Shown: positions 1 through 64,000 of the stretch, one piece after another
How the letters are laid out: the number at the start of each line of letters is the position of its first letter
Position numbering within the stretch: the first letter of the stretch is position 1
Source of the DNA: Novosphingobium aquimarinum
Lineage (GTDB): Bacteria > Pseudomonadota > Alphaproteobacteria > Sphingomonadales > Sphingomonadaceae
Length of the DNA: 64,000 nt
Direction of reading: 5' to 3'
Assembly: GCF_009746585.1 (NCBI RefSeq)
Contig: NZ_WRPO01000006.1
Coordinates: forward strand, 1-64,000
Notes under the pieces: model-generated
Told to the model about the DNA's origin: nothing
The model's input: the letters and a program-made list of their open reading frames with translations, nothing else
The model's database searches: none
Program-made: the position numbers and the translations under genes

Positions 1-7
1 AATGACA

Positions 8-68
8 ATCCGGGTGTTGGCGACCCCCGCTCGGGCTACGCCCTCACGGCGCTCGCCAACACCCGGAT
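8..68. repeat. 16-bp perfect inverted repeat at the left edge
   Basis: Bases 8-23 are the exact reverse complement of 53-68, with a 29-base spacer. The stem lies just upstream of, or within, the poorly defined 5' end of the dehydratase gene. It could be a terminator-like or REP-like element, or the scar of a rearrangement. No T-tract follows it. Confidence 0.6.
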
Positions 69-94
69 CAAGTGGCCTGGTTTTACTCCGCCTA

Positions 95-826
95 ATGGAC
101 GACTTTTACTCCGCCGTTGACAGGCTGTGCTTTCTGCCGGACGACCTGCAATCCGCGATAGACGTCGATGGGCATCCCAAGCGTGGCGGATTTCTTCCCC
201 CTATCCCCCTGCCCCGCAGGATGTGGGCGGGCGGCAGGTTGGAATTCCTTGCGCCCTTGCGCATCGGCGAAAAGCTGGAGCGCATCTCGACGATCGCAGC
301 AATCAAGCAGAAGACCGGCGCGACGGGCCAGCTGATGTTCGTAACGGTCAGGCATGAGATTTCCGGTGGCGGCGGACTTGCCGTCATCGAGGAGCAGGAT
401 CTCGTCTATCGCGAGGCGGAGACGGAGACATCCGCGGCGAAGAAGCCTTCGCCGGCAGCGTCTTCGTCGCCCGAAATTCCCGATGTCCAGCGTTCGGTCG
501 TTCCCGATCCAACGATGCTGCAGCGCTTCTCCGCACTGACTTTCAACGCCCATCGCATTCACTACGATCGCGCTTACGCCCGCGACGTGGAGCATTATGG
601 CGGCCTCGTTGTTCATGGCCCGCTGATCGCGACGCTGCTGATGGACTTGTGGCTGCGCGAAGACGGCACCCGGCCCGCCTCGTTCAGCTTCCGGGCCCAG
701 CGCCCACTGCTCGACACCGCTCCGTTCGACCTGTGTCTCCAGCGCAAAGCCGGTGGGGCGAAGCTCTGGAGCAGGGACGCCGAGGGCAACGTGACCATGT
801 CGGCCGAGGTGCGCACCGACGCCTGA
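95..826 (+). CDS. FAS1-like / MaoC-family dehydratase (mesaconyl- or itaconyl-CoA hydratase-like)
   Basis: Hot-dog-fold hydratase related to mesaconyl-C4-CoA/HTD2-type enzymes, which add water to enoyl-CoA thioesters in the cytosol. The family signature RGGFLPP..PLPRRMWAG lies at about residues 30-46. The second hot-dog half carries FNAHRIHYD at about residue 149, followed by LVVHGPL. The ATG at 95 gives 243 residues. An in-frame ATG at position 2 would add 31 residues that do not resemble the usual N-terminus, which normally contains a longer helix and a Trp-rich stretch, so the 5' end may be truncated or rearranged. It is convergent with the TetR gene. Substrate is unknown; the neighbouring CoA enzymes suggest an acyl-CoA intermediate of the same pathway. 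Confidence 0.75.
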   Translation: MDDFYSAVDRLCFLPDDLQSAIDVDGHPKRGGFLPPIPLPRRMWAGGRLEFLAPLRIGEKLERISTIAAIKQKTGATGQLMFVTVRHEISGGGGLAVIEEQDLVYREAETETSAAKKPSPAASSSPEIPDVQRSVVPDPTMLQRFSALTFNAHRIHYDRAYARDVEHYGGLVVHGPLIATLLMDLWLREDGTRPASFSFRAQRPLLDTAPFDLCLQRKAGGAKLWSRDAEGNVTMSAEVRTDA

Positions 827-864
827 CGGGCCGCGCGGCGGCAAAAACCTGCTAGTCCAATGGG

Positions 865-1527
865 TCAGCCGCTTGTTATCGAGCGCATCACCAACCGGAT
901 CAGCGAGCTGCGCAGAGCCTCCGAATCGGGGCCTGCCTGCGTATCCTCGTGGGTCGTCGCGACCAGGCGTTCGACGGCCGCGAGCAGCACGACCGCGTCC
1001 GCCTCTACATCGGCATCGCATCGTCCTTCCGGGCCCATCGCCCGCATCGCCTCGCCGAGGCGAGCCAGCACAGGACGCGCCAGATCATAGCGCAATTGAT
1101 GAAAGTCCGCGTCCCCGCGATCCGCCTCGAGATTGCGATAGCGCAGGATCGCCGCATTCCGGTCCCACGCCGCATTGAGCGTCGCGATGATGAAGGCGAT
1201 GTCCTCCTCGAGCCGCGAGCGCACGAGCAGTGAGTCCGGTCTTGGAAACAGTTGCGTGAAAGATGGCGCCGCTGCCTTGCTGAGATCGAGCAGCAATTCT
1301 CGCACGTCGTCGAAATAGACATAGAAGGTCGCCGCCGACGATCCTGCCTCGCGCGCGATGGCGGTGGCATTGAGGTCCATCGGCGACATCGTGCGCAGGA
1401 GGCTTTCCGCCGCCATCAAAAGTCGGCCGCGCGTTTTCATGCCCCGCGTGCCGAGTTGCTGTCCGATACGATTGCTCGACACTACGCTTTCGCCCGTCGG
1501 CTCCTTGGTGCCGCCCTTCCCTTTCAT
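865..1527 (-). CDS. TetR-family transcriptional regulator
   Basis: A 220-residue TetR repressor. The N-terminal helix-turn-helix includes TRGRLLMAAESLL and IAREAGSSAATFYVYFDD, the typical TetR recognition helix ending in the F-Y-x-Y-F motif. The C-terminal all-helical domain would bind an effector that cannot be deduced. The start at 1527 is preferred because GGGAAAG lies 5-6 bases upstream; an upstream ATG at 1554 lacks a ribosome-binding site. The gene follows the isochorismatase-like gene by 13 bases and the two are probably co-transcribed. It may act on that promoter region or on the P450 cluster. Confidence 0.85.
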   Translation of the reverse strand: MKGKGGTKEPTGESVVSSNRIGQQLGTRGMKTRGRLLMAAESLLRTMSPMDLNATAIAREAGSSAATFYVYFDDVRELLLDLSKAAAPSFTQLFPRPDSLLVRSRLEEDIAFIIATLNAAWDRNAAILRYRNLEADRGDADFHQLRYDLARPVLARLGEAMRAMGPEGRCDADVEADAVVLLAAVERLVATTHEDTQAGPDSEALRSSLIRLVMRSITSG

Positions 1528-1540
1528 GCTGCTTTCCCGT

Positions 1541-2158
1541 TCATGACAAGGCATCCATCACGCGCGCGGACGTTGTCACGGTAGCAAGCATCGGCAGCGT
1601 CTGCTCGATCGCATGACGATGCGTCTCGGCAGTCGCACCCGCGGTGCAGTCTTCGGGAATCACGACCGAAAAACCGCGGTTCACTGCTTCGATCGCCATG
1701 CCAATAAGGGCGATGTTGGTGGAGACGCCTGCAAGGATGATGGTCTCTACATCCAGCGCCCGCAGCATAGGATCGAGGTCGGTCCCGTGAAAGCCCGTTA
1801 TGCCATGCCGACGTTCGCACACGATGTCGGTAGCGACCGGCCCCAGTAGCGGATGGATCGCGGATTCTTCACGATCCGCACGGAGCAGCGGCGCGCGCAG
1901 CATCATGGCCTGCAGGGGAGATGCTTTTGCAAGTCCCCGCCCGTCCGGCAGCACACGCACGATGGCGTGGATCACCGGCCTGCTTCGCAACCGGCACGCG
2001 TCCGCCAGTCGGACGAGATTATCGAGCATCCCGCGCGCCTTCACCTGCTCTCCCAGCTGCGGAAAAAGCGAAATCTCGGGATCCACGATGCACCGCTGGC
2101 ACTCGGATATGACGAGAGCCACTTTGCGGCCCGCCTCCAGCCCACGTGGAATTGTCAT
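1541..2158 (-). CDS. Isochorismatase-fold (cysteine hydrolase family) protein lacking the catalytic Cys
   Basis: A 205-residue Rossmann-like protein of the isochorismatase/cysteine hydrolase superfamily. Visible are the first strand (ALVISECQR), HGITGFHGTDL, and the loop GVSTNIALIGMAIEAVNRG. In active members the first motif carries Asp, the middle region a Lys, and the loop a nucleophilic Cys at the position after T-N-I. Here those positions read Glu, Arg and Ala. I recall similar SECQR-type members in actinobacteria and sphingomonads, so this may be a subfamily trait rather than decay. The start at 2158 follows GAAGG. The gene is transcribed away from the amidohydrolase and shares its regulatory interval. 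Confidence 0.8.
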   Translation of the reverse strand: MTIPRGLEAGRKVALVISECQRCIVDPEISLFPQLGEQVKARGMLDNLVRLADACRLRSRPVIHAIVRVLPDGRGLAKASPLQAMMLRAPLLRADREESAIHPLLGPVATDIVCERRHGITGFHGTDLDPMLRALDVETIILAGVSTNIALIGMAIEAVNRGFSVVIPEDCTAGATAETHRHAIEQTLPMLATVTTSARVMDALS

Positions 2159-2261
2159 CGGCCTTCGTCCCCTCCCGCCCATTTCGATGCGAACCGCTCG
2201 GATCCGATACCATCCTGCGCTTCGGTTGGCGTGCCTCGCCCATACAAGGCATTCACCCACC

Positions 2262-2334
2262 TTGCATACCGTCGCTGCAAACTGAGCGCAAATGAGCGCA
2301 TGTTTCGCGCAAATCCAGCCAATTTGCATACAAA
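2262..2334. promoter_or_regulatory. Two putative GntR operator sites in a divergent promoter region
   Basis: TTGCATAC at 2262-2269 is a partial copy and TTTGCATACAAA at 2323-2334 a nearly full copy of the palindrome TTGYATRCAA, which recurs at other promoters of this cluster. A further half-site (ATACAAAA) lies near 2361. The sites sit between the diverging isochorismatase-like and amidohydrolase genes. Confidence 0.55.
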
Positions 2335-2368
2335 GTCGTCTGCCAAGGTTGCCAAGCGTCATACAAAA

Positions 2369-2389
2369 GGGTATCTGAATTGAATACCC
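2369..2389. promoter_or_regulatory. Small inverted repeat upstream of the amidohydrolase gene
   Basis: GGGTAT at 2369-2374 and ATACCC at 2384-2389 form a dyad with a 9-base centre, 38 bases upstream of the start codon. It could be an operator, perhaps of the nearby TetR protein, or a short mRNA hairpin. No direct evidence separates these options. Confidence 0.35.
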
Positions 2390-2426
2390 GTCAACTTTTA
2401 GGCGGTGAGTCGTGAGGAGAAGACCG

Positions 2427-3767
2427 ATGAAGGTAGACGATCTCGTCATCGTCAGCGTGGACGACCATGCGGTCGAACCGCCGGACATGTTCGACCAGCA
2501 CCTTGCCGTACAGCACAAGGCCATCAAACCGCGCGTCGAGAAGGACGAGAAAGGCGCCGATTTCTGGATCTTCGAAGGTCGCCGCGCGGGCAATATCGGC
2601 CTGAATGCCGTCGTCGGCCGCATGCGTGAGGAATACGGCTGCGAGCCAATCTCCTTCGACCAGATGCGCAAGGGCTCTTACGACATCGATGCCCGCATCG
2701 AGGACATGAACGTCAACGGCATCCTGTCGTCACTCAACTTCCCCAGCGTCGTGACGTTCGACGGCTCCTTGTTCCACAAGTTCGAGAACATGGGCAACGC
2801 CCTGATCCTCCTTCAGGCCTACAACGACTGGCACATCGACGAATGGTGCGGCAAATATCCGGGCCGTAACATTCCCAACGCTCTGGTTCCCTACTGGGAC
2901 ATCAAAGAGACCGTCAAAGAAATCGAGCGTGTCGCCAAGAAGGGCTGCCACGCGATCACGTTCAGCGACAATCCGTCACTGCGCAATCAGCCGAGCGTGC
3001 ATGACGCTCACTGGGAACCGCTCTGGAAGGCCTGTGCGGACAACGAGATCGTCATCAACATCCACATCGGTTCGGGTGCGGCTGCGCCGCACGCCTCCAT
3101 GGCATCGCCGATCGACGCCTGGATCACGACGATGCCGATCTCGATCGTCAACTCCGCGGCCGACTGGCTGCATCTGAAGGCGCTGAAGGATTACCCGCTC
3201 AAGATCTCGCTTTCCGAAGGCGGCATCGGCTGGATCCCCTATTTCCTCGAACGCGCGGACTTCACGCACGAACATCACGCAGCCTGGACGTACGCCGATT
3301 TCGACGGTCGCAAGCCGAGCGATATTTTCCGCGAGCACTTCATGACGTGCTTCATCGATGATCGTTTCGGACTCAAGAATCTCGAGGAAATCGGCGAGGA
3401 CAATGTCTGCTACGAGTGCGACTACCCGCATTCCGACAGCATCTGGCCGCATTCGCCCGAATATCTGATGCGCACGGTCGAGGGTCTGACCGATCGCCAG
3501 ATCGACAAGATTACGCACGAAAACGCGCTCAAGCTGTTCCAGTTCGACGCGTTCGGGCCGATGGGCGGCAAGGAGAACTGTTCGGTATCGGCGCTGCGCA
3601 AGCTCTCGCCCGATGTTCCGACGCAGCCGGTATCCTATGGTGGCCCTGCGCCGCTGCAACCGGGCGAAGAGCGCCGCCGCGTGACCTCCGGCGACATCAC
3701 GAAGATGTTTTCCGATGTCATGCTGGCGGATGGCAAGCTTGCCGCGGAAATGGCCGAAACCGACTAA
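2427..3767 (+). CDS. Amidohydrolase family protein (metal-dependent, TIM barrel)
   Basis: A 446-residue member of the amidohydrolase 2 family (ACMSD/LigW-like hydrolases and decarboxylases). The N-terminal metal-binding strand reads SVDDHAVEPPDMF (about residues 10-22), the D-x-H-x-x-E form common in this subfamily. Later ligand candidates are the His of INIHIGSG and the Asp of YECDYPHSD. Such enzymes hydrolyse or decarboxylate ring-cleavage products or other carboxylates; the substrate here is unknown. The ATG at 2427 is chosen because AGGAGA precedes it; a GTG at 2412 would overlap that ribosome-binding site. It is separated by 128 bases, containing a TTGTATGCAA site, from the P450 gene. 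Confidence 0.85.
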   Translation: MKVDDLVIVSVDDHAVEPPDMFDQHLAVQHKAIKPRVEKDEKGADFWIFEGRRAGNIGLNAVVGRMREEYGCEPISFDQMRKGSYDIDARIEDMNVNGILSSLNFPSVVTFDGSLFHKFENMGNALILLQAYNDWHIDEWCGKYPGRNIPNALVPYWDIKETVKEIERVAKKGCHAITFSDNPSLRNQPSVHDAHWEPLWKACADNEIVINIHIGSGAAAPHASMASPIDAWITTMPISIVNSAADWLHLKALKDYPLKISLSEGGIGWIPYFLERADFTHEHHAAWTYADFDGRKPSDIFREHFMTCFIDDRFGLKNLEEIGEDNVCYECDYPHSDSIWPHSPEYLMRTVEGLTDRQIDKITHENALKLFQFDAFGPMGGKENCSVSALRKLSPDVPTQPVSYGGPAPLQPGEERRRVTSGDITKMFSDVMLADGKLAAEMAETD

Positions 3768-3812
3768 AGACAGTCACGCGCCCCGGCCCGGCACGCAAGG
3801 TCGGGGCGCATA

Positions 3813-3822
3813 TTGTATGCAA
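3813..3822. promoter_or_regulatory. Putative GntR operator TTGTATGCAA upstream of the P450 gene
   Basis: TTGTATGCAA lies 72 bases upstream of the P450 start codon. It differs by one base from the perfect palindrome TTGCATGCAA found at four other positions in the first 13.4 kb. Confidence 0.55.
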
Positions 3823-3894
3823 CTCGCGATGCCTCTATACGGGCATCGCAATGAGGCCGTTGCATGAGCACGGCCTGTCGAGAGGTAAACTGAC

Positions 3895-5127
3895 ATGGCA
3901 GACGCTGCACTCGCGAGCGACTTGGAGACGACGGTACCCTCGCATGTGCCGGCCGATCTCGTAGTGAATTCGGATTTCTATTCCGATCCGCGCTATCAGA
4001 ACGATCCGTTCGGCGTGGTCGAGGGGCAGACCACCGGCAAGCGGATTTTCTACACGCCCAATCATTACATGCTTCCCGGCTGCTGGGTGATCACCCGCGC
4101 CGAGGACATCCGTCAGGTGCTGCAGAACGCCGAGGTCTTTTCCAGCCAGGGCGGCGTCAGCTTTTCCGCGCTGATCGGAGAGACCTGGAGCTTGCTCCCG
4201 CTCGAGCTCGATCCGCCGCAGCATGCCGGGTTCCGTTCGCTTCTCAACCCGCTCTTCTCCCCCAAGGAAGTGAACAAGCTGGAGCAGCCGGTCCGCGATG
4301 CCGCCGTCTCCCTGATCGAACAGTTTCAGGACAAGGACGAAATCGAGTTCGTCTCGACGTTCGCCCAGCCCTTCCCCGTGTCCGTTTTCCTGCGACTGCT
4401 CGGCTTCCCCGTCAGCGAAATGCAGACCTTCCTCGACTGGGAGTTCGGCCTGCTCAAGAGCTTCTCGCTCGAAGAACGCAAGGCCGCCGCCGCCAGCATC
4501 GTCGCCTATCTGCGCAAGGCGATTGCCGAGCGGCGTGAAAATCCGGACGAAGGTCTCGTAAGTTGGGCCACCCATGCTCAAGTCGATGGACGACCGCTGA
4601 AGGACGACGAAATCCTCGGTATCTGCTTTCTGCTTTTCGTCGCGGGGCTGGATACCGTCGCATCCTCGCTGGGTTTCCACTATCGCTATCTTGCCGAGCA
4701 CCCAGAACTGCAGCAGCAGCTGCGCGATGATCGCAGCCTGATCCCCGCTGCTGTCGAAGAGTTCATGCGCCTCTACTCGATCGTCATCAATCACCGCCGC
4801 GTGGCGCAGGACACGGAAATCGCGGGTGTGCAGATGAAGGCGGGCGATTGGGTCGCCGTGCCCACGTTCAATGCCAGTCTGGATCCCGAAGAGTTCGACC
4901 GCCCGCTCGAATTCGTTCTTGATCGCCCGTCGAACCGCCACGTTGCCTTTTCCTACGGCCCGCACCGATGCCTTGGCTCACACCTCGCGCGTCGGGAGCT
5001 CGTGGTGGCGATGAACGAAATCTTCGACCGCGTGCCGCCTTTCCGCATGAAGGAAGGGGCCCCCTTCCGCACTGTCGGCGGCGCTGTGTTCGGGGTCGAG
5101 GAACTGCACCTCGTATTCGATCGCTGA
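3895..5127 (+). CDS. Cytochrome P450 monooxygenase
   Basis: A 410-residue soluble bacterial P450 that would hydroxylate a substrate with electrons supplied by a ferredoxin. The I-helix oxygen-activation motif AGLDT is at about residue 250. The K-helix ExxR is in EEFMR at about 287. The haem-binding loop FSYGPHRCLG, with the axial Cys, is at about 351-360. Length is normal. The start is preceded by GAGAGG. Family number cannot be assigned by eye. The [3Fe-4S]-type ferredoxin at 13.0 kb and the [2Fe-2S] ferredoxin at 7.4 kb are candidate partners; no ferredoxin reductase is present in the window. The following phosphotransferase-like gene is probably in the same transcript. Confidence 0.95.
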   Translation: MADAALASDLETTVPSHVPADLVVNSDFYSDPRYQNDPFGVVEGQTTGKRIFYTPNHYMLPGCWVITRAEDIRQVLQNAEVFSSQGGVSFSALIGETWSLLPLELDPPQHAGFRSLLNPLFSPKEVNKLEQPVRDAAVSLIEQFQDKDEIEFVSTFAQPFPVSVFLRLLGFPVSEMQTFLDWEFGLLKSFSLEERKAAAASIVAYLRKAIAERRENPDEGLVSWATHAQVDGRPLKDDEILGICFLLFVAGLDTVASSLGFHYRYLAEHPELQQQLRDDRSLIPAAVEEFMRLYSIVINHRRVAQDTEIAGVQMKAGDWVAVPTFNASLDPEEFDRPLEFVLDRPSNRHVAFSYGPHRCLGSHLARRELVVAMNEIFDRVPPFRMKEGAPFRTVGGAVFGVEELHLVFDR

Positions 5128-5174
5128 GGCCGTCAGCCGTTCCGAGCAATCCGGATGCTGATCGAAAGGACTGG

Positions 5175-6446
5175 GTGCGAGGCGACCGGTTAGGCATCGA
5201 TCTGCCCGCACATCCGCAGGCTCTACGCGATGGCGGGCCCGGGTTTCTCACCCGCGCCTTCCGGCGCACCGGCGTGCTCGCTGCCGACAACGAGGTTATC
5301 GCGATCACCCGCTCGGACGAGTGGTCGGTCGGCGGCACCGGCTCCAAGATGATGCTGTCGGTCGCCTATGCATGGGGTGCCTCTGACCTCGCGACCGACC
5401 TATTCGTCAAATTCTCGCGCAATTTCACCGACCGGGGCCGGGACCGCGTGCGGATGGGCATGGAGCCCGAAGTGCACCTGGCAAACCTGTCGCGTGATCC
5501 GGCCTTTCCGATCGCGGTGCCCCGCTGCCTCTATGCCGACTTCCAGCACGCCTCCGGCACCGGCATCATCATCACCGAGCGTATCGCTTATGGCGAAGCG
5601 CCGATCGAGCCGCACCATACCAAGTGCATGGACCAGGGTCTGCCTGAGCCGCTGGAGCATTACCGCGCCCTGATCGCCACGCTGGCGTTGCTTTCGGGAA
5701 CGCACAAGGCGGGCGCGCTGGGCCCCGTATGCGAGCGTGACTTTCCGCTCGACCTCGCAGGGCTGCTGGCCCGGCGCAACCGCTACGACGCAGCCGGGCT
5801 CGCCAGTCGTGCGGACAGGATGGCGGCCTTCATCGCGCGCTATCCGCACTTGTTTCCGGAGCATCTGACCGAGCCGGCCTTTCTCGAGGGTTTTCGCGAG
5901 GCGGTTCCGCTCTACGTGGCGCAGCAGGCCGCGATCCGGCGCTTCCATTTCGCCCGGGCGGACATGCTGGCGCTGTGCCACTGGAACGCCAACATCGACA
6001 ACGCCTGGTTCTGGCGCGAGGCCGACGAACTGCGCTGCGGGCTCATCGACTGGGGGACGGTCGGACAAATGCACATCGCCCGCGCGATATGGGGCTGCCT
6101 CAGCGCGGCCGAGCCCGACTTCGTCAACGCGCACCTCGACGCGCTGCTGGAATTGTTCGTTCAGAAATACGCCAAGGCTGGCGGGCCCGAGATCGCGTCA
6201 TCCGATCTCGACATGCATCTCGGCTTGCAAGTAATGATGTCCGGCCTTGCCTGGCTGATGAGCGCGCCACCACTGATCCTCGCGGAGGTGCCCGACCCGG
6301 CCGCTGCGACCGACCGCCACGATGCGATCTTCACCGCGCGCGAGACGGCACGGGTTCAGCTCAAGGTGATGATCGGCTTTCTGAACATCTGGCACCGGCG
6401 AGACCTGTCGGGCCTGCTACGTTCAGGGCGTTTCCAACGCAGCTAG
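5175..6446 (+). CDS. Phosphotransferase-fold (aminoglycoside phosphotransferase-like) protein
   Basis: A protein of about 423 residues with the protein-kinase-like fold of APH/choline-kinase enzymes. The catalytic-loop equivalent reads LCHWNANIDNAWFW (about residue 267), followed by the metal-binding LIDWG (about 289). In typical members the loop is H-x-D-x(4)-N, so the catalytic Asp is replaced by Asn (H-W-N-A-N-I-D-N) while the second Asn is kept. It may therefore act on an unusual substrate or be inactive. No ATG lies near the 5' end; the GTG at 5175, preceded by AAAGGA, is the best start. It follows the P450 by 47 bases and converges on the SDR operon. Confidence 0.7.
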   Translation: MRGDRLGIDLPAHPQALRDGGPGFLTRAFRRTGVLAADNEVIAITRSDEWSVGGTGSKMMLSVAYAWGASDLATDLFVKFSRNFTDRGRDRVRMGMEPEVHLANLSRDPAFPIAVPRCLYADFQHASGTGIIITERIAYGEAPIEPHHTKCMDQGLPEPLEHYRALIATLALLSGTHKAGALGPVCERDFPLDLAGLLARRNRYDAAGLASRADRMAAFIARYPHLFPEHLTEPAFLEGFREAVPLYVAQQAAIRRFHFARADMLALCHWNANIDNAWFWREADELRCGLIDWGTVGQMHIARAIWGCLSAAEPDFVNAHLDALLELFVQKYAKAGGPEIASSDLDMHLGLQVMMSGLAWLMSAPPLILAEVPDPAAATDRHDAIFTARETARVQLKVMIGFLNIWHRRDLSGLLRSGRFQRS

Positions 6447-6513
6447 GGCGATCCGTCGCGGGAAGGCCGCGCCGGACCGCCCACGGTCACTGACGGATAG
6501 GAGAGGTGCTCCG

Positions 6514-7431
6514 TCAGATAGGATCCCACGCGAAGACATCAGCCGAAACCTGAAGCGGGAACAGGCTGGGCTTGAGCGCGGGCATCAGTTCCGAGCCGAT
6601 GGTCTCGGGCGTCCATCCTTCCGAACGGTGCACCGATCGCACCGGGCGCGGCGGCGAGAACAGGAAGATCTCGTTGCGCCGCACACAGAAGATCTGGCCC
6701 GACACGTCGGACGCGGCATCACCGCAAAGCCAGGCCACCAGCGGCGCGACTTTATCGGGGGTCATCGTCTTGAGCCGTTCGACCCGCTGCTTGGCCGCTT
6801 CGGTCTCAGCGGGGATGCTTTCCGTCATCCGACTCCACGCGAAAGGCGCCACGCAATTCGACCGTACGCCGAACCGCTTCATGTCTAGCGCGATCGAATT
6901 GGACAGACCCACGATCGCCATTTTCGCGGCCGAATAGTTCGATTGGCCCACATTGCCGATCAATCCCGAGGTCGACGTCATGTGGACGAACGAGCCGCTG
7001 CCTTGCTCACGGAACAGGGGCGCAGCCGCGCGCGAAAGGTGAAAGGTTCCGCCAAGGTGCACGTCGAGCACCGCCTGCCAGTCGCTCGCCGACATCTTGT
7101 GAAACATGCCGTCGCGCGAAATGCCCGCGTTGTTGACGATGGCGTCGATGCGACCGAAAGCCTTGACCGCATCGTCGACGATCGAGGCCGCGCCATCCGG
7201 GTCGGAAACGCTGGCGACGTTCGCCAACGCGCGGCCGCCCGCGGCGGTGATCTCGACCACCACTTCGGCAGCCGGTCCCTGATCGCCGCCTTCACCGCTC
7301 AGCGATCCGCCGAGATCGTTGATGACGACCGCCGCGCCTTCGTCGGCACAGGCCAGCGCGATCGCGCGCCCGATGCCCCTGCCCGCGCCAGTGACGGCGA
7401 TGACTTTGCCGGCGAGTTGCTGCGTTCCCAT
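6514..7431 (-). CDS. SDR dehydrogenase, MFE-2 / 17-beta-HSD4-like (3-hydroxyacyl-CoA dehydrogenase)
   Basis: A 305-residue short-chain dehydrogenase. Cofactor motif TGAGRGIG is at 14-21, NNAG at 100-103, and the catalytic Tyr166-x3-Lys170 in SNYSAAK. The last 60 residues (after SGQIFCVRRNEIFL) form the C-terminal extension typical of the dehydrogenase part of multifunctional enzyme type 2, which oxidises (3R)-hydroxyacyl-CoA. With the hydratase 2 at 11.0 kb it would make a split MFE-2 pair. It is last in the operon thiolase, CoA-transferase, ferredoxin, SDR; a strong AGAAGG precedes its ATG, 13 bases after the ferredoxin gene. Confidence 0.87.
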   Translation of the reverse strand: MGTQQLAGKVIAVTGAGRGIGRAIALACADEGAAVVINDLGGSLSGEGGDQGPAAEVVVEITAAGGRALANVASVSDPDGAASIVDDAVKAFGRIDAIVNNAGISRDGMFHKMSASDWQAVLDVHLGGTFHLSRAAAPLFREQGSGSFVHMTSTSGLIGNVGQSNYSAAKMAIVGLSNSIALDMKRFGVRSNCVAPFAWSRMTESIPAETEAAKQRVERLKTMTPDKVAPLVAWLCGDAASDVSGQIFCVRRNEIFLFSPPRPVRSVHRSEGWTPETIGSELMPALKPSLFPLQVSADVFAWDPI

Positions 7432-7444
7432 TCTCGAAGTCCTT

Positions 7445-7765
7445 CTAAAGTTGACTGGCGGGCAAGATCACCCGCAGGCCGTCCAATTCTTCGGACAGCT
7501 TGATCTGACACGAGAGCCTGCTGCGCTCGTCGGGGTCGACCGCCATGTCGAGCATCTCGAGCTCTTCGGCAGATGGCTTGCCCGTGCGATCGGCCCATTC
7601 CTCGGGAATGTGGACGTGGCAGGTGGCGCAGGACAGACATCCGCCGCAGTCTCCCAGAATGCCGCCGATGTCGCCGTTCAGCGCGGCCTGCATGACTGTC
7701 TCGCCCGCTTGCGCCTCGACTGTCCGGACGTCGCCGCGATGACTTTCGAATTCAATCTTGACCAT
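7445..7765 (-). CDS. [2Fe-2S] ferredoxin (adrenodoxin/putidaredoxin type)
   Basis: A 106-residue electron carrier. Cluster ligands fit C-x5-C-x2-C...C: Cys40, Cys46, Cys49 and Cys86, with an extra Cys43 inside the loop (CGGCLSCATCHV). This is the vertebrate-type ferredoxin family that serves bacterial P450s and some oxygenases. It lies inside the beta-oxidation operon, which suggests it supplies the P450 or another oxygenase of the same pathway. The partner reductase is not in the window. Confidence 0.93.
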   Translation of the reverse strand: MVKIEFESHRGDVRTVEAQAGETVMQAALNGDIGGILGDCGGCLSCATCHVHIPEEWADRTGKPSAEELEMLDMAVDPDERSRLSCQIKLSEELDGLRVILPASQL

Positions 7766-7805
7766 TTGCCTCTCTCCAAACGGCCCGGAGGGGCCGCACC
7801 TGAGC

Positions 7806-9041
7806 CTACATAGTATCCCTGAGCGCCCGCCACTGTCCTTCGAGACTGTCGCGCCATGCGGGGGCAGCGATCGCGATCATCGCCTGCGCCCGGCCATCGA
7901 GCGACAAGCCGCGCAATTCGGCCACGCCATGTTCGGTAATCACGGTGTCCGCCAGATCGCGACTCAGCGAGACGCTCGGCGCGGTCAATCGCGGCACGAT
8001 CCGCGAGACAGTGCCTCCGCGCGCGGTGGACGGAACCAGGACCATCGCGCGACCTTCGGGCGAGATCGCCGCCGCACGCACGAAGTCTGGCGCGCCGCCC
8101 ACGCCGCTGGAAAGCTTGCCACCTTGCCATTCGACGTTGACTTGTCCTAACAAGTCCACCTCGATCGCGGAATTGGCGGCGATGAAGCGCGCTTCGCTCG
8201 CAAGAGACATGGCGCCATGTGTCGTGCGCGTATCGGCCAGCACGATATCGCCGCGCGCGCTCATGCGCTGATAGAATCCCGCATCTCCGCACAGGATGCC
8301 GCAGCGGTGAATAGCGTTCGCCTCCAGCGCGCCGGCTTCTGCAAGCACTTCGAAACCCTGGGCGATGAGACCGGAACGCAACCGCAAGTCCCGATGACCG
8401 GACAACGCCTGCCACAGGCCGGCCGGCGCCCCACCAAGCCCGATCTGGAGCGCCGCGCCATCGGGCACCAACTGTGCTGCACGCTCGGCGATAGCACTGA
8501 CGTCGACGGACTGGGGCGCGGCGGCGACCTCGATTAGCGGATGGTCGATCTCGATCACGCGATCCGCCTCGCCGATCGCCAGCATCGGCCCAGGCATGCG
8601 CGGCATGCGCGGATTGACCACGGCGATCCGACGCGCGGCGGCTTCCCAGGCAATGGGTGAGAAATCAGCCGCGACCCCGAACGAACACTGGCCTTGCGCA
8701 TCGGGCTCGGAGACATGCGCGAAGGCGGTCTCGATCCCCGCGTCCTGCGCGATATACGCCGCCGTTGCGCTGTAACTGAGGGGCATGAGGTCGACCCGAC
8801 CTTCGGCCAGTGAACCCTTCATCGCGCTCGTCAGCAGGAACACGGTCGATCGAGCGCTCGGGTCGAGCGCGGCGTAGTCGAACGCGTTCATACCGGGAAG
8901 CAGGCAGCTGACCATGCGCACGCCCGCCATCCGTTCCGGATCATCGGCCAGCGCCTTGGCCAGCGCGACGATCTCCCCGGTCGCGCCGGGCAAGTAGATG
9001 GTCTTGCCGGGCCGGAATTCGTCGAGCAGTTCGGCGATCAT
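7806..9041 (-). CDS. Acetyl-CoA hydrolase / 4-hydroxybutyrate CoA-transferase family protein
   Basis: A 411-residue CoA-transferase-fold enzyme. The glycine-rich GLGGAPAGL loop in the middle and the C-terminal TEHGVAELRG signature are characteristic of the acetyl-CoA hydrolase/transferase family, which moves CoA between acyl groups or hydrolyses it. Its ATG overlaps the thiolase stop codon in an ATGA, indicating translational coupling. In context it may activate the pathway substrate or recycle CoA from the thiolase products. The exact acyl specificity cannot be read from the sequence. Confidence 0.85.
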   Translation of the reverse strand: MIAELLDEFRPGKTIYLPGATGEIVALAKALADDPERMAGVRMVSCLLPGMNAFDYAALDPSARSTVFLLTSAMKGSLAEGRVDLMPLSYSATAAYIAQDAGIETAFAHVSEPDAQGQCSFGVAADFSPIAWEAAARRIAVVNPRMPRMPGPMLAIGEADRVIEIDHPLIEVAAAPQSVDVSAIAERAAQLVPDGAALQIGLGGAPAGLWQALSGHRDLRLRSGLIAQGFEVLAEAGALEANAIHRCGILCGDAGFYQRMSARGDIVLADTRTTHGAMSLASEARFIAANSAIEVDLLGQVNVEWQGGKLSSGVGGAPDFVRAAAISPEGRAMVLVPSTARGGTVSRIVPRLTAPSVSLSRDLADTVITEHGVAELRGLSLDGRAQAMIAIAAPAWRDSLEGQWRALRDTM

Positions 9042-10234
9042 GCGGCCTCGAACAGGGCGGCCATTCCCATGCCGCCGCCGATGCACATCGTCTCCAGCGC
9101 CCGACGTCCGCCGCGCCGGCGCAGTTCGTGCAGCATCGAGGTCATGATCCGCGCGCCCGTCGCGCCGACGGGATGCCCCAGCGAGATACCCGAACCGTTG
9201 ACGTTCACGCGGCTCTGATCTTCGATGTCCAGGCCCTTCAGCACCGACAGAACTTGCGCCGCGAAAGCTTCGTTGATTTCGATAAGGTCGATATCGCCGA
9301 TCGCAACGCCCAACTTGGCAAGCAGCTTGCGCGTGGCGGGTACCGGGCCGATCCCCATGTGCGAGGGCTCGCACCCCGCTGCCGCCCACCCCGAGAGGAA
9401 CGCCAGCGGCTCAAGCCCCAGTTCGGCCAGCCTGTCCTCGGCCACGACGAGGCACGCGGCGGCGGCGTCGTTTTGCTGCGCCGCATTGCCCGCCGTCACG
9501 GTGCCGTCTTTCATAATGGGCCGCAACTGCGCGAGCGATTGCTCGGTCGTGTCCGGGCGGACGCCTTCGTCGCGCGTAAAAGGCACAGGATCGCCCTTCC
9601 TTTGAGGCACCAGCACCGGCACGATCTCATCGTCGAACTTGCCATCGTCCCAGGCGCTGGCCGCCCGCTGCTGGCTTTGCGCGGCATAGGCATCGGCGGC
9701 TTCGCGGCTGATATCGTAATCGCGCGCGAGATTTTCGGCGGTCTCGATCATGCCAGAGATCACGCCGAACCGCTCGACCGGCTGCGATCGCTCGCGTCCC
9801 CGGTCGAGCCGATCGTAGAGCTGGACCGATCCCGCCCGCGCGCCGCCACGCATCGACGTGGTGTAATATTCGATGTTGCTCATGCTCTCGACACCGCCCG
9901 CAAGAACGACGTCGGCGGCACCGGTCTGCACCATCATCGACGCCGTGACGATCGCCTGCAAGCCGCCGCCGCAGCGTCTGTCGAGTTGCATGCCAGGGAC
10001 CTCGATCGGCAGCCCGGCAGCCAGCGCCGCCCAGCGGCCGATGCACGGCGCCTCGCTGTTGGCGTAGCTCTGCGCGAAGACGACATCCTCGATCAGCGCG
10101 GGATCGATTGCGCTGCGCTCGACCACCGCCTCGATGGCACGCTGGGCGAGCCGCTCGGCGGGCACGCTCTTGAGCGCGCCGAGAAAGCGCCCGACCGGGG
10201 TGCGCAAGGGTGAGACGATGGCGGCGCGGCGCAT
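9038..10234 (-). CDS. Thiolase (acetyl-CoA C-acyltransferase)
   Basis: A 398-residue type I/II thiolase that cleaves 3-ketoacyl-CoA. The nucleophilic Cys88 is in LDRRCGGGLQ, where the usual SSG is GGG. INEAFA and the GHPVGATGAR histidine loop follow, then the second catalytic Cys in CIGGGMGMA near the C-terminus. The start at 10234 is preceded by AAAAGGA. It is the first gene of a four-gene minus-strand operon whose promoter region contains the palindrome TTGCATGCAA, shared with the divergent NTF2-like gene. Confidence 0.93.
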   Translation of the reverse strand: MRRAAIVSPLRTPVGRFLGALKSVPAERLAQRAIEAVVERSAIDPALIEDVVFAQSYANSEAPCIGRWAALAAGLPIEVPGMQLDRRCGGGLQAIVTASMMVQTGAADVVLAGGVESMSNIEYYTTSMRGGARAGSVQLYDRLDRGRERSQPVERFGVISGMIETAENLARDYDISREAADAYAAQSQQRAASAWDDGKFDDEIVPVLVPQRKGDPVPFTRDEGVRPDTTEQSLAQLRPIMKDGTVTAGNAAQQNDAAAACLVVAEDRLAELGLEPLAFLSGWAAAGCEPSHMGIGPVPATRKLLAKLGVAIGDIDLIEINEAFAAQVLSVLKGLDIEDQSRVNVNGSGISLGHPVGATGARIMTSMLHELRRRGGRRALETMCIGGGMGMAALFEAA

Positions 10235-10310
10235 GGGAGTCCTTTTCGGTTCGTATCGGCGCACGTGTCTGGCCACGCCGATTTGACGACCATATAGACG
10301 CAGGGCAAGA

Positions 10311-10320
10311 TTGCATGCAA
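10311..10320. promoter_or_regulatory. Putative GntR operator TTGCATGCAA between the thiolase operon and the NTF2-like gene
   Basis: A perfect 10-bp palindrome in the 129-base divergent intergenic region: 76 bases before the thiolase start on the minus strand and 43 bases before the NTF2-like start on the plus strand. It could control both units. Confidence 0.6.
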
Positions 10321-10363
10321 TAGTTCGCCGAAATCACACTTCAAGATGACCCGGAGAGAACCC

Positions 10364-10966
10364 ATGCCATTGCGCAACCCGCCGCAGCTCGATGAGGCTG
10401 GCATCGCCAAAGCCGTTACAGAATCGATCGCCCGCCGTGCCAAGCCGCTCACCACAGCGCAGCAGCTGCTCGACAGGGCCATGATCTCCGATCAGGTCCA
10501 CCGCTACATGAAGGGCCTCGATGCATGCGATTTCCCGCTCGTCATGTCGGTCCTAGAACGCCCGTTCCACATGCAGGCCAACCAGCTCGGGATCGACGGG
10601 CCGATCATGCCGGAAGACTATGCCATGCGGTTCGGTCCGGGCAAATTCCTTCCCGGCTTCGACGTGACGGTGCACATGAGCACCAATCATCTCATCACGC
10701 TCGACGGCGACGAAGCCCATGTCGAGACGAAGCTCTACGCCTGCCACTACGTGCAGGAAGAGCAGGCCGACGACCGGCGCAACATCGGCGGCAACCGCAC
10801 GCCCTCGGTCCACATGCATTGCAACAAACAAATGCCGTGGGAGGGCTGGCTGCGCCGACAGGAAGACGGCGGCTGGCTTTTTTCGAGAATTCGCATGGGG
10901 ACATTCGCCAGCGAGGGCGACACTCGCGCCTTCGACATTTCGCTGCAGCGCTCTGGGCACCTTTGA
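10364..10966 (+). CDS. NTF2-like (SnoaL-type) protein
   Basis: A 200-residue protein with an NTF2/SnoaL-like core: an N-terminal helix (LTTAQQLLDRAMISDQVHRYMKGLD) and strands ending in WLFSRIRMGTFASEGD. The fold is used by ketosteroid isomerase-like isomerases, cyclases and hydroxylase small subunits, or as a binding protein. No catalytic residues can be named with confidence. The ATG at 10364 is chosen over an in-frame ATG at 10346 because GGAGAG lies about 6 bases before it. It is divergent from the thiolase operon across a TTGCATGCAA site and convergent with the hydratase gene. Confidence 0.75.
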   Translation: MPLRNPPQLDEAGIAKAVTESIARRAKPLTTAQQLLDRAMISDQVHRYMKGLDACDFPLVMSVLERPFHMQANQLGIDGPIMPEDYAMRFGPGKFLPGFDVTVHMSTNHLITLDGDEAHVETKLYACHYVQEEQADDRRNIGGNRTPSVHMHCNKQMPWEGWLRRQEDGGWLFSRIRMGTFASEGDTRAFDISLQRSGHL

Positions 10967-11017
10967 AATTCCGGGCGCCCTCGGCGGGCGTCCGCGCCAT
11001 GCCGAGGGTTTGCGCGA

Positions 11018-11869
11018 TCAGCGCAGTCGAGCGAGCCCGCTACGCACGACAACCGCATCGCGCGCCTTTACCCGCGCTTCGAACGAGATGTCTGAACCAT
11101 CCTGCCACAGATCGACGGTTATGGTCTCGCTGGGGTAGACCGGAGCCAAAAAGCGCAGCGCATGGCTGGCGATACGATTTGGATCGTACTGCGCGAACGT
11201 TTCCAGCACGGCGCGGCACGTAATCCCGAACGTGCACAACCCATGCAGGATCGGCCGGGGAAAGCCCGCGCGCTGGGCCACGGCCGGGTCGATGTGCAGC
11301 GGGTTGCGATCGCCGCACAGACGATAGAGCGCCGCCTGATCGGGCCGGGTGGCATAGTCGACCGAGAGGTCGGGCGCGCGTTCAGGCATCTTGTGCGGTG
11401 CCTCGCCGCCATCGGTGGGCCCACCGAAATGGCCATCGGCGCGGGCCATCCAGGTCGTGCGCAGAGTAACGAAAGCGTCGCCCGTCTCGGCGTCGCACAG
11501 GTTGGTCTCGCCCAGCACGATCGCGCCCTTGTCCCCCTTGTCGATCGCGCTGACCATGCCGCCTTGCGGACGTATCGTCGCGCTGGCGGGCATCGGACGA
11601 TGCAGGATGATCTCCTGCGCGGCATGGACGACCTTGGTGTAGTCCACGCCGGCGTCGTGGATCGGAGGATTGGCCCCCCATGCCGCCACGGTCGCGAACG
11701 AGGGCACCACGCTCAGGTCCGGCTCCTCGTAGATGAAGGCCCGCTGCCGGGCGTCCTGCGGATCCGACCCCATGCCGATCGCCAGTGCGTAAAGCATCGC
11801 GTCGCGATCGGTCCAGCGGAACAGGCGGTCCGGGCAGCGGATCGCCAGCACCTCATCATACGGTTTCAC
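11018..11869 (-). CDS. MaoC-family (R)-specific enoyl-CoA hydratase 2
   Basis: A 283-residue double hot-dog hydratase of the MFE-2 type. The hydratase 2 signature is clear: YRLCGDRNPLHIDPAVAQRAGF followed by PILHGLCTFG (about residues 187-220), with the catalytic Asp and His of D-R-N-P-L-H-I-D. It hydrates trans-2-enoyl-CoA to (3R)-hydroxyacyl-CoA, the substrate of the SDR at 6.5 kb. It lies 38 bases downstream of the GntR gene on the same strand and is probably co-transcribed with it. Confidence 0.92.
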   Translation of the reverse strand: MKPYDEVLAIRCPDRLFRWTDRDAMLYALAIGMGSDPQDARQRAFIYEEPDLSVVPSFATVAAWGANPPIHDAGVDYTKVVHAAQEIILHRPMPASATIRPQGGMVSAIDKGDKGAIVLGETNLCDAETGDAFVTLRTTWMARADGHFGGPTDGGEAPHKMPERAPDLSVDYATRPDQAALYRLCGDRNPLHIDPAVAQRAGFPRPILHGLCTFGITCRAVLETFAQYDPNRIASHALRFLAPVYPSETITVDLWQDGSDISFEARVKARDAVVVRSGLARLR

Positions 11870-11907
11870 AAATCGTCCCTTTCACACCGACGGATGGCCG
11901 GGTCAGG

Positions 11908-12621
11908 CTATTTTGCCTGCCGGTCCTCCCCCTCCCGTTCCGCAGCCTCGATGCCCTGTCGCAGGAGTTCGCGGTTGGCGTAGACATGCTCGCGCATCAG
12001 CGCCTCGGCGCGCGCGCCTTCGCGGCGGATCATTGCATCCACGATATGGATATGATCGTGATGAGAACGCAGGCGCTGGTTGCGTGTATGCACTTCCTGA
12101 AAGAAATCCGAAGTCGGTTCAAGACGGCTGTCGAAGATGCGCGGAAAGAACCGGATCTGACGCATGATCGGACCGAGATGGCGGTTGTGCGCGGCCTCCA
12201 GCAGCAGCAAGTGAAATTCGGAGTTCAGTTCGCGCCAGGCGGCTTGCTCCGTCGCGCCCCAGGTGGGCGACAGGAAGATCTCGTCGCCCCGCGCCAGCAG
12301 CCCTTTGAAGCCTTCGACATGAGCGTCACTGAGGCCGTTTTCGGCGGCGGTACGGCAGGCGAGCCCCTCCAGCGCGCCGCGCACATCGTAGGAATCGAGC
12401 ACATCCGACAGTTCGACCGCCCGCACGAAATAACCGCGGTTCGGGTGATAGATCAGCAGGTCCTCATTGCCCAGGATGCGCAGCGCATCGCGAATTGGCG
12501 TGCGCGACACGCCAAATTTGGCAGCTAAGGCCGCTTCGTGGAGATGGGCGCCGGGCGCGAATTCACCGTCGAGGATCCGCTCGCGAATGGCCGCGATCAC
12601 TTCCTCTGTTACCGTCGCCAT
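11908..12621 (-). CDS. GntR-family transcriptional regulator (FCD subfamily)
   Basis: A 237-residue regulator. Residues 1-70 form the winged helix-turn-helix (LHEAALAAKFGVSRTPIRDALRILG, then HPNRGYFVR). Residues 80-210 form the helical FCD effector domain, with Asp/His residues of the usual metal site (FHLLLLEAAHN, HHDHIHIVDAM). FCD regulators usually bind a small carboxylate and recognise short palindromes of the TTGTATACAA class. A perfect TTGCATGCAA lies 43 bases upstream of its own start, and the same element precedes most other units of this cluster, so it is the likely pathway regulator and probably autoregulated. Confidence 0.9.
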   Translation of the reverse strand: MATVTEEVIAAIRERILDGEFAPGAHLHEAALAAKFGVSRTPIRDALRILGNEDLLIYHPNRGYFVRAVELSDVLDSYDVRGALEGLACRTAAENGLSDAHVEGFKGLLARGDEIFLSPTWGATEQAAWRELNSEFHLLLLEAAHNRHLGPIMRQIRFFPRIFDSRLEPTSDFFQEVHTRNQRLRSHHDHIHIVDAMIRREGARAEALMREHVYANRELLRQGIEAAEREGEDRQAK

Positions 12622-12664
12622 GCTCGCCCCCCCTTATTTGCTCACGAGTAACCACCGATCATAC

Positions 12665-12674
12665 TTGCATGCAA
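12665..12674. promoter_or_regulatory. Putative autoregulatory GntR operator TTGCATGCAA
   Basis: A perfect palindrome 43 bases upstream of the GntR start codon. Downstream in the same gap are a half-site (TTGCATCC near 12712) and a related hairpin GCTTGC-AC-GCAAGC at 12811-12824. The 385-base gap 12622-13006 holds these elements and no recognisable gene. Confidence 0.6.
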
Positions 12675-13006
12675 CCGCTTAAAGTAAGTGCCTCAAGAAG
12701 ATAATTGCGCATTGCATCCATCTAGAATGCTTCGCCTGTGTCGCCAAGCAAGGAAAGCCCCCATCCGGGATGGAGGCCCCCGGTGGTCGCGAGAGACCGT
12801 CACGCGAAACGCTTGCACGCAAGCGCAATCGAAGCCATCGGCACCCTCGGTATTTTCCTTCCCCATGCAGGAGTCACGGCGATATTCGACCGCGTCGATA
12901 CCGGCTGAAACGTCCCGCAGCGCAGAGATGCCGCTCCTTCAGATGGCCGGAACGTCCCGGTGCCCGAACAGACGGAGAGGGATTGTGCCGGAGAAGCGAC
13001 TTACGC

Positions 13007-13204
13007 TCATTCTTCGACGATAGTGATGGCGCGTTCTGGGCATGCTCTGGCGCCGCGTTTGGCGAGTGTTTCGTGTTCTTCGGGGACTTTGATGCCGTCT
13101 GCGATGCAATATCCGTCATCGTCGAGGATGTAGATGTCGGGGGCGACGGCGGCGCAGCGGGCGTGGCCCGAGCACAAGGCGGTGTCGACTTTGATGGTGA
13201 GCAT
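13007..13204 (-). CDS. P450-type [3Fe-4S] ferredoxin
   Basis: A 65-residue single-cluster ferredoxin. Ligands are Cys11, Cys17 and Cys55 in C-S-G-H-A-R-C and R-A-C-P; His14 occupies the position where a fourth Cys would bind in a [4Fe-4S] protein. That pattern (C-x2-H-x2-C) is typical of the small ferredoxins that feed bacterial P450s. The start at 13204 is the one matching family length; an upstream start at 13264 would run into the operator. It is transcribed away from the SDR-aldehyde dehydrogenase unit and probably serves the P450 at 3.9 kb. Confidence 0.92.
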   Translation of the reverse strand: MLTIKVDTALCSGHARCAAVAPDIYILDDDGYCIADGIKVPEEHETLAKRGARACPERAITIVEE

Positions 13205-13254
13205 GGGTTCGTGGTCCGGCTGGTGGTGGAAACGAGGTGTTGAACTATCGTCAG

Positions 13255-13264
13255 TTGCATGCAA
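13255..13264. promoter_or_regulatory. Putative GntR operator TTGCATGCAA upstream of the ferredoxin gene
   Basis: A perfect palindrome 50 bases upstream of the ferredoxin start on the minus strand, in the divergent region with the SDR gene at 13399. Confidence 0.6.
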
Positions 13265-13316
13265 TACCGGTTGAAAGAGCGTGCCGCAACGACGATTGCG
13301 CTTTTATCGCGCTCCA

Positions 13317-13355
13317 TTGCATGCGACAAGCGCATCAGGGGCATGCGACAAGCGC
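13317..13355. promoter_or_regulatory. Variant operator TTGCATGCGA with a 15-bp direct repeat
   Basis: TTGCATGCGA lies at 13317-13326. The 15-mer GCATGCGACAAGCGC occurs at 13319-13333 and again at 13341-13355, a 22-base period (about two helical turns), 44-80 bases upstream of the SDR start. Paired same-face sites would suit cooperative binding of the GntR protein. Confidence 0.5.
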
Positions 13356-13398
13356 GCCGAGTGGATGAGCCGCAATGGCCTGATCGGGAGAGTACGAC

Positions 13399-14151
13399 GT
13401 GGATTTTACAGGCAAGGTAGCGATCGTCACGGGCGCGGGCGGCGGCATCGGCGAGGATTACGCCAAGCGGCTCGCCTCGCTGGGCGCGAGCGTCGTCGTC
13501 GCCGACATCAATGAAGACGGCGCCGCGCGCGTCGTCTCCGAGATCGCGGCGGCGGGCGGCAAGGCGGCAGCCGTGCGCGCCGATGTCTCGTCCGAGGACT
13601 CGACCAAGGCCATGGCCGCCTTTGCCGACAGCACTTTCGGCGGCATCGACATCCTGGTGAACAATGCCGCGATCTATGGCGGCATGCAGATGCACTCGAT
13701 GTCCGACGTGCCCTATTCGTACTGGCAGAAGTTCATGTCGGTGAACGTCGATGGCTGCTTCCTCGCCACGCGCGCGGTCGCGCCCTACATGGAAAAGCGC
13801 GGCGGCGGCGCCATCGTCAACCAGTCCTCGAGCGCCGCCTGGCTGTCGCGCGGGGGCTACTACGGCATCGCCAAGCTGGCGCTGAACGGCATCACCCAGA
13901 ACTTCGCGATGGAACTGGGGCCCAAGAACATCCGCGTCAACGCGATCGCTCCGGGGCCGACCGATACCGAGGCGACCCGCACCTCCACCGCCGAAGGGCT
14001 GGTCGAGGGTATCGTCTCGATGCTCGCGCTGCCGCGCATGGGCCAGGTCTCGGACATGTCCGACGCGCTGGTCTTCCTGCTCTCCGACCAGGCCAGCTGG
14101 ATCACCGGCCAGATCCTGTGCGTCGATGGCGGCTTCATCATGCGCCCGTAA
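13399..14151 (+). CDS. SDR family oxidoreductase
   Basis: A 250-residue classical short-chain dehydrogenase: TGAGGGIG at 11-18, NNAA at 88-91 (Ala in place of the usual Gly), Ser144, Tyr155 and Lys159 in GGYYGIAK, and a C-terminal CVDGGF loop. It would oxidise or reduce a hydroxyl/keto group with NAD(P). The GTG start at 13399 is supported by GGAGAG upstream. It is followed by an aldehyde dehydrogenase after 27 bases, so an alcohol-to-aldehyde/ketone-to-acid sequence is plausible. Expression is probably under the TTGCATGCRA sites just upstream. Confidence 0.9.
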   Translation: MDFTGKVAIVTGAGGGIGEDYAKRLASLGASVVVADINEDGAARVVSEIAAAGGKAAAVRADVSSEDSTKAMAAFADSTFGGIDILVNNAAIYGGMQMHSMSDVPYSYWQKFMSVNVDGCFLATRAVAPYMEKRGGGAIVNQSSSAAWLSRGGYYGIAKLALNGITQNFAMELGPKNIRVNAIAPGPTDTEATRTSTAEGLVEGIVSMLALPRMGQVSDMSDALVFLLSDQASWITGQILCVDGGFIMRP

Positions 14152-14178
14152 GGCGCGCACCGACACAAAGAGACAGCG

Positions 14179-15666
14179 ATGACCGTTCACACCCCGCTCG
14201 AAATGGCCGGCGCCTTCGTCGGCAACGTCTGGACCGCGCCCGGCGGCGCCCATGACGAGATCCTCAATCCCGCCACCGAAGCGGTCTACGGGCGTGCGGC
14301 CGTGGGCACCATGCACGATCTCGACCAGGCGCTCGACGCGGCGCGCACCGCCTTCGACAAGGGCCCCTGGCGGCGCATGTCGCTGCGCGAACGCGCGCGC
14401 AAGATGGAAGAGCTGCACGCGCATCTGCTGGCCCGGCGCGACGAGATCGTGGCGATGATCGTGGCCGAGGCCGGCTGCGCGCAGGCCGAGGCGGCAGGGC
14501 TGCTTTATGCGATCCCGCTGCAGCAGCTGGCCGCCGACATCGAGGAAGCCTACCGGCGCGAGAGCGTCACTTCGCTGCCGTTCATGGTCAACCCCGGCTG
14601 GGCCGGCGACAAAGTGCTGGGCGGCGGCGTCAAGCAGCGCGTGCCGATCGGCGTGGTCGCCGCGATCACGCCGTTCAACGCAGGCTTCTTCCTCAACGTG
14701 GTCAAGGCCTCGGCGGCGCTGATCGCGGGCAACTCGGTGGTGCTCAAGCCTTCGCCCTATACCCCGTTCCAGGCCTGGGTGCTGGCCGACGCAATCCAGC
14801 AGCTCGACTTCCCGCCGGGCGTGTTCAACGTGGTGACCGGCGGCCTCGACGTGGCCCAGGGGCTCACCACCGACCGGCGGGTCGACATGGTCAGCTTTAC
14901 GGGATCGGACGCGGTGGGCGCCGCGATCATGGCGCAAGGCGCGCCGAGCCTGAAGCGGATGCTGCTCGAACTGGGCGGCAAGTCCGCGCTAATCGTGCGC
15001 GAGGACGCCGACCTCGACCTTGCCGCGCAGACCGCGTTCTGGAACATCACGTGCGAGACCGGCCAGGGCTGCATGCTGTTCACCCGCCATCTGGTGCACA
15101 ACAGCGTGAAGCAGGGCTTCCTCGACCGCATGAGCGCGCTGTTCGAGCACGCCAAGGTCGGCGATCCGGCCGATCCCGCCGTCACCATGGGCCCGCTGAT
15201 CCGCGGGCGCGAGCGTGACCGCGTTGCGGGCATGGTCGACAAGGCGGTCAGCGGCGGGGCCGAGGTCGTGTTCGGCGGCAAGGCGCCGGCGCATCTCGAC
15301 AAGGGCTTCTTCTACGAGCCCACGCTGCTCACCGGCGTCGACAATAAGGCCGAGATCGCGCGCAAGGAGATCTTCGGACCCGTGGGCGTGGTGATCGGCG
15401 TCGACAGTGACGAAGAAGCGCTCGCGATCGCCAACGACAGCGAGTTCGGCCTGGGCGGCGGCATCGTCTCGGCCGACAAGGGCCGCGCCTACGAAATGGC
15501 GCTCGAACTCGATGCCGGGTTCATCATCCTCAACGAAGGCCCCGGCGCCAAACACCCCGCCGCCCCCTTCGGCGGCTTCAAGCGCTCGGGCATCGGACGC
15601 GAATCCGGAACCGAAGGCATCGATGCCTACACCGAACAAAAATCCATCATGTTCAGAGCCGGGTGA
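14179..15666 (+). CDS. NAD(P)-dependent aldehyde dehydrogenase
   Basis: A 495-residue ALDH superfamily member. The general-base Glu is in LELGGKSA (about residue 264) and the catalytic Cys in ETGQGCMLFTR (about 298). ITPFNAGFF and EIFGPVGVV are conserved family blocks. It oxidises an aldehyde to a carboxylate, probably the product of the preceding SDR or of P450 chemistry. The C-terminus (PFGGFKRSGIGRESG..YTEQKSIMF) is complete. It is in one unit with the SDR upstream and probably with the NTF2-like gene downstream. Confidence 0.95.
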   Translation: MTVHTPLEMAGAFVGNVWTAPGGAHDEILNPATEAVYGRAAVGTMHDLDQALDAARTAFDKGPWRRMSLRERARKMEELHAHLLARRDEIVAMIVAEAGCAQAEAAGLLYAIPLQQLAADIEEAYRRESVTSLPFMVNPGWAGDKVLGGGVKQRVPIGVVAAITPFNAGFFLNVVKASAALIAGNSVVLKPSPYTPFQAWVLADAIQQLDFPPGVFNVVTGGLDVAQGLTTDRRVDMVSFTGSDAVGAAIMAQGAPSLKRMLLELGGKSALIVREDADLDLAAQTAFWNITCETGQGCMLFTRHLVHNSVKQGFLDRMSALFEHAKVGDPADPAVTMGPLIRGRERDRVAGMVDKAVSGGAEVVFGGKAPAHLDKGFFYEPTLLTGVDNKAEIARKEIFGPVGVVIGVDSDEEALAIANDSEFGLGGGIVSADKGRAYEMALELDAGFIILNEGPGAKHPAAPFGGFKRSGIGRESGTEGIDAYTEQKSIMFRAG

Positions 15667-15755
15667 GATCGAAAAACGGCGCGCTGCAGAAAGCCGCGCG
15701 GCCGCGTCCTTTCTCCAAAAAAGCGAACCAGAATAACGCGTAGGGAGGCAACCCA

Positions 15756-16214
15756 ATGGCATACGATCTGCAGACGCTATCGGACATCGCCGAGATCCGG
15801 CAACTCAATGCGCGCTATAACCGCCATGCCGACGCCGGCGAAGGCGAGGCCTTCGCGTCCAATTTCACCGAAGATGGCGAGTTCGATATTGGCGGCAACG
15901 GCGTCTACCATGGGCGAGAGGAAATCGCCTCGGCCGCTGCCGCGACCCAAGTCACGGTGCATGTTACCGCGGAACCCGAAATCGAAGTGACCGGCGACAC
16001 GGCAAATCAGCGCGTGCGCATGTTGTCGCTGGTCCGCCAGCTCGACAAGCAACGCAACGAATTCGTCGCCAGCGGTTGGTACATCGATAATCTCAAGCGC
16101 ACCCCGCAAGGCTGGCGCTACGCCCGGCGCTGCGTGGAGCTCGATCTGGATATAGCGAAGGTCTTCGAAAAAATGGGCATTGCCGAGGCCTTCGCGAAGC
16201 TCACCGCCAGCTAG
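15756..16214 (+). CDS. SnoaL/NTF2-like protein
   Basis: A 152-residue protein with the N-terminal helix of the SnoaL-like 4 type (LSDIAEIRQLNARYNRHADAGEGEAFASNFTEDGEFDIGG), a helix-then-sheet NTF2 fold in which the Asp/His in the pocket may be catalytic. Such proteins accompany aromatic or steroid catabolic genes as small isomerases, dehydratases or binding proteins. GGGAGG precedes the ATG. It follows the aldehyde dehydrogenase by 89 bases with no terminator seen. Confidence 0.8.
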   Translation: MAYDLQTLSDIAEIRQLNARYNRHADAGEGEAFASNFTEDGEFDIGGNGVYHGREEIASAAAATQVTVHVTAEPEIEVTGDTANQRVRMLSLVRQLDKQRNEFVASGWYIDNLKRTPQGWRYARRCVELDLDIAKVFEKMGIAEAFAKLTAS

Positions 16215-16327
16215 AGACCTCCAGATCCGGCGATCGGCGCCCGGACCTTGCGATCGCCCCTTATAGCCCCCCACCTTTGGTCCCGTAGCGCACCGCGATA
16301 GGCGCCGGTGACAAAAGGACGAAAACC

Positions 16328-16702
16328 ATGAACGATCGCCCGGTCAGGCATCCCGACGAGAAGCATCCGATTGCGATCACCGAGTGCCCATCGACGGTAC
16401 TCGTGAACGCCGGGCCGCTCGATATTGCCAAAACCCATGCTGCCTTGACTCTGACCGAAGCCAATTACGGGCCGGTGCAGTACGTGCCGGCGGCCGATGT
16501 CGACATGTCTCTCCTCGAACGCTCGGACCACACGACCTATTGCCCCTACAAAGGCGAGGCGAGTTACTACAGCATTCCGGCTCTCGGTGAGGGCGGGGTC
16601 AACGCCGTCTGGACATACGAGGCTCCGTTCGAGGCGGTCAGCGCGATCGCCGGGCACCTGGCTTTTTATCCCGATCGGGTGTCCGTCCAGCTCAAATCGT
16701 AG
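16328..16702 (+). CDS. DUF427 domain protein
   Basis: A 124-residue protein of the DUF427 family, recognisable from SDHTTYCPYKGEASYYSI and the terminal VAFYP-like block (HLAFYPDRVSVQL). The function is not established. AAAAGGA lies upstream of the ATG. It ends 2 bases from the convergent endonuclease gene. The small family domain usually stands alone, as here, and often sits near dehydrogenases. Confidence 0.88.
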   Translation: MNDRPVRHPDEKHPIAITECPSTVLVNAGPLDIAKTHAALTLTEANYGPVQYVPAADVDMSLLERSDHTTYCPYKGEASYYSIPALGEGGVNAVWTYEAPFEAVSAIAGHLAFYPDRVSVQLKS

Positions 16703-16704
16703 CG

Positions 16705-17436
16705 TCACCGCGCTGCGGCGGTGGCTTTCGGGTTCTCGCCCCTTCCCGTCGCGCATAGCGACTGCGCCACGCAGTTCGCGCAATCGGGGCGGGCCGGACG
16801 GCACCAGGTCTGGCCGACTTTCTTCATCAGCAGATGATGTTCGTCGTAATCGGCGGCGCGCCATTCGGGCGGCATGACCGGCATGATCGCGGCATAAGCG
16901 CGCGCGGTATCCGCCTTGGCCGGGACGAGCCCCATGCGCTGGAGGATGCGGCGGTGATGGCTGTCGAGCACCAGCACCGGCCGATCGAGCGTCGAGGCGT
17001 TCATCACTCCGGCTGCGATCTTGCGCCCGACACCCGGCAACTGTTCGAGCCAGTCCATCGCCGCTTCGGTGGCCATGGTTTCGAGATGCGACAGATCGAC
17101 CGAACCGCGCCGCGCGACGAGATCGGTAAGCGAGGCCTTGAGCCGCTCCGCCGCGACATTGGGATACGTTTGCGTGGCCAGCGCGTCGTGCAGCTCGTCG
17201 ATCGGGGCCTCGGCGACGCCTTCCCAGGTCTTGAAGCGCGTCAGCAGCCGATCGGTCGCGGCGTTGGAGATTTCGGACTTCGTCCGCGCCCCGATCACGC
17301 CTTGCACCAGCGTCCATTCCGGCGCCCGCCGCTCCGCCGCCGCGCGCCGGATATGCCCGAAACGCTGCACCAGCAGCGGTTGCAGACGGCGAAGCGTTTC
17401 CGTGCGCGAGTCCGGACCGAGGGGGAGCTGGCTCAT
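16705..17436 (-). CDS. Endonuclease III-like HhH-GPD DNA repair protein
   Basis: A 243-residue base-excision repair protein. The helix-hairpin-helix LPGVGRK, with the catalytic Lys equivalent, is at about 134-140. The essential Asp is in LVLDSHHRRI (about 157). The C-terminal iron-sulfur loop is intact with spacing C-x6-C-x2-C-x5-C. It is divergent from classical Nth (the Asp motif reads LDSH rather than VDTH), so it may be a specialised glycosylase. Its ATG overlaps the GNAT stop codon by 4 bases. Confidence 0.88.
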   Translation of the reverse strand: MSQLPLGPDSRTETLRRLQPLLVQRFGHIRRAAAERRAPEWTLVQGVIGARTKSEISNAATDRLLTRFKTWEGVAEAPIDELHDALATQTYPNVAAERLKASLTDLVARRGSVDLSHLETMATEAAMDWLEQLPGVGRKIAAGVMNASTLDRPVLVLDSHHRRILQRMGLVPAKADTARAYAAIMPVMPPEWRAADYDEHHLLMKKVGQTWCRPARPDCANCVAQSLCATGRGENPKATAAAR

Positions 17437-17894
17437 CGGGTCAGCGCGAGCCTGACGCTGGTCTGTGCGAACCCCAATTTGTCGTAGAAGGCGTGCGCGC
17501 GGCGCAGTTCGAAGCGACTGGTGACTTCCACGATAGTGCAGCCTGCGGCAAAGAACGTTGCGATCGCAGCCTTAACGAGCGCGGTTCCGATACCCGCTCC
17601 GCGCGCTTCTTCCGCAACCACCAGAACCGTGATCCTCCCGACCGGCGCGTCGCGATGCGCGGGGTGCGTCTGCGAGAGCCCGATGCAGCCGGCGACCGTA
17701 CCGTCACGCTCGGCGACGAGCGTCGTATCTCCTGCAGCGATGCTGCGAGCCAGACGCTGCGGAAAGGTATCAGCGCTAGTCGGAAAGCCGAGCGATCCGA
17801 ACAGCGCCGCGACACACTCGGCATCGCGCCTTTCGACCGGTCGGATCTTCGGCTCGCTCACGTCCACTCGATTGTCAGGGGCCATATCAACCAT
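17433..17894 (-). CDS. GNAT family N-acetyltransferase
   Basis: A 153-residue GNAT protein. The acetyl-CoA pyrophosphate loop ARGAGIG (about 97-103) follows the strand ITVLVVAEE, and the C-terminal block FYDKLGF is typical of motif B. The acceptor is unknown. It is upstream of, and translationally coupled to, the endonuclease III-like gene. Confidence 0.87.
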   Translation of the reverse strand: MVDMAPDNRVDVSEPKIRPVERRDAECVAALFGSLGFPTSADTFPQRLARSIAAGDTTLVAERDGTVAGCIGLSQTHPAHRDAPVGRITVLVVAEEARGAGIGTALVKAAIATFFAAGCTIVEVTSRFELRRAHAFYDKLGFAQTSVRLALTR

Positions 17895-18264
17895 CTACAT
17901 GCATCGAAGACACTAAGTTCGCGCTCAAATGCTATCGCCTCCTCGAGCCGGCAAAGTCTGGACTGTATCAGAAAGGCAGAGCAGGTTCGCTGCTTCAATC
18001 CGCGTCCGACACGGTGCCAATTTTCAGCCCGGTTCGCGGCCATCCTGCCCGTCCGGCCCGGCAGGGCCGATGCTGCGGCGATCAGGGGAGGAGCCTTGCT
18101 ACGGCCCGGTTCTGGCGTGGCTAGGCGTGGGCCGACCTAAGCAGCATGGACAAATCTCGCGACGCTGCAAAAAGGAATATGCCGTTAACCAGTGCACGCA
18201 ACGCTGGCTACACGCACTTTGTATATCAAGATTATGGCACGCGGTGCGCCCGAGGGATCAGAAA

Positions 18265-19587
18265 ATGCAATTCCGAATTCACGCGCTGTTGATGGCGAGT
18301 GCGCTGCTATGTTCCGGTGCAGCGCGCGCTCAAGATGCCGAAGTGCCGGAACCTGCCGTTTCGGCTCCAGCTGTCGAACCGGCGATTGCCACCTTGCTCG
18401 ACACCGACGCTCACGAACTCATCGAGGGTACCAATGCCTTCTCGCTGGACCTGCTGCGAGCCGTCGGTCAGCGCGACAGCAACCTGATCGTTTCGCCCGC
18501 CAGTGTTTCCGCCGCAGGGGGATTAGCCTATCGCGGCGCCGTGGGCGAAACCGCCCGGCAGTTGCAGCAGGTCATGCGCTATCCCTTCGAACCGGTGCGC
18601 ACCCTGAAGGCCAGCGGCGCGATGATGGACACGATGTCGTTCTCCGGCCCCGGCCGCGACTTGCGCACCGCGAACGCGCTGTGGCTGCAAGATTCGATGC
18701 CGCTCAACGAGCCATTCGAACGCGATATGGCGACATATGCCAAGGCGGGATTCGAGCGCGCGAATTTCAAGGCCGATCCCGAAGCGGCCCGGCGCAGGAT
18801 CAACCAATGGGTGTCCGATGCGACACGCGAGAATATCGAGGAATTGCTGAAGAAAGACCAGATCTCGACGTGCACTCGCACGGTCCTTGTCAATGCGATC
18901 TGGTTCAAGGCTGACTGGCTAGCTCCGTTCACCAGTGGGATGACCAAAACGGAGCCATTCACGGCTATCGATGGCAGGAAGACGCCGCTGCGGCTGATGC
19001 ACCAATCCAGCGATTTCCGAGCTCTCAAGCGTGGCAGCGTCAGTGCGATCCAGCTGCCCTACAAGGGTCGCGAAGTCGCGCTCGTGGCGTTCCTGCCCGA
19101 CGACTATGACGACCTGCCCCGATTCGAGGAAAAGCTGACAGCGAAGGAGCTGGCGAATTGGTTCGACGCGCTCGACCGGACGGAGCCGCGGGAGACTTTG
19201 CTGTCATTTCCTCGCTTCAAATTGCGCTGGGGAACCGATCTTTCGACGACGCTCAAGGCTATGGGGGCGCCGCTGGCGTTTTCCAATGATGCCGACTTTT
19301 CGAACATGGCAAGACTGCCTTATCCCGGCGGTGATCCGTCTGAGCGCGGCTTGAAAATCAGCCATGTCATCCACGAAGCCACTGTCGAAGTCGATGAGAC
19401 CGGCTCGGAGGCGAGCGCGGCAACGGCAATGCTCATGGATATGATCCCCACCGGTCGGCATCGGGGCCCGCCACCGCCCCCGCCGTTCGTGTTCCGCGCC
19501 GACAAGCCCTTCCTGTTCCTGCTTCGCGACCTCAGGACCGGACTGATTCTGTTTGTGGGCCGCTATGTCCAACCGGAACCGAATTGA
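18265..19587 (+). CDS. Exported serpin (serine protease inhibitor)
   Basis: A 440-residue serpin with an N-terminal signal peptide ending near AARAQD, so it is secreted or periplasmic. Core serpin blocks are present: NLIVSPASVSAA, VLVNAIWFKADW, ISHVIHEATVEVDE. The hinge ETGSEASAAT has small residues at P12-P9, as in inhibitory, loop-inserting serpins. The rest of the reactive loop runs AMLMDMIPTGRHRG and then six Pro residues before FVFRADKPFLFLLRD, an unusual Pro-rich segment. The start at 18265 has GAGGGA upstream. The 370-base gap before it (17895-18264) contains no gene I recognise. Confidence 0.92.
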   Translation: MQFRIHALLMASALLCSGAARAQDAEVPEPAVSAPAVEPAIATLLDTDAHELIEGTNAFSLDLLRAVGQRDSNLIVSPASVSAAGGLAYRGAVGETARQLQQVMRYPFEPVRTLKASGAMMDTMSFSGPGRDLRTANALWLQDSMPLNEPFERDMATYAKAGFERANFKADPEAARRRINQWVSDATRENIEELLKKDQISTCTRTVLVNAIWFKADWLAPFTSGMTKTEPFTAIDGRKTPLRLMHQSSDFRALKRGSVSAIQLPYKGREVALVAFLPDDYDDLPRFEEKLTAKELANWFDALDRTEPRETLLSFPRFKLRWGTDLSTTLKAMGAPLAFSNDADFSNMARLPYPGGDPSERGLKISHVIHEATVEVDETGSEASAATAMLMDMIPTGRHRGPPPPPPFVFRADKPFLFLLRDLRTGLILFVGRYVQPEPN

Positions 19588-19683
19588 AGCGCAACGGTCG
19601 CGCCCTGAAAGCTCGCTTGAGGTGCGCCGGAATGCCAGGAGTCGTGATTCGTGGACGTCGCCAATTTGCTGCACCTATGCGAA

Positions 19684-20139
19684 CTAGCTGCGCGTTGATT
19701 TGAGTTCTGCCTGCGCTGATTTACCATCCAGCAACAAAGCAAACTCCGTCACAAAGCGCTGCACGTCGCCATGATTGACGCGGAAATTAGTGGTAAGTTT
19801 ATGGCCCGGGAGGGTTTCATCATGGGAAGGAGGGGCAACCAAGTTCACAGTTGCCCTTACCGAACCTTTCGAGCCGTCTGGTGAAAACCGGATACCCAGG
19901 TGACACTCTTCTAATGTCTCACCACGTTCATCCCAGAAACCTCCAGCCAGCGTCGGTTCCTGACCTTCTACTATCGGGTAGTCACTTACCAGGTGCAAGA
20001 ATTTCCGAAGCTCCTCCAGAGTGAACCATGCTGAGCCGGATCCTCGGAACTCACCGCTTTCCACTTCGGCAACCAGTTTCCCATGCCATTCACTTTCGGC
20101 AGAGTAGCGCAAGTGAAGCTGGATCATATTCACTTTCAT
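19684..20139 (-). CDS. Hypothetical protein in AT-richer DNA
   Basis: A predicted soluble protein of 151 residues, or 147 from the second Met, which has GAAAGTG upstream. No family is identified with confidence. The pattern of an N-terminal sheet, a LEELRKFLHLVSDYP helix and a C-terminal LTTNFRVNHGDVQRFVTEFALLL segment is reminiscent of small immunity or DUF6228-like proteins, but this is only an impression. Its base composition and codon use are more A+T-rich than neighbouring genes. It lies about 320 bases beyond the 3' end of guaA, a known integration hotspot, so horizontal origin is plausible. Confidence 0.6.
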   Translation of the reverse strand: MKVNMIQLHLRYSAESEWHGKLVAEVESGEFRGSGSAWFTLEELRKFLHLVSDYPIVEGQEPTLAGGFWDERGETLEECHLGIRFSPDGSKGSVRATVNLVAPPSHDETLPGHKLTTNFRVNHGDVQRFVTEFALLLDGKSAQAELKSTRS

Positions 20140-20372
20140 ATAAGCTTACTGAATCACCGCAACCTCGTCGTATTTGGAACGGCACTTTCTGACTGAGAAT
20201 GGCGGATAACCGTCAGTCGATCGAATTTGTCCGCGCGACCTAGGCGCTTGCTGCCGGTCCGCCCGCTGAGATCGGTCCGGTAGCCAGGCCGATGGATCAC
20301 GTTGCCTGGTGGCACCTTCAACGCCCCTGACCGATTGACGTCACGTTAGCGCTGATGATGCCGGCTAACGGC

Positions 20373-20459
20373 TCATTCCGCCGCGGCAGAAACCGGGTAC
20401 CAGGCTTCCCACTCGGCAATCCGCTGTTCGTAGCCTTTATTCACCAGCGACGAGCTCCC
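20373..20459 (-). other. In-frame 28-codon extension after the guaA stop codon
   Basis: Directly after the guaA TGA the same frame stays open for 28 codons, ending in NKGYEQRIAEWEAWYPVSAAAE and a stop. A GTG at 20444 could start a 23-residue peptide. The codons for AEWE repeat the guaA terminal codons IEWE: TTCCCACTCG (plus strand) occurs at 20406-20415 and at 20463-20472. It could be a short real ORF, the 5' end of an interrupted gene, or half of an attachment-site duplication. The rest of the gap, 20140-20372, shows nothing recognisable. Confidence 0.35.
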
Positions 20460-22022
20460 TCATTCCCACTCGATCGTGCCGGGGGGCTTGGACGTGTAGT
20501 CGTAGACCACGCGGTTGATGCCCTTCACTTCGTTGATGATGCGCGTGGCGACGCGGCTGAGGAAGGCGCTGTCGAACGGGTAAATGTCGGCGGTCATGCC
20601 GTCTGTGCTGGTGACGGCGCGCAGCGCGCAGACGTTGTCGTAGGTGCGTCCGTCGCCCATCACTCCCACGGTCTTGACCGGGAGCAGCACCGCGAAAGCC
20701 TGCCAGATCGCATCGTAGAGCCCGGCGTTGCGGATTTCTTCGAGGTAGATCGCATCGGCCTTGCGCAGGATGTCGGCGCGCTCGCGCGTGACTTCGCCGG
20801 GGATGCGGATCGCAAGGCCGGGACCGGGGAACGGATGACGGCCGACAAAGACTTCGGGCAGGCCGAGCTCGCGACCCAGTTCGCGCACTTCGTCCTTGAA
20901 CAGCTCGCGCAGCGGTTCGACCAGCTGCATGTTCATCCGCTCGGGCAAGCCGCCGACATTGTGGTGGCTCTTGATCGTCACCGATGGCCCGCCAGTGAAG
21001 CTGACGCTCTCGATCACATCGGGATAAAGCGTGCCTTGCGCCAGGAAATCGGCGCCGCCGATCTTCTTCGCCTCGTCCTCGAACACGTCGATGAAGGTCT
21101 TGCCGATGAACTTGCGCTTCGCCTCGGGGTCGGTGACGCCTTCCAGGCCCTTGAGGAACAGGGTCGAGGCATCGACGTGGACCAGCGGGATATTGTAGTG
21201 CCCGCGAAACAGGCCGACGACCTGCTCGGCCTCGCCCATGCGCAGGATGCCGCCGTCGACGAACACGCAGGTCAGCTGATCGCCGATCGCTTCGTGGATG
21301 AGCAACGCCGCGACCGCCGAATCGACTCCGCCCGAAAGACCGCAGATCACTTTACCGTCGCCGACCTGCGCGCGGATCTCGTCGATCTTGGTCTTGCGGA
21401 ACTCGGCCATGGTCCAGTCGCCGGCGAGGCCGCAGACGTGCCGCACGAAGTTCTTGAGCAGCTTGCCGCCATCGGGCGTGTGCACCACTTCGGGGTGGAA
21501 CTGCATGGCGTAGATGCGCCGCGCATCGTCGGCGATCACCGCGAAAGGGGCGCCGGGGCTGGACGCGACGGGGTGGAAGCCGGGCGCGAGCTCGGTAACC
21601 TTGTCGCCGTGGCTCATCCAGACCTGATGCTTCTCGCCGACTTTCCAGAGTCCGTCGAACAGCGCGCATTGGTCCTCGATCTCGATGAAGGCGCGGCCGA
21701 ACTCGCCCGATTCGCCGCCCAGGACCATGCCGCCGAGCTGCTGGGTCAGCGCCTGCTGGCCGTAGCAGATTCCCAGCATCGGCCGCCCGCTTTCGAGGAT
21801 CGTCGCCGGAATGCGCGGTCCCGCCTCGTCGGTGACCGAGGCGGGCGAGCCCGACAGGATCACGCCGACCGGATCGAGCCGCGCAAACGCCTCCTCCGCG
21901 GTCGTGAAGGGCGCGATCTCGGAATAGACGCCGGCCTCCCGCACGCGGCGCGCGATGAGCTGCGTCACCTGGCTGCCGAAATCGACGATGAGGATGGAAT
22001 CGGGCTGATGGGTGCTGTCCAT
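20460..22022 (-). CDS. guaA: GMP synthase (glutamine-hydrolysing)
   Basis: A 520-residue two-domain enzyme converting XMP to GMP with glutamine and ATP. The class I amidotransferase domain has the nucleophile in GICYGQQ and the His in [10 protein letters not shown]. The ATP-pyrophosphatase domain has the P-loop [10 protein letters not shown]. The C-terminal dimerisation domain ends in PPGTIEWE. The ATG at 22022 gives the normal family length and N-terminus ([10 protein letters not shown]); a GTG at 22046 is an alternative. No strong ribosome-binding site is visible. The 3' end carries the motif used by many guaA-targeting integrases. Confidence 0.97.
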
Positions 22023-22164
22023 AGCCGGCGGCGTTAATCGCCCCACGCGGCAAAATCCAGAAGCAGAGCGAAATCGGCTTCATCCTCCTCCGACATCCCG
22101 CGTTCGCATGGGTGCAGGCGATGCCCCCGACTACCGAAGCCCCTTGCAGTTGCAAAGAACGCAA

Positions 22165-22215
22165 CTTCTATTGTTGCTTTTGTTTGTTTTATTATTACTA
22201 AGCTGCCTTATTTAG
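22165..22215 (+). promoter_or_regulatory. AT-rich promoter-like tract
   Basis: A run that is very A+T-rich compared with its surroundings, with several TTG(T/C)TT and TATTAT/TATTTA elements, about 50-100 bases upstream of a small ORF that has a good ribosome-binding site. A promoter for that short unit is likely, but exact -35/-10 elements cannot be fixed. Confidence 0.4.
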
Positions 22216-22265
22216 AGCGCCGATCGCATCGAGCGATTCGCACTCACTCCAAAGGAACCAAGACA

Positions 22266-22346
22266 ATGACCATGCTGCAGAAAGCGGCCGTCGCCGCGGC
22301 GGCTCTGGGCACGCAGGTACTCGCGTTCGCGCTGACCCTCGCCTGA
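22266..22346 (+). CDS. Small ORF of 26 residues with ribosome-binding site and terminator
   Basis: ATG at 22266, with AAAGGA 9 bases upstream, opens a hydrophobic peptide MTMLQKAAVAAAALGTQVLA plus six residues. It is followed 23 bases later by a strong Rho-independent terminator and preceded by an AT-rich promoter-like tract, so the whole is a self-contained transcription unit of about 200 bases. It could encode a single-pass membrane peptide, be a leader, or mark a small RNA. No known family is recognised. Confidence 0.5.
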   Translation: MTMLQKAAVAAAALGTQVLAFALTLA

Positions 22347-22369
22347 CAACGATCCGCCCGGCGGACCTG

Positions 22370-22400
22370 AAAAGGCGGCCATGATTGGCCGCCTTTTCTG
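22370..22400. terminator. Rho-independent terminator (probably bidirectional)
   Basis: An 11-bp perfect stem (22370-22380 with 22387-22397), 6-base loop, and T-rich tail TTTTCTGTTT. A-runs on the other side make it a plausible terminator for the opposite strand as well, where a small membrane protein ORF ends at 22418. Confidence 0.85.
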
Positions 22401-22410
22401 TTTGCGCTGA

Positions 22411-25179
<2,769 letters not shown>

Positions 25180-25187
25180 GCCGCGCG

Positions 25188-25583
25188 ATGCCGGTCGGCA
25201 TGGCGCCCTCCGCAACGGACTTCGAAGCGCTTGCGCTCCGCGCATTCGCGCGCATTCCCGAGCCGTTCGCGCGGCACTTGGAAGGCATTCGCGTTACCAT
25301 TGCCGAATTCGCGGATGAAGAGACGCTCGCGGCGCTGGGTCTCGAAACCGCTTGGGAACTGACCGGGCTCTACCACGGACGATCGCTTGCGGAAGGCGAC
25401 AGCTTCGCGCCGGGCGAACTGCCGCCGGTGATCACGCTCTACCGCCAGCCGCTGCTGGCCGAGTGGTGCGAGACCGGTGTCACGCTTGAGAACCTCATCG
25501 CGCACGTGGTGATCCACGAAGTCGGCCACCATTTCGGCCTTTCGGACGCACAGATGCACGCGCTCGAAGACGAGGCGCGCTAG
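25188..25583 (+). CDS. Zincin-like metallopeptidase family protein (DUF1025 type)
   Basis: A 131-residue protein with the zincin motif HEVGHHFGLSDAQMHALE (H-E-x-x-H-H) near the C-terminus, the hallmark of the small metallopeptidase family formerly called DUF1025. The HE glutamate and two His residues would hold zinc; the peptide substrate is unknown. It starts 8 bases after gyrB and is likely co-transcribed. An alternative Met lies at 25200. Confidence 0.88.
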   Translation: MPVGMAPSATDFEALALRAFARIPEPFARHLEGIRVTIAEFADEETLAALGLETAWELTGLYHGRSLAEGDSFAPGELPPVITLYRQPLLAEWCETGVTLENLIAHVVIHEVGHHFGLSDAQMHALEDEAR

Positions 25584-25622
25584 GCGGCTTCGGCTTGCGG
25601 GTCCCCGCACCGCCCCGAAACC

Positions 25623-25714
25623 GTCATGCTGAACTTGTTTCAGCATCCATCCCTCCCTCCCGCGCCGTCGGTCTGCGATGCGAGATGGACCCTGAAACAA
25701 GTTCAGGGCGACGG
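25623..25714. repeat. Palindromic intergenic repeat, family A copy 1
   Basis: The left arm GTCATGCTGAACTTGTTTCA and its following bases pair with the right arm CCTGAAACAAGTTCAGGGCG around a 34-base centre. Related elements occur at 46.1, 54.9 and 57.6 kb. The right arm of this copy has diverged (CCTGAA...TTCAGGGCG), so the stem is imperfect. It lies between the metallopeptidase and the SH3-like gene. Confidence 0.85.
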
Positions 25715-25854
25715 GTTTGTGTGTGGCGGGGGGACAATGGGCCACGCGTTGCGCGCCAATCCCGAAATGATGCACTGTCCGCCGCAGGTAACGCGCTTTG
25801 CGCAGCCCCCTATCCGCTCTTACCCTGCCGCCCGTCCGCCGCTGGAGTCTCGCG

Positions 25855-26517
25855 ATGTCGCTTCGTTTCCTGATCGTTCCACTGCTGCTGGCGTTCGGCA
25901 GCGCCACCGCGCAAGCGCAAGACAACGCGATGTGCCGTAACGGTCTGTTCCCCAGCGAACCGCCCTTCGCGCTTGCCCGTATCGGCGGAACCGAGCGCGC
26001 CTTCTTTCAGGACGACATGGATGGCTGCCCCTGGGGCGGCGCCGACTGCCGAACCCGCTCCTATGTCGTGCCGGGCGACGTCGTGATCATCAACCGTACG
26101 TACGAAGGCTTCGTCTGTGCCTTTTACCCTTCGCCGTCCGGCGGCACCGCGGGCTGGATCCCGAGCCGTCAGGTCGAGCTGCTGCCCAATCCGACCAATC
26201 CGCCGCTCACCCAATGGCAAGGCGACTGGAGCAGCGACGGCAATCCCGAAGTCACCATCGAGCCGGACAATGGCGCACTGCGCGTCACTGGCACGGCGTT
26301 CTGGCCGGGGCCCGAGCCGACCGAGCGCTATCCTTCCGTCCACATCGGCGAGATCGACGGGACGATCGAGCCCGCCGGCCAGCGCGCGCACTATTCCGAC
26401 GACGGCCTGTGCGAGATCGATTTCACCCTGCTTGGCGATTTCCTGATCGCGGGCGACAACCGCCAATGCGGCGGCGCCAACGTTAGCTTCTCCGGCGTCT
26501 ATCGCCGCACGCGCTGA
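25855..26517 (+). CDS. Exported protein with an SH3-like domain
   Basis: A 220-residue secreted or periplasmic protein. The signal peptide is MSLRFLIVPLLLAFGSATAQAQ. Residues 25-105 resemble a bacterial SH3 domain, ending in FVCAFYPSPSGGTAGWIPSRQVELL. The C-terminal half contains paired Cys residues (CEIDFTLL, NRQCGGANVSF) that may form disulfides. The function is unknown; SH3-like domains often bind peptidoglycan. GGAG lies 8 bases before the ATG. Confidence 0.75.
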   Translation: MSLRFLIVPLLLAFGSATAQAQDNAMCRNGLFPSEPPFALARIGGTERAFFQDDMDGCPWGGADCRTRSYVVPGDVVIINRTYEGFVCAFYPSPSGGTAGWIPSRQVELLPNPTNPPLTQWQGDWSSDGNPEVTIEPDNGALRVTGTAFWPGPEPTERYPSVHIGEIDGTIEPAGQRAHYSDDGLCEIDFTLLGDFLIAGDNRQCGGANVSFSGVYRRTR

Positions 26518-26615
26518 CTTGGGTGCGACCTCGTCGCCTCGCCGCCCGCCCGGTGTGAGCTTTCGGCCCAGCAAAGTCTTGCTGCCGTCACAACTTCCGG
26601 CGATAGGTTGGCGAC

Positions 26616-28373
26616 ATGAAGCGCATTCTCCCGCTCGCCCTCGCGATATTCGTCGCGGCCTGCGCCACGCCGCAGACTGCCCTTCGGTCCCCTGATCAGG
26701 CGAATACCGAACCCGTCGAAGTCGGCCTGATCGCGATCAACGATTTTCACGGCGCGCTGGAGCCGCCCAAGGCCGCGGTCATGGCTCCTGACGGCATGGG
26801 CGGGCAGATCGTCGTTCCGGCAGGTGGCGCGGCCTGGCTCGCGTCGGCGGTCGACAGCATCAAGGCGAAGCACGCCAACACCGTGGTGGTCGCCGCGGGC
26901 GACCTTACCAGCGCCTCGCAGATCGCCTCCTCGCTCTATCTCGACGAGCCGGCGGTCGGGGTGATGAATCGCATCGGCCTGGAATTCAACGCGGTCGGCA
27001 ATCACGAATTCGACCGTGGTCAGGCCGAGCTGAAGCGCCTGCAGAACGGCGGCTGCGACAAGCACACCACCCGCGCGCCGTGCGCGATCGAGCCCTTCCC
27101 CGGCGCCAACTTCAAATACCTTTCGGCCAGCACCTTTACCGCTGACGGCAAAACGCTGTTTCCGGCCACCGGGATCAAGTCGTTCGGCGAAGGCGCGCGC
27201 AAGGTGACGATCGGCTTCGTCGGTCTCTCGCTCAAGGGCGTGCCGCTGCTGGTGTCCGCCGATGCGGTGCGCGGGCTGACCTTCGGCGACGAGGCGGACG
27301 CGATCAATCGCGCGGTACCGCTGCTCAAGGCACAAGGCGCCGATGCGGTGGTCGTGCTGATCCATCAGGGCGGCCGAACCACCGGCCAGAACCCGAACGG
27401 CTGCGACGGCCTGAGCGACGAGATCGTGCCGATCCTCGACCGCCTCGACCCGCGAGTCGACGTGGTCGTATCGGGACACACCCACTGGTCCTATGTCTGT
27501 GAATACGCCGGCGCAGGCAGGACAAGTCCGCTGCTCCTGACCAGCGCCGGGGTCTACGGCGAACTCGTCACCGACATCACGCTCACGATTGATCCGGCAA
27601 CCGATCGCGTGCTTTCGAAACAGGCGCAAAACGTCATCGTGCAGTCCGAAGGCTATAGCGGCGGACGCGGTGTGGTCGAGAACACCGATCGGGTCCCGCG
27701 CTTCGCGCCGCGCGCGGATGTCGCGGCCTATGTCGGCAAGTACGTCGCGGCCGCGCGCGCATTCGCCGATGCGCCGATCGGCAAGCTCTCAGGGCCTGCC
27801 GAGAAGCCGGGAAGCCTGCAAGCGAACACGGGCGGGGTTCTGGGCAACCTGATCGCGGATGCGCAGCTTGCCGCGACCCAGTCGGAAGGCGCGGTGATTG
27901 CCTGTACCAATCCCTTCGGCATCCGCGCGGCATTCGTTCCGACAGCGGACGGTTCGGTCTCGTTCGGGCAGGCCTATGCGGTACAGCCCTTCAACAACCA
28001 GCTGATGACGATGACCGTGACCGGCGAACAGATCCGTGCCGCGTTCGAAGAAGGGCTGGACGACGACGGCGCGCAGCAAGTCCTCGCCCCCTCGCGCGGC
28101 TTCGTGGTGACGTACGACATGGCGCGGCCCGCAGGCAGCCGCGTCCTTTCGCTCATGCTCGACGGCAAACCGCTCGATCCGCAGGCGCGCTATCGGGTGA
28201 CGATGGCCAAGTTCCTCGCCGACGGCGGCGATGGCTATGCAACCTTCACCAAGGGCACCGACCGCGTGCTCGGCCCGGTCGACATCGATGCGCTGCAATC
28301 CTGGATCGCGGCGGTGCCGGTGCGCGAGGTTCCGCAGGAAAACCGGACGGTGCGGCTGGACAAGCCCGACTGA
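26616..28373 (+). CDS. Lipoprotein bifunctional metallophosphatase / 5'-nucleotidase
   Basis: A 585-residue UshA-like periplasmic nucleotidase. It carries a lipoprotein signal ending in VAACAT (lipobox Cys at about residue 16). The N-terminal calcineurin-like phosphoesterase domain has INDFHGALE, AAGDLTSAS, GNHEFD and SGHTHW, the full set of two-metal ligand blocks. The C-terminal 5'-nucleotidase domain includes ACTNPFGIR and YAVQPFNNQLMTMTVTGEQI and would bind the substrate. It hydrolyses extracellular nucleotides for phosphate or nucleoside salvage. Confidence 0.94.
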   Translation: MKRILPLALAIFVAACATPQTALRSPDQANTEPVEVGLIAINDFHGALEPPKAAVMAPDGMGGQIVVPAGGAAWLASAVDSIKAKHANTVVVAAGDLTSASQIASSLYLDEPAVGVMNRIGLEFNAVGNHEFDRGQAELKRLQNGGCDKHTTRAPCAIEPFPGANFKYLSASTFTADGKTLFPATGIKSFGEGARKVTIGFVGLSLKGVPLLVSADAVRGLTFGDEADAINRAVPLLKAQGADAVVVLIHQGGRTTGQNPNGCDGLSDEIVPILDRLDPRVDVVVSGHTHWSYVCEYAGAGRTSPLLLTSAGVYGELVTDITLTIDPATDRVLSKQAQNVIVQSEGYSGGRGVVENTDRVPRFAPRADVAAYVGKYVAAARAFADAPIGKLSGPAEKPGSLQANTGGVLGNLIADAQLAATQSEGAVIACTNPFGIRAAFVPTADGSVSFGQAYAVQPFNNQLMTMTVTGEQIRAAFEEGLDDDGAQQVLAPSRGFVVTYDMARPAGSRVLSLMLDGKPLDPQARYRVTMAKFLADGGDGYATFTKGTDRVLGPVDIDALQSWIAAVPVREVPQENRTVRLDKPD

Positions 28374-28393
28374 CGGGCCTCGCGAGCCACACT

Positions 28394-28882
28394 TCAGCCC
28401 AGCAGCCAGCGCCCCAGCAGTCGGTTGAAGGGAAAGGTGAAGAACCCCGCGATCAGCAGCGAACCGATGACGAGGCCGCGCGCCGTCGTCCGATGCCCCG
28501 AGACCTGGTGGCGCCGCGCCTTGACGAGGAGCAGGACGAGCAGGAGCAGCGTCACCGTCGAAAGGATGTGGATCGGGCCGAGGCGGCCGTCGCCCGATCG
28601 GATCCAGAAGCTGTCGATCGCGGTGGCCGCCATGCTCGCGACCCAGACGTAGCCGAGCGTGCGGTGCCGGACCGTGCCGCGTGGCGACCACATCAGCACC
28701 GGCGTCAGAGCCAGCGGCAGGCAGATCGTCGCGAGATGGAACCACACGACGGCGGGTAGCTTCGACCAGTCCGCCGAGCCGCGCAGGACGGCCGTCACGA
28801 TGCAGGCCAGCATGATCAGCGCCAGCAGGCCCAGGGCTTTTTCCATGCGGTCGGGCGCCCACGAGATAGCCTTGCCCGCCAT
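28394..28882 (-). CDS. DUF2306 integral membrane protein
   Basis: A 162-residue protein with about four membrane segments (LGLLALIMLACIVTAVL; VVWFHLATICLPLALTPVLM; ILSTVTLLLLVLLLV; LVIGSLLIAGFFTF) and the DUF2306-like HRTLGYVWVASM and RHQVSGHR blocks. Its role is unknown. It begins 3 bases after the stop codon of the methyltransferase gene, so it is the last gene of the lgt, methyltransferase, DUF2306 operon. Confidence 0.8.
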   Translation of the reverse strand: MAGKAISWAPDRMEKALGLLALIMLACIVTAVLRGSADWSKLPAVVWFHLATICLPLALTPVLMWSPRGTVRHRTLGYVWVASMAATAIDSFWIRSGDGRLGPIHILSTVTLLLLVLLLVKARRHQVSGHRTTARGLVIGSLLIAGFFTFPFNRLLGRWLLG

Positions 28883-28885
28883 CGC

Positions 28886-29938
28886 CTAGAACCCGGCGCC
28901 GCCGGGCCAGTTCGGCGCCGCGATGCCCATCACCTTGAACAATGCGCCCATTTGCCCTTCCCCGATCAGCCGCTCCATCGCTGCGTGGATCGCATCGCGA
29001 TGCTCGGGCGCGAACTGGGTCAGGTTGTCGGCGCGCGATTCGATGCCCAGTTGGCGCAGGAACTGGCCTTGGGTGGTCGTGCCCAACCAGGTCGCGCCGC
29101 GGGCCTGGACGACCGCGGCTAGCGCGGCGAAATCGACGTGCGCGGTCAGATCGGCCTCGCCCGGCATGGCGAAAGGCTCGACCTTGCGGTGTTCGCGCAG
29201 GGCCTGCAGCGTCGAGCCGGTGCGGGGGTGATCGTGGCCGTAGTCGATCAGCAGCGCGGCGCCGCCCTGATCCACCAGCCGTCCCGCGATTTCATAGACC
29301 ACTGCGGCTGCTGCCGGACTGACTTCGATCAGCGTGCCTTCGGGTGCCTCGCGCAGAGTTTCCGGCACGGCCGCTTCCATCGGCTTGTCCCCGGCGATGG
29401 CGACGAAGCGATCCTCCTCGCAAGCGACCATCCGCTCGCGCCAGCCTTGCGCGGTGCGCACCAGCTGGCGGATCGGCAAGGCATCGAGGAATTCGTTGCC
29501 GACGATGAGCACGGGGCCATAGGGCGGCACGGTGGACAAGTCGGCATGCCAGTGCGCCTGCGGCACCGTGGTCAGCTGCAGGTCCTTCAGCGCGGTCGAG
29601 CTTTCGACGAAGTGCACCGTCGGCTCCAGTCCGTAGCGCTTCGCCGCGCGCAGCGCGTCGCGCGCCAGCGTGCCGCGCCCCGGACCCAGCTCGACGTAGT
29701 GCACCGGCGTCGTCCGCCCGGCATTGACCCACATGTCGGTCAGCCACAGCCCGATCAGCTCGCCGAACATCTGGCTGATCTCGGGCGCGGTGATGAAGTC
29801 GCCAGAGGCGCCCAGCGGATCGCGCTGCGAGTAGTACCGGGCGTTCGATTCGCCCATGAAGTGCTGGATCGTGATCGGGCCGTAGTTGGCGATCAGCCGC
29901 CGGAAGATGGTCGCGAGGGGCTCGTGACCTTCCGTCAT
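28886..29938 (-). CDS. NDUFAF7/MidA-like SAM-dependent methyltransferase
   Basis: A 350-residue class I methyltransferase of the family containing mitochondrial NDUFAF7, which methylates an arginine of complex I. Features are ITIQHFMGESNARYYSQRDPLGASGDFITAPEISQMFGELIG at the N-terminus, the SAM-binding VELGPGRGTLARD, and GNEFLDALPIRQL. The start at 29938 overlaps the lgt stop (ATGA), so the two are translationally coupled. The bacterial target is inferred, not shown. Confidence 0.92.
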   Translation of the reverse strand: MTEGHEPLATIFRRLIANYGPITIQHFMGESNARYYSQRDPLGASGDFITAPEISQMFGELIGLWLTDMWVNAGRTTPVHYVELGPGRGTLARDALRAAKRYGLEPTVHFVESSTALKDLQLTTVPQAHWHADLSTVPPYGPVLIVGNEFLDALPIRQLVRTAQGWRERMVACEEDRFVAIAGDKPMEAAVPETLREAPEGTLIEVSPAAAAVVYEIAGRLVDQGGAALLIDYGHDHPRTGSTLQALREHRKVEPFAMPGEADLTAHVDFAALAAVVQARGATWLGTTTQGQFLRQLGIESRADNLTQFAPEHRDAIHAAMERLIGEGQMGALFKVMGIAAPNWPGGAGF

Positions 29939-30801
29939 GCCGGCGACGGGCGTCCCGCAGCGAGCGGCGGGCGTATCAGCGCGCGCGCCACCATCGCCAG
30001 ACCGAGCAGGATCAGCGGAATCGTCAGCCACTGCCCCATCGAAAGCCCGGTGCGCGCGGCGAATTCCTGCAGCTGCGCATCGGGTTCGCGGAAAAATTCG
30101 ACGCAGAAGCGGGCAAAGGCGATGCCGGTTGTGAACACGCCGACCATCAAGCCCGGCCGGTAGCGCGCTCGCGTTTTCCAGAACAGCAGCAGCATGATCA
30201 CGATCATCGCGAGCCCTTCGAGCCCCGCTTCGTAAAGCTGGCTGGGATGGCGCGGCAGTTGCAGCGGATCGTCTGGAAAGATCATCGCGAAAGGCATGCT
30301 AGGCGAGGTCACTCGGCCCCACAATTCGCCGTTCACGAAATTGGCGAGCCGCCCGAACATCATCCCGAACGGAACGCAGACCGAAATGTAGTCGGCGACG
30401 CGAATGAAGTTCAGGCCGCCGCGCCACGATACGTAGGCGATCGCGATCAGCACGCCCATCAGGCCGCCGTGAAAGCTCATTCCGCCGTTCCACAGGGCGA
30501 CGAGCTGCCCGGGATGAGTCCAGAGCTCGGGCGCGTAGAAGGTGGCGTAGCCGAGCCGTCCGCCCAGGATGATGCCGAGCGTGCAGTAGAAGAACAGATC
30601 GTCGGCATGGCGCTGCGCCAGCGGCGCGCCGGGCGCCTTGATCATGCGCGTGAGGTGCCAGTACCCCAGCACGATGCCCGCGAGATACGCGAGCGAGTAG
30701 TAGCGCAGCGTGAAGAAGCCGAGATCGATCCCGTTCTTGAGGCCGAGATCGACCCAATGGATCGGCTGGGAACCGGCGACACTTGCCGCGGCGGAAAGCA
30801 T
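29935..30801 (-). CDS. lgt: Prolipoprotein diacylglyceryl transferase
   Basis: A 288-residue inner-membrane enzyme that transfers diacylglyceryl from phosphatidylglycerol to the lipobox Cys of prolipoproteins. Seven or so membrane spans are visible. The conserved HGGLMG motif and the Lgt signature GRLANFVNGELWGR are intact, as is the RHPSQLYEAGLEG block. The ATG at 30801 gives the usual N-terminus (IHWVDLGLK...). Several lipoproteins encoded in this window would be its substrates. It is first in a three-gene operon. Confidence 0.96.
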   Translation of the reverse strand: MLSAAASVAGSQPIHWVDLGLKNGIDLGFFTLRYYSLAYLAGIVLGYWHLTRMIKAPGAPLAQRHADDLFFYCTLGIILGGRLGYATFYAPELWTHPGQLVALWNGGMSFHGGLMGVLIAIAYVSWRGGLNFIRVADYISVCVPFGMMFGRLANFVNGELWGRVTSPSMPFAMIFPDDPLQLPRHPSQLYEAGLEGLAMIVIMLLLFWKTRARYRPGLMVGVFTTGIAFARFCVEFFREPDAQLQEFAARTGLSMGQWLTIPLILLGLAMVARALIRPPLAAGRPSPA

Positions 30802-31045
30802 CAACAAGGAAATCCTCGCAAACGATCGGTCTGACAATCCCCGCGGTGCGCGGCGACGACCGGCCTCATGGCACAGCATGCGATGCGATCATAGTGCGAT
30901 GGTCGCGGCTCGCCCGGCAGGTCGCCACTTTTTCCGCCGGGTTTTCAGATCCGACTGCAATCCCTAAGTTCTCCCGGAACGAAGCTGCAAGCGCTGCGGT
31001 CGGTGCCGCGGCGGACGGGAGAGATCAAACCTTGTTATTTGCGCC

Positions 31046-33793
31046 ATGAGCGTCATCCGTATCCGGGCCCCGCGCGAAGTCATCGATCGCCGCGATCTGA
31101 CCGCGCGCATCACCGCTCTGGCCGAAGCGAACGGCAAGAAGGGGCGCCAGAAGGTCGTCGAGCTGCTGCGCGAGGCGCAAGCGGCGGGGCGCAAGGAGAT
31201 CGCACGTCGGCTGGTCGAAAAGCCGACCGCCGGCCACGAGATGGCCGAAGCGCAGGCGTTCCTGACCGATCAATTGCTCCGCGTCATCCATGATTACGTC
31301 GTCACGCATGTCTATCCTTCGGGCAATCGCTCGACCGGCGAGCGGCTGACGCTGATGGCGGTCGGCGGCTACGGGCGCGGCGAGATGGCGCCGCATTCCG
31401 ACGTCGATATCGCCTTCCTCACGCCGATGAAGAACACCCCCTGGTGCGAGCAGGTGATCGAGGCGATGCTCTACATCCTGTGGGATCTGGGGCTCAAGAT
31501 CGGCCATTCGAGCCGCTCGCTCGACGACATGGTGCGCATGTCGCGTTCGGACCTGACGATCCGCACCGCGATGCTGGAAGGGCGCTACGTCTGGGGCGAT
31601 CAGGACCTCTACGAGGAAGCACGCCAGCGCTTCTGGGCCGAAGTCGTCGCCGGGACCGAGCGCCAGTACGTGTCCGAAAAGCTCGCCGAGCGCGACGAAC
31701 GGCACAAGCGGATGGGCGACAGCCGCTATGTGGTCGAACCCAACGTCAAGGAAGGCAAGGGCTCGCTGCGCGACCTGCACACGCTCTACTGGATCGGCAA
31801 ATACATCCACCAGGTGCGCAATGCGTCCGAACTGGTCGGCGCGGGGCTGCTCACGCAGAAGGAATATCGCGCCTTCCGCCGCGCCGAAAACTTCTTCTGG
31901 GCGGTGCGCTGCCACTTGCACGCGATCACCAACCGGCCCGAAGACCGGCTGACCTTCGATCTGCAGCGCGAAGTCGCGACGCGGATGAATTACGCCGATC
32001 GCCCCGGCAAGAGCGCGGTCGAGCGGTTCATGCAGTACTTTTTCCTGCAGGCGAAGATCGTCGGCAATCTTACCGGGGTGTTCCTGGCGCAGCTCGACGA
32101 GCAGTTCGCGCGCCGGCCCGTACGCGGCTTGCTCGCCGGGTTCCGGCAGAAGACGCGCACGGTCAAAGGCTACAAGGTGTTCGGCGGCCGCATCGGCGCG
32201 CCGAACGACGACTGGTTCCGCAAGGATCCGATCCGGCTGATCGAGATCTTCGTGATCGCCGATGCCGAAGGGCTCGAGATCCATCCCGAAACGACGCGTC
32301 TGATCAACCGCGATGCTCCGCTGATCAAGGAGAAGCACCGCAAGGACAAGCGCGCCAACGAGCTGTTCCTCCAGCTCCTCACCAGCCGCAACGATCCCGA
32401 AAGCGCGCTGCGCTGGTTCAACGAGGCGGGGGTATTCGGGCGCTTCGTGACCGAGTTCGGCCGCGTCAACGCGCAGATGCAGTTCGACATGTATCACCAC
32501 TTCACCGTCGACGAGCACACGATCCGCGCGATCGGCCTGCTCTCGCGGATCGAGCGGGGCGAACTGGCGCAGGACCATCCGCTGGCCCACGAGATCGTTC
32601 ACAAGATCGCCTCGCGCCGCGCGCTCTACGTCTCGGTGCTGCTGCACGACATTGCCAAGGGACGCGGCGGAGACCATTCGGTGCTGGGCGCCGAGATCGC
32701 GCTCAAGCTGTGCCCGCGCTTCGGTCTCGACGCGGAAGAGACAGAGCTCGTGAGTTGGCTGGTGCGCCAGCACTTGCAGCTGAGCGCCACCGCCTTCAAA
32801 CGCGACTTGTCCGACTTCAAGACGATCAGCGACTTCACCGCGCTGGTCCAGTCGCTCGACCGGCTGCGCAACCTCACGCTGCTGACCATCGTCGACATTC
32901 GCGCGGTCGGCCCCGGCACCTGGAACAGCTGGAAACGCCAGCTGATCGGCGAACTTTACGCCGTGACCGAAGAGCGATTGCGGCTGGGACATGCCCAGCA
33001 CGGGCGCGACCGGCGAGTCGCGGTCAAGAAGGCGGCGGTGCGCGAATTGCTCGGCAGCGACCAGGAACTGGTCGATCGCTACGAAGAGGAAATGGGCGAC
33101 GCCTACTGGATCGCCGAACCCGACGACGTGATCGCCCGCAATCTCGGCCAGTTCGAGCGGGCGGGCACCGAACCGCTGACGATCGCGACCGAATATTATC
33201 CCGCGCGCGGCGCCACGCTGGTGACCGTGATCGGGTCCGACCATCCCGGCCTGTTCTACCGCATCGCCGGAGGCATCCACCTCGCCGGGGGCAACGTGAT
33301 CGACGCGCGCATCCATACCACGCGTTCGGGCCGTGCGATCGACAACTTCCTGGTGCAGGACCCGCTCGGCCGTCCTTTCCGCGAAGGGGCGCAGATGGAC
33401 CGGATCCGCACCTCGATCGAGAATGCGCTCGCCAATCGGGTCAAGCTGCTCAATCAGCTGTTCGCGCGCCCCGATCCGCGCCCGCGCACCGATGCGTTCG
33501 AAGTCCGCCCGCGCGTCTTCTTCGACAACGATGCCTCCAACCGCTTCACCGTGATCGAGGTCAACTCGCGCGATCGTCCGGCGCTGCTCAATCGGCTGGC
33601 GTATGCGCTGTTCGATTCCAAGCTGATCATCAACTCCGCGCATGTCACGAGCTATGGCGAGCGGGCGGCGGACACCTTCTACGTCACCGATCTGCTGGGC
33701 GGGAAGATCACGTCGAGCAACCGGATCAAGGAGCTCGAACGGCGCCTGCTCGAAGCCGCCGCCGAATCGATGCAGGAAGCCACGGCCGCGTGA
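31046..33793 (+). CDS. glnD: Bifunctional PII uridylyltransferase / uridylyl-removing enzyme
   Basis: A 915-residue nitrogen sensor that modifies PII proteins according to glutamine. The nucleotidyltransferase motif GGYGRGEMAPHSDVDIAF is at about residues 108-125. The HD hydrolase domain has LLHDIAKGRGGDHS (about 532). Two C-terminal ACT domains (LVTVIGSDHPGLFYRIAGG and TVIEVNSRDRPALLNRLAYA) bind glutamine. Its length is normal. No strong ribosome-binding site precedes the ATG. It stands between the divergent lgt operon and the patatin gene. Confidence 0.96.
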   Translation: MSVIRIRAPREVIDRRDLTARITALAEANGKKGRQKVVELLREAQAAGRKEIARRLVEKPTAGHEMAEAQAFLTDQLLRVIHDYVVTHVYPSGNRSTGERLTLMAVGGYGRGEMAPHSDVDIAFLTPMKNTPWCEQVIEAMLYILWDLGLKIGHSSRSLDDMVRMSRSDLTIRTAMLEGRYVWGDQDLYEEARQRFWAEVVAGTERQYVSEKLAERDERHKRMGDSRYVVEPNVKEGKGSLRDLHTLYWIGKYIHQVRNASELVGAGLLTQKEYRAFRRAENFFWAVRCHLHAITNRPEDRLTFDLQREVATRMNYADRPGKSAVERFMQYFFLQAKIVGNLTGVFLAQLDEQFARRPVRGLLAGFRQKTRTVKGYKVFGGRIGAPNDDWFRKDPIRLIEIFVIADAEGLEIHPETTRLINRDAPLIKEKHRKDKRANELFLQLLTSRNDPESALRWFNEAGVFGRFVTEFGRVNAQMQFDMYHHFTVDEHTIRAIGLLSRIERGELAQDHPLAHEIVHKIASRRALYVSVLLHDIAKGRGGDHSVLGAEIALKLCPRFGLDAEETELVSWLVRQHLQLSATAFKRDLSDFKTISDFTALVQSLDRLRNLTLLTIVDIRAVGPGTWNSWKRQLIGELYAVTEERLRLGHAQHGRDRRVAVKKAAVRELLGSDQELVDRYEEEMGDAYWIAEPDDVIARNLGQFERAGTEPLTIATEYYPARGATLVTVIGSDHPGLFYRIAGGIHLAGGNVIDARIHTTRSGRAIDNFLVQDPLGRPFREGAQMDRIRTSIENALANRVKLLNQLFARPDPRPRTDAFEVRPRVFFDNDASNRFTVIEVNSRDRPALLNRLAYALFDSKLIINSAHVTSYGERAADTFYVTDLLGGKITSSNRIKELERRLLEAAAESMQEATAA

Positions 33794-33922
33794 ACCGACA
33801 GGCGCGCCGCGCGCAGCACCTCATCGCCGGTGCGCGCCGCGCATGCGCTGTGCGGGCTTGCATCGCGACGCGCCTGCCCCATTTATGCTGCATTGCACAA
33901 TAGCGAAGGACAGGCCGGGCTT

Positions 33923-35068
33923 ATGGCCGATGCAGGCGCAACGATTGACAACCGGCTGATGACGGTTCTGGTACTCCAAGGCGGCGGCGCGCTGGGGGCG
34001 TATCAGGCCGGCGTCTACGAAGGGCTGGTCGAGGAGCACTGCCGCCCGGACTGGGTGGCAGGCATTTCGATCGGCGCGATCAACGCCGCGATCATTGCCG
34101 GCAATCCGGTCGGCCAGCGCGTCAAGCGGCTGCGCGAGTTCTGGGACCAGGTCTCTTCCGAACTGCTCTTCAAGCTCGACGAGCCGCTCGGTTTCGCGCG
34201 GCGCGCCTTCAACGAGACCTCGGCGGCGCTGGCCGCCATGGTCGGCATTCCCGGCTTCTTCCACCCGCGCTTTCCGCAGCTTCCGCCGGAGTGGCCGGCG
34301 GACTTCTCGTCGCTCAGCTACTACGACACCACGCCGCTGCGCCGCACGTTGCTGGATCTGATCGATTTCGACTTGCTCAACGATGGCCCGATGCGGTTCA
34401 GCGTCGGCGCGGTGAACGTGATGACCGGCAACTTCGTCTATTTCGACAATCGCGAGCGCGAGATCGGCCCCGAACACGTGATGGCGAGCGGCGCACTGCC
34501 GCCGGGCTTTCCCCCGATCGAAATCGACGGCGAATGGTACTGGGATGGCGGGCTGGTCTCGAACACGCCCTTGCAATACGTGCTCGACCAGCGCTCGGCC
34601 GACGACATGGCAGTCTATCAGGTCGATTTGTTCAGCGCGCGCGGCACCGTACCGCGCACGATGGCCGACGTGTTCCAGCGCGAGAAGGACATCCGCTATT
34701 CCAGCCGGACCCGAATGAACACGGACTTGTCGAAGCGGATGCAGGAACTGCGCGCCGCGGCCCGGCGCCTCGCCGAGAAACTGCCGCCCGAATTGCGCGA
34801 GGACGCGGATCTCGGCGTGCTCCTGGCGAACCGCTCGCCCGGCGCGGTGTCGATCCTGCATCTGATCAACCGCAGCGATACCTACGAATCGAATTCGAAG
34901 GACTACGAATTCTCTCGCATGACGGTTCGCGATCACTGGAAGGCCGGTCTCGAGGACGCGCGGTTCTCGCTCGAACATCCGGACTGGCGCAACCGCACGT
35001 GCCGGTCCGACGAAATCGTGACGTTCGATCTGACCGGCGAACGTCACCACCCGAATGGGGGCTGCTAA
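33923..35068 (+). CDS. Patatin-like phospholipase (DUF3734 type)
   Basis: A 381-residue serine lipase of the patatin family. The oxyanion loop [11 protein letters not shown] is at about residues 19-29, the nucleophile in [10 protein letters not shown] (G-x-S-x-G), and the Asp of the dyad in WDGGLVSN. The C-terminal half fits the DUF3734 extension found in alphaproteobacteria. Its stop overlaps the ribosome-binding site of the downstream hydroxybutyrate dehydrogenase, suggesting a shared role in lipid or polyhydroxybutyrate turnover. The ATG at 33923 is preferred; the longer frame upstream lacks similarity. Confidence 0.92.
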
Positions 35069-35079
35069 GGAGCACGGAC

Positions 35080-35862
35080 ATGACACTGAAGGACAAGGCT
35101 TGCATCATCACCGGCGCCGCCAGCGGCATCGGCAATGCCATCGCCCATCGCTACGCCAAGGCGGGCGGCAAAGTCGCGATCGCCGACATCAAGATGGACG
35201 CCGCGCAGGCCGCCGCCGACGAGATTGCCAAGACCTACGGCACCGAAGCGATGGCGGTCGAGATGGACGTGACCAGCGAAGATGCGGTCAACGCCGGCGT
35301 GCAGAAGGTCGTCGACGCCTGGGGCGGGGTCGATGTGCTGGTCTCCAACGCGGGCATCCAGATCGTCAATCCCGTCGAGGACTATGCCTTTGCCGACTGG
35401 AAGAAGATGCTCGCCATCCACCTCGACGGCGCCTTCCTCACGTCCAAGGCCTGCCTGCCGCACATGTATGCCAAGGGCGCGGGATCGATCATCTTCATGG
35501 GCTCGGTCCATTCGAAGGAGGCGAGCCCGCTCAAGAGCGCCTATGTCACCGCCAAGCACGGCCTGATGGGCTTGTCGCGCGTGATCGCCAAGGAAGGCGG
35601 CAAGAAGGGGGTGCGCACCAACGTGATCTGCCCCGGCTTCGTCAAGACGCCGCTGGTCGACAAACAGATCCCCGAGCAGGCCAAGGAACTCGGCATTTCC
35701 GAAGACGAGGTGGTGAGCAAGGTCATGCTCGGCCAGACGGTGGACACCGAGTTCACCACGGTCGAGGACATCGCCGAAGTCGCGCTGTTCTTCGCCGCCT
35801 TCGAAACCAACGCGCTGACCGGGCAATCGCTGGTCGCAAGCCACGGCTGGTACATGAACTGA
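35080..35862 (+). CDS. 3-hydroxybutyrate dehydrogenase (SDR)
   Basis: A 260-residue SDR that interconverts 3-hydroxybutyrate and acetoacetate with NAD. Motifs are TGAASGIG (about 11-18), SNAGIQ, the catalytic YVTAK, and the hydroxybutyrate-specific [25 protein letters not shown] block. TAAGGAG supplies both the upstream stop codon and the ribosome-binding site, 11 bases from the patatin gene. The pairing with a DUF3734 patatin is common in alphaproteobacteria. Confidence 0.94.
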
Positions 35863-35906
35863 GTGGCCGGAGGGCACTGCGCCCTCCCCCATCCACCACA
35901 CCCCTT

Positions 35907-36061
35907 CGTCATTCCCGCGAACGCGGGAATCCAGCGCGGCGGGCACCCGCATCGCTGATCGCTGCAGCATCTGTGGCCCCGTCGGCCGGGGACAATGCAA
36001 CCGGCCACCTGCGCTTTTGACAGGCGTCGCAACTGGATTCCCGCATTCGCGGGAATGACGA
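35907..36061. repeat. Palindromic intergenic repeat, family B copy 1
   Basis: CGTCATTCCCGCGAACGCGG near 35907 is matched by the inverted arm GGATTCCCGCATTCGCGGGA near 36034, separated by about 95 bases. Each arm is itself a small palindrome (CCCGCG..CGCGGG). A second copy is at 48.8 kb. It lies between two converging genes, bdh and gltX. Confidence 0.88.
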
Positions 36062-36111
36062 ATGGAACGCAGGGAGCGGTTGCCAGATCGGCCGCGACCG
36101 CTCGCAGCAAC

Positions 36112-37446
36112 CTATCCCGCCGCGCGCAACCTGCTGACCGCCGCCTCGCGCCCGATCAGCGGCAGCAGTGCTTTCATGTCGGGCCCGTGATCCATCCCGG
36201 TCAGCGCCTGCCGCAACGGCAGGAACAGCGCCTTGCCCTTGCGCCCGGTCGCCTGCTTGAGCGCGCCGGTCAGCGCATGCCAAGGATCCTCGTCCCAGCC
36301 GATGGTTTCAGCCGTCTCGGCAGCGGCGGCGAGAAAGGCGCGCGTCTCGGTGTCGAACTCGGGCTGTTCGACGGGGCCCGTGACCACTTGCCACCAGTCC
36401 GCCGCCTCGCCGACATGCGCGAGATTGGGTCGCACCGCTTCCCACGCCGCTTCGTCCATACCCTCGGGCAGGCGATCCGCCACCGCGTCGAACGACAGCG
36501 CGTGGACCACGGCGGCATTGACTCGCTCCAACTCCGCTTCGTCGAACCGCGCCGGTGCGCGGCCAAAGCGCGACAGATCGAAGCTGGCGGCCAGCTCCTC
36601 GAGGCTAAGCGCGGGATCGACGGGATCGGACGTCCCGATCCGCGCCAGCAGCGCGACCAGCGCCTGCGGTTCGATCCCTGCTTCGCGGAAATGCGCGATC
36701 CCGAGTGAGCCCAGCCGCTTCGACAGCTTGCCCTCGGTCCCCACCAGCAGCGCCTCGTGCGCGAAGCGCGGCGCCTCGTGGCCCAGCGCCTCGAACATCT
36801 GCACTTGCGCCGCGGTGTTCGAGACGTGGTCCTCGCCGCGCAGCACGTCGGTCACGCCCATGGCGATATCGTCGATCACGCTGGGCAGCATGTAGAGCCA
36901 CGAGCCGTCGGCGCGGCGGATCACCGGATCGGAGAGCTGCGCCGGGTCGAAGTGCTGGGGCCCGCGAATGCCGTCGTCCCACTCGATCACCTGGGTGTTG
37001 TCGAGCAGGAAGCGCCAGTGCGGACGCTCGCCCGCGGCGATCTTGGCGTCGCGCTCTTCCTCGGTGAGCGCCAAGGCCGCGCGGTCGTAAATCGGCGGCA
37101 GCCCGCGTCCAAGCAGGACCTTGCGCCGAAGCTCGAGTTCCTGCGGCGTTTCCCAGCACGGATAGATCCGCCCGGCCTGTCCCAGACGAGTGAATTCCGC
37201 CTCGTAGAGCGCAAACCGCTCCGATTGCCGCTCCTCGGCTTCGGGCGCGATTCCCAGCCACGCGAGATCGTCGCGGATCGCCTCGACATAGTCCTCGCGG
37301 CTTCGCGCGACATCGGTATCGTCGATGCGCAGGACGAAGCGCCCTCCTGCCTGCTTGGCGAGCAGCCAGTTGTGCAAAGCGGTGCGGATGTTGCCGACAT
37401 GGAGATGCCCGGTAGGCGACGGCGCGAAGCGTGTGACGACGGTCAT
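36112..37446 (-). CDS. gltX: Glutamate-tRNA ligase
   Basis: A 444-residue class I aminoacyl-tRNA synthetase. The HIGH motif appears as PSPTGHLHVGN (about 9-19) and KMSKS as GKLSKRLG (about 243). The anticodon-binding helical domain follows. Alphaproteobacteria often carry two GluRS paralogues, one of which mischarges tRNA-Gln for the amidotransferase route; this sequence alone does not say which this is. Confidence 0.95.
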   Translation of the reverse strand: MTVVTRFAPSPTGHLHVGNIRTALHNWLLAKQAGGRFVLRIDDTDVARSREDYVEAIRDDLAWLGIAPEAEERQSERFALYEAEFTRLGQAGRIYPCWETPQELELRRKVLLGRGLPPIYDRAALALTEEERDAKIAAGERPHWRFLLDNTQVIEWDDGIRGPQHFDPAQLSDPVIRRADGSWLYMLPSVIDDIAMGVTDVLRGEDHVSNTAAQVQMFEALGHEAPRFAHEALLVGTEGKLSKRLGSLGIAHFREAGIEPQALVALLARIGTSDPVDPALSLEELAASFDLSRFGRAPARFDEAELERVNAAVVHALSFDAVADRLPEGMDEAAWEAVRPNLAHVGEAADWWQVVTGPVEQPEFDTETRAFLAAAAETAETIGWDEDPWHALTGALKQATGRKGKALFLPLRQALTGMDHGPDMKALLPLIGREAAVSRLRAAG

Positions 37447-37491
37447 CCCGCCGCGTTAGGGCGCGCCTCGCCCGAGGTCAAAAGCGCGTTG

Positions 37492-39147
37492 CTAACTGCT
37501 CCGGAAAACGTGCGTGATCGGGTAGCGGCGATCGCGGCCGAAGTTGCGTGCGGTGAGCTTGACGCCGGGTGCGGACTGGCGGCGCTTGTATTCGGCGCCG
37601 TGAAGCAGGCGCTCGATGTGTTCGACCGTCTCGCGCTCGAAGCCGTCGGCAACCAGTTGCGCCACGCTCTTGTCGTGCTCGATGAGACCGAGCAGGATCG
37701 GATCGAGCACGTCGTAAGGCGGCAGACTGTCATCGTCGCGTTGGTCGGCGCGAAGTTCGGCGCTGGGCGGGCGCAGCAGGATCCGTTCGGGGATCACTGC
37801 GCCTTCGGGGCCGAGGCCGATGCGCGGGCGATGGCGGTTGCGCCATTTCGCGCAGGCGAACACCGTCTGCTTGTAGACGTCCTTGAGGGGATTGTAGCCG
37901 CCCGCCATGTCGCCGTAGATCGTGGCATAGCCGACGCTCAGCTCGCTCTTGTTGCCGGTCGAGAGCAGCATCGGCCCGAACTTGTTGGACAGCGCCATCA
38001 GCGTCACGCCGCGAATGCGGGACTGCAGGTTCTCCTCGGCCAGGTCGGGCGCGCGATCGGCGAAGCTGTCTTCCAGCATCGCATCGAAGGCACCCACAGC
38101 GGACGAGATCGGGATCACCGAGTGCCGGCAGCCCAGCGCGGCGGCGCAGGCCGCGGCGTCGTCTAGGCTTTCGCGCGCCGTGAAGCGCGACGGCAGCATC
38201 ACCGTCCAGACACGATCGGCGCCCAGCGCATCGACTGCGATCGCGGCGCACAGCGCCGAATCGATCCCGCCCGAAAGCCCCAGGACGACGCCGGGAAAGC
38301 CGTTGCGCTCCACATAGTCGCGCAGCGCCAGGACCATGGCGCAATAGATGTCCTCCGGGTGAGTCGCGAGATCGTGAAGCGCGCCGCGATCGCAGCGCCA
38401 GCCCTGGGCGGTCTTGGTCCAGCTCGTCTCGTGGAGCTCCTCTTCCCAGTCCCGGAGCTGCACGGCGAGGCCGCCATCGCCGTTGATCACGAAGCTGGCG
38501 CCATCGAACACCAGTTCGTCCTGCCCGCCGACGCGGTTGAGGTAGATTAGCGGCAACCCGGTATCGACCGCGCGGCGCTTGGCGACGCCTTCGATGCGCA
38601 GTGCTTCCTTGTTGATCTCGTAAGGACTGCCGTTGATGCAGATGAACATCTCGGCACCGAAATCGGCGAGGTGGCGGCACACTTCGGGCCGCCAGATATC
38701 CTCGCAGATCGGCACGCCGATCATCGTTCCGCGCACCACCACCGGCTCGGGCAGCGGGCCGGGCTGGAACAGGCGGACTTCGTCGAACGTGCCGTAATTG
38801 GGCAGCTCGTGCTTGAGCCGGACGGCGGCGACCTTGCCGCCGTCGAGCAGTGCGACGCCGTTATGGAGCGCGCCGTCGAGCACGAAGGCGGAGCCGACCA
38901 GCATTGCCGGGCCACCGTCCGCCGTAGCTTGGGCCAGCGCCTGCAGCTCCGCTGCGGCCCGCTCGATCAGCGAGGGCTTAAGCACCAGGTCTTCGGGCGG
39001 ATAGCCGATGAGGTGGAGTTCGGGGAACACCACCAGATCGGACGACTTCGACTTTTCGCGCGCGGCGAGCACGCCGGCCGCATTGCCCCCGACATCCCCG
39101 ACCGACTGATTGAGCTGCGCCAGGGTGATCTTCAGGGTATCGGGCAT
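37492..39147 (-). CDS. nadE: Glutamine-dependent NAD+ synthase
   Basis: A 551-residue enzyme making NAD from deamido-NAD. The N-terminal nitrilase-type glutaminase has its Glu in FPELHLIGYPPED, Lys in KHELPNYGTFDE and Cys in VPICEDIW. The C-terminal synthetase domain has the P-loop GLSGGIDSAL and STGNKSELSVGYATIYGDMAGG. The Met at 39147 begins the conserved domain; the in-frame sequence upstream does not look like protein. The 3' end is 45 bases from gltX on the same strand. Confidence 0.96.
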   Translation of the reverse strand: MPDTLKITLAQLNQSVGDVGGNAAGVLAAREKSKSSDLVVFPELHLIGYPPEDLVLKPSLIERAAAELQALAQATADGGPAMLVGSAFVLDGALHNGVALLDGGKVAAVRLKHELPNYGTFDEVRLFQPGPLPEPVVVRGTMIGVPICEDIWRPEVCRHLADFGAEMFICINGSPYEINKEALRIEGVAKRRAVDTGLPLIYLNRVGGQDELVFDGASFVINGDGGLAVQLRDWEEELHETSWTKTAQGWRCDRGALHDLATHPEDIYCAMVLALRDYVERNGFPGVVLGLSGGIDSALCAAIAVDALGADRVWTVMLPSRFTARESLDDAAACAAALGCRHSVIPISSAVGAFDAMLEDSFADRAPDLAEENLQSRIRGVTLMALSNKFGPMLLSTGNKSELSVGYATIYGDMAGGYNPLKDVYKQTVFACAKWRNRHRPRIGLGPEGAVIPERILLRPPSAELRADQRDDDSLPPYDVLDPILLGLIEHDKSVAQLVADGFERETVEHIERLLHGAEYKRRQSAPGVKLTARNFGRDRRYPITHVFRSS

Positions 39148-39383
39148 GGCCGGGTGATGCCCATTGGCTTTTGCGGTTGCAATCGATTTTACTGCGCCTG
39201 CGAAACTTGCTTCGACCCGGTTCGATCCCTTGCCCCGAGCGGCAAACGGACAAAACAAAACCCCCCGGGATCAGCGGGAGGCGTGGGGCCTGTCGGTCTT
39301 TCCCGCCGAGGTGGCGAAGCGGGATCAGCAGGACTGTTGGGAGGGGGTTCTGCCCGGAGGCAGCACCCCGCTCCCGAACAAGA

Positions 39384-39587
39384 TCACATCGCGGCTTCGG
39401 TAGCCATTTCCGATGCCATCGGGTCCATCATGCCCTCAGTCGCCATCGGATCGGCGGCCATGGTCTCTTCTGCCATCGTTTCGACGCTGTCGGTGGCAGC
39501 GACGTCCGTGGCGGTATCCGAGCTACCGCAGGCGGCGAGAGCCATAGCGGCGGCCGACGCGAAAGCGGCGTAAGCAATCTTCTTCAT
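39384..39587 (-). CDS. Small Met/Ala-rich lipoprotein
   Basis: A 67-residue protein with a lipoprotein signal ending in ALAACGSS. The short mature part is rich in repeated Ala-Thr-Met-Glu units (TMAEETMAADPMATEGMMDPMASEM). AGGGGA precedes the ATG. It probably sits on the inner or outer membrane. Met-rich repeats may bind copper, but this is only a suggestion. On the minus strand the gene is followed by a GC-rich stretch and a T-rich run (GGGGGGTTTTGTTTTG, complement of 39254-39269) that could terminate it. Confidence 0.8.
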   Translation of the reverse strand: MKKIAYAAFASAAAMALAACGSSDTATDVAATDSVETMAEETMAADPMATEGMMDPMASEMATEAAM

Positions 39588-39749
39588 GCGAATCCCCTTG
39601 CATTGTTTGGCGCAGGCGCCAACGCTTGCAGGCAAGCCTGCAGGCCCGTCTTTAGACGAGAGCATGGTGCAACGCAAACAGGAATGAGAGGCCTGACCAG
39701 TGGTGCAAAACCGCCGGATTCTGCCACTTTTTCGATGCCCCTTGCGGTG

Positions 39750-39769
39750 ATATAAAGATATCTTTATAT
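39750..39769. promoter_or_regulatory. Perfect 20-bp operator palindrome of the methionine operon
   Basis: ATATAAAGATATCTTTATAT is a perfect palindrome ending 8 bases before the ATG of the ArsR-methyltransferase gene. Its position at the promoter and its AT-rich sequence fit an ArsR-type operator of the SahR class, which controls methionine and S-adenosylhomocysteine genes in proteobacteria. No ribosome-binding site is seen between the palindrome and the ATG. Confidence 0.8.
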
Positions 39770-39777
39770 GCCGCGCC

Positions 39778-40776
39778 ATGCGGATTGAACCTCTCCTGCG
39801 GGCGCTTGCCGACCCGACGCGGCTGCGCATCATGCGCTTGCTCGCGCATATGGAGCTGGCGGTCGGCGAACTCGCGCAAGTCCTCAGCCAGAGCCAGCCG
39901 CGCGTCTCGCGCCACGTGAAGATCCTGTGCGACGCCGGTCTGGCGGAGCGCCGCAAGGAAGGCAGCTGGGTGTTTCTGCGCAGCGTGGCGGGCGAACGCA
40001 GCGGTCCGCCGCTGGGCCGCGCCACGGCATCTCTGTTGGCCACCGCCGAGGCGGCCGATCCCGTCTTCGCCGAGGGCTGCGAGGAGGATCGCCGCCATCT
40101 CGCGTCGATCCGCTCGGCGCGCGCGGCCAGCGCCGCCACCTATTTTGCGCGGCATGCCGAAGAATGGGACACGCTGCGCTCGCTGCATACGCCCGACGCC
40201 CCCGTGGAAGACGCGCTGGCGAAGCGCCTGGGCGACGCCTCTTTGGGCGATGTGCTCGATATCGGCACCGGGACCGGGCGGATCGCCGAACTGCTCGCGC
40301 CGCGCGCCGAGCGGGTCACCGCGCTCGACAAGAGCCCCGACATGCTGCGCATCGCCCGCGCGCGCCTTCAGGACCTGCCCGCAGGCAAGGTCGATCTGGT
40401 GCAAGGCGATTTCACCGCGCTGCCTTTCGAAAACGAACAGTTCGACACGGTGCTGTTCCACCAGGTGCTGCATTATGCGCAGGAGCCCGAAACGGTGCTG
40501 GCCGAAGCCGCGCGGGTCGCACGCAACGGCGCGCGCATCGCCGTGGTCGATTTCGCCGCGCACAATCGCGAAGAGCTGCGCGAACGCCACGCCCACGCGC
40601 GTCTCGGCTTTTCGGACGAGCAGATGCTGACGCTGCTGAACGACAGCGGCTTCGTTCCCGATACGCCGCTCGCGCTCAGCGGCAATCCGCTCACCATCAA
40701 GATCTGGACAGCGCGCAAGCCCGGCACCGCGCCATCCGCAACGTCCAAAGCCAGGCAGGAAGTCCACTCGTCATGA
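39778..40776 (+). CDS. ArsR-family regulator fused to a SAM-dependent methyltransferase domain (SahR-like)
   Basis: A 332-residue fusion. Residues 1-90 form an ArsR winged helix (LRALADPTRLRIMRLLAH, QSQPRVSRHVKIL). Residues 130-300 form a class I methyltransferase domain (VLDIGTGTGRIAELL, VQGDFTALPFENEQFDTVLFHQVLHYA). Such fusions are known or predicted sensors of S-adenosylhomocysteine or SAM that repress methionine genes. The methyltransferase part may serve as ligand-binding domain. It has an operator just upstream and overlaps metF by ATGA, so it is the autoregulated first gene of the operon. The lack of a ribosome-binding site suggests a leaderless or very short-leader mRNA. Confidence 0.9.
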   Translation: MRIEPLLRALADPTRLRIMRLLAHMELAVGELAQVLSQSQPRVSRHVKILCDAGLAERRKEGSWVFLRSVAGERSGPPLGRATASLLATAEAADPVFAEGCEEDRRHLASIRSARAASAATYFARHAEEWDTLRSLHTPDAPVEDALAKRLGDASLGDVLDIGTGTGRIAELLAPRAERVTALDKSPDMLRIARARLQDLPAGKVDLVQGDFTALPFENEQFDTVLFHQVLHYAQEPETVLAEAARVARNGARIAVVDFAAHNREELRERHAHARLGFSDEQMLTLLNDSGFVPDTPLALSGNPLTIKIWTARKPGTAPSATSKARQEVHSS

Positions 40777-41726
40777 CCGTCCTTCTCGATGCCGCGCGCG
40801 AGCGCCAGCTGGCACAGGCCTCCCCGCTGTTCGCGGAAGTGCCCGGCGACATCGGTGTCTCCTTCGAATTCTTCCCGCCCAAGTCGGACAAGATGCACGC
40901 CCAGCTGTGGGACGCGATCGAGACTCTGGCGCCGCTCGGCCCGCGCTTCGTCTCGGTGACATACGGCGCGGGCGGCTCGACGCGCGAGCGCACGCACGAG
41001 ACCGTCGCCCGGATCGCGCGCGAGACGACGATGCCCGCCGCGGCGCACCTCACCTGTGTCGAAGCGACCAAAGGTGAGATCGACGACGTCGCCAACGCCT
41101 ATTGGGACGCAGGCGTGCGCCACATCGTCGCGCTGCGCGGCGATCCGCCCGAAAAGGGCAAGCCTTACGCCACGCATCCCGGTGGCTACGAGAACGCCGC
41201 CGATCTCGTGGCTGGCCTGCGCAAGCTGCACCCGTTCGAGATTTCGGTCGCCGCTTATCCCGAATGCCACCCGGATTCGGTGGACCAGACGGCGGACATC
41301 GACAACCTGAAGCGCAAGATGGATGCAGGCGCCAACCGCGCAATCACCCAGTTCTTCTTCGAGCCCGACACTTTTTTCCGCTTCCGCGATGATGCCGCCG
41401 CCGCCGGGATCGATGCCGAAATCGTGCCCGGAATCATGCCGGTGATGAGCTTTGCCGCGGTCTCGCGCATGTCCGCGATGTGCGGCACCGACGTGCCGAG
41501 CTGGATGGCGACGCTGTTCGACGGGCTCGACGATCGCCCCGAAGCGCGCCAGCTCGTCTCCGCGACGATCGCGGCCGAACTGTGCCGCCGCCTCTACGCC
41601 GGCGGCGTGCGCGACTTTCACTTCTACACGCTAAACCGCGCCGAGCTGGCTTACGCCATTTGCCACTTGCTCGGCGTCCGTCCCCAGATTTCGGCCGAAG
41701 TTTCGGCCAAGGAGAATGCGGCATGA
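40773..41726 (+). CDS. metF: 5,10-methylenetetrahydrofolate reductase
   Basis: A 317-residue flavoenzyme producing 5-methyltetrahydrofolate for methionine synthesis. It shows the family start VSFEFFPPKSDKM with the catalytic Glu, VTYGAGGSTRERT, AHLTC, ALRGDPP and the C-terminal FHFYTLNRAELA. ATGA overlaps at both ends couple its translation to the regulator upstream and to metH part 1 downstream. Confidence 0.96.
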   Translation: MTVLLDAARERQLAQASPLFAEVPGDIGVSFEFFPPKSDKMHAQLWDAIETLAPLGPRFVSVTYGAGGSTRERTHETVARIARETTMPAAAHLTCVEATKGEIDDVANAYWDAGVRHIVALRGDPPEKGKPYATHPGGYENAADLVAGLRKLHPFEISVAAYPECHPDSVDQTADIDNLKRKMDAGANRAITQFFFEPDTFFRFRDDAAAAGIDAEIVPGIMPVMSFAAVSRMSAMCGTDVPSWMATLFDGLDDRPEARQLVSATIAAELCRRLYAGGVRDFHFYTLNRAELAYAICHLLGVRPQISAEVSAKENAA

Positions 41727-42769
41727 GCGCGCGCGAAACATTCAATACCGAGGCCGCCAAGCGCATCCTCATCACCGACGGCGCCTTCGGGACCGAGATC
41801 CAGAACTGGAAGCTGTCCGAAGAAGACTATGCGGGGTCGCTCGGCCTCACCAAGGACCAGAAGGGCAACAACGACATTCTCGCCTTGACCAGGCCCGAAG
41901 TGCCCGAATCGATCCACCGCGCCTATTTCGAAGCGGGCGCGGACATCGCCGAGACCAACACCTTTTCTGCCAATCGCATCAGCCAGGCGGACTATGCCGC
42001 CGAGGACCGGGTCAACGACCTGAACATCGCCTCGGCCGGGCTCGCGCGCCGGATAGCCGACGAATATGCCGACAAGGACGGGCGTCCGCGCTTCGTTGCC
42101 GGCGCCATCGGCCCGACCAACAAGACGCTCTCGCTGTCGCCTGACGTCAATGATCCGGGCTTTCGCGAGATCGACTGGGACGAACTAGTCGATGTCTATC
42201 ACGAACAGGCCGCCGCGCTGGTCGAAGGCGGCGCGGACTTCATCCTGATAGAGACGGTCTTCGATACGCTCAACGCCAAGGCCGGGATCATGGCGGCCAA
42301 GAAGCTCGAAACCGAACTGGGCCGTGACGTGCCGGTGATGCTGTCGATGACGCTCACCGACTTGTCGGGCCGCAATCTTTCGGGTCACACCGTCGAGGCG
42401 TTCTGGCACGCGGTGCGGCACGCGAAGCCGGTGACGATCGGGCTGAACTGCTCGTTCGGCGCTACCCAGTTGCGGCCGCACGTGAAATCGCTGGCGGCGA
42501 TCGCCGACACCCTGATCATGGTCTACCCGAACGCGGGCCTGCCCAACGAACTGGGCGCTTACGACGAACAGCCCGATACGACCGCGGGCTTCGTCAAGGA
42601 ATGGGCCGAGGCGGGGCAAGTCAACGTGCTCGGCGGCTGCTGCGGTTCGACGCCCGCGCACATCGCGGCGATGGCCAAGGCGGTCCAGGGCGTGACCCCG
42701 CGCAAGGTGCCCACACTCGATCACGCCACGCGGCTTGCCGGGCTCGAGCCTTTCATCATGGCGGCCTGA
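41723..42769 (+). CDS. metH: Methionine synthase, homocysteine-binding module (split MetH, part 1)
   Basis: A 348-residue homocysteine S-methyltransferase domain, equivalent to the first third of the large cobalamin-dependent MetH. Zinc ligands are visible as the Cys of GLNCSFGA and the paired Cys in GGCCGSTPAH. LITDGAFGTEIQ is the barrel start. It ends cleanly with MAA and a stop, and the rest of MetH is a separate gene 116 bases downstream with its own start. AAGGAG precedes the ATG, which overlaps the metF stop. Confidence 0.94.
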   Translation: MSARETFNTEAAKRILITDGAFGTEIQNWKLSEEDYAGSLGLTKDQKGNNDILALTRPEVPESIHRAYFEAGADIAETNTFSANRISQADYAAEDRVNDLNIASAGLARRIADEYADKDGRPRFVAGAIGPTNKTLSLSPDVNDPGFREIDWDELVDVYHEQAAALVEGGADFILIETVFDTLNAKAGIMAAKKLETELGRDVPVMLSMTLTDLSGRNLSGHTVEAFWHAVRHAKPVTIGLNCSFGATQLRPHVKSLAAIADTLIMVYPNAGLPNELGAYDEQPDTTAGFVKEWAEAGQVNVLGGCCGSTPAHIAAMAKAVQGVTPRKVPTLDHATRLAGLEPFIMAA

Positions 42770-42778
42770 ACCAAGATT

Positions 42779-42879
42779 CTCCCCTCCCGCCTGCGGGAGG
42801 GGTTGGGGGTGGGCGTTAAGGCCGCACCCCATACGAACAAAACCCACCCCCGGCCCCTCCCGCAAGCGGGAGGGGGGAG
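42779..42879. repeat. Inverted repeat, family C, between the two metH genes
   Basis: Outer arms TCCCCTCCCGCCTGCGGGAG and CTCCCGCAAGCGGGAGGGGG, each a small hairpin, with inner complementary GGGGGTGGG and CCCACCCCC arms, enclose a short AT-richer centre. The right arm abuts and partly supplies the GGAG ribosome-binding site of metH part 2. A related single hairpin is at 61.6 kb. Confidence 0.88.
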
Positions 42880-42885
42880 TAGACC

Positions 42886-45501
<2,616 letters not shown>

Positions 45502-45508
45502 TCGGCCG

Positions 45509-46087
45509 ATGTCGGACGGCCGCACGCGCATTCTGAAGACCGAAGTGGTCTTCGACGGCTGGTACCGCTTCCTGCGGATGGATGTGGAACTGCCCGATGG
45601 CGCGCGCGTGGAACGCGAACTGCTGGCGAACGGCTCGGCCGTCGCGGTCTTGCCCTTCGACCGCGAGCGGCGCGTGGTCATGTTGATCCGCCAGCCGCGC
45701 CCCGGTGCGTTCTATAGCGGCGAGCCTTCGCCGCTCGAGGCGATCGCGGGCAGCCTCGACGGAATGGAACCGGCGCTGCGCATCGTCGAAGAAGCGATGG
45801 AGGAAGGCGGGCTGCGGCTCGGCGCGCTGGAGCCGGTCAGCAACATCTGGTCGATGATCCCGGCCGCGACAGAGCGGGTGCAGCTCTATCTGAGCGAATA
45901 CACCGTGGCCGACCGCATCGGTCCGGGCGGAGGTGCCGAAGGCGAATTCGAGAACATCGAAGTGATCGAGATCGGTCTCGACGCCTTGCGTGACTTGGTT
46001 CGGTGCGGCGAACTCACCGATTCCAAGACGCTGATCCTGGCTCAGGCGCTACTCCTGCGGCACCCGGAGCTGTGGGTTGGGCGCTGA
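45509..46087 (+). CDS. Nudix hydrolase (ADP-ribose pyrophosphatase-like)
   Basis: A 192-residue Nudix enzyme. The sequence around the box reads AIAGSLDGMEPALRIVEEAMEEGGL. Compared with the consensus G-x5-E-x7-R-E-U-x-E-E-x-G-U, the Arg position holds Glu (E-E-A-M-E-E-G-G-L), while the catalytic E-E pair and Gly are kept. The context LIRQPRPGAFY and ALEPVSNIWSMIPAATERVQLYL resembles nucleotide-sugar or ADP-ribose hydrolases. It begins 7 bases after metH part 2 and may be in the same transcript. Confidence 0.85.
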   Translation: MSDGRTRILKTEVVFDGWYRFLRMDVELPDGARVERELLANGSAVAVLPFDRERRVVMLIRQPRPGAFYSGEPSPLEAIAGSLDGMEPALRIVEEAMEEGGLRLGALEPVSNIWSMIPAATERVQLYLSEYTVADRIGPGGGAEGEFENIEVIEIGLDALRDLVRCGELTDSKTLILAQALLLRHPELWVGR

Positions 46088-46117
46088 GGCCAAGTCTCAG
46101 AGCGAACTTCTGTGATC

Positions 46118-46209
46118 GTCATGCTGAACTTGTTTCAGCATCCATCTCGCCCCCCACTCAGGTCCCGACGAGGGGCACCTTGGATGCTGAAACAAGTTCA
46201 GCATGACGG
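46118..46209. repeat. Palindromic intergenic repeat, family A copy 2
   Basis: GTCATGCTGAACTTGTTTCA with following bases at the left and TGCTGAAACAAGTTCAGCAT at the right are perfectly complementary over about 26 bases, with a centre of about 40 bases. This is the most regular copy of family A. Confidence 0.9.
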
Positions 46210-46252
46210 GAGTGAGACCGGTATTGGCTACGTTCGGAAACTTCGATCCCCG

Positions 46253-46402
46253 TCAAAGCCCAAGCAAACGAGCGAACAGGCCCTTGGGCTGATCCATCGG
46301 TTGGATCGGGCCATAGGTCAGGTAGCGCTGGTGCGCGTCGCGGTGCGAGCGCGGCAGAATCGATTCATGCGGTCGACTGGTACGATAGACGAAGGGGGAC
46401 AT
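46253..46402 (-). CDS. Small hypothetical protein (49 residues)
   Basis: A 49-residue basic protein beginning MSPFVYRTSRPHESILPRSH and ending in DQPKGLFARLLGL. A strong AAGGAG lies 8 bases upstream of the ATG. No family is recognised. It is a lone gene between the Nudix gene and recQ. Confidence 0.65.
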   Translation of the reverse strand: MSPFVYRTSRPHESILPRSHRDAHQRYLTYGPIQPMDQPKGLFARLLGL

Positions 46403-46528
46403 TTTCGTGTCTCCTTTTGAAGTGTGTCCAATGACAATGCCCAGATGGTGCAAAAGTGCCCGGCCCGAAGCGTTTTTCACCCTTTCCGACGCAATTTGTT
46501 ACGCGACGGGTAACCATCCGAGCCGGTT

Positions 46529-46693
46529 TCAACCTCGTCCGGGGCGGCGGGCATAGAGCTTGAGCAACGTCGGCGAGTCTCGGCGGCGGAGCGGCGGCGG
46601 ATTGGAGCCGGTAAGGTCGCGCCGCGCGCTCGGTGCTCCGGCCAAGGCGGGTTTGGCGACGACTCCGAAAAGCATTCCAGCAAGGGGTTCCAT
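46529..46693 (-). CDS. Possible small hypothetical protein (54 residues)
   Basis: A 54-residue, proline/arginine-rich reading frame starting MEPLAGMLFGVVAKPALAGA with CGGAG about 10 bases upstream. There is no recognised family and codon bias is weaker than in typical genes here. It may be spurious. The rest of 46403-46919 shows no further convincing gene. Confidence 0.3.
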   Translation of the reverse strand: MEPLAGMLFGVVAKPALAGAPSARRDLTGSNPPPLRRRDSPTLLKLYARRPGRG

Positions 46694-46919
46694 GGTCGTG
46701 ACTCCGGTTTGGCTTCTGTTGCGTGGCAGCCGGGATTTCAGGCCCGTCCGATGCCCCTCTTCTGTCCTCATTGCGCGAATGGCGCTGTGAGGCAGGGCAC
46801 CGACGCCATGTGATTTAAGACACAGACCGCCGCACGAGCGGCGTTCGAGGCCCGAAAGGCTTGGAAATCTTGGACCGCACCGCTTGGCAGCACGGTCCCC
46901 GATCTGTCATGGCTGGACG

Positions 46920-48755
<1,836 letters not shown>

Positions 48756-48789
48756 TGGACCGATTGGCGCTGGGCCGCCTCTAGACCCT

Positions 48790-48923
48790 CGTCATTCCGG
48801 CGATAGCGGGAATCTAGCAGGACTGCGCGCCCTTCTCAGAATCCCCGAGCATTGCGCGCGGCATGAATGCAAGCGCGTCGTCGTGACGTCGGAACTGGAT
48901 TCCCGCATGCGCGGGAATGACGA
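48790..48923. repeat. Palindromic intergenic repeat, family B copy 2
   Basis: GTCATTCCGGCGATAGCGGG at the left and GATTCCCGCATGCGCGGGAA at the right form inverted arms about 70 bases apart, homologous to the copy at 35.9 kb. It separates recQ from the convergent L,D-transpeptidase gene. Confidence 0.85.
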
Positions 48924-48984
48924 AGCAAAGGGGGGCGCGTCTGGAAACAGCTCCCCCTTCCGCGATGATCGCCGGTCGTGTCCC

Positions 48985-50436
48985 TTACAGCGGGTTGTCC
49001 AGCTCGATGATTTCCTCGTTGCTGGCGCGTTGCGAGGTCTTGGCTTCGCGCGGCGCCTGGAAGCTGGCGAGCACCGGCTTGTCGCGGCCGTAGATGTCAC
49101 CGAAGGTTTCCAGCTCGCCGTCGATCGAGCGGGCGATGGTGAAATAGGTGAGGTAGACCGGAAAAGTCCGCGTCATCTCGACCTTGGTGTACTTGCGCGA
49201 ATTGGAGATCTCGCGAACTTCGTCCGCCGACTTTTCCGCGCCGAGGATCGCCATGGTCATGCCCAGTTCCACTGCCCGCTCGGTGCGGATGCAGCCATGC
49301 GAATAGGCGCGGACCTCATGATTGAAGTACTGCTTGGACGGAGTGTCGTGCAGGTAGATCGCGTGCGGATTGGGCATGTCGATCTTGACGAGGCCGAGCG
49401 AATTGTTCTCGCCCGGCTGCTGCACCACCGTGACGAAACCGTTGTCGCTTTTCGTCGCGCGGTATCCGGCAGAACGCGCCCACTTGGGATTGTTGAGCAC
49501 CTTGTTGCCCAGCCCCTCGCCCTTCACGATCGATTGCGGCACGGTCCAGGTCGGGTTGAAGACCACCGCCGTCACCATTTCGGCAAGCTGCGGGGTCGCG
49601 GTCCGGCCCGGCTTGCCGACCACCGTCTTGTACGTGCGGATGATCTTGTTGTTCACCGTCAGCCGCAGCTGGAACTCGGGCACGTTGGTCAGCAGATAGA
49701 CCTTGCCCAGATCCTGCTTCAGCCAGCGCCAGCGATCCATGTTGGCGCGCACCAGATTGCGCGTCGCCTTGTCCGAAGCCGGGGTCAGCGCCAGCTTCTC
49801 CTTGAGCGCGGCATAGTCCGGCACCGTCGGCGCGAGCTTGTCGACCACGCCCGCGACGTCGTGCATCGCCAGGGCCTCGGCCATGATCGCCTCGGTCGGC
49901 ATGTCGTCCTGATCGGGATCGACCGCGAACCACTGCACGCGCGCGGTCATCGGCGTGCGCCCGTCGCGCAAGTCCTCGATCAGCCAGGCGAACGCCTTGC
50001 TCGCGACCTGGTCGAGCGGATCGCCGGCCCCGCCCGCGATCGCCGCGCGCAGACCCGTGGGATTGTAGTCCGCCGGGATCAGCCCTTCCGAGCCGATGCC
50101 CTCGATCGTCGCCAGCAGCGCTTTGGCATCCGCGAGCTGCCACGCCATCACCGGCTCGCGCACCGGCACCGGCTGCACGACGGGTTGGGCGATGGTCGTC
50201 GTCGCTTCGGCGGCGCCCCCGCGCAGTTCGGGCGTCGTCGGCGCGTCGAGTGTATCGTTCTTCCACTTATCGACGGCGCTGGGCTCGATCCGCGACCGTG
50301 CCTGCGAGCGCGCTTCCGATTGCCCGATCACCGAATCGATCGACGACTGGGCATACGCCGCAGGGCCGAACGTGGACACCGCGGCGAGCGTGGAGATGGA
50401 GACGAACCGCAGACCTGCGGCAAAACCCTGTTTCAT
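48985..50436 (-). CDS. L,D-transpeptidase (YcbB/LdtD-like)
   Basis: A 483-residue exported enzyme that forms 3-3 cross-links in peptidoglycan or attaches proteins to it. A signal peptide (ISTLAAVSTFGPAAYAQ) is followed by a peptidoglycan-binding-like region. The YkuD catalytic domain has IYLHDTPSKQYF and the catalytic Cys in YSHGCIRTERAVEL (H-x-S/T-H-G-C-h-R). The ATG at 50436 starts the signal sequence; the longer frame upstream (to 50592) is not protein-like. Confidence 0.94.
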   Translation of the reverse strand: MKQGFAAGLRFVSISTLAAVSTFGPAAYAQSSIDSVIGQSEARSQARSRIEPSAVDKWKNDTLDAPTTPELRGGAAEATTTIAQPVVQPVPVREPVMAWQLADAKALLATIEGIGSEGLIPADYNPTGLRAAIAGGAGDPLDQVASKAFAWLIEDLRDGRTPMTARVQWFAVDPDQDDMPTEAIMAEALAMHDVAGVVDKLAPTVPDYAALKEKLALTPASDKATRNLVRANMDRWRWLKQDLGKVYLLTNVPEFQLRLTVNNKIIRTYKTVVGKPGRTATPQLAEMVTAVVFNPTWTVPQSIVKGEGLGNKVLNNPKWARSAGYRATKSDNGFVTVVQQPGENNSLGLVKIDMPNPHAIYLHDTPSKQYFNHEVRAYSHGCIRTERAVELGMTMAILGAEKSADEVREISNSRKYTKVEMTRTFPVYLTYFTIARSIDGELETFGDIYGRDKPVLASFQAPREAKTSQRASNEEIIELDNPL

Positions 50437-50716
50437 GATCGAGATCGATCGTCCTTCCTGCAGCGTTGGGGCTTGCAAGTGCTTGGGATAGCGTCCGACT
50501 GGCCCGGACACGCCCCTCTGATAGCCCCCAGCGACCCCCATCATCAACCCTCGCGCCTTAGCCTGCGATGAATCGGCCAGGACCTTGATCATCGAAGGGC
50601 GGGCGCGAAGCGCAGGCTATATCCCTGTTTGGCACGGACTTATTGCCAAGCGGGACGCAATCGGGGATACGTCATCCGTGGTTTTGATACCAAAGTAATT
50701 GTCTAAGGGGCATATC

Positions 50717-50995
50717 ATGAAAAAGCTTTTCGCATCCGTCGCTCTTCCCGCCATCTTCGTTCTTGCCGCCTGCGATGGCCCTGCCGAGGAAGTCGCCGAA
50801 GAGCGTGATGACGTCACCGAGGCCCAAGGTGAGGTCATGGACGCGCAGGCCGGGGTAGCCGAAGCGCAAAGTGATCTGGTCGAAGAAAAGGCCGACCTCG
50901 CGACCGATAGCGTGGAAAGCGCCGCGTTGGAGCAGAAGGCGGATGCCCTGGATCAGAAGGCCGAGAAGCTCGAAGACACCGCCGACGGCATCTGA
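50717..50995 (+). CDS. Small acidic coiled-coil lipoprotein
   Basis: A 92-residue lipoprotein: signal MKKLFASVALPAIFVLAACD with lipobox LAAC, then a highly acidic heptad-like region (VAEERDDVTEAQGEVMDAQAGVAEAQSDLVEEKADL) predicted as one long coiled coil. AAGGGG lies 6 bases before the ATG. A strong terminator follows. It is probably an abundant envelope protein of Lpp-like type; homologues are unannotated. Confidence 0.85.
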   Translation: MKKLFASVALPAIFVLAACDGPAEEVAEERDDVTEAQGEVMDAQAGVAEAQSDLVEEKADLATDSVESAALEQKADALDQKAEKLEDTADGI

Positions 50996-51046
50996 GCCTT
51001 TCGGTCCCTCGCTACGATCGTAACGAGGCACTCACCGATTCTTTGG

Positions 51047-51078
51047 AAAGGCCCGCCCGATCGGCGGGCCTTTCTTTT
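51047..51078 (+). terminator. Rho-independent terminator of the small lipoprotein gene
   Basis: An 11-bp perfect stem (51047-51057 with 51063-51073), a 5-base loop and a T-rich tail. The remaining intergenic stretch 51079-51372, before acnA, contains no recognised gene. Confidence 0.9.
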
Positions 51079-51372
51079 GGGTGTCTCGCCCGAGCCTTTA
51101 CCCCTCCCCGCGAAACGGCCGTCGCTTCCACATCCCACGCGGCAGGCGTTCACCGGCCCGCATTGCGCGACGCCAGCCGCAACCAGCGTCCTGCGCTCTG
51201 GTCGACCGGCCCGGCCGTCATCCCGCAGCGCGTCATTGCCACACGCCTGCGCCCTTGACCTTAGAGCACTGAACGCGCATCGCCACCGAGACGATTCCGC
51301 CATGCCGCAGTGCAGCACGCCCCGGCGCGAGCCACTTGCGGACACGGCACAGCTCTAAGGGGAAAGGCCCAT

Positions 51373-54045
<2,673 letters not shown>

Positions 54046-54131
54046 TCCGGAACAACCGGGGCCGGCCGCCTGGTTTCGGGCGGCCGGCTCCCGTTTACCG
54101 GGCCTTAGCCCCCGGTCGCTAGGATCGGCGC

Positions 54132-54824
54132 ATGAGCGCGACCGAAGCCCGTGACGAGTCTCGATACGACCCGATGTGCGATCCCGACAAGCTGGCGCGC
54201 TGGGGTCTCGTCGTGCGGCAGCGACTCGATGCCCTGCCGGCGGCCGAGCGAGTCGATGTCGCTGACGCCGAAATGTACGTCGTGCCCGGCTTTCTGCGCA
54301 AAGCCGATTGCAAGCCGATCATCCAGACGATCAACAGCCGCGCCGAACCTTCGCCGATGTACCGCGGCGTGGCGCGCGACGACTTTCGCACCAGCTTCAC
54401 GCACCATTTCGAATTCGACGATCCGCTGACTCATCAGGTCGACGAATACATCGCCGATCTGCTCGGCATCGACCTTGCCTATTCCGAGCGGATCCAGGGC
54501 CAGCGCTATCAGGTCGGCCAGCAGTTCCGCCACCACCACGACTTCTTCCACCTTGGCGAAGGCTACTGGCAGGAAGAAGCCAAGCGCGGCGGCCAGCGCA
54601 CCTGGACCGCGATGATCTTCCTCAATGAACCCAAGGAAGGCGGCGAGACCGACTTTCCCAAGCTCGGCATCGCGCTCAGGCCGCAAGCCGGCACGCTCGT
54701 CGCCTGGAACAACATGGACCGCGCCGGCCGCCCGAACATGAAGACCATCCACGCCGGCACCCCGGTGCGGCGCGGCATCAAACACGTCATCACCAAGTGG
54801 TTCCGGCAGGAACTGTGGGCGTGA
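54132..54824 (+). CDS. 2OG-Fe(II) dioxygenase, prolyl 4-hydroxylase-like
   Basis: A 230-residue oxygenase of the P4H alpha-subunit family. The iron-binding H-x-D is in FRHHHDFFH (about residue 137), the distal His in KTIHAGTPV, and the 2-oxoglutarate Lys in [24 protein letters not shown] precedes the core. It would hydroxylate a prolyl or other amino-acid side chain; the target is unknown. A Ser/Thr/Pro-rich exported protein is encoded next door, but a link is speculative. Confidence 0.92.
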
Positions 54825-54914
54825 CGGTTCCGCGCTGAACCAGTGAGATCACGCGGCGCGGCGCGCATGGTGCCCGCAACGTCGTTTCCCTGAAGAACCC
54901 CCTTCGACTTGCCC

Positions 54915-55006
54915 GTCATGCTGAACTTGTTTCAGCATCCATTTCGCCTCACCGACAGGATCTCGCGGGGGGCAACATGGATGCTGAAACGAATTCAGCA
55001 TGACGG
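54915..55006. repeat. Palindromic intergenic repeat, family A copy 3
   Basis: Left arm GTCATGCTGAACTTGTTTCA, right arm TGCTGAAACGAATTCAGCAT (two mismatches relative to the other copies), centre about 40 bases. The rest of 54825-55202 holds nothing else recognisable. Confidence 0.88.
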
Positions 55007-55202
55007 AAGGAGGCTGCGGGGCGGTATGGCAATTTCGCGCGCGTACCGAAGGCCGATCCGCGTCCACCCTCTGTCGCCCGCACCTTCGTAAGCCAGGCCC
55101 GCACCCGCGGTGCCGGGTCAAACCACAAGCGGCCCCGCCTAAAAAAGAAGGGCGGCGCAATCCGCGCCGCCCTGCACCCGGTTCCAGCGGGTATGGCTCT
55201 GG

Positions 55203-56276
55203 CTAGCGGTTGAGCTTGCGCTTCGTCCGCTTGGCGAGCTTCTGCCGGCCGACCACTGCGGCGGCGGCGGCGCCGAACAGCACCAGCATCGGCGGCGCCG
55301 GCACGTCGGTCGGCGGGGGCGTGCCCGTGGTCGTCGGCGGAGTGCCGGTCGTCGTCGGGGGCGTACCCGTCGTCGTCGGAGGCGTGCCGGTCGTCGTCGG
55401 AGGCGTACCCGTCGTCGTCGGAGGCGTGCCGGTCGTCGTCGGCGGCGGGGCGTGATCGCAGCAGCCGCCCGACGAGGACGTCGAAGTCGAAGACGATGTC
55501 GAGCTCGAGGTGGACGAACTGCTCGAAGAACTCGTCGACGACGACGTGCTGGTCGAGACGTTGCCCGAGCTCGAGCTCGAGGTGGACGAGCCACCGGTCG
55601 AAGTCGAGGTCGTCGAGGTGATGCCGCCGGTCGACGTGGAGGTCGACGAACCGCCCGTCGAAGTCGAGGAGCCACCCGTGGACGTCGACGTGGACGAACC
55701 GCCAGTCGAGGTCGAGGACCCGCCGCTCGATGTCGAAGTGGAGCTGCCGGTGCTCGAATTGTCGTTGTCGATATCGATGTCGACCACGACGCCGCTCGAG
55801 GTTCCCGTGGTGCCCGACGACCCGCTGGTGCTGGTCGAGGTCGAACCCGTGGTGGTCGAGGAGATGACGACACTGCCGCTACCGCCGCCGCCGCCACCGA
55901 AGAACCCGCCGAAAAAGCCGCCGCCGAACCCGCCGAGCGGGCCGCCGCCGATCACCACCGGAGCGCTGCCGCCGCCGCTGATCACTTGGGGCGGCGCGGG
56001 GGGAATGTACGGCGCGGGCAGCGGCACCATCGCCATCTGCGGCTGATCGCAGCACGTGCGCTTGATCACCTTGCGGACACGCCGCGTCTCACGCGGGGCC
56101 TCGGCGCGGCGCACCTGACGGCGCGGCTTCGCTTCCTTGACCATCTTGACCTGCTTGACCGAGCGGTACTGGCCTTCCTGAGCCGGAGCTTCGGCCACGT
56201 GGACCGCGCCGCCGCCAACGATGGCGCAGCCAGCCGCGCAAGCGGAGAGTTTAGCAAGGGCTGTCCGTACAGACAT
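55203..56276 (-). CDS. Exported Ser/Thr-Gly repeat protein with PEP-CTERM-like C-terminus
   Basis: A 357-residue low-complexity protein. A signal-like N-terminus (LAKLSACAAGCAIVGGGAV) is followed by a basic region and RTCCDQPQMAMVP. Then come a Gly-rich stretch (about 100-140), a Ser/Thr/Gly region (150-275), a CCD pair, and six copies of PPTTTGT. The tail is VPAPPMLVLFGAAAAAVVGR plus Arg/Lys, the motif-helix-basic plan of PEP-CTERM sorting signals with Pro-Ala-Pro in place of Pro-Glu-Pro. It is probably a cell-surface or matrix protein. GAAAGAG lies upstream of the ATG. Confidence 0.75.
   Translation of the reverse strand: MSVRTALAKLSACAAGCAIVGGGAVHVAEAPAQEGQYRSVKQVKMVKEAKPRRQVRRAEAPRETRRVRKVIKRTCCDQPQMAMVPLPAPYIPPAPPQVISGGGSAPVVIGGGPLGGFGGGFFGGFFGGGGGGSGSVVISSTTTGSTSTSTSGSSGTTGTSSGVVVDIDIDNDNSSTGSSTSTSSGGSSTSTGGSSTSTSTGGSSTSTGGSSTSTSTGGITSTTSTSTGGSSTSSSSSGNVSTSTSSSTSSSSSSSTSSSTSSSTSTSSSGGCCDHAPPPTTTGTPPTTTGTPPTTTGTPPTTTGTPPTTTGTPPTTTGTPPPTDVPAPPMLVLFGAAAAAVVGRQKLAKRTKRKLNR
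55321..55446. repeat. Six tandem 21-bp units inside a coding region
   Basis: About six units of 21 bases (consensus GGCGTGCCGGTCGTCGTCGG plus A, plus strand) encode the TGTPPTT repeats of the Ser/Thr protein. Units differ by only a few bases, suggesting recent slippage or conversion; copy number may vary between strains. Confidence 0.85.
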
Positions 56277-56567
56277 AAGCAGTTCTCTTTCGTTTCCCCG
56301 TTGGGTGGCGCACCGGACGAAATCCGTTCACGCCTTATGCCCTCAAGAAACGCAGAGACTGGTTAAGGGGACAACGCCGTTAACCCTGATTCGACTGTCC
56401 CGATCTGAGATTTACGGTTAATTTCGTATGCCCCGACCGGACTTGTCCCGAAATGGGACCATGACTCGGCGCAGGTGTGAAGAAAGCCCGGCGTCTTTCA
56501 TGCGCCCTGCACGCGCGCATGGCACAGCTCGAATAACGGGGCGGCCGGCAAGAGAATCCCTTTTCCC

Positions 56568-57605
56568 TTAATCCTCGTCCTCTCCCGGCGCAAACAGACC
56601 GCCCTGGCTGCCGGTGGGCGCCGAGAGCCCGAGATGGCGCCAGCCGCCGTCGTTGAGACAACGCCCGCGCGCGGTTCGTGCCACCAGGCCGAGCTGGATC
56701 AAGTAGGGCTCGACCACTTCCTCGATCGTGTCGCGCGGCTCGGACAGCCCCGCCGCCAGCGTTTCGACTCCGACCGGGCCGCCGCGATAGATCTCGGCGA
56801 TCATCCGCAGATAGCGCCGATCCTGCGAATCGAGGCCCAGCGAATCGACTTCGAGCCGCGTCAACGCATCGTCGGCAATCGCGCGCGTCACGGTGCGCGA
56901 TCCCGCGACATGGGCGAAATCGCGCACCCGGCGCAGCAGCCGCCCGGCGACGCGCGGCGTACCGCGGGCGCGGCGGGCAATCTCGGTCGCCCCGCCCTCG
57001 TCCATGCCGATCCCGAGCAAGTGTGCGCCGCGCGTCACCACGTGCTGCAGCTCGGGCACGGTGTAGAACTGCAAGCGCACCGGAATGCCGAAGCGGTCGC
57101 GCAGCGGCGTCGTCAGCAGCCCCTGCCGCGTCGTCGCGCCGACCAGCGTGAACGGCGGCAAGTCGATCCGCACCGAACGCGCCGAAGGCCCCTCGCCGAT
57201 GATGAGGTCGAGCGCACGGTCCTCCATCGCCGGGTAGAGCACTTCCTCGACCACCGGATTGAGCCGGTGGATCTCGTCGATGAAGAGCACGTCGCCTTCC
57301 TCGAGATTGGTCAGCAGCGCCGCGAGATCGCCCGACTTGGCGATCACCGGACCCGAAGTGGCGCGAAAGCCCACGCCCAGCTCGCGCGCGACGATCTGCG
57401 CCAGCGTGGTCTTTCCGAGGCCGGGCGGGCCGAAGAACAGCACATGATCCATCGCCTCGCCGCGCGACTTCGCGCTCTCGATGAACACGCGCAAGTTGTC
57501 CTTCGCCGCCGCCTGCCCGACGAATTCGGCCAGCGTCTTGGGCCGCAGGGCTGCGTCGGCATCCTCGGGCTGGCGATCGCCGGTGAGGAGGGGATTTTCG
57601 GTCAT
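56568..57605 (-). CDS. ruvB: Holliday junction branch migration helicase RuvB
   Basis: A 345-residue AAA+ motor. Walker [15 protein letters not shown], Walker [17 protein letters not shown], sensor [20 protein letters not shown], and the C-terminal winged helix [29 protein letters not shown] are present. It is downstream of ruvA on the same strand but separated from it by 190 bases of repeat DNA. Confidence 0.97.
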
Positions 57606-57644
57606 GCGCTGAGATTTGGTCCGATGACTGCGTGCCCGAGGAAA

Positions 57645-57782
57645 GATGGATCCTGAAACGAGTTCAGGATGACGGATGCGCTGACATCCAATTCATCGTC
57701 ATCCTGAACTTGTTTCAGGATCCATCCCGCAGCACGCTTCGCCCCATAAGGCCAGCGCGCTACGACAAGCTCAGGATGACGG
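57645..57782. repeat. Palindromic intergenic repeat, family A-like composite
   Basis: Three arms: GATGGATCCTGAAACGAGTT near 57645, GTCATCCTGAACTTGTTTCA near 57698, and a partial CAAGCTCAGGATGACGGG near 57765. The last two flank AT-poorer DNA. The element sits between ruvA and ruvB, where a transcript would carry a long hairpin. Confidence 0.85.
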
Positions 57783-57795
57783 GAGCAGAGAACCA

Positions 57796-58398
57796 TCACC
57801 CCGCCGCCTTCTTCAGCGCCACGCGCACCAGCACGTCGAGATCGGCGTCCTCACCCAGTTCGCCCATCGCGTGCGCGACGGCGCTGGCGGCCACCGCCGG
57901 CTTGAAGCCGAGGTTCTGCAGCGCCGAGACCGCGTCGGCGCTGGCCGATCCGGCGGGTGCGGCAGCGGGCGCGGCTCCTCCCGGAATCGTCGGCAGACCG
58001 CCGGCCTTGTCCTTCAATTCGTTGACGATGCGGCTCGCAAGCTTGGGTCCGACACCGTTGGCGCGCGCGACCATCGCCGCATCGCCGCCAGCGCAGGCGC
58101 GCTGCAGTTCCTCGGTGGTGAGCGCCGAAAGGATCGCCAGCGCCACTTTGGAGCCCACGCCCTGCACCGCGGTCAGCAGCCGGAACCAGTCCCGCTCGGC
58201 GCCGCTGGCGAAGCCGATCAGGCGCATGTCGTTCTCGGACACCTGGAGATCGGTGAACACGGTCGCCCGGCCGCCCCGCTCGCCCAGCGCCTCGAGCGTG
58301 CGCACCGAGCAGTGAACGAGATAGCCGACGCCCGCGACGTCGATCACGGCCCAGTCGGGTCCGCTGTCGTCGAGCAGGCCGGTCAGCTTTGCGATCAT
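57796..58398 (-). CDS. ruvA: Holliday junction DNA-binding subunit RuvA
   Basis: A 200-residue protein that binds junctions and loads RuvB. The OB-fold domain ([25 protein letters not shown]), tandem helix-hairpin-helix region ([36 protein letters not shown]) and C-terminal RuvB-interacting domain ([20 protein letters not shown]) are complete. The start at 58398 matches the family N-terminus. Confidence 0.96.
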
Positions 58399-58463
58399 GC
58401 TTTGTTCCCTGCCGCACTGCGAGCAGGCGAGCAAGGGCCGATCGCGAGGCTATCCCCGAAAGG

Positions 58464-58805
58464 TCAGAGTCCCGGAATCGGGATGCCCGCACCGATCGAG
58501 CACGCGAGTGCGCTGGCACCGACCTGCAGCGCGGTTTCGGGATCGCGCACGGACCCGGCGACGCGAATGAGATCGCCGAACGTGAGCTGGCTGCCGGCAT
58601 TGTAATAGCGCGCCGCATCGGTGAGCCGATCGACTTGCCGGACCGAAAGCTTGCCGCGCAGGAATTCCGAAGCGCAATCCGCCTTCTGCGGACTGAGGCC
58701 GTAGCGCTGCAACGCGTCGGAGATTTGGTAGCGACTGGCGGTGCATGCCGAGACGGCAAAGAGACCGGCCGTGACCGCAGCGGTCAGCGCGACGAACTTG
58801 CGCAT
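58464..58805 (-). CDS. Small lipoprotein of unknown function
   Basis: A 113-residue protein with a lipoprotein signal ending in VSACTA. The mature part is soluble (ISDALQRYGLSPQKADCASEFLRGKLSVRQVDRLTDAARYY) and ends hydrophobic (ALACSIGAGIPIPGL). AGGGGA is upstream of the ATG. No family is recognised. It lies just upstream of ruvA on the same strand. Confidence 0.8.
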   Translation of the reverse strand: MRKFVALTAAVTAGLFAVSACTASRYQISDALQRYGLSPQKADCASEFLRGKLSVRQVDRLTDAARYYNAGSQLTFGDLIRVAGSVRDPETALQVGASALACSIGAGIPIPGL

Positions 58806-58915
58806 GGTATTTCCCCTGTATCGGGCCCCCGGCGCTGAACCCATTGCGTTGACGTATTGGGGACAAACGCATTGGGAGCAAGAGGGTTTCCCCAATGCTC
58901 GCGCTTCTGCTGGAC

Positions 58916-60453
58916 GCGGCGGTTCAGTCGTTGCCCTGGAGGTCTTCGGGCGGCGGCGCACAGAGCGCACGGTCCGACGGGTTAGTGGCAGCGCAGTCCC
59001 AAACCTCCCGGACACGCCGCCTGAGCGAACGCGACCCTCTTGCAGGCAACATTATACGATTCGATTGATCTGCCCAAATGAGACTGGACCGCTCGGGCCG
59101 CCTATGCATGATGCTTAAATGGTCAACCTGAATGCAATCTTGGATTCGCCCACCTTCAGGCCTGTACGTGCCCTTTTCCCTCCCAGAATTCTGCAATGGC
59201 TCGGCCCGCTCCTCGCCGTAAGCGCAGTGCTGGCGCTGATCGCGGCCATCATTGCCCTGACCGGGATCATCGCCTTTCCGGCGTCGGTGCCCGATCCCAA
59301 AGGTTTCGAGCGGATCGTGCACGGCTCGTTCAAGAACATGGTCGCCCAACATTCAGACGGCATAGAAGCCCCCGCCGACCTCGACGCCCAGTGGCGAATC
59401 ATGTTCGGCGCGGGCCATTTCGCCCGCGTGTGTGCAAGCTGTCATGGCGCGCCGGGCCTGGGACAGAACCCGATCGTCATGGGCATGCGGCCGCGCCCCC
59501 AGTATCTGCCGGCCGTCGTCCGCAAATTCAGCCCGTCCGAACTGTTCTGGATCGTCAAGCACGGCGTCAAGTTTACCGCGATGCCCGCCTATCCGCATCA
59601 GGTTCGCGACGACGAGATCTGGTCGATCGTCGCCTTTTTGCGCCAGCTCGATACGATGACCCCGCAAACCTATCTCAACCTTGCCTACGGCGCGGCGGAC
59701 CCTGCCCTGCCGAACGCCGGCCGCGGCGACGTGCTGGGCAGTCGCCAACCGTACAGCGTTATCAACGATGCCGGTTCGCATGACGAATTCAGCTATACCT
59801 GGCCGGCGATGACGTTTCAGGACACCGCGCTCACCGGCGACCCGATCACGACCTGCGCTGGCTGTCACGGCGCAAACGGCATTGGCCGCGATCGGGCGAT
59901 GTTCCCGAACCTCACCATCCAGTCCCCCGCCTATCTCGGCGCGGCGCTGCGCGCTTTTGCCCGTGGCAGCCGGCCAAGCGGCGCGATGCAGGCGGTCGCC
60001 GTCCAGCTGACCGATCGCCAGATAGACAGACTGGCCGAACATTTCGGCAATCGGTTCGCGCCGCCCGCGAATCGGCCCCAGGCCAGCCAGGCGCAACTCG
60101 CACTCGGCCGGACGTTAGAACGGCAGGGTGTGCCCGAACGCAAGGTCGCAGCCTGTTCATCCTGCCATGGCGTGGAAGGCGCGTCGCCGCTCGGCTTTCC
60201 GCGGCTTGCCGGCCAGAATCCCGAATATCTGCGCCAGCAGCTCCATTTGTTCCAGACCGGACGCCGTGGTTCGACCGAAGGCTATAACCCGATGAACGCC
60301 GAGGCGCATAACCTCACCGATACCCAAATCGATGCCATCTCGGTCTTTTATGCAAGCCAGCCGGCCGGCCCCGGGCCCGCTCCCAAGGGCGCGGCTCCCG
60401 CTTCGGCCAGCGCCCGCTGAACCCGCAGCGCGCGCGGCGGTTCAGTCGTTGCC
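58916..60453. repeat. 20-bp direct repeats flanking the cytochrome c gene
   Basis: GCGGCGGTTCAGTCGTTGCC occurs at 58916-58935 and 60434-60453, 1518 bases apart. The second copy is the 3' end of the deaminase gene (complement encoding QGND-stop). The first copy encodes the same QGND-stop tail, preceded by APPPEDL in place of DPPEEV, so it looks like a remnant of a second deaminase-like gene end. Confidence 0.75.
59119..60420 (+). CDS. Membrane-anchored triheme cytochrome c
   Basis: A 433-residue cytochrome with three haem motifs: CASCHG (about residue 109), CAGCHG (about 251) and CSSCHG (about 347). An N-terminal membrane anchor (LGPLLAVSAVLALIAAIIALTGIIAF) leaves the haem domains in the periplasm. 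Each domain has the class I C-terminal helix and a candidate Met ligand. It resembles cytochrome subunits of membrane alcohol/aldehyde dehydrogenases, but no dehydrogenase or oxidase gene is adjacent. It is the only plus-strand gene in the ruv interval and is flanked by 20-bp direct repeats. Confidence 0.9.
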   Translation: MVNLNAILDSPTFRPVRALFPPRILQWLGPLLAVSAVLALIAAIIALTGIIAFPASVPDPKGFERIVHGSFKNMVAQHSDGIEAPADLDAQWRIMFGAGHFARVCASCHGAPGLGQNPIVMGMRPRPQYLPAVVRKFSPSELFWIVKHGVKFTAMPAYPHQVRDDEIWSIVAFLRQLDTMTPQTYLNLAYGAADPALPNAGRGDVLGSRQPYSVINDAGSHDEFSYTWPAMTFQDTALTGDPITTCAGCHGANGIGRDRAMFPNLTIQSPAYLGAALRAFARGSRPSGAMQAVAVQLTDRQIDRLAEHFGNRFAPPANRPQASQAQLALGRTLERQGVPERKVAACSSCHGVEGASPLGFPRLAGQNPEYLRQQLHLFQTGRRGSTEGYNPMNAEAHNLTDTQIDAISVFYASQPAGPGPAPKGAAPASASAR

Positions 60454-60939
60454 TTGCACTTCCTCGGGCGGATCGTCGTCCGGGCCGTAGTAGAGCGGCG
60501 CGCACGCCTCCACGAGCACGCCGCCTTCGAGCGTGAGGTCGTCCTTGAAGGCGTCGGCCACGAAGTCGAACGTGGAAAGGTGGCGGTCCTCGAAATACAT
60601 TCCGTGGACGTCATCGCGGCCCGCGCCGTAGACGATGCGGCTCACGCCCGCCCAGATCGACGCCATGGTACACATCCCGCAGGGTTGCAGCGTGGTATAG
60701 AGCGTGGCGCCCTCGATCCGCATTTCGCCGGCCGCCTGCCCCGCCCCGCGCAGCGCGACGATCTCGGCATGCGCGGTGGCATCGCAATCCTGGGCGGTGC
60801 GGTTGACGCCGGTGGCGAGCACCTTGCCGTCGCGCACCACCACTGCGGCGATGGGCATGTTGGCCGGGTCGGTGCCCTTTTCGGCGACCGCTAGGTCCAC
60901 CGCCTTGCGGATCATGTCCTGATCGAGATTATCTGTCAT
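60442..60939 (-). CDS. Nucleoside/tRNA deaminase family protein (guanine deaminase-like)
   Basis: A 165-residue zinc-dependent cytidine-deaminase-fold enzyme. The metal site is TAHAEIVAL (His and catalytic Glu) and TLQPCGMCTMA (two Cys). The C-terminus, with YGPDDDPPEEVQGND, is longer than in TadA and fits guanine-deaminase-like or cytosine/adenosine deaminase proteins. The substrate is not certain. It lies just downstream of ruvC on the same strand. Confidence 0.88.
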   Translation of the reverse strand: MTDNLDQDMIRKAVDLAVAEKGTDPANMPIAAVVVRDGKVLATGVNRTAQDCDATAHAEIVALRGAGQAAGEMRIEGATLYTTLQPCGMCTMASIWAGVSRIVYGAGRDDVHGMYFEDRHLSTFDFVADAFKDDLTLEGGVLVEACAPLYYGPDDDPPEEVQGND

Positions 60940-60986
60940 CGCGAAGTCGAACGATCATCGCGGGCGCGGGTTGCCGGCGGCTCGTC

Positions 60987-61454
60987 CTACCTGGCCGAAT
61001 GGGCATGCGCGATCGCCACTGCCAGCGCGTCGGCAGCATCGGCGCCCGCCAGCTTCACGCCAGGCAACAGCACCTTGAGCATCGCCTGGACTTGCGCCTT
61101 GTCCGCTCCGCCGGTGCCGACGATCGCCTTCTTGACCAGCCGCGCGGCATATTCGCTGATCGGCAGACCGGCGCGCGCCAGGGCCAGCAGGCACACGCCG
61201 CGCGCTTGCCCGAGCTTGAGCGTCGACTGCGCATTGGTGTTGACGAACACTTCCTCGACCGCGGCGGCATCGGGCCGGTGCGCGAGGATCACGTCGGTGA
61301 GTTCGCGATCGATCTGCACCAGCCGCTCGGGCAGCGGCGCCTTCGCATCGGTGCGCACGTGCCCGTTCGCGATGTGGCTGAGCCGGCTGCCGGACTTCGC
61401 GACAATGCCCCAGCCGGTGCAGGACAGCGAAGGATCGATGCCGATGATCAGCAT
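60987..61454 (-). CDS. ruvC: Holliday junction resolvase RuvC
   Basis: A 155-residue endonuclease. The four acidic residues of the RNase H-like site are visible: the Asp in [14 protein letters not shown], Glu in [14 protein letters not shown], and two Asp residues in [16 protein letters not shown]. Its length is slightly short but complete. It is separated from ruvA by a deaminase, a triheme cytochrome c and a lipoprotein gene, whereas ruvCAB are often adjacent. Confidence 0.96.
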
Positions 61455-61480
61455 GGCAGCGGGTCCGATCCCCCCTCACC

Positions 61481-61564
61481 CGTCACCCCGGGCCTGACCC
61501 GGGGTCCCGCTTGGGGAGCGATGTTGCGATAAGAAGCTGGACCCCGGATCAAGTCCGGGGTGCC
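61481..61564. repeat. Palindromic intergenic repeat, family D
   Basis: GTCACCCCGGGCCTGACCCG at the left and ACCCCGGATCAAGTCCGGGG at the right. Each arm is a hairpin, and together they form a large inverted structure. It is followed within about 30 bases by a family C hairpin. It lies between ruvC and yebC. Confidence 0.85.
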
Positions 61565-61589
61565 GAAGGAGGATGACATCACCATGCCG

Positions 61590-61617
61590 CCTCCCCCTCC
61601 CGCCTGCGGGAGGGGCG
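61590..61617. repeat. Family C hairpin (CCCTCCCGC-CT-GCGGGAGGG)
   Basis: A single CCCTCCCGCCTGCGGGAGGG hairpin just past the yebC stop codon, the same core as in the metH-metH repeat. On the minus strand it could act as a weak terminator or 3' stabiliser for yebC. Confidence 0.8.
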
Positions 61618-61622
61618 TTTCA

Positions 61623-62366
61623 TTACCCCAGGCTTTCCATGATCTCGTCCGAGACGTCGTAATTGCCCCAGACGGTCTGGACGTCGTCATCGTCGTCGAG
61701 CGCGTCGATCAGCTTGAACAGCGTCTGCGCATCGCCCTCGGCGACATCGACCGTGAGGTTGGGCCGCCACGCGAGCTTGACGCTTTCGGCTTCCCCGAGG
61801 CTCTCCTCGAGCGACGTGGCAACGCCGTGCAGATCTTCGGCGGGGGTCCAGATCTCGTGACCGTCCTCGCTCGACTGGATATCGTCGGCGCCCGCTTCCA
61901 TCGCCGCTTCGAGCACTTTTTCCTCGTTGCCGACCGATGCCGGGTAGACGATCAGGCCCAGCCGCTCGAACCCGTGGCTCACCGCGCCGCTCGCGCCGAG
62001 GTTGCCGCCGTTCTTGGAAAACGCGGTGCGCACATTGGTCGCGGTGCGATTGCGATTGTCGGTCAGCGCCTCGACGATCAGCGCGACGCCGCCGGGGCCG
62101 TAGCCTTCGTAGCGGACTTCCTCGTAGTTATCGCCCTCGTTCGCACTGGCCTTGTCGATCGCGCGCTGGATGTTGTCCTTGGGCATCGACTGCGCCTTGG
62201 CGGCATTGACCGCGAGGCGCAGGCGCGGGTTCATGTCCGGATCGGGCATGCCCATCTTCGCCGCGACGGTAATCTCGCGCGAAAGCTTCGAGAACATCGC
62301 CGAGCGCTTCTTATCCTGCGCGCCCTTGCGATGCATGATGTTCTTGAACTTGGAATGGCCTGCCAT
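61623..62366 (-). CDS. yebC: YebC/PmpR family regulator / translation factor
   Basis: A 247-residue protein with the family N-terminus [21 protein letters not shown] and the blocks [40 protein letters not shown] and [16 protein letters not shown]. YebC-family members bind DNA in some studies, and some relieve ribosome stalling. It is upstream of ruvC, a common pairing. Confidence 0.95.
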
Positions 62367-62569
62367 GGTTCGCCTGGTTCTGTGTCTTCGGGATAGTGAC
62401 GTCTGTCTGGAAAGTGGCGCGCCCTTACAACAAGCAAGCCGGTCAGAGCAACCGCTGCCACCAGCCGCCGGGTCTCCGGCACGCCTTGCGAAAAACTGCG
62501 CGACAGGTGCCGCGACCCGGTCCAGCAACCTTTGCCTTACCGCGCCATGCTATCAGACCGGGAATGATC

Positions 62570-63277
62570 ATGCTTTTAGACCGCCACACCGGGCTGGCGC
62601 CCTTGCGCGACTTTTTGGAATTTCTGCGCCGGCCGCGCCTGCTCGAGCCGACGGGGTTGCGTCCACCGGGTGCGCTCGCGACCTGGCTCACGTTGCTGGC
62701 GCTGCATCTGGGTGTGCTGCTGCTGGTTGTCATGCCGATGTACGGCGTGTGGTTGACGGTCTTCAAGCTTTCGCCCCCCGATGCCTTCGGCAAGATCGCG
62801 CCCGAGCTTCTGCCCGGCCTTACCGTGCTGCTCGCCCCGCTCGGCGAGGAATTGCTGTTTCGCGGCTGGCAGTCGGGCCGCCCGCGCGCCCTATGGCTGC
62901 TGGGATGCGCGCTTGTCGGCATTGTTGTGCTGGTGTTCGGACAAGGCGCGAACCAGCCGGTGGCGACCGGCCTCGCACTGCTTGCGCTGTTGATGGCCGC
63001 GCCGATCGGCTGGGTACGCCTGCGCGCCCGCGCGACCCCGCGCTGGTTCGCGGCGGCGTTCCCGGCGATCTTCTACGCCGTCGTGGCGCTGTTCGCCGTG
63101 GTCCACTTCGTCAATTACCCGAGCGCCTCGCTGCTTGGCCTGCCGCTGTTGCTGCCGCAGCTTTGGGGCGCGCTGGTGCTCGGCTATGTCCGCCAGCGGA
63201 TCGGGTTGATCGGCGCGATCCTCGACCACGCCGTCGCCAACGCGGTAGTGCTGGGCCTGGCGATGCTGGGCGGGTGA
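62570..63277 (+). CDS. CPBP-family intramembrane metalloprotease
   Basis: A 235-residue membrane protein with about six spans. The CPBP (Abi/CAAX-protease-like) motifs are E-E-x-x-x-R in GEELLFRGW (about residue 90), the His in VVHFVNYPSA, and the His in ILDHAVANAVVLG. Members process prenylated or peptide substrates or take part in immunity to bacteriocins; the role here is unknown. The Met at 62570 has GGGA 6 bases upstream; an ATG at 62564 is also possible. Confidence 0.88.
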   Translation: MLLDRHTGLAPLRDFLEFLRRPRLLEPTGLRPPGALATWLTLLALHLGVLLLVVMPMYGVWLTVFKLSPPDAFGKIAPELLPGLTVLLAPLGEELLFRGWQSGRPRALWLLGCALVGIVVLVFGQGANQPVATGLALLALLMAAPIGWVRLRARATPRWFAAAFPAIFYAVVALFAVVHFVNYPSASLLGLPLLLPQLWGALVLGYVRQRIGLIGAILDHAVANAVVLGLAMLGG

Positions 63278-63394
63278 GCCGATCGCAGCTCGCCTCTCCC
63301 CAGTATCCACAGGCTGGGGCTTTGTCCGAATCGCCCAGGCTCGCTAACAGCGCGGCCTTATCGATTCTCACGAGACATCCGGAGCACCCGTACC

Positions 63395-63637
63395 ATGGCC
63401 GATGCCGAGCCGACCGATGACCGCCTGCGCCTGCTGATCGAGCGCGTCGAACGCCTCGAGGAAGAGAAGAAGGGCATCGCCGACGACATCAGAGACGTCT
63501 ACGGCGAAGCCAAGGCGGTCGGCTACGACGTCAAGATCATGCGCCAGATCGTGCGCCTCAGGAAAATGAACCCCGACGACCGCCGCGAAATGGAAATGGT
63601 GCTGGACACCTACAAGGCAGCGCTCGGCCTGGGCTGA
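63395..63637 (+). CDS. gapR: DUF2312 / GapR-family DNA-binding protein
   Basis: A 80-residue protein matching GapR, an alphaproteobacterial nucleoid protein that binds AT-rich, overtwisted DNA and assists topoisomerases. The family start ([51 protein letters not shown]) is unmistakable, with a coiled coil at residues 10-40 and the basic DNA-contact region after it. It is a short stand-alone gene. An unusually long hairpin lies downstream. Confidence 0.93.
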
Positions 63638-63691
63638 GGATTCGGTCGGCTAGAGTCTTTTTGGTTGGCAACCTGCATCCGCAGATTGCCA

Positions 63692-63776
63692 GCGGCACCG
63701 GCCCACGCCCCCACCCGACCTCCCATCGGTAGTATACTTGAGTGGGAGGTCGGGTGGGGGCGTGGGCCGGTGCCGC
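63692..63776. repeat. Perfect 34-bp inverted repeat with 17-base loop
   Basis: Bases 63692-63725 are exactly complementary to 63743-63776. The loop TCGGTAGTATACTTGAG contains the palindrome AGTATACT. The stem is GC-rich. It is followed by another hairpin, GGTTTCGAC/GTCGAAACC at 63780-63788 and 63793-63801. Both lie between the converging gapR and DUF1244 genes. Neither carries a typical T-tract. Confidence 0.97.
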
Positions 63777-63834
63777 CAAGGTTTCGACGGATGTCGAAAC
63801 CGCACTAAATCAACGCGGACCGCACCAATCAAAC

Positions 63835-64000
63835 TCAGTGCGTTCCGCCGTTCTTCTTCAGGCTCTCTTCCATTCGCGCGATCTGCTCGGGCGTAGCCTC
63901 CGACTGGTGCTTGTCCTTCCATTCGGCGAACGGCATGCCGTGGATCAGCGCGCGCGCGTCCATCTTGTCGCCTTCGTAGCCGGCATCGCGGATCCAGTCG
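63835..64000 (-). CDS. DUF1244 domain protein (partial, runs off the window)
   Basis: The C-terminal 54 residues of a protein truncated by the right edge. The visible block DWIRDAGYEGDKMDARALIH, GMPFAEWKDKHQSEATPEQI and KKNGGTH matches the end of DUF1244 proteins (Y-x-x-W-K/Q-x-K-x-Q-x-E-A-T/S-P-E-Q), conserved in alphaproteobacteria and of unknown function. The N-terminus lies beyond 64000. Confidence 0.85.
   Translation of the reverse strand, partial: DWIRDAGYEGDKMDARALIHGMPFAEWKDKHQSEATPEQIARMEESLKKNGGTH

Follow-up and report, generated by a model that had tools for sequence, protein, structure and literature searches.

A long perfect hairpin downstream of gapR in Novosphingobium aquimarinum is the core of a dispersed sphingomonad repeat, very probably a MITE family moved by IS5-family transposases

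A perfect hairpin between gapR and a DUF1244 gene of Novosphingobium aquimarinum proved to be the core of a dispersed repeat. Very probably, this repeat is a MITE family whose units are moved by the IS5-family DDE transposase of a resident insertion sequence (IS), insert at TNA, and are mostly kept behind stop codons. A clean insertion found in a pair of relatives, together with IS5-like ends, leads to this assignment. For the copy in the window (the 64,000-nt stretch of contig NZ_WRPO01000006.1 analyzed here), membership rests on the relatives because this copy has no target duplication. The units are short (~130 to 185 bp), noncoding, and multicopy, with 13 copies in this genome, and the family has inverted terminal motifs. 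A target duplication with an empty site was found in one clean case. A unit and a coresident autonomous IS with nearly the same ends were seen in one relative, G007, and not found in N. aquimarinum itself (G, C, and L numbers are our handles for genomes, contigs, and loci; G000 is N. aquimarinum).

The first-pass annotation had described a 34-bp stem without mismatches, a 17-nt loop, a second hairpin of 9 bp, and the absence of a T-tract, and all of these points were borne out by reading the sequence. The two 34-nt arms are 100% complementary and 17 nt apart, the loop includes AGTATACT, and no T-tract follows the core stem. The neighboring genes had also been named correctly: gapR matched Pfam GapR_DNA-bd (E = 3.5e-35), and the DUF1244 gene, its frame read past the window edge, was recognized with E = 9.9e-28. 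The left small hairpin, both terminal motifs, and the dispersed-repeat nature of the hairpin had been missed. When perfect arms with loops of ≤30 nt were compared, the next longest inverted repeat in the 64-kb window had 16-bp arms, so the 34-bp hairpin is not a product of chance. Further perfect inverted repeats of the window lie at positions 8 to 68 (16-bp arms) and 57661 to 57710 (14-bp arms).

The unit as a whole (Table 1) spans positions ~63653 to 63836 and occupies 182 of the 197 nt that separate the convergent gapR and DUF1244 stop codons (gap, 63638 to 63834). In its predicted RNA fold, a short stem closes the structure and a hairpin lies on either side of the core stem. The ends of this copy are degenerate, and the flanking trinucleotides (CTA on the left and AGT on the right) do not match.

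Table 1. Features of the window copy and IS5-type elements of related genomes
Feature	Position or genome	Strand	Remarks
gapR	63395..63637	+	stops 15 nt short of window unit
Left terminal motif GAGTCTTTTTGG, degenerate TIR	63653..63664	+	matches inward-facing GAGNCT / GTTTG motifs of other copies
Left small hairpin GGCAACCTGC-ATCC-GCAGATTGCC, one mismatch	63667..63690	.	same module class flanks other N. aquimarinum cores
Core palindrome, left arm, 34 nt	63692..63725	.
Core loop TCGGTAGTATACTTGAG	63726..63742	.
Core palindrome, right arm, 34 nt	63743..63776	.
Right small hairpin GGTTTCGAC-GGAT-GTCGAAACC, 9-bp stem, GGAT loop	63780..63801	.
Degenerate partial second module, ending CGCGGACCGCA	63802..63824	.	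by eye like GGTGCGGTCCGC modules of other N. aquimarinum copies
Right terminal motif, reverse complement GAGTTTGATTGG	63825..63836	-	9/12 identical to left motif
DUF1244 gene, 3' part, convergent	63835..64000	-	stop codon 63835-63837 overlaps unit end
IS5-type element, 905 bp	G007		ends GAG(G/T)CTGTTTGGAAAATC, flanks TTA
Four IS5-type elements	G005		ends GAGGCCGTTTCGAA
Six IS5-type elements	G005		ends GAGCCCGATTCAAA
IS5-type element L260	G014		GAG-type/GTG-type set, identical 3-nt flanks
IS5-type element L265	G002		ends GAG(T/C)CCGTTTGAGAATG, flanks unlike
IS5-type element L253	G014		other ends, CTAG

A search of the genome for further copies, which the first-pass annotation had suggested, identified the hairpin as the core of a repeat. 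The DNA search gave 34 matches (palindromes were counted on both strands) at 14 core places. Two of these places, at the termini of contigs C9 and C15, have a 52-nt overlap and were counted as a single copy that the assembler had broken, which leaves 13 distinct copies. Over 111 nt, left hairpin included, the window copy and the one on C11 are 99% identical, which points to recent spread. Among 41 genomes, the repeat was matched in 20 (N. aquimarinum included): 18 of the 25 genomes from the genus had it, as did 2 of the 16 from elsewhere in Sphingomonadales, an order of soil and water bacteria. When the species collection was scanned for the pattern, at least 118 stretches matched. Among the matches listed were Novosphingobium, Sphingomonas, Sphingopyxis, Sphingobium, Parasphingopyxis, Hephaestia, and Altererythrobacter, plus order-level or vaguer names; the titles among these matches were all Sphingomonadales except for a few "bacterium" or "Proteobacteria bacterium" records. 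Three sphingomonad plasmid records had a match, and no phage record did at the sensitivity of that search. The gap between gapR and DUF1244, which had been proposed for comparison among relatives, carried a unit at only 2 of 26 readable gapR loci (30 were fetched), those of N. aquimarinum and G007, and the right-hand sequence of the G007 unit is unlike that of the window copy. G062, G064, and G073 had five gapR-like matches each, and the other genomes searched had 0 to 3.

A typical unit of the family consists of an inward-facing terminal motif, a small hairpin, a palindromic core of 80 to 90 nt, a second small hairpin, and a second inward-facing terminal motif. We counted these parts at the 276 ends of 138 units. 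Inward-facing GTTTG occurred 30 to 39 nt outside the core at 60 ends (2 on the opposite strand), GAGNCT at 40 to 49 nt at 24 ends (1 on the opposite strand), and TTTGTCAGA at 30 to 39 nt at 13 ends (0 on the opposite strand); GAGNCT on the opposite strand had a peak of its own, with 12 occurrences at 10 to 19 nt. Any of the listed terminal motifs was found at 20 to 62 nt at 117 of the 276 ends versus 8, so over half of the ends have none of them. Small hairpins (stem, ≥7) were present no farther than 40 nt from the core at 134 ends, compared with 4 at 120 to 160 nt, and 48 of the 138 units had a small hairpin on both sides. The stems of the small hairpins vary between copies of one genome but remain paired. 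In N. aquimarinum the pattern GGTGCG...CATCCG occurred 14 times, 8 of them beside a core; the remaining 6 look like what chance would give (5 with the reversed pattern as a control). When 140 units were scored with short end consensuses, 23 had both ends, 59 had one, and 58 had none; the same scoring of flanks read backward gave 6 with both and 53 with one, so that single ends are at chance level.

The modules that frame the core differ among the bacteria. GAGYCTGTTTG modules were found in Novosphingobium and Sphingomonas, TTTGTCAGA modules in Parasphingopyxis, TTTCAGC modules in some Sphingomonas, and GAGTCTTT...TTTGGTGCG modules in N. aquimarinum and N. panipatense. One tentative reading, which we think has perhaps a third of a chance at best, is that a single 80- to 90-nt core swaps terminus-plus-hairpin modules and so hitchhikes on whichever transposase is present, with arm-to-arm copying maintaining the near-perfect palindrome; the repeat would then be a modular, self-repairing parasite. 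A constant core in changing modules could also mark an old family whose ends drift faster than its core.

Several composite or reduced structures were also seen. A composite recurs at L009, L012, and L016 in N. aquimarinum and at L074 and L083 in N. panipatense; it consists of a hairpin or module and the first 10 to 14 nt of a core arm, directly joined to GAGTCTT or GAGTTTG from the next unit, and represents either insertion of one unit into another or a larger unit that these copies share. At L062, L075, L079, L091, L093, L103, L117, and L126 (Sphingomonas and Hephaestia), a side of the core runs into a shared segment around CCAACGATGC...GCATCGCCGG(A/C)ACCTTGG, a second and larger composite. 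A minimal 46-bp unit of G005 (L273:2295-2340) has the order terminal motif, hairpin, terminal motif; it has no core and adjoins an IS5-family element. Contig C23 of N. aquimarinum carries a long hairpin of a different family (L016:540-617, CACCCCGGACTTGATCCGGGGTC type) with nearly perfect 31-nt arms.

The symmetry of the arms was analyzed in 142 distinct core copies, of which 15 were left out for poor arm symmetry (indel or truncation) and 127 kept. On average, 28.9 of 30 positions were paired, versus 26.5 (maximum, 26.9) when the right arms were redealt among copies, and 65 of the 127 cores were perfectly symmetrical; the exclusion of asymmetric copies increases the paired fraction, and changes are inherited among related copies, so that the counts are not of independent events. 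Column 14 was T-A in 84 copies, G-C in 22, and A-T in 14, and column 12 was G-C in 73, A-T in 34, and T-A in 12. Columns 18 to 30 are largely set by the search pattern and have little value as proof. The paired changes point to a mechanism that preserves the symmetry of the palindrome, whether selection acting on the folded strand or copying from arm to arm. At L282 (G064:C79, ~288345 to 288367), compared with L277:3320, the left arm, the loop, and the inner part of the right arm are missing from the G064 core, probably through loss of the palindrome.

Evidence for mobility came from G005 and G064, a close pair with 93 to 97% identity around gapR. In G005, TAA borders each side of a unit of 154 bp, GAGCCCGTTTGG...CAAACAGCCTC (the 154 bp exclude the duplication). 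At the same site, G064 reads CACAGGCG-TAA-GCCC, with a single TAA and no unit, and the flanks are identical at 194 of 200 and 200 of 200 positions. Two other cores of this pair gave no clean empty site; one is a partly lost core, and the other could not be cleanly aligned. For the N. aquimarinum copy C54:220045, we searched seven relatives and read the site in four: three (G016, G012, and G021) have the convergent genes abutting or nearly so, with no unit, and G059 has other DNA at this place. An automatic scan for matching 3-nt target duplications found 4 among 26 units at score 8 (mean of 1.02 and maximum of 4 when flanks were re-paired) and 3 among 8 at score 9 (mean of 0.77 and maximum of 3). 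Matching duplications detected in this way are rare and not clearly above chance. The matches were TAA (L045 and L178) and TGA (L100 and L166); TCA at L183 was read by eye. A different hairpin repeat of ~100 bp (CGCGAAGGCGGGG type) lies at L277:10180-10295 in G005; it has dozens of matches in G007 and is missing at the G064 site.

A DUF4096 search was positive in 5 of 6 genomes. We scanned 30 IS5-type loci, and 12 had GAG-type ends (one GTG-type) with identical 3-nt flanks, which were TNA in 11 of the 12. Within the IS5 family, the subgroup that duplicates TNA is, we assume, IS1031. Two loci, L256 and L252, were translated, and both matched NCBIfam IS5 transposases. The G007 unit L183 begins GAGCCTGTTTGGAAAAT, which is one base in 17 off either end of the G007 IS (L256). 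In N. aquimarinum, there was a single DUF4096 match and no such ends were found; its own motif, GAGTCTTT...GGTGCG, occurred three times, each time adjoining a core. No IS was recognized when this end motif was searched in five genomes, and in one genome with the Parasphingopyxis motif TTTGTCAGA none of 20 matches formed an inverted pair at IS distance. Because no IS with the local end motif was found in N. aquimarinum, the window copy may be left over from an earlier partner, or the partner may sit in an assembly gap.

To place the copies relative to genes, we used a home-made gene caller, which placed 121 of 162 copies; 24 were too near an end, 14 were inside a called frame, and 3 had no gene. 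The placed copies lay between convergent genes in 39 cases, tandem genes in 66, and divergent genes in 16, compared with 103, 429, and 115 of 647 control gene pairs, so convergent pairs were enriched (39/121 versus 103/647; Fisher P = 6e-5); these figures are rough, as the caller scores the window copy as tandem when it is really convergent and many of the "inside" cases look like starts called too early. An inward stop codon was no more than 50 nt from the core in 95 of 144 cases, and a start codon in 18 of 98. Of the three plasmid records, two have a usable gene table: pNP2-R2 and pSFD01 have one copy each between convergent genes, and a second core of pNP2-R2 begins ~34 nt after a stop codon in a tandem pair.

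Placement bears on the reading that the repeat is not mobile at all but a host functional element under selection, such as a bidirectional terminator, an mRNA 3'-end stabilizer, or a protein site. The excess of convergent neighbors, the stop codons near units, the covarying core arms, and the positions of the three annotated plasmid copies would all suit such an element. Avoidance of promoters and coding DNA would yield the identical placement, however, and the sporadic presence of the unit at gapR loci and among genomes, as well as the relatives' sites without it, count against a host function. In the terminator scan, no T-tract lay behind the core and no match fell on the core stem, so the core is not an intrinsic terminator by that measure; a weak match at 63632 to 63651, in the end of gapR, takes its T-run from the left terminal motif. 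We regard a host element as improbable.

The first-pass annotation had offered a recent REP-like insertion as one possibility. An inserted repeat is supported by the 13 copies, the two sites at which relatives have no unit, and the 99% identical copy, but REP-like in the strict sense did not hold. As a REP/REPIN or a BIME-like palindrome, the repeat would be moved by a RAYT (Y1 transposase), and its small hairpins, intergenic location, and mosaic arrangement do resemble BIMEs. Y1_Tnp (PF01797) was found in 17 of 59 genomes of the genus. Of the 18 genomes of the genus that carry units, four (G010, G019, G020, and G021) have a match and 14, N. aquimarinum among them, do not; as 2 of the 7 unit-free genomes (G001 and G003) also have it, there is no association with the units, and on this ground the REP reading was rejected. 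The IS5-like unit ends and the TAA duplication are of the DDE type and likewise speak against a RAYT, which leaves this origin very unlikely. That the hairpin is an assembly artefact with a false inverted copy has a negligible probability: although the break of another N. aquimarinum copy at two contig ends indicates that the structure troubles assemblers, there are 13 copies with differing flanks, and a complete plasmid record has the same structure. The suggestion of a recombination target found no direct support.

For the MITE family that we favor, the course of events would be as follows. A resident IS would encode an IS5-family DDE transposase that recognizes the unit ends, as their similarity to the IS ends suggests. 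The unit would insert at TNA and duplicate 3 bp, as the TAA duplication at one site indicates. Units would mostly persist right behind stop codons, probably because insertions at other places do harm and the stop codons TAA and TGA are themselves TNA targets. Neighboring transcripts would then include the strong stem in their 3' ends, and it may stabilize or end them.

The analysis brings to light a widespread repeat that occupies gaps behind genes and breaks assemblies. No description of it was found among the titles and abstract starts listed in the literature searches, and four 17-nt core strings did not occur in the literature text searched. As a natural test case, the family could show whether the core of a MITE can exchange its terminal modules, and hence its transposase, and in what way long perfect palindromes are tolerated and perhaps repaired by cells.

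Compared with known systems, the unit is like IS5-family MITEs in being short, noncoding, and present in many copies, with inverted ends like those of the IS5 elements of the genus and a proven 3-bp TAA duplication. It is unlike them in that it consists mostly of a long, often perfect palindrome with exchangeable small hairpins, and its end motifs vary by genus. With REP/REPIN and BIME sequences it shares intergenic hairpin repeats in a mosaic arrangement, but its ends are of the DDE type, and a RAYT is absent from N. aquimarinum and from most unit-bearing genomes of the genus. ERIC and Correia-type repeats, which the unit resembles in general description, are intergenic, palindromic, 100 to 170 bp long, and MITE-like. 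An Rfam scan of positions 62800 to 64000 gave 11 matches at E values up to 1, 10 of them miRNA precursors and all under the gathering score. MITEAba12 is reported to be 111 to 114 bp long with 9-bp duplications, a weak predicted secondary structure, and ISAba12 as its partner (PMC6382973). There too, a MITE was assigned to its IS by shared ends and target duplications; the sphingomonad unit differs in duplicating 3 bp rather than 9 and in having a strong palindrome rather than a weak structure. The repeat, for which no description was found, is of a known kind, the miniature transposons that are mobilized by the enzyme of a different element, and its unusual feature is a constant long palindrome inside changing end modules.
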